This document shows, piece by piece, positions 1 through 25,993 of a DNA stretch of 25,993 nt (positions are counted from its first letter, which is position 1; every line of letters begins with the position of its first letter). This DNA comes from Stramenopiles sp. TOSAG23-3. Its lineage: Eukaryota > Sar. Made by a program: the position numbers and the translations under genes. The stretch spans positions 1-25,993 of the forward strand of contig LT642280.1 of NCBI GenBank assembly GCA_900128585.1, read 5' to 3'. The notes under the pieces were generated by a model that worked only from the letters and a program-made list of their open reading frames with translations, made no database searches and was not told the origin of the DNA.

Positions 1-520
1 TATAATATTAATTACAGTAATAAAATTGAAGATCACATTTTTTCCAAAAAAATAAAAAATAACTTAAATTTTTTTATTCACAAAAAAAATGGTCGTCAAT
101 CAATATTATTAAGGTTTAATAAATGAATATTCATATTGATATATTATATAATATAATTTATATATATGATTGTATTAATTGTACCTTAATCTATTTATTA
201 TTGATCCAATGCTATGTCCTACCGCCGTGATTATTTCAAAATCTCTTTTCTGTGGTGGGGAAGAGAGAAAAAAGAAAGAAAGAAAAACAATTATTATTAT
301 TATTATTGTATGATATGAGAAGAAATAATTTAATATGGAAAAAAAGAGATAGAGAATATACATACATTTGATTTTTAAAAAAGAGAATGGAACTATAATT
401 AAACGTTAAATATTAAGGCAAGAAGAAATTATTGTTTACGGCAAGAGGGGTCATTTTTTCCTTTGTTCTAGGGAAACGTTCCAACTATACTATCTACAAT
501 ACTCACTGGGCAAAGAAGGG
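1..520. other. AT-rich spacer, no gene seen
   Basis: The stretch is strongly AT-rich, with short GAAA and ATT microsatellites around 268-305. The only open frame (175-363, minus strand) is hydrophobic and low in complexity and has no family signal, so I do not call it. The last part must hold the promoter and leader of the gene starting at 521, but no element stands out. Confidence 0.7.
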
Positions 521-3160
521 ATGAAGCCCGAGGCCCAGCTTGGTCGGGGTCGGGCGTGCATAGACTTTAGAACAGTCATGGATTTGCCCTCTAAAAGCAC
601 TGGGTTGAGATATCTCCTTCTTTCGCCAATAATATTGTGTACGTGGTTCATCTTTCGGTGTTCTTTACTGTTCGAGCCGTCTCGACAGGAGCTCTCTCTG
701 TTTTGTGGGATTTTGGTGGGCACTCTGTTCCTAAAAACCTTGGGCCACGTTTCCGTCCGCAAGAGCACTACGTCCAGCAATGGGAAATCAGTTCCGTACC
801 CACCGAGCCGCAAACGCGAGAAAACATTTAAGCAAAAAATTGGGGCCATAGTTCCATGCCACAAATCTGAGGCTGAGATTAAGAAAGGACTTCAAAGTCT
901 TTTGATAAAAGGGATTTTGCCGGAACATATTTACGTGATGGATAATGCCGACTCACCGGTACCGCCAGACGATACTAAAAGGGTCGTGCGCTGCATACAC
1001 CCGGGAATTAAGTACATATTTATACCCAAGGGCCTGAAGACTTTTGCGCTGTGGAAGGCCACAAACGATTTTCCTAGCACCGTAAAGTACATTCTTCATT
1101 TGGACGACGACACTGTGCTTGCAGACAGCATCCGCTTCAACGAGGCAACATTCGATGACCCGACCGTAAGCTCGATTTCTTACAATATTCGAGTGAGGGA
1201 CCTGAGCGGGCGTTCTTCCGCGGACAGTGCGGCAAGCTGGTTGCATCGGTGCATTGATTTTGAGTTCTCCCTGAAAAACTCATGGCGGGTGTTTCAGACT
1301 AAGTATGAGGGGACTGGATGGTGGGCGCATGGAATATGTGGACTGTGGCGCCGCGAAGCATTCTACGAAACCTTGCGCAGCCACCCCTTTCGCCCGTTCG
1401 GGGAAGACACTTGGTTGGGTGCAATAAACTCTTTTCGAGGATACCGCATGGTGCACGAGTGCCATGGAAACGTATTTACGCACGCGCCGTCTACGCTATG
1501 TTCGTTCAGTAGCCGTATACAGGGGTACGGAGCGACATCGCTATGGAAACAAAGAGCCAAGCGGTGGTATGTCACAAATTTTTCCCTGTTGCATATACGC
1601 CTGCTGCAGTTTTTTACAAGGTTGCCAAAGCACAGTCCCGTTTCTCGTCTCCAGGAGATTGTATACCGCTCGGAGTTGCTCCTTCAACCCCTGTGGCATT
1701 TTATGCATTTGCTGTGGGTTCCGTCGATAACATTCAGGTGCTTCATGTATTTTTCGCTGCCGGAACAAATTATTGCAGCCTTGGCCTTGTACGCGCTTCT
1801 TCTGTTTCACTTTTATGTGGTCAGTGCGTTGGGATTCCCGAAAGAGCAACGGAAGGGGGACATCTTGTTTTCCTACCCACTGTTTTACCTGTTTTTGTCG
1901 TTGACCGAAGTGTATGCGTCTTGGTATGCATTGCTTGTGTACATTCCCATGTTTCCATCGAAAATCGGTCGATACACTTCAAGGACAGAGCTTTTGAAAA
2001 CGTTGCAGAAAACTGCAGTAGAGGCTTCCACTAAGTCGGTAGACGAAACCAAACAGACTCTGCGCAAGTTTTTAAAAATGAAACCTGGGGATGCCGACAA
2101 CAACCAGTTGGTGTACCACTACATTGCCGGGCGCCTGGTGAATGCGATCGAGAAATATCCTGGCGTTTTGGGCGCGCCCCTTTCCAAAATTGGCTTTGCA
2201 CGCACAAGCGGTGAAGTTCGGGAACAGTGCAACTATCGATGCGCAGACTTTTTTATTTTAGGAGCTTCAAAATGTGGGACTACGTCCCTATCAAGGCATT
2301 TATTAGCCCATCGAAAAATATCGTTCTTGTCCAGACTAGGCGGAGAGTCCTGTTCGCGGACGTTTCTGGAACAAGACGTGTCTCGGCTGACTTGTGACAA
2401 CATGGATGCTTTAGAGTGCCACATTTACGACAAGCGGCACGCCTCTGTATCATTCATGCACGCTTTGAACCGATTGTACACCCCACAAGATGACGGGGGC
2501 GGAAGCAAGCTTGGGCATTACACCCCACATTACCTGTACCACCCGTCAGTTCCGTTCAATATCCGTGATACATACACTGCTGAGTCTTTGAAAGCTTTGA
2601 AATTCATCGTGATGCTGCGAGAGCCCGTTTCTCGGGCGGTGTCGAGCTGGAAGTACAAAGTGCAGTGTGGGAAAGAGCACAGATCTCTTGAAAAGGCGAT
2701 AAAGGAGGGCATGTTTCAAGTGACATCATCGGAACGAATGTTGTCCCTGAAAGATTTTCAAATCGGATCTGAAACCTTTAGGAATCATTGGGAGTCTGCT
2801 ATTTTGGATGCCCCGGGTAGAACATGCTCACCGTTTAAGGACCATGTCGGTAAAGGCGTTTATAGCCTGCAATTAGAGCTGTGGTTTTCTATATTTTCAA
2901 ACCGAGAGCACTACAAATTTATCCCCCTTGAAAGTTTGAGGGATCGGCCAAAAAAGACCGTTAGAGACGTCCTTGAGTTTGTTGGATTAGAAAGCACGGA
3001 AGAGTGCAACCAATCTACGCAAATTCGGTACAACGGATCGAAGCCTTCTGGGGTCAAATTAAGTGCCGAAGACCTTAGGGCTATTGAACGGCTGAAAGAG
3101 TTTTACCGCCCGTATAATGAGAAATTGTATGCAATGATTGGTCGGAAATTGGGTTGGTAG
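521..3160 (+). CDS. GT2 glycosyltransferase-sulfotransferase fusion, membrane protein
   Basis: This 879-residue protein joins two enzymes. Two hydrophobic segments (about 30-50 and 57-75) precede a family 2 glycosyltransferase domain (about 105-350), with acidic metal/sugar-nucleotide motif D195-D196-D197 in LHLDDDT, a GED motif at 294-296 (likely catalytic base) and KQRAKRW at 343-349, which resembles the QxxRW signature of processive GT2 enzymes but with Arg at the usual Gln position. About three hydrophobic segments follow (384-478). The C-terminal domain (about 570-879) is a PAPS-dependent sulfotransferase: the 5'-phosphosulfate loop is GASKCGTTS from G581 and the 3'-phosphate motif is LREPVSRAVSS with R700 and S708. 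It probably makes and sulfates a polysaccharide in the Golgi or plasma membrane; substrate unknown. ATG 521 is the first in-frame start; ATG 578 is an alternative. The assignment of both domains is firm; the combined reaction is inference. Confidence 0.88.
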   Translation: MKPEAQLGRGRACIDFRTVMDLPSKSTGLRYLLLSPIILCTWFIFRCSLLFEPSRQELSLFCGILVGTLFLKTLGHVSVRKSTTSSNGKSVPYPPSRKREKTFKQKIGAIVPCHKSEAEIKKGLQSLLIKGILPEHIYVMDNADSPVPPDDTKRVVRCIHPGIKYIFIPKGLKTFALWKATNDFPSTVKYILHLDDDTVLADSIRFNEATFDDPTVSSISYNIRVRDLSGRSSADSAASWLHRCIDFEFSLKNSWRVFQTKYEGTGWWAHGICGLWRREAFYETLRSHPFRPFGEDTWLGAINSFRGYRMVHECHGNVFTHAPSTLCSFSSRIQGYGATSLWKQRAKRWYVTNFSLLHIRLLQFFTRLPKHSPVSRLQEIVYRSELLLQPLWHFMHLLWVPSITFRCFMYFSLPEQIIAALALYALLLFHFYVVSALGFPKEQRKGDILFSYPLFYLFLSLTEVYASWYALLVYIPMFPSKIGRYTSRTELLKTLQKTAVEASTKSVDETKQTLRKFLKMKPGDADNNQLVYHYIAGRLVNAIEKYPGVLGAPLSKIGFARTSGEVREQCNYRCADFFILGASKCGTTSLSRHLLAHRKISFLSRLGGESCSRTFLEQDVSRLTCDNMDALECHIYDKRHASVSFMHALNRLYTPQDDGGGSKLGHYTPHYLYHPSVPFNIRDTYTAESLKALKFIVMLREPVSRAVSSWKYKVQCGKEHRSLEKAIKEGMFQVTSSERMLSLKDFQIGSETFRNHWESAILDAPGRTCSPFKDHVGKGVYSLQLELWFSIFSNREHYKFIPLESLRDRPKKTVRDVLEFVGLESTEECNQSTQIRYNGSKPSGVKLSAEDLRAIERLKEFYRPYNEKLYAMIGRKLGW

Positions 3161-3686
3161 AATCATAAAAAGATTTTTTTATACTTTCGAATTTATTTTT
3201 TTCACTATATTGATGAATTTACATCGTACCGAATGCCCTGTGGGCCTGTGGGGTGGTATTTTATTTCGATGTTCATCATAGTGCGCTCTTGTTGTTTTTT
3301 GCGAGAACCTCGTCGTTCGGTAGTGTTAGAATAGTACAACAGCACCGTACTTCATTTCACCAGGTAAGTAAATACAAGGACACAGTATTACCAAACCACA
3401 ATTCTTCGCAAACAACCTTTCTTCTTCTTCTATTTTTATTATTATTATTATTTCGTCGTAGTAGTAGTACGGTACTTGGTATTGTCGTCTATAATAATAA
3501 TATACAATAATAACAGAAGAATTATTATTATGATGAGTACTATTTGACTGGCGACGCTGAATCATCACACAAAGCATTTGTTCGTTGCGTTGGAAACGAA
3601 AATGTACGGAGCTTTTCTTTTGTTCACCAAAAAGTAGACGACGAACTAAGTAAATTGAATTTGTTTCTCTAATCAAATAAGAGAAA
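3161..3686. other. Intergenic spacer with TTC, ATT and GTA microsatellites
   Basis: Downstream of the fusion gene the sequence turns AT-rich. Short TTC, ATT and GTA triplet runs lie at about 3420-3530. An 85-residue open frame at 3253-3510 is composed largely of these repeats and lacks any recognisable domain, so it is not called. The 3' part contains the leader of the G-patch gene. Confidence 0.6.
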
Positions 3687-4400
3687 ATGAATTTAGACGA
3701 TTTGAACTATTTGGGAAAGAAAGCGAGGCGTAGGTTTGGGGCACGTGCCAATGAGGCAGTGTCGACTGAAACTTCGAACACCGCGAAAAAAATGATGGAA
3801 AAGATGGGGTGGACAGAGGGGCAGGGGTTGGGGAAGAACAGTGACGGAAGATCGACTCATATTGCTACCAAGAAGAGGGAAGATAAAAAAGGCTTGGGTC
3901 ATGGAAAATTAGAAGTTTCGCAAGGAAAAACTATCGACTGGTCGACAGAGGCAAAAGACGGTCGAACTCACGAATTATGGTGGAACGACGTGTACTCCAA
4001 GAACAGCGATAAGAAGAAGAAGAAGAAGAAAAAGAAGAAGAGCAAGAAAAAACGCAAGCGTTCAGACAGTGACGATAGCTCTGATGATGACGACTTGGAT
4101 GCCAAATTGTTTAAAGCCTGCGGCGGGACACGCCTTGGCATGCGAGCGCGCGGGGAACAGGACGGGAAATTTAAAAGAACCGAGGAAGCGGATTCTATTT
4201 TTCTGGCAAAGTACGGCGGCGGGGATTATGCTGATAAGAAGAAGAAGAGCAGTAGTAGCGATAAGTCGCCTGGAGTGAAAGACTCCCCGGGTAGAGAAAA
4301 GAAATCGAAGAAGGAAAAGAAGGAAAAGAAGGAAAAGAAGGAAAAAAAGGAAAAAAAGGAAAAGAAGTCAAAAAAAGAGAAAAAAAAGAAAAAGGAATAA
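3687..4400 (+). CDS. G-patch domain protein, GPATCH4-like
   Basis: The 237-residue product is a probable nucleolar RNA-associated protein. A G-patch lies at about 32-75: MMEKMGWTEGQGLGKN, then a glycine-containing end KKGLGHG. G-patch domains bind and stimulate DEAH-box helicases. The order G-patch then a WWND-VYSK motif (W98, W99) matches GPATCH4, whose G-patch is followed by HWWNELFNK; PINX1 is the next closest idea. The rest is highly charged: a polylysine stretch near 108-125, an acidic serine patch (SDSDDSSDDDD), and a C-terminal tail of about six KKE repeats encoded by a 9-bp nucleotide repeat. Such tails are typical nucleolar-localisation regions. The gene has one exon here. Family confidence is high for G-patch, moderate for GPATCH4. 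Confidence 0.85.
   Translation: MNLDDLNYLGKKARRRFGARANEAVSTETSNTAKKMMEKMGWTEGQGLGKNSDGRSTHIATKKREDKKGLGHGKLEVSQGKTIDWSTEAKDGRTHELWWNDVYSKNSDKKKKKKKKKKSKKKRKRSDSDDSSDDDDLDAKLFKACGGTRLGMRARGEQDGKFKRTEEADSIFLAKYGGGDYADKKKKSSSSDKSPGVKDSPGREKKSKKEKKEKKEKKEKKEKKEKKSKKEKKKKKE
4010..4048 (+). repeat. AAG triplet run inside the G-patch gene
   Basis: A run of AAG codons, with a few AAA, encodes a polylysine block in the GPATCH4-like protein. It is a triplet microsatellite kept in frame. Confidence 0.8.
4305..4370 (+). repeat. 9-bp tandem repeat encoding KKE units
   Basis: The unit GAAGGAAAA repeats about six times with A/G changes and encodes Lys-Lys-Glu triplets at the C-terminus of the G-patch protein. 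The period is a multiple of three, so copy changes would alter tail length without breaking the frame. Confidence 0.8.
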
Positions 4401-5041
4401 GTTGATACAAAGATCAGTTCTGTAATCATTCCAACTAAACCAAACAAATTTAACCAACCGACGACGACTAGCCGTGTATACTATTAATACTAAAAAAATG
4501 TAAAAAAAATGATGATGATGGATGCGCCACACTATAATACATAGACGCAGCAGAGGAATGAGGGAGGAAGAAGTGAAGAAGGAATAAAAAAAAGAAGAAG
4601 AAAAGAAGAAGAAGAAGAAAGAAAAGAAAAGACAAAAAGAAGAAGAAGAGAAAAAAAGAAAAGAAAAGAAAAGAAAAAAAGAAGAGAAGAAGAAAAGAGA
4701 ATACATATTTAATATACTTTTATAATTGATTTACCTATATATATATACAGAAAGAAGATCTTTTCTACTCCTCTTCTTCTACAGTAAAAAGAAAAGAAGA
4801 AAAAAAAAAAGAAGAAGAAGAAGAAAAAAAAAGAGAAGTAGTAGAAAATCTCGAATATTATATAATAAACAATACTTCAAATAAATTTATCATGTCATCA
4901 ATGACTCAATATAAAAGACGAAGTGAACAGCAATCCCTTTACTTTGATTTAAAGAAGATAAGGTGTATTAAATGTATATAGGAAAGTACTAGATTCTGCA
5001 TTTCCACCATAAGAAAGAAAAGTAATCGAGAAAAGGGTAGG
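4401..5041. repeat. Purine-rich microsatellite spacer
   Basis: Between the G-patch and J-domain genes the plus strand is nearly pure A/G at 4560-4700 and again at 4785-4850, made of interrupted GAA, AAAAG and GAAAA units, with a short TATA dinucleotide run near 4738. Open frames here are low-complexity translations of the repeats. I see no gene. Confidence 0.75.
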
Positions 5042-6232
5042 ATGGAAACGCGGCCCCTCCGTCGTCGCAATACTGACAATAAAGAAACTGGGTTGCATGG
5101 GAGCCCAAGACTGCGAGCGGCGGGGTCCTATACTCGTAGAGCCGGAGAAAATGTGCTAGAGCGTCTTTTGCTTGGGTTGCATGAATTCCAGCCCCAAGGT
5201 GGTATATACGTGTTTGTGTTTACGTTTTTTGTTAGCTGGTCCTTTGCCCGTATTTTTGAAACGCTTTCAGGAAAGGGTGAGGCACCCGACCACTCTTTGC
5301 GTTGGCCCTTGGGAGTGTTTCTTGGCACGACCCTTGCAAGCCTTTGGATCGGTGAGGATGAAGAGGACGCGTCGAGTCGCGGCAGCGTTTTAGTGCTGCT
5401 CCGCTCTCGGATTTTGCACATTGCAAAGCTATTTGGGGCCGCAGTGTCGATATCGTTCTTTGAACGGTTTCTCGTGTTTCCCTACGCGGCAACATCTTTG
5501 TTTCTTCCCGCAGCTCTATCTATGGTCGCTCAAGACAGGTATATAGCTTTACGGATTTCTTCGAAGGGCCAACGTCGAATGGAAAGATCCAATAGTTTCT
5601 ATGAAACCGATTCAAAGACTGTGTACTCCTACGTTTGCTGCTGCGCTGCTAGGAATCGCGGCGGTGCAGCGCGCCCAAGCAAACAAAAGAGTGCGTACCA
5701 ACGCGCCGTCATTTTGAACCTCCTCTTTATCCTGTTCGCTATGGTAGTAGTGCTTTTCCACCTCAGATACCCGGCGAAACTAAACGGTTCTGTTCTAAAG
5801 CGACTTCCGCCGACCCCTTACTTTGGGATAACGTTGTTCCCATTTTCGAAGCCCGCTGTTGGCGAAGGTGGCAAACAGAAGAACACAAAGAAAACCTTTG
5901 CCGATGGTTACTTCAATTACAAGGGCAGGAGGGAAAAGAACGCCAGGGGGAACGACGACGAGGAGGAACCCCTTGAGTTCGGGCAAAAGGGAAAGGAGAA
6001 GAAGACGGAATATATGGTAGAGTTAGGAATGTCTCCAGGGGCTGACTTTTCCCTGAAGGATTTAAAAAATCATTATCGCACCCTTGCCATGAAGTACCAC
6101 CCAGACAAGTGCGGGCATGGCGGGTATGACCTGGACGAAGACCTATGCCAAGAACGTTTCATTAGAATTAGAAAAGCAAGCGAATACTTGGAAAGGTGGA
6201 AAAAGCGTGAAACTGATAGGCGGCGTCGTTGA
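5042..6232 (+). CDS. Membrane-anchored J-domain (DnaJ-like) protein
   Basis: The 396-residue product is a probable Hsp70 co-chaperone anchored in a membrane. A basic N-terminus is followed by hydrophobic segments at about 54-72, 88-102, 130-165 and 225-243. A charged, Lys-rich linker leads to a C-terminal J-domain (about 325-390) containing helix II LKDLKNHYRTLAMKY and the essential HPD tripeptide at H353-P354-D355, followed by a helix III with the expected FIRIRKASEYL pattern. The intact HPD means it should be able to stimulate an Hsp70 ATPase. The C-terminal position of the J-domain with upstream membrane segments suggests recruitment of Hsp70 to the cytosolic face of ER or another membrane, which is inference. 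It is convergent with the next gene, only 145 bp away. I cannot assign an orthologue. Confidence 0.82.
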   Translation: METRPLRRRNTDNKETGLHGSPRLRAAGSYTRRAGENVLERLLLGLHEFQPQGGIYVFVFTFFVSWSFARIFETLSGKGEAPDHSLRWPLGVFLGTTLASLWIGEDEEDASSRGSVLVLLRSRILHIAKLFGAAVSISFFERFLVFPYAATSLFLPAALSMVAQDRYIALRISSKGQRRMERSNSFYETDSKTVYSYVCCCAARNRGGAARPSKQKSAYQRAVILNLLFILFAMVVVLFHLRYPAKLNGSVLKRLPPTPYFGITLFPFSKPAVGEGGKQKNTKKTFADGYFNYKGRREKNARGNDDEEEPLEFGQKGKEKKTEYMVELGMSPGADFSLKDLKNHYRTLAMKYHPDKCGHGGYDLDEDLCQERFIRIRKASEYLERWKKRETDRRRR

Positions 6233-6377
6233 GTGTTTGTTAAGAGTGTCTTTTCCAGAAGTGTTTTACCAAAGCATTAAATAACCCAAGTTCATAAATC
6301 AAATACTCTGTAAACGTACCTGCCTGCCGGCCTCGATGTACCTAAAGTAAACAAAATGTATTTTTCGCCGTGGTGCT

Positions 6378-7754
6378 TCAAATTTTCCATCTACCGGGAT
6401 GGAGTCTAGCGTTGCGAGCGTGGGCCGTCACCGGTCGCCTTTTTTTTTTCAAAAATTTTGCAGGAGCATTCCCAACATTTTTGCGCTGCGAAACGAACGC
6501 GGACTGTGGTCTTTGTTTTGCGGGTGTTGTTCTAGATTGGGGTAAAGATGAAAGTTCATTTCGATCTGCGGCCGTTGCCACTGCCAATAGATTCAGGCCA
6601 TTTTCCTGCCCACGGATAACCGCAGTGCTGGGGCGGATGGTCTTTGAAACCATTCTGCTGTTATCAACCATTCTAGTCGACGAGGACTGATAGACCCTAC
6701 TTGGGACCGCTGATTGTGGTCTCAATTTCCTCGTAAGCATTTGTGGCTGCAGGTGACCACTGCGCTTCAGCACAGAAAGCGACGCCTGTCCCTTTTGCCG
6801 CATTGCCTGGACGTTCTTTGCGCTTTTTTTGGGAGTATCATTTCCTCGAAAGTACTCCATTTTCTGTGCGGGTGCAGATCCGTACAAATCGACACGGTCG
6901 TTGGCTGCTCGGACCCGTAGGTTGTGTGCCGAGTACTCTTTTCCAACGAGAGGGAGCTTGAATACTTCGTTCAGGGCCAACGGGAACATTTCGACCGCAT
7001 CGCTATCCTTCGCGTGGTATTTGGATTTCACGTTGTCCGGCAACGGCTTGCTTGCGCAATCCAAGCATTTTTGACCCCACAGGCCAGTTATGTTTCGCAA
7101 AAACCTTGACGGCTTAAGCTGCGGGTGAATTACCATCTCTTTTTTATCCAGCGGGTGAGGTTTCCACAGTGATCTAGAGTGCTGCCCAGCCCTCATCTGC
7201 AATTCCCTTTTGTTGTCGGCCGCCGTCTGAAATGGCCCTCGGAAAAATTTGGTCTGCTCCTTCTGCCTCGCATCGGCCCGGCGCAGTTCCTTCTCATACT
7301 CGTACATGCGCCTGGGGTGCGCAGTGTTGCGTTTTATTGTTTTCTGTTCTATGGATCTATTTTCTTTGTCTTGTTTGGCGTACATCCTGTTTCGGTAGGC
7401 TATGTTAAAGCACCGGTGGAACAACTCTGGCTCGCCCAGCAACGTTTTAAAGTCGTCTGGTACTGGAACGTCCCATTTGGGTTTCGGGTGCGCTGCTTTA
7501 AATGCCTCTTCAAATGTTTTCTGCCGCAGCTTACCATCCATATGATTTTCTGAAATAGCCTTGTCCCTTGCAACAGTAGCGTTGGCTTTCGTCAATGCGT
7601 TGAACCCAAACACGGTGCTTCTAGGGCGTTTTTCAGTAGAAGCATTTTCTGTATAATCGATTCCCATGGAAATATTTAGTACTTCATTGGTAGTCTTGAC
7701 ATGTTTCAGGGATGGGTCATTGCATCCTACCGACGTTTGCTTCAGTAAAGGCAT
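6378..7754 (-). CDS. Uncharacterised protein with RPxSA motifs, possible axonemal protein
   Basis: The frame is open from 7775 but begins there with TTG; the first ATG is at 7754, giving 458 residues. No enzyme domain is visible. The protein is basic and carries five RP-x-[ST]-[AT]-like motifs: RPRST at 43-47, RPQSA at 345-349, RPSTA at 374-378, RPQSA at 415-419 and RPVTA at 440-444. I associate such RPxSA tags with proteins of flagella and axonemal microtubules in protists, but have no domain match to prove it. The middle (about 120-200) is rich in charged residues and aromatic Tyr/Phe, with a helix-forming stretch YEKELRRADARQKEQ. There are no membrane segments or signal peptide. Function unknown; a structural ciliary role is a guess supported by the nearby CFAP97-like gene. 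Confidence 0.72.
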   Translation of the reverse strand: MPLLKQTSVGCNDPSLKHVKTTNEVLNISMGIDYTENASTEKRPRSTVFGFNALTKANATVARDKAISENHMDGKLRQKTFEEAFKAAHPKPKWDVPVPDDFKTLLGEPELFHRCFNIAYRNRMYAKQDKENRSIEQKTIKRNTAHPRRMYEYEKELRRADARQKEQTKFFRGPFQTAADNKRELQMRAGQHSRSLWKPHPLDKKEMVIHPQLKPSRFLRNITGLWGQKCLDCASKPLPDNVKSKYHAKDSDAVEMFPLALNEVFKLPLVGKEYSAHNLRVRAANDRVDLYGSAPAQKMEYFRGNDTPKKSAKNVQAMRQKGQASLSVLKRSGHLQPQMLTRKLRPQSAVPSRVYQSSSTRMVDNSRMVSKTIRPSTAVIRGQENGLNLLAVATAADRNELSSLPQSRTTPAKQRPQSAFVSQRKNVGNAPAKFLKKKRRPVTAHARNARLHPGRWKI

Positions 7755-9125
7755 CCTTGTTTGCTTTTTCAACAAATGTATCTGTTTCGTTCCAAACCAT
7801 AACCTGGATGGTGGTTTCTAAACATTCTTCGCTGAATAGTGGCAACGTTGTAGGTTGGTGTTCATTTCTTTCATTCCTATATTTTGTGTGTGTGTGCGCG
7901 TACAATATAAATGTACATAACATGCACTTTCAATTCCTTTTGTAACGTTTCATTTTTGTTTGTACTTGTGGTAGTACGGTAGGTAGGAACAGGTAAAAAA
8001 ACCAAGTGTCATGGTGGGTACATATAATATACATACTATAACAGTACACAATAAATTCAAGGAAAAGTCAAAAAACTATTTTTATACTAGTCTATATTAT
8101 TATATACTTATAGTTATTATTAGACTACGTATATAATATAGCAGGAATATAATAATAATAGTACGATACCGTACCATAACGATGTTTCCATATATATTAT
8201 TATACGAAGAAGGTATTCAATTTTGTGTGTTATTCCATCCACATCATGTTGTAATGATACTCACTATATGAAAATTTTTGATAAATGAAATATTTTATAT
8301 TATTTTTACTTCTGTATTAATATTATGAACGGTATATTAATAAGTGAATAAGAAAGAGTGTGTACAACGGTCAATATAATAATAACCAGTGAAAGTTGAG
8401 TTGAGTTGATGCGGGGTATTTTTTTGTCAGAAAGGACAAGTTGAAAACCTCGTCCATTTCCCTATTAAACAAGCATTTATTATACAAAAAACAACTACTA
8501 CACATTTAGCAGTCACAATATTAGCTATACGCGTATATCTTCTATAAATACCGTTATACATTTATATTATTGCATAACTTTATCTAACAGGTACATAATA
8601 CGTAATGTAACAATAACCATCTATTCCTTTTCTCATATTGGATTTTTTCACGAATAAATTTATTCAAGGACATCACAGCATCCCAAAATTATTTTTTTAT
8701 GTAGATGATTGCTATAGTAATAGCATGTATGATAAAATAAATAAAAAATCCGATTGGTTCTCTAATTGATTGATCGGCAATGACATTGTTACACGATATA
8801 AATACACTATGCATTTATGCATGGCCTACGTATGGCTTTATAATGATGACCTACTACTGGTATTTCATCACCGATATATATATAGCTATACGGTTTCCTC
8901 GGCGGCAGGGTGTGTGAACGCGATGAGTATAATATGAGTGATTAATTTTAATCGATCTATAGAAAATCGCGTGTACTGGTTCGTTTCTTCTCAGAGTACA
9001 ATTTGTTTACAGAACGAGATAACCCACCTAGTTGTTTATTCAAATATTCTTCGGTGTGAACGGTTTCTGGTACTTGAAGAGAGACAGCGTGTTGTTGAAG
9101 ACAAACTCCTGAACTGCCAAGCAGA
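7755..9125. other. Long AT-rich spacer upstream of the cyclase gene
   Basis: About 1.4 kb without a convincing gene. It contains short TA and ATT runs and several GTAC-containing patches (near 7973 and 8162). The region is flanked by two outward-reading genes (minus to the left, plus to the right), so it must contain both promoters. GC content rises after about 8880, close to the cyclase start. I found no tRNA-like or repeat-family match. Confidence 0.6.
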
Positions 9126-11522
9126 ATGAGTGAGGGTCCCGTTGCCCAGGAGAAAAGCGTTCCTCCCGAGCAGGCGCCATCTTCGCCCCAGGGTGATTCT
9201 TCCTCTGCTGACAAATTCCCAAAGAAGCGAAAGTCCATTGTGGCGAGGCTGTTTGATCACGGTCCCAACTTTGCCCGTGCTCGGTCCGGATCGGATGACA
9301 AAACTAGCGGCTGGAAGAAAGCTGTCGGGTACGCGCCAGCAGTAATTCTGACCAGGGAGCAACAAAAGGAATTTCGAGAACAAGAAATGAAAAAGTTTGA
9401 GCTTCAGTTCCAAGAAGATACCAAGGTGACGACCAAACCTTGGAAATTGAAAGTGCTGGCATGGTTGGACTCGACCCCCATCGAGGTAATGATGATGATG
9501 CTGACGGTGTTCGCGCTGTACGGTGCGGACATAGCTAACGCCCACGGCACCAAAGAAGACATTGTGCCAATGAGTATCACGAACCTAGTTGTCATGATTG
9601 TGTTTTTGGTCGAGCTTGGGATCAATTCCGTGTGCAAGCCGGGCTACTTTCTTATGGGAAACTTTTGGCTCGATTTCCTCGCCGCAGCATCGCTCATTGG
9701 GGACATCAACTTCATCGCCGACGAAATCATCCCGTCTGGCTTTGCCGCAGCCCGCGCCGGGCGAGCGGCTAGGGCGGGGACCAAGGCCGGCCGTTTGGTA
9801 AAGCTGGTGCGATTGACGCGGCTGGTGCGTTTGGTTCGCATCGCACGCCTTCGAAAGTACATGAAACGCAAACAAAGGGTTTCGGTAGTGGACATGCGCG
9901 GAACCGAGGAGGAGAGGGAAATCCTTCGAAAAGCACGGGAACGGGACAAAAGAGCCAATGCCAACGAGAATACGGATGAAAGCGCTGACGGGATTGCGAA
10001 TGGTATAGCGGGCCTAACCACGTTCAAAGTTATTGTTCTGATTCTTCTTATGCTTTTGGCCATTCCCATGCTCCAGATAAACCCGCATGAAGTCGACAGC
10101 CGAGGCCACGCGTTGGTATCGCTGCAGTCCATTGCCGAATCATCAGACGACTCTACGCTGATCGCTGCGGGGGTAAGCTCGTTCAAAAACAACCCCGATA
10201 ACAAAGACTTGGTCCTTTGGATGCGTGTGAACGGATCGGACTTCGTTCCGAAAAACAATGACAAGATTGACAGCATGAGATCGGCGGACCTTCAGCCATA
10301 CGGGTATGGCGGCGCGTCATGCGGCACCAACTGCTATTTGTATGATGAAAAATTCCCTGCGCTGTTGGTGTACGATATCGAAGTGTTCAACCGCGCCGAC
10401 GCGACCAACTCTTGCTGGACGACAACCTTTATCATTGTTCTCATCATAGGGGCTATGCAGCTCTTTCGAATGGATGCGAACAAGCTGGCGGACCGTATGA
10501 CTGATCCGTTGGTAGTCCTATCAGAAGATATGGAACTTGTTTCAAACATGTCTTTGGGAACCACCATATCCCACAAGCCTTCAAGCGTGAAAGAAATCCG
10601 AAACATCCAACAAACGTTCTTGAGAATGAAGTATGGTCTTGGATCGTTTGCAAAGTATGTTCCCTACGAAGTTGTCAGGGGAATGATGTCGAGGGGAGAG
10701 GAAGCAGTTTTGGGCGTAGCGCCCAGAGAAATAACAATTTTTTTTAGCGATATAGCCGGGTTTACAACCATTTGTGAAAAGATGAAACCGAACGAACTGT
10801 TGATTCTGTTATCGGATTATTTTGCAGCCATGTCCACGCTGATTAGCCAAAGCGACGGGACGCTGTTAGAATTTATCGGGGATGCTATACTGGCCGTCTG
10901 GAACGCCCCCATGGCAGTTTCCGACCACGCATACCAATGCGTAGAGCAAAGCATAAAAATGCACTCTTACCTCGACAAAATGCAACCAGAATGGGCTGGA
11001 AAGGGCTATCCTCCTATAAAAATAAGGTGTGGGATTCACACTTCAACTGTGTTTGTAGGAAACATCGGGTCGCCCGACCGAATGAAGTATGGGGTTCTTG
11101 GGGATGGGGTTAACTTAGCCTCGCGTCTGGAAGAACTGAACAAGCGGTACTCGACCCGAATGATGATCTCGATCAATACTCGAACAAAGCAAAAGGTTAC
11201 AGACCACTTTTTAATTAGACCACTGGATGTAGTCGCAGTCAAGGGGAAATCAAAAGGGACCGCAATATTTGAAGTTATGGGGCGTTTGAAACACGCTGAT
11301 GATTTTGAAAAAAGTATACAGCAAGCCCATGAGCAAGGTTTTCAGTTTTACCAGAAGCAAGAATGGGACAAAGCAATTGAAAAGTTTGATGAAGTCATAA
11401 AAATTCGTGGTGGTGCGGATGTAGCTGCGCAGTTGATTAAAGACCGCTGCATAAGCATGAAATCAAATCCTCCTCCGGCAGGGTGGGATGGGTGTGAAGT
11501 CCTGAATCAAAAACACTTTTGA
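9126..11522 (+). CDS. Class III nucleotide cyclase with voltage-sensor-like membrane domain
   Basis: A 798-residue protein predicted to make cyclic nucleotide from ATP or GTP at a membrane. Hydrophobic segments at about 115-205 resemble S1-S3 of a voltage sensor, with an acidic S2 (FLVELGINS) and S3 (FWLDFLAA). An S4-like helix follows with basic residues at 210, 213, 216, 220, 223, 226, 229, 232, 235, 238, 241 and 243. A cytosolic loop, TM5 (about 298-316), an extracytoplasmic region (about 317-430) and TM6 (431-448) come next. No pore sequence is visible. The catalytic domain (about 510-700) keeps metal-binding D542 and D586, 44 residues apart as in the family, and transition-state N663 and R667. 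The substrate-choice positions are E582 and G656, not the Lys/Asp pair of classical adenylate cyclases. The end resembles a TPR (GFQFYQKQEWDKAIEKF) and a PPAGWDG tail common in bacterial-type cyclases. ATG 9126 is first in frame. Confidence 0.88.
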   Translation: MSEGPVAQEKSVPPEQAPSSPQGDSSSADKFPKKRKSIVARLFDHGPNFARARSGSDDKTSGWKKAVGYAPAVILTREQQKEFREQEMKKFELQFQEDTKVTTKPWKLKVLAWLDSTPIEVMMMMLTVFALYGADIANAHGTKEDIVPMSITNLVVMIVFLVELGINSVCKPGYFLMGNFWLDFLAAASLIGDINFIADEIIPSGFAAARAGRAARAGTKAGRLVKLVRLTRLVRLVRIARLRKYMKRKQRVSVVDMRGTEEEREILRKARERDKRANANENTDESADGIANGIAGLTTFKVIVLILLMLLAIPMLQINPHEVDSRGHALVSLQSIAESSDDSTLIAAGVSSFKNNPDNKDLVLWMRVNGSDFVPKNNDKIDSMRSADLQPYGYGGASCGTNCYLYDEKFPALLVYDIEVFNRADATNSCWTTTFIIVLIIGAMQLFRMDANKLADRMTDPLVVLSEDMELVSNMSLGTTISHKPSSVKEIRNIQQTFLRMKYGLGSFAKYVPYEVVRGMMSRGEEAVLGVAPREITIFFSDIAGFTTICEKMKPNELLILLSDYFAAMSTLISQSDGTLLEFIGDAILAVWNAPMAVSDHAYQCVEQSIKMHSYLDKMQPEWAGKGYPPIKIRCGIHTSTVFVGNIGSPDRMKYGVLGDGVNLASRLEELNKRYSTRMMISINTRTKQKVTDHFLIRPLDVVAVKGKSKGTAIFEVMGRLKHADDFEKSIQQAHEQGFQFYQKQEWDKAIEKFDEVIKIRGGADVAAQLIKDRCISMKSNPPPAGWDGCEVLNQKHF

Positions 11523-11972
11523 AGGGGGAGTCAGAGAGAGTAAAAAAGATAAGATATATCAATATTGGTAAAGCGTAAGTTTATTTTTAAAACAAAACGT
11601 TTATAAAAATTAAAAAAATAACCTTGAATTAATTCAGAACTCCTAATATGACGTTATATCCAGACGTGAAGGATTCATTTTCAAAGGCAAAAGTGGTGTT
11701 CTTAGCTCTTCTGGGGCGTCCGAGCGCATTGCGAAGGTAATGATGACGGTTGTGCTAGCAGCTAGCGCGCACCAAATGCGTCATAGCTTTGCAACATAAG
11801 CTTTGCAGGCTGGACATCAAATTGAAACGAAAACAAGAAAATTGGCTGTTATTTAAGTAACATATCATATGTAATTAAATTTAGCTTCCTCTTCCCGATA
11901 ATTTAACCAATTTTTTGTTTTTAATTTAGATATATGATATACTAAATTCAGGTTTTTTTTTAAGTTTTATAT
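11523..11972. other. Convergent spacer with GC-richer island and repeat copy A
   Basis: This spacer separates the 3' ends of the cyclase and CNB genes. Bases 11640-11830 are less AT-rich than other spacers and include a short frame from ATG 11648. A copy of the window's short repeat lies at 11830-11860, with a degenerate inverted partner near 11907-11922. No established gene is called. Confidence 0.6.
11830..11860 (+). repeat. Short dispersed repeat, copy A
   Basis: The motif AAAACAAGAAAATTGGCTGT continuing as TATTTAAGTAA is identical over 30 bases to the inverted copy at 21523-21552. A weaker inverted partner, CCAATTTTTTGTTTTT at 11907-11922, could make this a decayed miniature element of about 93 bp. 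Confidence 0.8.
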
Positions 11973-14864
11973 TTACCTATCGGTAGTGAAAATTCTACCA
12001 CGAAAGAGTTTTCCAGTTAAAATCTTTTTCTTCTTCCGCTGCGGCGGCTGTGGAATTAAAGATCGTGGTTTCGTAATGCGCCGGGACGGTGGTGGAATAG
12101 GAGGAATTTCTGTTGCACCCACTGCCATATGACGGTTCGGTGCTGGAGCGTTTGTGTTCGGTTGGTATTCTTGTGCTAAACTCTTGCGCCACATAAATTC
12201 CTCAGCATCGGAGCATGAAGGTTCATTTTCGGGAAGTGTTTCACTGTTCTCAGCTTTGCTGGTACATTTTCCTTTTATCTGAGGGGGTTCCACGGGTTGA
12301 GACCGTATGTACATGTCTTGGGCACGTTTTAAGGCGTTGAGGGTTGTTGTTTGATAGGGTATGTGCCGGTGGTCTTTCATGCATTCCATCGGTTTCGGCG
12401 GCTTCCTAAGGAACACATCAGCTCGCTGTACGTGGGCTGTGGCTTTCCCATGGGAGGTGTGCGGTGGTTCTTGACAGCTTGGGGATAAGAAGTTTCGAAA
12501 ATTTTGTTTGCGCTGAAGTAAAACTTTTATACTGTTCAATGTTTCCACCGGGAAACTTATGCCTGCCTGCTCGCGTGTTATTGAATACGCGATGACGGGG
12601 CCGATCGTGCGAATGGTGTTTGGCTCGACGGATAGTTTCACGAGCCTTTGAAAGCTTGAATATTGATACTTGCGGAAAAGCGCTGAGTATCCGACAAGTG
12701 CCGTATCGCCCAATTTGCTCACAACTGCCCCGGTAGTGCCGTCAAGGACGGCCAGCTCGCCCCTGGCAATAAAAAATAGTTTTGATGAGCACTCTCCTCT
12801 TTTTACCAAATCAACATTTTTTTCTACGTGCTGCAAATGCATGTACGGTAAGAAACGATAGTGTTTGTTCAGTGACCAAAGTCTTAGCTCAGGGATGCGT
12901 TTTATCAACCTATATTTGTCTCTGTTTGTATTGCTGTAGCGGCCAGAGGTGTGTGTGGCCGTTCCTTGAAGCTCTGCCTTCTGCCAATAATGTTTTGAGA
13001 TTTTTATCAAAATGCATTTGGTTGTAGCAATAGCAGTAGTCGGTCGCATGCCTATTTCTAAAACGGCCAAGTCGCCAAATGTGTCTCCGCTGGAAAGCGT
13101 TGCTATATTGTGGAGGGTTTTCGTGCCTTCGTACACCAGGTTGACTTGTCCAGCAAGGACAACAAAGCACGCCGCGCCGTGCTCGCTTTGACTGTACACG
13201 CGCTCCTGTGCCGGTGTATGGGCGTATGACAGCCCATCTGTCAACGTTACCATTTGGCTCTTGCTCCAATCCCCGCACCTTTCCTTCACCATATTGCACG
13301 TATAGAGCAGTGAAATCAAAAAGTTTTTCTCGAGCTTCGACCGGTCGTTGTTAATCAACGATTTCATGCAAAACCGGTGTAGTAATGAGAGATTTTTTGT
13401 GTCGCTTGCAGCCTTGACTTCGTTTGCGTCCAATTGTAAACTTGAAAGCAGTGCTTCCGAGTTTTTCGAATTTAAATTCTCCAAAAGTCGCTCGTAAAGG
13501 ACGCACCGCGTTGGTAATTTGTCTGAACGCACCATGTTTCTGGAAGCCCTAATTATCCGTGCCCGGAATGACGACCCATTACGTTGCTCTAAGCTGAGGG
13601 ATAGTTTTTCTACCAGCGCACTCGTTGCTTCTGACGTTTTCTTCGTGGTCAATGCATCACTTTGCACCATGTCGGTAACAGCCTGGTCTCTTGTAAAGTC
13701 TTTGAATAACAGGCCATCTTTGTCTTGCAAAATGTTCGTATCCGCGAGTCCATGCCGAATTTCATGCTGGTACGAAAGCATTTCCTTCACTTCGAAGAGG
13801 TGCTCATGGCATTCTTCTTCTTTTATGACAATGCACAAAATGTCGGTTGCGGCCGTCGCCGTTTCCGTTCTATTTTTTCCCTGGCCACTAATAAGGAACG
13901 CTTCTCCAAAGTAGTCGTGGGCCTCTCGAACACGAATTTCATGCGTCCACTTTCTGTGTATATTTGCTGGAACGGAAAGGGATATTTTCCCATCTATTAA
14001 CATGTACAAGTGCTCGGCAACAGAGCCAAATTCGTAAACGATGGAGCCTTTTGGGTAGACCTTTGTTTTCGATACCAAACATAAATTTTTCAACGCCCGT
14101 AACGATAAACTGCGAAATGCAACGATGTTCTGGATCGCCCTCATTCGAAATTGCACTTGTTTCTCTGTGTGTAGTTGCTCGTTCTCGCCAAGGACAGAGA
14201 GGAACCGCTGCTTAGATAGCTCCATACAAACACAATCTTCCCTCGCCACAATCGTGGCCGTGCGAATGCAATGTTCCGATAGCAATGCCTCTTCGCCGAA
14301 CCACTCGTGCGCATGCTTGTACCCTACAATGTGCTCCTCTTCTGTGGGGTTATTTGTGTCTTTCTTGTGCAGGACAACAACAGACCCTGCTTTTATGATG
14401 TAGAACTTTGCGCCAGGTTCGCCTTGCTTTACAATCGTCTCGCCCTTCTGAAACTCACTCTCAGCCATATGCTTTGCAACTTGTTCGAGCTTCGTCTTTC
14501 CGATCTGTATTGCCAGGCCTTTTATCTTTGATAACATTTCGGCTCTATTTCGTAGTTCCAGAGTGGCCCCTAGGTCTCTCTCGTTTTTCAACAGCATCTT
14601 GCCATGCAACTGTTTCATACGCATTTCCCGCAGAAAAGGATCCACCAATCTCCCTTGGCGTTCATATTTTCTAAGGTAGGAGGTTGATTTCCTTCCTTTG
14701 CATCTATGGTTATTCTTCATGGCAAATATGATTGGTGGAAAGCATAGGAATCTCCTTTGCCATGACTTAATTTGAGAGGTAAAATTGTACATTTGTGATG
14801 TGACTTTGCTTTGTGGTTTGGCGGTATATAAAAATGGACCATTGTTGAACATGAATGTGATCAT
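11973..14864 (-). CDS. Protein with four tandem cyclic-nucleotide-binding domains
   Basis: Up to 963 residues without a kinase or channel domain. CNB1 (about 115-235) has a near-canonical phosphate-binding cassette FGEEALLSEHCIRTATI (F189, G190, E191, R201). CNB2 (about 250-355) has FGEAFLISGQGKNRTETA, with an irregular cassette. CNB3 (about 530-630) reads FGDLAVLEIGMRPTTA, with Asp598 for the usual Glu and R607 kept. CNB4 (about 665-765) keeps the beta-barrel pattern (GECSSKLFFIARGELAV) but has lost the cassette. The C-terminus is proline-rich and basic. CNB1 and perhaps CNB3 should bind cAMP or cGMP; the rest may be structural. Such kinase-free CNB proteins occur in flagella, which is only suggestive. 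The first ATG is 14864, but the first 48 residues look unlike the rest, so ATG 14792 or 14720 may be the true start. It converges on the cyclase gene. Confidence 0.85.
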   Translation of the reverse strand: MITFMFNNGPFLYTAKPQSKVTSQMYNFTSQIKSWQRRFLCFPPIIFAMKNNHRCKGRKSTSYLRKYERQGRLVDPFLREMRMKQLHGKMLLKNERDLGATLELRNRAEMLSKIKGLAIQIGKTKLEQVAKHMAESEFQKGETIVKQGEPGAKFYIIKAGSVVVLHKKDTNNPTEEEHIVGYKHAHEWFGEEALLSEHCIRTATIVAREDCVCMELSKQRFLSVLGENEQLHTEKQVQFRMRAIQNIVAFRSLSLRALKNLCLVSKTKVYPKGSIVYEFGSVAEHLYMLIDGKISLSVPANIHRKWTHEIRVREAHDYFGEAFLISGQGKNRTETATAATDILCIVIKEEECHEHLFEVKEMLSYQHEIRHGLADTNILQDKDGLLFKDFTRDQAVTDMVQSDALTTKKTSEATSALVEKLSLSLEQRNGSSFRARIIRASRNMVRSDKLPTRCVLYERLLENLNSKNSEALLSSLQLDANEVKAASDTKNLSLLHRFCMKSLINNDRSKLEKNFLISLLYTCNMVKERCGDWSKSQMVTLTDGLSYAHTPAQERVYSQSEHGAACFVVLAGQVNLVYEGTKTLHNIATLSSGDTFGDLAVLEIGMRPTTAIATTKCILIKISKHYWQKAELQGTATHTSGRYSNTNRDKYRLIKRIPELRLWSLNKHYRFLPYMHLQHVEKNVDLVKRGECSSKLFFIARGELAVLDGTTGAVVSKLGDTALVGYSALFRKYQYSSFQRLVKLSVEPNTIRTIGPVIAYSITREQAGISFPVETLNSIKVLLQRKQNFRNFLSPSCQEPPHTSHGKATAHVQRADVFLRKPPKPMECMKDHRHIPYQTTTLNALKRAQDMYIRSQPVEPPQIKGKCTSKAENSETLPENEPSCSDAEEFMWRKSLAQEYQPNTNAPAPNRHMAVGATEIPPIPPPSRRITKPRSLIPQPPQRKKKKILTGKLFRGRIFTTDR

Positions 14865-14940
14865 CAGTGTAACGAATATTAAATGTGGTGGTAAGGAAAA
14901 AATAGCTATAATATATATAATAAAAATAATAATAATAATA

Positions 14941-14965
14941 ATATAATAGTCGACGACTATTATAT
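14941..14965. repeat. Perfect 12-bp inverted repeat with 1-nt centre
   Basis: ATATAATAGTCG, then A, then CGACTATTATAT. Nothing in the surrounding sequence shows whether it acts as a protein site, a hairpin or a chance palindrome in AT-rich DNA. Confidence 0.6.
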
Positions 14966-15000
14966 AAATTATATCTGCTGCTTTTTGGTCTGTTTATTTA

Positions 15001-15037
15001 AAAACAAGAAAATTGGCTGTTGTTGTTATTGAAGTAA
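15001..15037 (+). repeat. Short dispersed repeat, copy B
   Basis: AAAACAAGAAAATTGGCTGT followed by a six-base GTT-type insertion and then ATTGAAGTAA. After the shared core, the sequence TTAAAATTAATGTACT resembles the inside flank of the inverted copy at 21523-21552, so homology extends a little beyond the core. I found no inverted partner nearby. Confidence 0.75.
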
Positions 15038-15216
15038 TTAAAATTAATGTACTTATCTAGACTCTAATATACTTCAAGTGTAAAATTTATCTTCTTCATA
15101 TCATTAGGTTCCATTATATTCCTTTTTAAAATAATAGTTTATTTTAGTGTCTATTTATCAACCACAGCAGAGACGACGTCCCAAGTCTTTTCGAGCTGTG
15201 ATCTTGAAATCGTCAT

Positions 15217-16797
15217 TCAAACCTTCATGTATATCACTACGTCTTGACCGCGCGACAGATGCTCAAAGATGACGCGGGTTGCGTAGCTTGCTTTTTGGAC
15301 GAAAAACTTTGAGTTTACATAGACGGTACCACAGGCCATTGGCGTGTCCCAGTCCCTTGTGGGCCACTCCCCTTGCTTCAAATCCGAGTAACTCTCCAAC
15401 ACGACGACATCGTGGCCGTCGTACACGATAGAATTAGTACACTTTCTCCAGGGACGGCTTTGGCACAACAACGCAGGGTCGTTGCCGTCATCGCCGCCGG
15501 CTTGCTCCAATATGCTTTCGCTTACATTTTTGAATTCTACGAGGGGCAACTTGGCGGCCCCGGAGGCTATGCTTACTATACGTTTGTAGACCACCTCGGG
15601 CGATTCGGTTGCCACTTTGTTCGACACTATCAAAAAATTCTTTTCAAACGCGCACGTCTGCAGTACTAGCTCAAAATAAATCCCATTCAAGATATCCAAA
15701 TCTACCAAAGGGACAACGCTCCTGTCTGTGGCTGTGGTTTTTTGAGCGTATTCTACTAGATTGCGATGTGCAACAGACGGCTCCGAAGCGACGAACACAT
15801 TCAACACTTTGCATGTAGGCGACCCGCCTTTCGGCCGCGCTCTAATCGCCAGGCCAGACTTCGCCACCATGTTGTTGAAAAACGTGCGGTAGCAGTTCAT
15901 CTGGTAATCTGTTAAGCGGCCCTTTCTGAAATCGAGAAGGGCCTTCCCAAAAAGCCCCACGGGGCTGGCATCGGAAAATGCCATTCGCGTTGCCGGCGTT
16001 CCGCCCCCTAACTTCACCGTGTTGAAGCAGTGATCCAGGGTGCCCATCCCAGTCGACAAACAATGAATGTGCCACGCTAAGGAAATCTCTGCCGGGTTCT
16101 CCGCCTTTGCCGAGAGCAACGTATGCTCTTTTTCGTGGCCGAACACATGCAATCGAGCGGTCTCGTTGGACGAACGCCCTTGAAAAAAAGAAAACGTCCC
16201 CGCAGCTGCAGATCCCGGTAGACCCATTATCGTCACTACCAATGGCTCGTGCTTGTCACTGCGGTCGTTTGCGCTTGCTTGCGGCGCCGACAACCCCGCC
16301 CGCGGTGCGTCGGAGCTTGCTGCAGAGGGTGCGCTCCCTGAGCACGTTGCCTCCGACTCAGTATTGGCACTTTCAGCATCAAGCGCGTCGCTTCGTCCCG
16401 CGCTGCTTTGTTCCACTACTTCGTTCACCAACTGCTGCAATTCATCGTCCTCCCCGATAATCTCTTCAATGTGCTTTGGGTCGATTCTTGGCTTCTTTTT
16501 CTTCCTCCCAGCATTCGCATCTGGGACAGTCCTCACTTCGTCCAGGCTTCGTTTCCCGGCCGCGTTCAGAACCTGCGCGGTGACATGTTCCAACACAGCA
16601 GCAAGAAATACAGGAACGTTTGGTGCAACTTTTGGCTTGGCTCCCAATAGATCCGCCTGTGATGATTCCAGCGCTTGAAGCACGTGAGAGCTTGAAAACA
16701 GCGGCTCTTCGGAGAATATCGAACTTATACTAGATGCCGCCCCAGACGACGCTCCCGAGGTGCTTTTCTTCTCGGTACCTTTACCGGCCTCCGACAT
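15217..16797 (-). CDS. H2A-like histone fold fused to deoxynucleoside-kinase-like domain
   Basis: The frame is open to 16827, but only GTG stands there; the first ATG is 16797, giving 526 residues. After a Ser/Ala-rich start, residues 36-130 align with histone H2A: VPVFLAAVLEHVTAQVLNAAG (61-81) matches helix 2 of H2A ([21 protein letters not shown]), then a lysine-rich insertion (85-101), then RIDPKHIEEII and EDDELQQLV (104-124) for helix 3 and the acidic-patch helix. A low-complexity linker (131-183) leads to residues 184-420, whose spacing follows deoxynucleoside kinases: P-loop-like GLPGSAAAGTF (192-202, no lysine), a helix like the family's YEKPERWSFTFQ segment (233-243), FSDAS where ERS is expected (274-278), then VPLVDLDIL-YFELVLQ (362-380). 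Catalytic Lys and Arg are missing, so the domain is probably a pseudoenzyme. The last 100 residues are unassigned. Likely nuclear. H2A call firm; kinase-like call moderate. Confidence 0.75.
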   Translation of the reverse strand: MSEAGKGTEKKSTSGASSGAASSISSIFSEEPLFSSSHVLQALESSQADLLGAKPKVAPNVPVFLAAVLEHVTAQVLNAAGKRSLDEVRTVPDANAGRKKKKPRIDPKHIEEIIGEDDELQQLVNEVVEQSSAGRSDALDAESANTESEATCSGSAPSAASSDAPRAGLSAPQASANDRSDKHEPLVVTIMGLPGSAAAGTFSFFQGRSSNETARLHVFGHEKEHTLLSAKAENPAEISLAWHIHCLSTGMGTLDHCFNTVKLGGGTPATRMAFSDASPVGLFGKALLDFRKGRLTDYQMNCYRTFFNNMVAKSGLAIRARPKGGSPTCKVLNVFVASEPSVAHRNLVEYAQKTTATDRSVVPLVDLDILNGIYFELVLQTCAFEKNFLIVSNKVATESPEVVYKRIVSIASGAAKLPLVEFKNVSESILEQAGGDDGNDPALLCQSRPWRKCTNSIVYDGHDVVVLESYSDLKQGEWPTRDWDTPMACGTVYVNSKFFVQKASYATRVIFEHLSRGQDVVIYMKV

Positions 16798-17542
16798 TAT
16801 ACACTGGCAACAAAAAACACCCCCCACGCGCGTATAAAACGTCAGTCAAAAGCTAATCTTTACTCGTTGATTGTGCACGCGCTGATAAAAATCAAATCGC
16901 AATAAAGTGGATAAAATCGTGTTTCTGCGCATTCATATACTTCTTATTCATAAATCATTCTTATTTCTATCAAAAGGTACTATTCTTGAATTATTACAGC
17001 ATCATCATTCTTCTACTACCGTACCCTTGGATGGTGGTATATTCAAAATAACACAAACGCACACGTTGGAAGGAAGAGGAGAAGGAGAAGGAGAAGGAGA
17101 AGGAAGGAAGGAAGGAAGGAAGGAAGGAAGGAAGGGTCGATGAGGCGGGCTGCTACGAGGCGATAGGTGCGCTTCTCTTTCCTTCTTCGCTGGCGGCGAC
17201 TGTGTGCTGAGTGTCTGTGCGTGCTGGCTGCTGGCATGCTGGGTGCTGGCCTTTTTTCTTTTTTTGGATTGCTGCATGAAGCGGATGATTGATCGGTAAA
17301 AAGTTAAAAAATATATTAAAGAAATATTATAGATTTAAAATTCTTATGCAACTCTATGCTTAATAAACAGCCATACGCCGTGCGTTGTTTACATCTACAA
17401 AAGTATAAAAAAAACAAAAGCAAAGTTAAACGGGTATTCTTCCACAAAGTTTGTGCCATAAATTCTACTAAGCGCCCCCAGCCCATACGTGCCTCTTCGT
17501 TTGCATTTAGAGGGTGCGGGTCAATCAAACACACAGACCGCT
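16798..17542. other. Divergent promoter region with GGAGAA/GGAA microsatellite
   Basis: This spacer lies between two outward-facing genes. It contains a purine microsatellite (17068-17135) and a GC-richer patch at 17138-17260 made of imperfect GCTG/GTGCTGGC repeats. A 90-residue minus-strand frame with an ATG (17277 to 17005) runs through both repeats; its product is Ser/Pro-rich repeat sequence and I do not call it. A single CCGTACCC lies at 17024-17031. Confidence 0.6.
17068..17135 (+). repeat. (GGAGAA)n followed by (GGAA)n microsatellite
   Basis: A hexanucleotide GGAGAA-type run turns into about nine GGAA tetranucleotides. It lies about 400 bp upstream of the copper-transporter start. Confidence 0.9.
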
Positions 17543-18014
17543 ATGAACGTGGGAAACAGCGGAGGGGTCCAGGCTCATAGGATGGGGGGGGGCATGGGCG
17601 TGGTGCACGGCCAAGGCAGTGGGGGGGGGATGGGGATGTCTTTGCATTTTTCACGAGGCGTCAGTTTGTTGTTTCCAGGTATGGTGACAACGTCGACTGG
17701 GGAATACGCTCTTGCTTTAGGTTTTATGATAATCCTAGGATTTCTACGGGAAAAGTTGTCATCAGTTAGGGTCAACTTAATATTTCGGCCGACGAGTTCG
17801 AACCCAAACTCTAGGCAGGAACGTGTTCTCACAGCCTTGTTTGCGGGGGGGGGGTTATGTTTACGATTTGATGCTTATGCTGTTTGCGATGTCAATGAAC
17901 GTAGGAGTTATTTTTTCCATTGGCATGGGCATCTCGCTCGGCCATTTCTACTTTGCAGACGACACCTTGAACGAAATGCGCAAGACTGTGCTCGCCTCTG
18001 GGTGCTGCGCGTAA
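17543..18014 (+). CDS. CTR-family copper transporter, frame interrupted in a G10 run
   Basis: Two overlapping frames together make one CTR high-affinity copper transporter of about 157 residues, the usual family size. The first part, from ATG 17543, has a Met/Gly-rich extracellular N-terminus ending MGMSLHFSRG, then TM1 (GEYALALGFMIILGFLREKL) and a cytosolic loop with RQERVLTALFAGGG. The second part, one base out of frame, starts at YVYDLMLMLFAMSMN: TM2 with the copper-path MLFAM (MxxxM) motif, then TM3 with GISLG (GxxxG) and GHFYF. The switch falls in ten consecutive G at 17845-17854; nine would restore one frame. Read as is, the first frame runs to 18028 with a nonsense tail lacking TM2 and TM3. 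Two other G9 runs in the N-terminal part stay in frame. The cause may be a sequencing or assembly slip, a true indel, or slippage; the first is most likely. Confidence 0.82.
17845..17854 (+). repeat. G10 homopolymer at the CTR frame break
   Basis: Ten consecutive G residues. The two halves of the copper transporter lie in different frames on either side. Companion runs of nine G occur at 17584-17592 and 17621-17629. Confidence 0.9.
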
Positions 18015-18241
18015 CGGCATGTGCATAGTGAATCGTTCTGGGAAGGGGGAGGGGGGGCGGCAGAGAATGGTCAGTTTAACAATCTTACATGCGCGAGCTT
18101 TGCATCGTCGGGTTTACTATCTCTACTAAAATGTGAGTATGTACAGTTTATTTTAATCACAACCATGTTTTATGTGATTGTCTCCGAGATAGGGGCCCAC
18201 CAGCCGGTCGCGTAAAGAATTTTCTTATTTTTTCCCTCCAA
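18015..18241. other. Convergent spacer between CTR and CFAP97-like genes
   Basis: This 227-bp spacer is not as AT-rich as most. A 64-residue frame at 18021-18215 begins only with GTG and has no family signal. It probably holds the two 3' untranslated regions. Confidence 0.55.
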
Positions 18242-19582
18242 TCAGTCAATCAGGCGTTTGTTGTGCTCTTTCTTCTTCCTCCTCCTCCGCTTGCTCTTCC
18301 GCGTTCTTCTCTCCGCATCGATGCTCGGCCCTGTAGATTTCAAAAAACCAGAACGGTGCTGAGAGTTCTGTGTCCCCGAGATGCTCCGAAAGCTGTTCCC
18401 TCCGTTCCCCTCCTGCATCAAGCGCCTCCTTTCTTCCAACAGCTTTGACGAATCGTTTTTCGCGGTCCACACGTCGATTAAGGTTTTCACCAAGACCCGG
18501 CGAGGCATTTCAGCCACCATCGCCTTGAATGCAGACATGCTAATGCTGGGGGAGAGCTCCAATGCCATTTGGCTAATAGCAATGTTCAACTCCGCCGCAC
18601 TCATGCCCTCGTAGTTTGGCCGCCTCTTCGGTATCAAGTCCGCCGCGCTCATGGGCGGCTGCCCCTCCCCAGGGAGGCCCATGCTCCCCCCAGCCCCCTT
18701 CATCATCTGTATCATTTGAAGCTGCTCCTGCACTGCCTTCGCCCCGTCCATTTCTTCGCTGTGGTTGTTGTTGTTTCTTACCGATGGTAAGTGCAGCCCG
18801 CTGGCGCTCCTGCTCTGCTCTAACGAGGGTTGTTCTTTTCTCGACTGTTTTGCGTTCCATAGCGTTGCCAAAAAGTCCGAATCGTTTGATATTTCAATGC
18901 CAGACTCGGGCAGGCTACCCTTGTTGTGCTTCCCGACGTTCAATGCCGGGAGCGACCTGTACCCCCCCCGGTTGCTAGGCTTTTTCCTCCTTCCCATCTT
19001 GGACATGAACTTTTTGCGTTTCTCGTGCTTTTTGAAGTCTTTCTTCCAGTCGCTTTTATTGAACGCACCACGAGCGTTGTTTATTCTCCGAAGCATGACT
19101 TTGTTCTCCCTATTCAGTCTGTCCAACTCGAACTGCTTCGATGCCCGCACGGCCCGTTTTCGCGCCCGTTTTCGCATGAGATCTTTCTGCCGTTCCACGC
19201 CTTTGGAGTTCGTCCGTGTGATCTCTGTCTCTGCCATTTCAATTTTCAGCAACCGTCGAAGCATTCTCTTGTTCTCTTTTACGATCTCTTGTTCCTTAAA
19301 ACGCTGCGCCTTCGCCTTGGCCTCTGACGTATCGAAAAGTTTTCGTTGAATTTTCATCTTTTCTTCGAACCTCTTTCGCTCCCTCCCAATGATCGACTTT
19401 GCGTTAACGATCAGCTTGTAGTGTATCTCTCGGTCCGCAACAACCTTTTGCTGCGAACTCCAATGGCGCTTGGGGCCCAGCGCCAAGTCGTGCTCAGTGT
19501 TGGCAATCAGCCTGGACAAAGGGTGCGGCCCAGGCGATGTGTTCTTGTGCACGCGTTTGTGATCACCGACTCCAGGTAACAT
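18242..19582 (-). CDS. Coiled-coil protein, CFAP97/Hemingway-like
   Basis: The open frame extends to 19651 but from a TTG; the first ATG is 19582, giving 446 residues. The N-terminal half is strongly basic and helical. It contains two related segments, QEIVKENKRMLRRLL (98-112) and LDRLNRENKVMLRRINNAR (153-171), that follow the IxxENxxLLxRI pattern of the KIAA1430/CFAP97 (Hemingway) domain, known from cilium and sperm-tail proteins; a HYKLIVNAK stretch at 54-62 resembles the histidine-led start of that domain. The C-terminal half has low-complexity linkers, a Gly/Met-rich stretch and a short helical region around 320-380 (MSAAELNIAISQMALELS), and ends in a run of Arg/Lys. It has no membrane segment. 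A ciliary structural role is likely but unproven; the family call rests on a short motif. Confidence 0.65.
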   Translation of the reverse strand: MLPGVGDHKRVHKNTSPGPHPLSRLIANTEHDLALGPKRHWSSQQKVVADREIHYKLIVNAKSIIGRERKRFEEKMKIQRKLFDTSEAKAKAQRFKEQEIVKENKRMLRRLLKIEMAETEITRTNSKGVERQKDLMRKRARKRAVRASKQFELDRLNRENKVMLRRINNARGAFNKSDWKKDFKKHEKRKKFMSKMGRRKKPSNRGGYRSLPALNVGKHNKGSLPESGIEISNDSDFLATLWNAKQSRKEQPSLEQSRSASGLHLPSVRNNNNHSEEMDGAKAVQEQLQMIQMMKGAGGSMGLPGEGQPPMSAADLIPKRRPNYEGMSAAELNIAISQMALELSPSISMSAFKAMVAEMPRRVLVKTLIDVWTAKNDSSKLLEERRRLMQEGNGGNSFRSISGTQNSQHRSGFLKSTGPSIDAERRTRKSKRRRRKKKEHNKRLID

Positions 19583-20703
19583 GGTCAACTGCTGTTGTGC
19601 CGGTGCGTAATCCCTTGTTGTTGTTTTCTTGTGTGTGGTGTAAGCCAACAATCTTCTAAATTGTTAAGTGTGAACAGAACTAAAATACTACAGGGCAAAC
19701 ATCTAAAGAGTATTGTTCTTTTATCTATCTAAAATGCAGTATACCAAGTGTTTGCGCAGAACTACTACAACAATTTAATTATTATACCAAATGAATGTAG
19801 GAGGTTATAATAACAACAGATGAAAGACGACTAGCTTAGAGAAGAAAGAAAAAGAAAAGAAGAAAAAAATACAAAAAATAATAGTTCCGTTCAATACTAT
19901 ATATAGACACAACATGTATACATATCAATATAATATATTTTATTCACTCATAATTTGTCAGTACGAATATATGGTACGGTACGGTACAGGTACCAGAGGT
20001 ACCTGGTGTACGATGTATTTAATAATACCTGATATTTTAATACATTTTTATTTTGCTTCTTTCTTCTATCTTCTTCTTTCTTCATCTTCTTTCTCTTTTT
20101 TATATTCAATTGTTTTTTTATATATTTTTATTATTAGTTATTATTATTTTTTATTTAACGAGCAAAAAATAAAAAGGAAAAAATAAAAAATAATAGTATT
20201 AATAATATTTTGAGAGAAGAAGAAAAAGAAAATAGAAGGGAAAAAAAAAAGAAGAAAAAAAAGAAGAAAAAAAAATAGAAGAAATTATTTTTCTATTTTA
20301 TATTAAATATTATTATAAAATTCTCTCTCTCTCCTCTATTATTAATATATTAAATAATAAATACAGGCAATTACCATTCCCTATAATCTACACAGACACT
20401 CATCTTTTATTGTTTTTGGTGGTGGCAGTTACCACGGTACAACAATAATATATAATAGTTACACAAGAGAGACACTTCTTATTTATATCATATATTATTT
20501 ATTGGACTCCAATTTTATATATCGTATTTTTAATGAAACTTCATGGAGGGGAAAGAAAGAAAGTTAAATGCTCGTGTTGTTTGGTGTTGGTATATTTCAA
20601 TTTAAAAAGAACATTTTTTCTTATCTAAACAAAAAGGAGGTGAATCTCTTTAAATGCGTTGCTTCATTTGTTGAGCATTAAAGCTTAAGAATTTAGTAAA
20701 ATT
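19583..20703. other. AT-rich microsatellite spacer between divergent genes
   Basis: About 1.1 kb. It contains a GTAC-rich palindromic patch (19973-20005), pyrimidine-rich TTC stretches around 20055-20100, and A/G-rich runs at 20214-20285. The frame at 19914-20186 is a translation of these and is not a gene. GC content stays low until about 20640. Promoters of the two outward genes must lie here. Confidence 0.65.
19973..20005. repeat. GGTAC tandem repeat plus inverted repeat
   Basis: GGTACGGTACGGTAC is followed directly by CAGGTACC-AGA-GGTACCTG, a perfect 8-bp inverted repeat with a 3-nt loop. A related patch is at 25261-25290. Confidence 0.8.
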
Positions 20704-21249
20704 ATGTTGAAGGACGAAAAGGAAGCTCCCGGGAACTGCTATGCGCCGGTAGACCGAGACCGGCTAATGAACGACGCCATTAATACCGGGGTCACTTCTG
20801 CATTGATTAGTGGGTTCGCGTTGGGGAATTTGTCGGGCGCGTACGATTTCACATCCAATGACGTCGTTGTATATATGGCGTCGTGTGTTTCCGTTCACAT
20901 GTGCACTTGCGCTTGCCTTTGTAGCGCGCTGATTTACCGAAAGGTGAATATGCTGAAAGATGAACATATTGTTGCTTGGGCGAAGCATCATAACATGTTC
21001 TTGCGCATGCCAATGGCCAAGTTTGCCATGGGTTGCGTTGCCTACTTGGTCAGTGTAATTGTCAAGGCTTCAAGGGATCTTGCAGAGGTGCCACTGTACA
21101 ACTACATCACCTTAGGCATTGGAGTGATGGGGATCATGATGATGGTATTTACGTACTGGTATCTTGTTGTAAGAAAAGAGAAGTGGAAAGTATCCCCTGC
21201 TGCACCAATTCGACCGCCACGACGGAATCCTGGAAAAGCAAGTGACTGA
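20704..21249 (+). CDS. Four-TM Orai-like membrane protein without filter glutamate
   Basis: The 181-residue product has four hydrophobic segments at about 28-45, 54-80, 103-123 and 133-157, with a charged C-terminus, the plan of Orai/CRAC calcium channels. TM1 reads TSALISGFALGNLSG, close to the Orai TM1 signature TSALLSGFAMVAMVE; TM2 contains CVSVHM, matching the VAVHL of Orai1, where the histidine is a gating residue (H65 here). The position equal to the Orai1 selectivity-filter Glu106 is Gly45, and the pore-lining Val102 equivalent is Gly41. Either the pore conducts something else, or this is a related non-channel family. TM2 is also unusually Cys-rich (five Cys in 61-73). ATG 20704 is the only early start. 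Orai relatedness is inference from short motifs plus topology; the membrane prediction is firm. Confidence 0.6.
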   Translation: MLKDEKEAPGNCYAPVDRDRLMNDAINTGVTSALISGFALGNLSGAYDFTSNDVVVYMASCVSVHMCTCACLCSALIYRKVNMLKDEHIVAWAKHHNMFLRMPMAKFAMGCVAYLVSVIVKASRDLAEVPLYNYITLGIGVMGIMMMVFTYWYLVVRKEKWKVSPAAPIRPPRRNPGKASD

Positions 21250-21626
21250 ACTATTGGGGCAAAGGAAACCTCTAAGATTGTATTATTTAACGTCCCGTAT
21301 TAAAAATATATTGTACGCAGTACTTTTTATAATTTTCTTTTGAGTTAATGCGTATTTTTTATTATTCGTGCATTAAAAAACATGTTAATGTTTTTATTTT
21401 ATTTTTAAAACAAGAAAATTGGCTGTTATTTTTAAGAGTTTATTTTGACAAAAAGGGTATATTGATTACTAAAAATCAAAAACACCAGCAGGAGAGTTCA
21501 GTTCGCAGTAAATTAATGTTAATACTTAAATAACAGCCAATTTTCTTGTTTTTATTCGTAGTACTCTAAACGCATTTTGGTTTTATTTTTCAAAATCAGA
21601 GAAGAAAAAATCATGACTGGGGTCCT
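21250..21626. other. Convergent spacer containing the MITE-like element
   Basis: The spacer lies between the 3' ends of the Orai-like and sialidase-like genes. Most of its middle is the inverted-repeat element at 21407-21552. A 61-residue frame at 21348-21533 overlaps the element and has no family signal; it is not called. Confidence 0.65.
21407..21552. mobile_element. MITE-like element with 25-bp terminal inverted repeats
   Basis: The left end AAAACAAGAAAATTGGCTGT-TATTT (21407-21431) recurs in perfect inverted form at the right end (21528-21552). The total length is 146 bp, with no transposase frame. Single copies of the same end occur at 11830 and 15001 in this window. Target-site duplications cannot be defined because the flanks are T-rich; TA is possible on the left. 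A transcribed hairpin shared by two convergent 3' UTRs is an alternative function for the same structure. Confidence 0.7.
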
Positions 21627-22859
21627 TTAACAGCTGCTTCTGAAGTTGTACTCTCGTTTCATTGTCATTCGGTTCGCGTTGTGAAATGAATTGGATCCTC
21701 TGTACCCCGTGCGCACAGCGTATAGAATATCGCCCTCATCAAAAATCCAATCGACATAATGAAACCCAGTAAACCGTGCCGAATCAATTGGCCCAAACCC
21801 TGTATCGTCTTGGAGCAGAGTTTTGCAAATGTCCCAATGGACCAAGTCTGTGGACCGTGCTAAAACCAAATGGTTTCGTGCATAGATCGTTCCCAACGCC
21901 CGTGCCTCCGGCGTCACGTTATTGCTCAAGGTGTAAAAATGCCCCGACGTTTGGTCGTAGCGGATGACAAATTTCGAGCTTGTAGACGGGAAATCTATCA
22001 TTTGCTGAAACGTTAGAACGTTCGACTCCGAGTCCAATTTGAGCAACGCAGCTTTGTTGTACGTTTGGTTGGTTTGGCCATCAACGCGCAGGATGTCGTA
22101 AACTTCGCCGTTCATTTCCACAGCGTTGCCTTCCTGCCAACCAAATTTTGTTTTATTGCCCCACGTTGATGGGATCATCGCTTCCGAGAGGGTCTCGATG
22201 GAGGAAGACCGCCAAACAGAGGGGTCCATAAGATCGGTATCGTCACTTACTGCGTCTTTCGTCGAGACAATGAGAGCACCAGAATAGTCGTGGTTCACTT
22301 CAAAGGCACGGTAAAGCCTTCCGTCCGTCGAGAGCAGCGTGGGCGTTGGGGCGCAGTGGTAAAATAGCTTTCCCGGAATTGCCGGGAATAAAATCGCAGG
22401 CGTTTCCCACGTCTTCCCGAAATCTTTGCTCCGCGTTATAGAAACGCCCCTTGACATCTTGTCGTCCCCCTGAGAAACTCCCATCATGTATATGTAGTCA
22501 CCGTGGGGGAACAAATTAGCCCAGTACAGTCCACTAACATTCCCTGTGTATTTCCATTCCCCGACGCCCCGGCTCCCTGCCGAGGAAAAAACCTGCACGG
22601 TAACGTTTAAAGTATTGAAGAAGAAGTCATGGCTGCTAATGTACACCTCCGTATTTGGAACCCTTGCAATCGATGGTGAGCCAACGTAGATCTGCTTATT
22701 TTCTGGGCCCACCCATACAACTTCCGTCAAATTCAGCGTCGAGTCCGGGAGCGTTCCGCGACCGACCCTGCATTCCAGCCCGCCCACCCAGCCAGCGCAG
22801 GTATTTTTGGCAGCGCTCGAAACGTAAAAAAGAGATGCGAAGAGTAATAAAGCGAACAT
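21627..22859 (-). CDS. Secreted sialidase-like (BNR/Asp-box) protein
   Basis: The 410-residue protein starts with a signal peptide (MFALLLFASLFYVSSAAK). One clear Asp-box, SKDFGKTW at 144-151, is the marker of sialidase-type six-bladed beta-propellers, and the repeated beta-strand pattern with Trp and Tyr throughout agrees. A segment near 60-80 (GSPSIARVPNTEVYISSHDFF) occupies the place where sialidases carry the RIP arginine motif, but reads ARVP. Several Asn-X-Ser/Thr sites (for example at 43, 85 and 107) fit a secreted glycoprotein. The likely role is hydrolysis or binding of an extracellular or lumenal glycan; sialic acid specificity is not demonstrated. The upstream leader contains a 14-bp tandem repeat that begins 12 bp from the ATG. 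Fold confidence is good; activity uncertain. Confidence 0.75.
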   Translation of the reverse strand: MFALLLFASLFYVSSAAKNTCAGWVGGLECRVGRGTLPDSTLNLTEVVWVGPENKQIYVGSPSIARVPNTEVYISSHDFFFNTLNVTVQVFSSAGSRGVGEWKYTGNVSGLYWANLFPHGDYIYMMGVSQGDDKMSRGVSITRSKDFGKTWETPAILFPAIPGKLFYHCAPTPTLLSTDGRLYRAFEVNHDYSGALIVSTKDAVSDDTDLMDPSVWRSSSIETLSEAMIPSTWGNKTKFGWQEGNAVEMNGEVYDILRVDGQTNQTYNKAALLKLDSESNVLTFQQMIDFPSTSSKFVIRYDQTSGHFYTLSNNVTPEARALGTIYARNHLVLARSTDLVHWDICKTLLQDDTGFGPIDSARFTGFHYVDWIFDEGDILYAVRTGYRGSNSFHNANRMTMKREYNFRSSC

Positions 22860-22870
22860 GGTGATGCTGA

Positions 22871-22982
22871 GGATGACTGACTGTGGATGACTGGCTGTGG
22901 ATGACTGGCTGTGGATGACTGACTGTGGATGACTGACTGTGGATGACTGACTGTGGATGACTGACTGTGGATGACTGACTGT
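22871..22982. repeat. 14-bp minisatellite, eight copies
   Basis: The unit GGATGACTGACTGT repeats exactly eight times; copies 2 and 3 carry the same A-to-G change (GGATGACTGGCTGT). It lies directly upstream of the sialidase-like gene, with 11 bp between it and the ATG on the minus strand, so it is probably in the 5' leader. Confidence 0.95.
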
Positions 22983-22989
22983 GGATGTT

Positions 22990-23142
22990 CAAAGAAGAAA
23001 TTCAAAGAAGAAGAAATTCAAAGAAGAAGAAGAAGAAGAAGAGAAGAAGAGAAGAAGAAATTCAAAGAAGAAGAAGAAGAAGAAGGGAAGAAGAAGAAGA
23101 AGAAGAAGAAAGAAGAAGAAGAAGAAAGAAAAAAAGAAATAA
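22990..23142 (+). repeat. GAA-rich purine microsatellite
   Basis: Interrupted GAA runs with recurring AAATTCAAAGAAG units at the left. Plus strand nearly all purine. Seen from the sialidase gene it is an upstream TTC-rich tract. Confidence 0.9.
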
Positions 23143-23585
23143 TAATAACATAATAACACAAGTCTTTTTTTTTTTTATTAATCGAAGTCCCTTTCTATTG
23201 TTACCTGTTATATAATAGACTACTAATTTTATTTTTAAATAATAAAATTATCTTCATCATCAACTTTGATATAATAACGTTGCTGTGTAATGCCTGTGCG
23301 TATCAAGAGATGACTACTTGCCTCGGCTCCAACCATTATCACCACAGCAGCGTTAAAACAAATTCTTCAGATCCAAAAATCTATTTTGTTCTTTTGGTAG
23401 TACTTGTGCTTCTATCACACCACAAAGGTTCCTGCACGACACAATGCAAATGAAGAAAAGCAAAAACAAAAAAAAACACTCTATATATTAAACATGTAAA
23501 TATTTATTTGAATTAAGATTTATCTGACATATCTCACCATGCATGATTTACATCTTCGTGATTAATTCTCTTCATCCTCTGGCAA

Positions 23586-25082
23586 TTAGAGCTCATCATG
23601 ACCTTCCCGGACCGTGAACATGTGGCTCGCTTTTTTCTGTAAAAAGGCCAGAATGTCGCCTTCCTCACGCGGCCCGTCGTATGCCACCGCCTTGTCTTTG
23701 TCGAATGCAGGGAACAAGTAGATTTCAGGGAACGCTTTGACGTCAAGGCCGTGCACTTCGTTCGTGTCCCCGTTCATTGCTGCAAATTTAAGGGTCGAAA
23801 CGTAGTTCAGCTTTTTTGCAAGATTCAAAAACTTCGGTTTCAGGGTCTGGCAGTGTGTGCACCAGTCAGCGTAAACCATGACCAAAACGTCCTTTTGTTC
23901 GCTGATGACAGTGTTTAAAAAATTGTCACCGGTAACAGTAGCCATATTTTCTGCATTCTGAAACCAAACCTTTTCCACTGCAACACTGGAATCCTGTGTT
24001 TTGGCCATGCTCCATTTCTTCGCCATGGGTGCAGTGTAGTACGGCTCTTGTGGCAGACCCCCCTTGGACAAAAATGCAGCCGTGTCTGCCTCCAGTGTGT
24101 CGACGTTCATTTTGAACCGTTGCTCCTGGGAAGTATAATCAATTGCCCGTGCAGCCGGCAGTTCATGCCTTGGAATTTTGAAGTATTTCAAAGCGTGCGA
24201 GTCTTCCGAATCGATACCTATGAATAGGCATTTTCGTCGGTGGGTTTCTGCGATTTCGTCAAAGCGTTTTCCCAGCGATACAGAGTTTTCACTCTCTGCT
24301 TTCCATATGAGAAAGACTATACGTGTGTCTCCTTTAATCGATATTTCACGATTTAGTAGCCGTAGCAACGTTCGTGACGGAAAAGAGAGCACAGGTGGCA
24401 AGTCATCGGCGGGACCCTCTGTGACTATCTTGGCGCTGGCCTCAGCCTCCTTTTGAGCAATTGGCGCAGCTTCCTCTTGCGGACGGCTGTCCAGTTTCTT
24501 CTCTTTTTTCGGCAGTTTTGGTAGAGATTTCATCACGGACTGGAATTGTTCTTTCTTTTGAGCCTTGGCTGCCTGCTGCTTGGCCTTCACTGCCGCTTCT
24601 TCTAGTACGTCTTTCATCGTGCGGCCCTGGGCGTACGCAGTTGCGGCAGCATAGGACCATTTGTAGATCTCGACGGCGGTCCTGCCCCCGTTGTAGTCTA
24701 TTGGCGCTTTTCCGTTCTGGAAAAATTTTATTGCTGGAAAAGCATTGATGGAAAAGAAACCTTTCAGCATATCTTCTTCAATAGCGTCTACTTTTGCCAG
24801 AAGGATGTCGACTTTCTCCTCCTTCAACTGCGCTGCGGCTTCTTCAAACTCCGGCAGCAGCTTTTTACAGTGACCGCACCAAGGGGCATAAAACTCCACC
24901 AAGACGTTGTTGTTTGTCTCTAAAGTGGACATAAAATTCGAAAAGCTGAGCGCTGGCACATTGCCGCTGGCATCGCCACTGTTGTTCGGCGAGTCGTCCG
25001 CCCTAGCCAAGTCGATTTGCTGCCCAACGACTGCCAATACGAAGAACAGGACCAACGGCGGCCCGACTTGTGAAACCCTCAT
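23586..25082 (-). CDS. ER protein disulfide isomerase
   Basis: The frame is open from 25175 but begins there with TTG; the first ATG is 25082, giving 498 residues and placing a signal peptide exactly at the N-terminus (MRVSQVGPPLVLFFVLAVVG, cleavage near 28). The first thioredoxin domain (about 42-150) has WCGHC (C69, C72) and cis-Pro in FPAIKFF. A charged Ala/Lys/Glu linker spans about 156-228. A middle thioredoxin-like region (about 229-375) has no CxxC. The second active domain has WCTHC (C408, C411) with FPEIYLF. The protein ends in HDEL, the ER retention signal. It is expected to form and rearrange disulfides in secretory proteins, such as the neighbouring sialidase-like product. CTHC in place of CGHC suggests a changed redox potential at the second site. 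Confidence 0.93.
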   Translation of the reverse strand: MRVSQVGPPLVLFFVLAVVGQQIDLARADDSPNNSGDASGNVPALSFSNFMSTLETNNNVLVEFYAPWCGHCKKLLPEFEEAAAQLKEEKVDILLAKVDAIEEDMLKGFFSINAFPAIKFFQNGKAPIDYNGGRTAVEIYKWSYAAATAYAQGRTMKDVLEEAAVKAKQQAAKAQKKEQFQSVMKSLPKLPKKEKKLDSRPQEEAAPIAQKEAEASAKIVTEGPADDLPPVLSFPSRTLLRLLNREISIKGDTRIVFLIWKAESENSVSLGKRFDEIAETHRRKCLFIGIDSEDSHALKYFKIPRHELPAARAIDYTSQEQRFKMNVDTLEADTAAFLSKGGLPQEPYYTAPMAKKWSMAKTQDSSVAVEKVWFQNAENMATVTGDNFLNTVISEQKDVLVMVYADWCTHCQTLKPKFLNLAKKLNYVSTLKFAAMNGDTNEVHGLDVKAFPEIYLFPAFDKDKAVAYDGPREEGDILAFLQKKASHMFTVREGHDEL

Positions 25083-25260
25083 GTTACAAATGGTAAATAA
25101 AATCACCGAACCAGAACTATGGTATTGCGTGTGTAAATAATGGTGAAGAAATTGTTTAAATTTACCTTTTTGCAAACCCTCGTTAAAATTCAGTCGTAAA
25201 ATTGTATGTATGTATGTATATATTCTGCAAGAACATAAATGATGTCCTCCAAAGAAGGTA

Positions 25261-25290
25261 CAGGTACGGTACCATGTACCGGTACCGGTA
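25261..25290. repeat. GTAC-rich palindromic patch
   Basis: CAGGTACGGTACCATGTACC followed by GGTACCGGTA. It is built from overlapping GGTACC/GTACCGGTAC palindromes, like the patch at 19973-20005. Confidence 0.8.
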
Positions 25291-25914
25291 TAGATATTAT
25301 ATAGAAGAAGAATATTAAGTACAACAAAAATTTTAATTTTATTATTATTTTTTTTTATTTATTTTTTTCGCGAAGAAGAAGAAGATAAAAGAACGAAGAC
25401 GACAATCAACTGCCACACTTTCATCCACCCACCCGAGCCCCCAGCCCCCAGCCCCTCTCTCTCTCTCTCTCTTTTGGACTCCTCGTAGTTTTTCTATAGT
25501 TTCTAAATATTTAAGTATTTAAGATACGGTAGTCGTCTATTATAATTTTAGTATTAATATGTTTAGGTATTTGTTTCTTTAGTATACAAAACTAGCCAAT
25601 TTATAATTTTAATGTTAGCTATTTATTCGCTTCATCGAAGAAAGTGAAAAGAAAGGGTTTTATAAGTTTTACATTCTAAATTAGAATAAGAAATGTACTA
25701 TATATAAATCAAAGGAATGAATGGAAACCCTACATAATATAAAATCATGAATCCTTTTTAATATGAATGTTCTCTATCATGATGTAGTTAATTATTAATA
25801 CTGTTTATAATATAATATCATAATAATATTTTATCCATATTTTTCAAATAGTATTTTAGGTATAACTCTAAAATATGAAATTCAAATAATTCAAATCCGG
25901 AAGTATAACTGTAT

Positions 25915-25945
<31 letters not shown>

Positions 25946-25950
25946 GTCGA

Positions 25951-25993
<43 letters not shown>
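25915..25993 (+). repeat. (GAAA)n tetranucleotide microsatellite
   Basis: GAAA repeated to the window end, interrupted once by GAGTCGAAA near 25945. The array may continue beyond the window. Confidence 0.95.

Follow-up and report, generated by a model that had tools for sequence, protein, structure and literature searches.

A single open reading frame within the 25,993 nucleotides of contig LT642280.1 of Stramenopiles sp. TOSAG23-3 (the whole stretch that we analyzed, hereafter the window) encodes a protein in which, as judged by sequence and by modelling, an H2A-type histone fold is joined to a degenerate deoxynucleoside-kinase (dNK) fold. Both parts are known, but their combination was not found described in the literature searched, which consisted largely of titles and the openings of abstracts. 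We tentatively propose, with a probability of about 0.45, that the protein is a nucleus-directed histone-fold adaptor that takes an H2B-type partner and carries a pseudokinase scaffold. Neither deoxynucleoside phosphorylation nor the building of ordinary nucleosomes is expected of it. Its features are collected in Table 1.

Table 1. Features of the fusion protein and their positions in the window
Feature	Residues	Position	Strand	Basis or remark
Whole open frame (ATG to TGA)	526 aa	15217..16797	(-)	No inner stop; no intron needed
N-terminal Ser/Ala/Gly-rich tail	1-32	16702..16797	(-)	Absent from P0003 and P0005 (alignment)
Putative histone helix 1 (LFSSSHVLQAL...)	33-52	16642..16701	(-)	Low-confidence model and MAFFT alignment
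Histone loop 1 and helix 2, H2A-type (KVAPNVPVFLAAVLEHVTAQVLNAAGK)	56-82	16552..16632	(-)	PDB sequence and profile matches
Insertion before helix 3, with GRKKKKP		16489..16551	(-)	13-residue insertion relative to H2A
Histone helix 3 and C-terminal helix (RIDPKHIEEIIGEDDELQQLV)	104-130	16408..16488	(-)	PDB matches, alignment
Low-complexity linker	131-183	16249..16407	(-)	Net charge about -4
Pseudo-deoxynucleoside-kinase domain (modelled)	184-417	15547..16248	(-)	Foldseek and VIA-align
Degenerate P-loop, GLPGSAAA	192-199	16201..16224	(-)	Alignment of five
Place of ERS motif, SDAS	275-278	15964..15975	(-)	No arginine; D276 invariant in five
Conserved C-terminal region (ESYSDL..G.W, IFEHLSRGQ)	445-526	15220..15465	(-)	No known family found

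As originally predicted, the two parts lie in one continuous frame, with no stop codon across the junction, and the chance of a random open frame of 526 codons is about 2e-11 at the base composition of the window. Orthologues with the same fusion were found. P0003 and P0005 are full fusions with 31% and 33% identity to the window protein, and their fused frames occupy contigs of 1,880 and 2,079 bases, a size compatible with transcripts. The P0002 cluster is the same protein with one difference (V63I), represented by four sequences on four contigs. P0004 starts within the histone part; only its stretch from loop 2 to the C-terminal helix matches P0003 there, and its first residues differ. P0007 is a fragment from the kinase part onward. 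P0006 (349 aa) begins just before the P-loop and, as deposited, lacks the histone part; unless its gene model is incomplete, the kinase part may thus occur by itself. This list of relatives is a lower bound, because the matching needs shared words; indeed, P0005 was missing from one list despite being in the query alignment. None of the PHROGs families came up for the four proteins given. At least three protein lineages have inherited the histone fold, the acidic linker, the dNK-fold domain and the C-terminal region as a set.

The N-terminal part is, from its sequence relationships, an H2A-type histone fold. A phmmer search of the PDB found H2A at residues 56-128 (56-160 for H2AX) with a best E value of 4.8e-6, and the best 60 of 205 matches were all H2A. 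A profile of the window protein with P0003 and P0005 gave a whole-sequence E value of 2.5e-9 and 4.2e-7 for the best single stretch, the best 60 of 210 matches again being all H2A. Neither Pfam (at E values up to 10) nor NCBIfam reported a histone or a dNK domain in the fusion protein. Given the PDB matches where these collections are silent, we conclude that the similarity to H2A is real and lies beyond the reach of those models. The PDB sequence and profile alignments begin at loop 1 and leave helix 1 outside; the match of that helix comes from a low-confidence model (residues 36-52 as helix, pLDDT about 30-40) and from the MAFFT alignment, with 10 of 19 residues identical to P0003 and 10 of 19 to P0005. 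With evidence of these two kinds, the claim that roughly the first 130 residues match H2A has held. Conservation is highest in loop 1 and helix 2, where P0003 and P0005 each share 21 of 27 residues with the window protein, the top score of the seven regions counted and well above that of the kinase part. No second histone fold was seen in residues 131-183, which were modelled as coil at low confidence; by sequence, one fold is seen in the chain.

Loop 1, helix 2, loop 2, helix 3 and the C-terminal helix all align with those of core histone H2A. We compared them with the genome's own H2A at residues that we take to contact DNA or to form the acidic patch, the latter presumably being E56, E61, E64, D90, E91 and E92. 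In the window protein, P0003 and P0005 alike, the positions of R77, E56, D90 and E92 are kept, R42 is replaced by Lys, and the positions of R29 and R32 are non-basic; at R35, the window protein has Glu and the other two have Arg. An acidic EDDEL segment, which had been noticed from the start, is present. All three proteins have lost E61 and E64, and the position of E91 is Asp in the window protein only; half of the patch is gone. The docking segment (GGVLPNI) is absent from all three in the alignment with the genome's H2A, and PF16211 was not reported in the fusion protein, whereas both the H2A and the H2A.Z-like protein of the genome do match it. Further differences from core H2A are the insertion, the long C-terminal fusion and an acidic character in two of the three proteins. 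The fold (residues 33-130) has a net charge of -3 and a pI of 5.6 in the window protein, -2 and 6.3 in P0003, and +7 and 10.0 in P0005, compared with +5 and 10.0 for the genome's H2A. Since the fold is acidic in two of these proteins and basic in the third, contact with DNA is doubtful and the evidence for it is mixed.

The insertion in loop 2 is lysine-rich, as predicted (GRKKKKPR), and stands opposite a 13-residue gap in H2A. Its sequence is not conserved, with 0 of 21 residues identical to P0003 and 6 of 21 to P0005. The GRKKKKP stretch is a possible nuclear localization signal or DNA contact.

Residues 184-417 are, as modelled, a dNK fold devoid of catalytic residues. Foldseek and VIA-align both ranked the human dCK family first for the model of the window protein and first as well for that of P0003. 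The proposed dNK order and spacing of elements was borne out by the fold search, and residues 184-417 share both fold and element order with dCK, dGK and TK2/dNK (PF01712). A profile comparison with hhalign gave weaker support (score 25.2 over 168 columns, E value 0.011, probability only 3.7%); for comparison, the best of 100 column shuffles scored 20.95, the reversed profile 21.6 and the window protein alone 17.8. Overall, confidence is low in both models (mean pLDDT 45.2 and 44.8), with only residues from about 183 to 350 at 64-81 in most blocks. No histone chain was among the best 50 VIA-align matches listed; the kinase part fills that list and the histone part was barely tested by it. A profile built from two sequences of the C-terminal part retrieved no dNK chain from the PDB, its 2 matches at E values up to 10 both being to other proteins.

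We reject an active deoxynucleoside kinase on the state of the P-loop, the ERS motif, the catalytic Glu and the LID arginines, roles that we assume for the dCK residues compared. The P-loop reads GLPGSQKA, GLPGSQKT, GLPGCRKT and GLPGSMKE in the relatives; its second Gly is lost in all five proteins, which depart accordingly from GxxxxGK[ST], and the Ser/Thr position is Thr in two of the five (P0004 and P0005). The predicted loss of the P-loop lysine is true of the window protein, which has Ala, but not of the family: all four relatives that cover the site (P0003, P0004, P0005 and P0006) have Lys, so that decay of the P-loop has been stepwise and, among the five, has gone furthest in the window protein. 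The ERS arginine, likewise predicted to be missing, is absent from all five; the MAFFT and hhalign registers differ at this place, and neither has an Arg in the vicinity. In the MAFFT alignment to dCK, R104, E127, R128, D133, R188, R192 and R194 are absent from all five proteins, the LID arginines being among the losses, the position of Q97 is His in all five, and the E53/W58 loop is gapped. Meanwhile, D276, W242 and H243 are invariant in the five.

Beyond the kinase part, the protein has some 80-100 residues more than dCK and its kin. The conserved region at their end shares 32 of 81 residues with P0003 and with P0005 and 37 of 81 with P0006. Measured against P0003, it is better conserved than the kinase part, which shares 61 of 233 residues with P0003 and 65 of 233 with P0005. 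The region is kept in all of P0003-P0007, with ESY.DL..G.W, C..VY and FEH.SRGQ..V.Y as invariants. A profile of it produced 3 matches in the PDB (best E value 0.28) that were short, unrelated and not credible. The fusion proteins define a protein family, with this region as a conserved element, that goes unrecognized by the Pfam and NCBIfam models searched.

Conservation centered on the H2B-pairing helix, the loss of docking and stacking features, and a dead enzyme are together best fitted by a heterodimerizing nuclear adaptor. In such an adaptor, helix 2 of the H2A-type fold would be the pairing surface for a histone fold of the H2B type, either free H2B or some other partner. Weak contact with DNA might come from the Lys of loop 1 and the Arg of loop 2, both conserved, and the basic stretch in the insertion would direct the protein into the nucleus. 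Beside the histone dimer, the pseudokinase and the C-terminal region would form a protein-binding scaffold, in the manner of NDUFA10, which is a structural subunit of mitochondrial complex I. NDUFA10 is described as a dNK-family protein that is unlikely to be active (PMC7699753). It differs from the fusion protein in being mitochondrial and in having no histone fold, and no sequence match between the two was seen; the fused histone makes a role of the NDUFA10 type in complex I unlikely. Weighing against the adaptor are the acidity of the fold in two of the three proteins, which puts DNA contact in doubt, the unconserved insertion, the existence of P0006 without a histone part as deposited, and the low overall confidence of both models. 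If confirmed, the adaptor would add an independent example of a large domain, once catalytic, fused to an H2A-type fold, would show that the dimerization helix of H2A lends itself to reuse as a docking piece, and would give the dNK-fold pseudoenzyme a second role besides that in NDUFA10.

The acidity of the fold in the window protein and P0003 would also suit a cytoplasmic module, acting within the chain or by binding other proteins, that regulates the pseudokinase and has no role on chromatin, a somewhat unlikely alternative modelled on the H domain of Sos. According to two reports, folds related to H2A occur within multidomain proteins in the H domain of Sos, which is cytosolic, and in ABTB2; the Sos folds lack a nucleic-acid charge pattern and serve in autoinhibition and protein contacts (PMC13088155, PMC6328564). 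The likeness extends to the position of the fold at the N-terminus. The Sos H domain is described as a pseudodimer of histone folds that lacks the charge for DNA binding. However, both Sos and ABTB2 have two folds that pair within the chain, along with other fused domains (PMC13088155). With only one fold seen here, the fusion protein would need a separate partner or would have to pair with itself. Nor does the basic fold of P0005 fit such a module, or the retention of the DNA-contact residues of the loops in all three proteins.

Those loop-1 and loop-2 contacts, together with the clear relationship to H2A, would instead be in keeping with a nucleosomal H2A variant from which the pseudokinase protrudes. 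MacroH2A, which had been put forward as the known precedent, is like the fusion protein in having an H2A-type fold, a linker and then a large folded domain. It is one precedent, but not the sole one, as the Sos H domain and ABTB2 show (PMC13088155, PMC6328564). Its C-terminal domain is a macro domain, whereas the fold matches here are to dNK and Pfam gave no macro-domain match in the fusion protein. The absence of the docking segment, the loss of E61 and E64 and the non-basic R29 and R32 positions, all in three of three proteins, and an insertion where helix 2 ends make a nucleosomal variant unlikely. Moreover, macroH2A itself keeps the acidic-patch residues (PMC3510494).

It is decidedly unlikely that the dNK-like pocket is a ligand sensor, binding a nucleoside or nucleotide without catalysis and reporting the dNTP state. 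The P-loop Lys of all four relatives covering the site, the Thr in two of five, and the invariant D276, W242 and H243 would be compatible with a pocket, but the second P-loop Gly is gone from all five, the window protein has lost the Lys as well, the E53/W58 loop is deleted, and no LID arginine is left in any of the five. A larger idea, that an H2A variant of a protist lineage places the pseudo-dNK on chromatin, where a remnant pocket or recruited proteins would tie the state of chromatin to the supply of DNA precursors, we consider highly doubtful; it would amount to a counterpart of macroH2A made with another ligand-binding fold. The nucleotide-sensing module on chromatin of the original prediction is not supported: placement on chromatin meets mixed evidence, with the docking domain and part of the acidic patch lost, and nucleotide sensing has the missing loop and LID arginines against it.

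The genome assembly (12.9 Mb, 660 contigs) is eukaryotic and, by a protein search, contains the fusion protein in single copy. The other matches were weak and came through the histone part only, to an ordinary H2A and an H2A.Z-like gene; no paralogue beyond these H2A-type genes was found, and a weak histone match on contig C181 is an ordinary TAF6. The fusion locus was not among the matches when the genome was searched with the PF00125 and PF01712 profiles. PF01712 had no match in the genome at E values up to 1, and two genes for thymidine kinases (PF00265) lie on contigs C541 and C469; within the assembly there is thus no active paralogue of the pseudo-dNK. No light-harvesting family was found in this incomplete assembly, and the source organism is perhaps a heterotroph.

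A large DNA virus had been named as a possible source, and the best viral fold matches are indeed giant-virus dNKs (Pithovirus LCPAC202, Foldseek E value 1.2e-6); large DNA viruses of this kind also carry histones, as one report states (PMC11222145). We nonetheless regard a recent transfer as very improbable, because the match is by fold only and the limited viral searches produced no sequence relative. There was none in IMG/VR, scanned with two short histone-part patterns, none in 50,697 phage records, and no viral label among the proteins retrieved (P0001-P0007, query excluded), most of which are unlabelled. A second viral scan, with dNK motifs, returned 0 stretches, and one with the Drosophila dNK sequence gave 8 pattern matches but no relative. 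The setting, too, looks cellular. Of nine neighbors in the window scanned against Pfam, seven have cellular-type domains above the cut-off or in a long alignment, and none is a viral hallmark gene; they include G-patch, DnaJ and thioredoxin-domain proteins, and matches below their own Pfam cut-off to a Hemingway/CFAP97-like protein and a sialidase-like BNR protein. Finally, although the joining part is of low complexity, we reject the idea that the fusion as such arose by chimeric assembly or by reading two genes as one, since relatives at 31-33% identity share the architecture, P0002 repeats it with one substitution and the junction has no stop codon.

Several other genes drew our attention. 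Near one end of the window (521-3160, (+)) an 879-aa frame encodes a glycosyltransferase region of family 2 and, after it, a sulfotransferase domain, to our knowledge an unusual pairing. A gene for a membrane-type guanylate/adenylate cyclase (9126-11522, (+)) lies tail to tail with one for a protein with four cyclic-nucleotide-binding stretches (11973-14864, (-)), and the two are possibly one signalling pair. Elsewhere, a 244-aa frame on contig C423 (L008:1129-1863, (+)) combines an HMG box with an NF-Y/CBF-type histone fold. Two divergent H3-like proteins were also seen (L001:1483-2004, (-), and L002:1486-1800, (-)), the first with a long, unusual N-terminal tail, which we guess to be CENP-A-like, the second of 104 aa and almost tailless.
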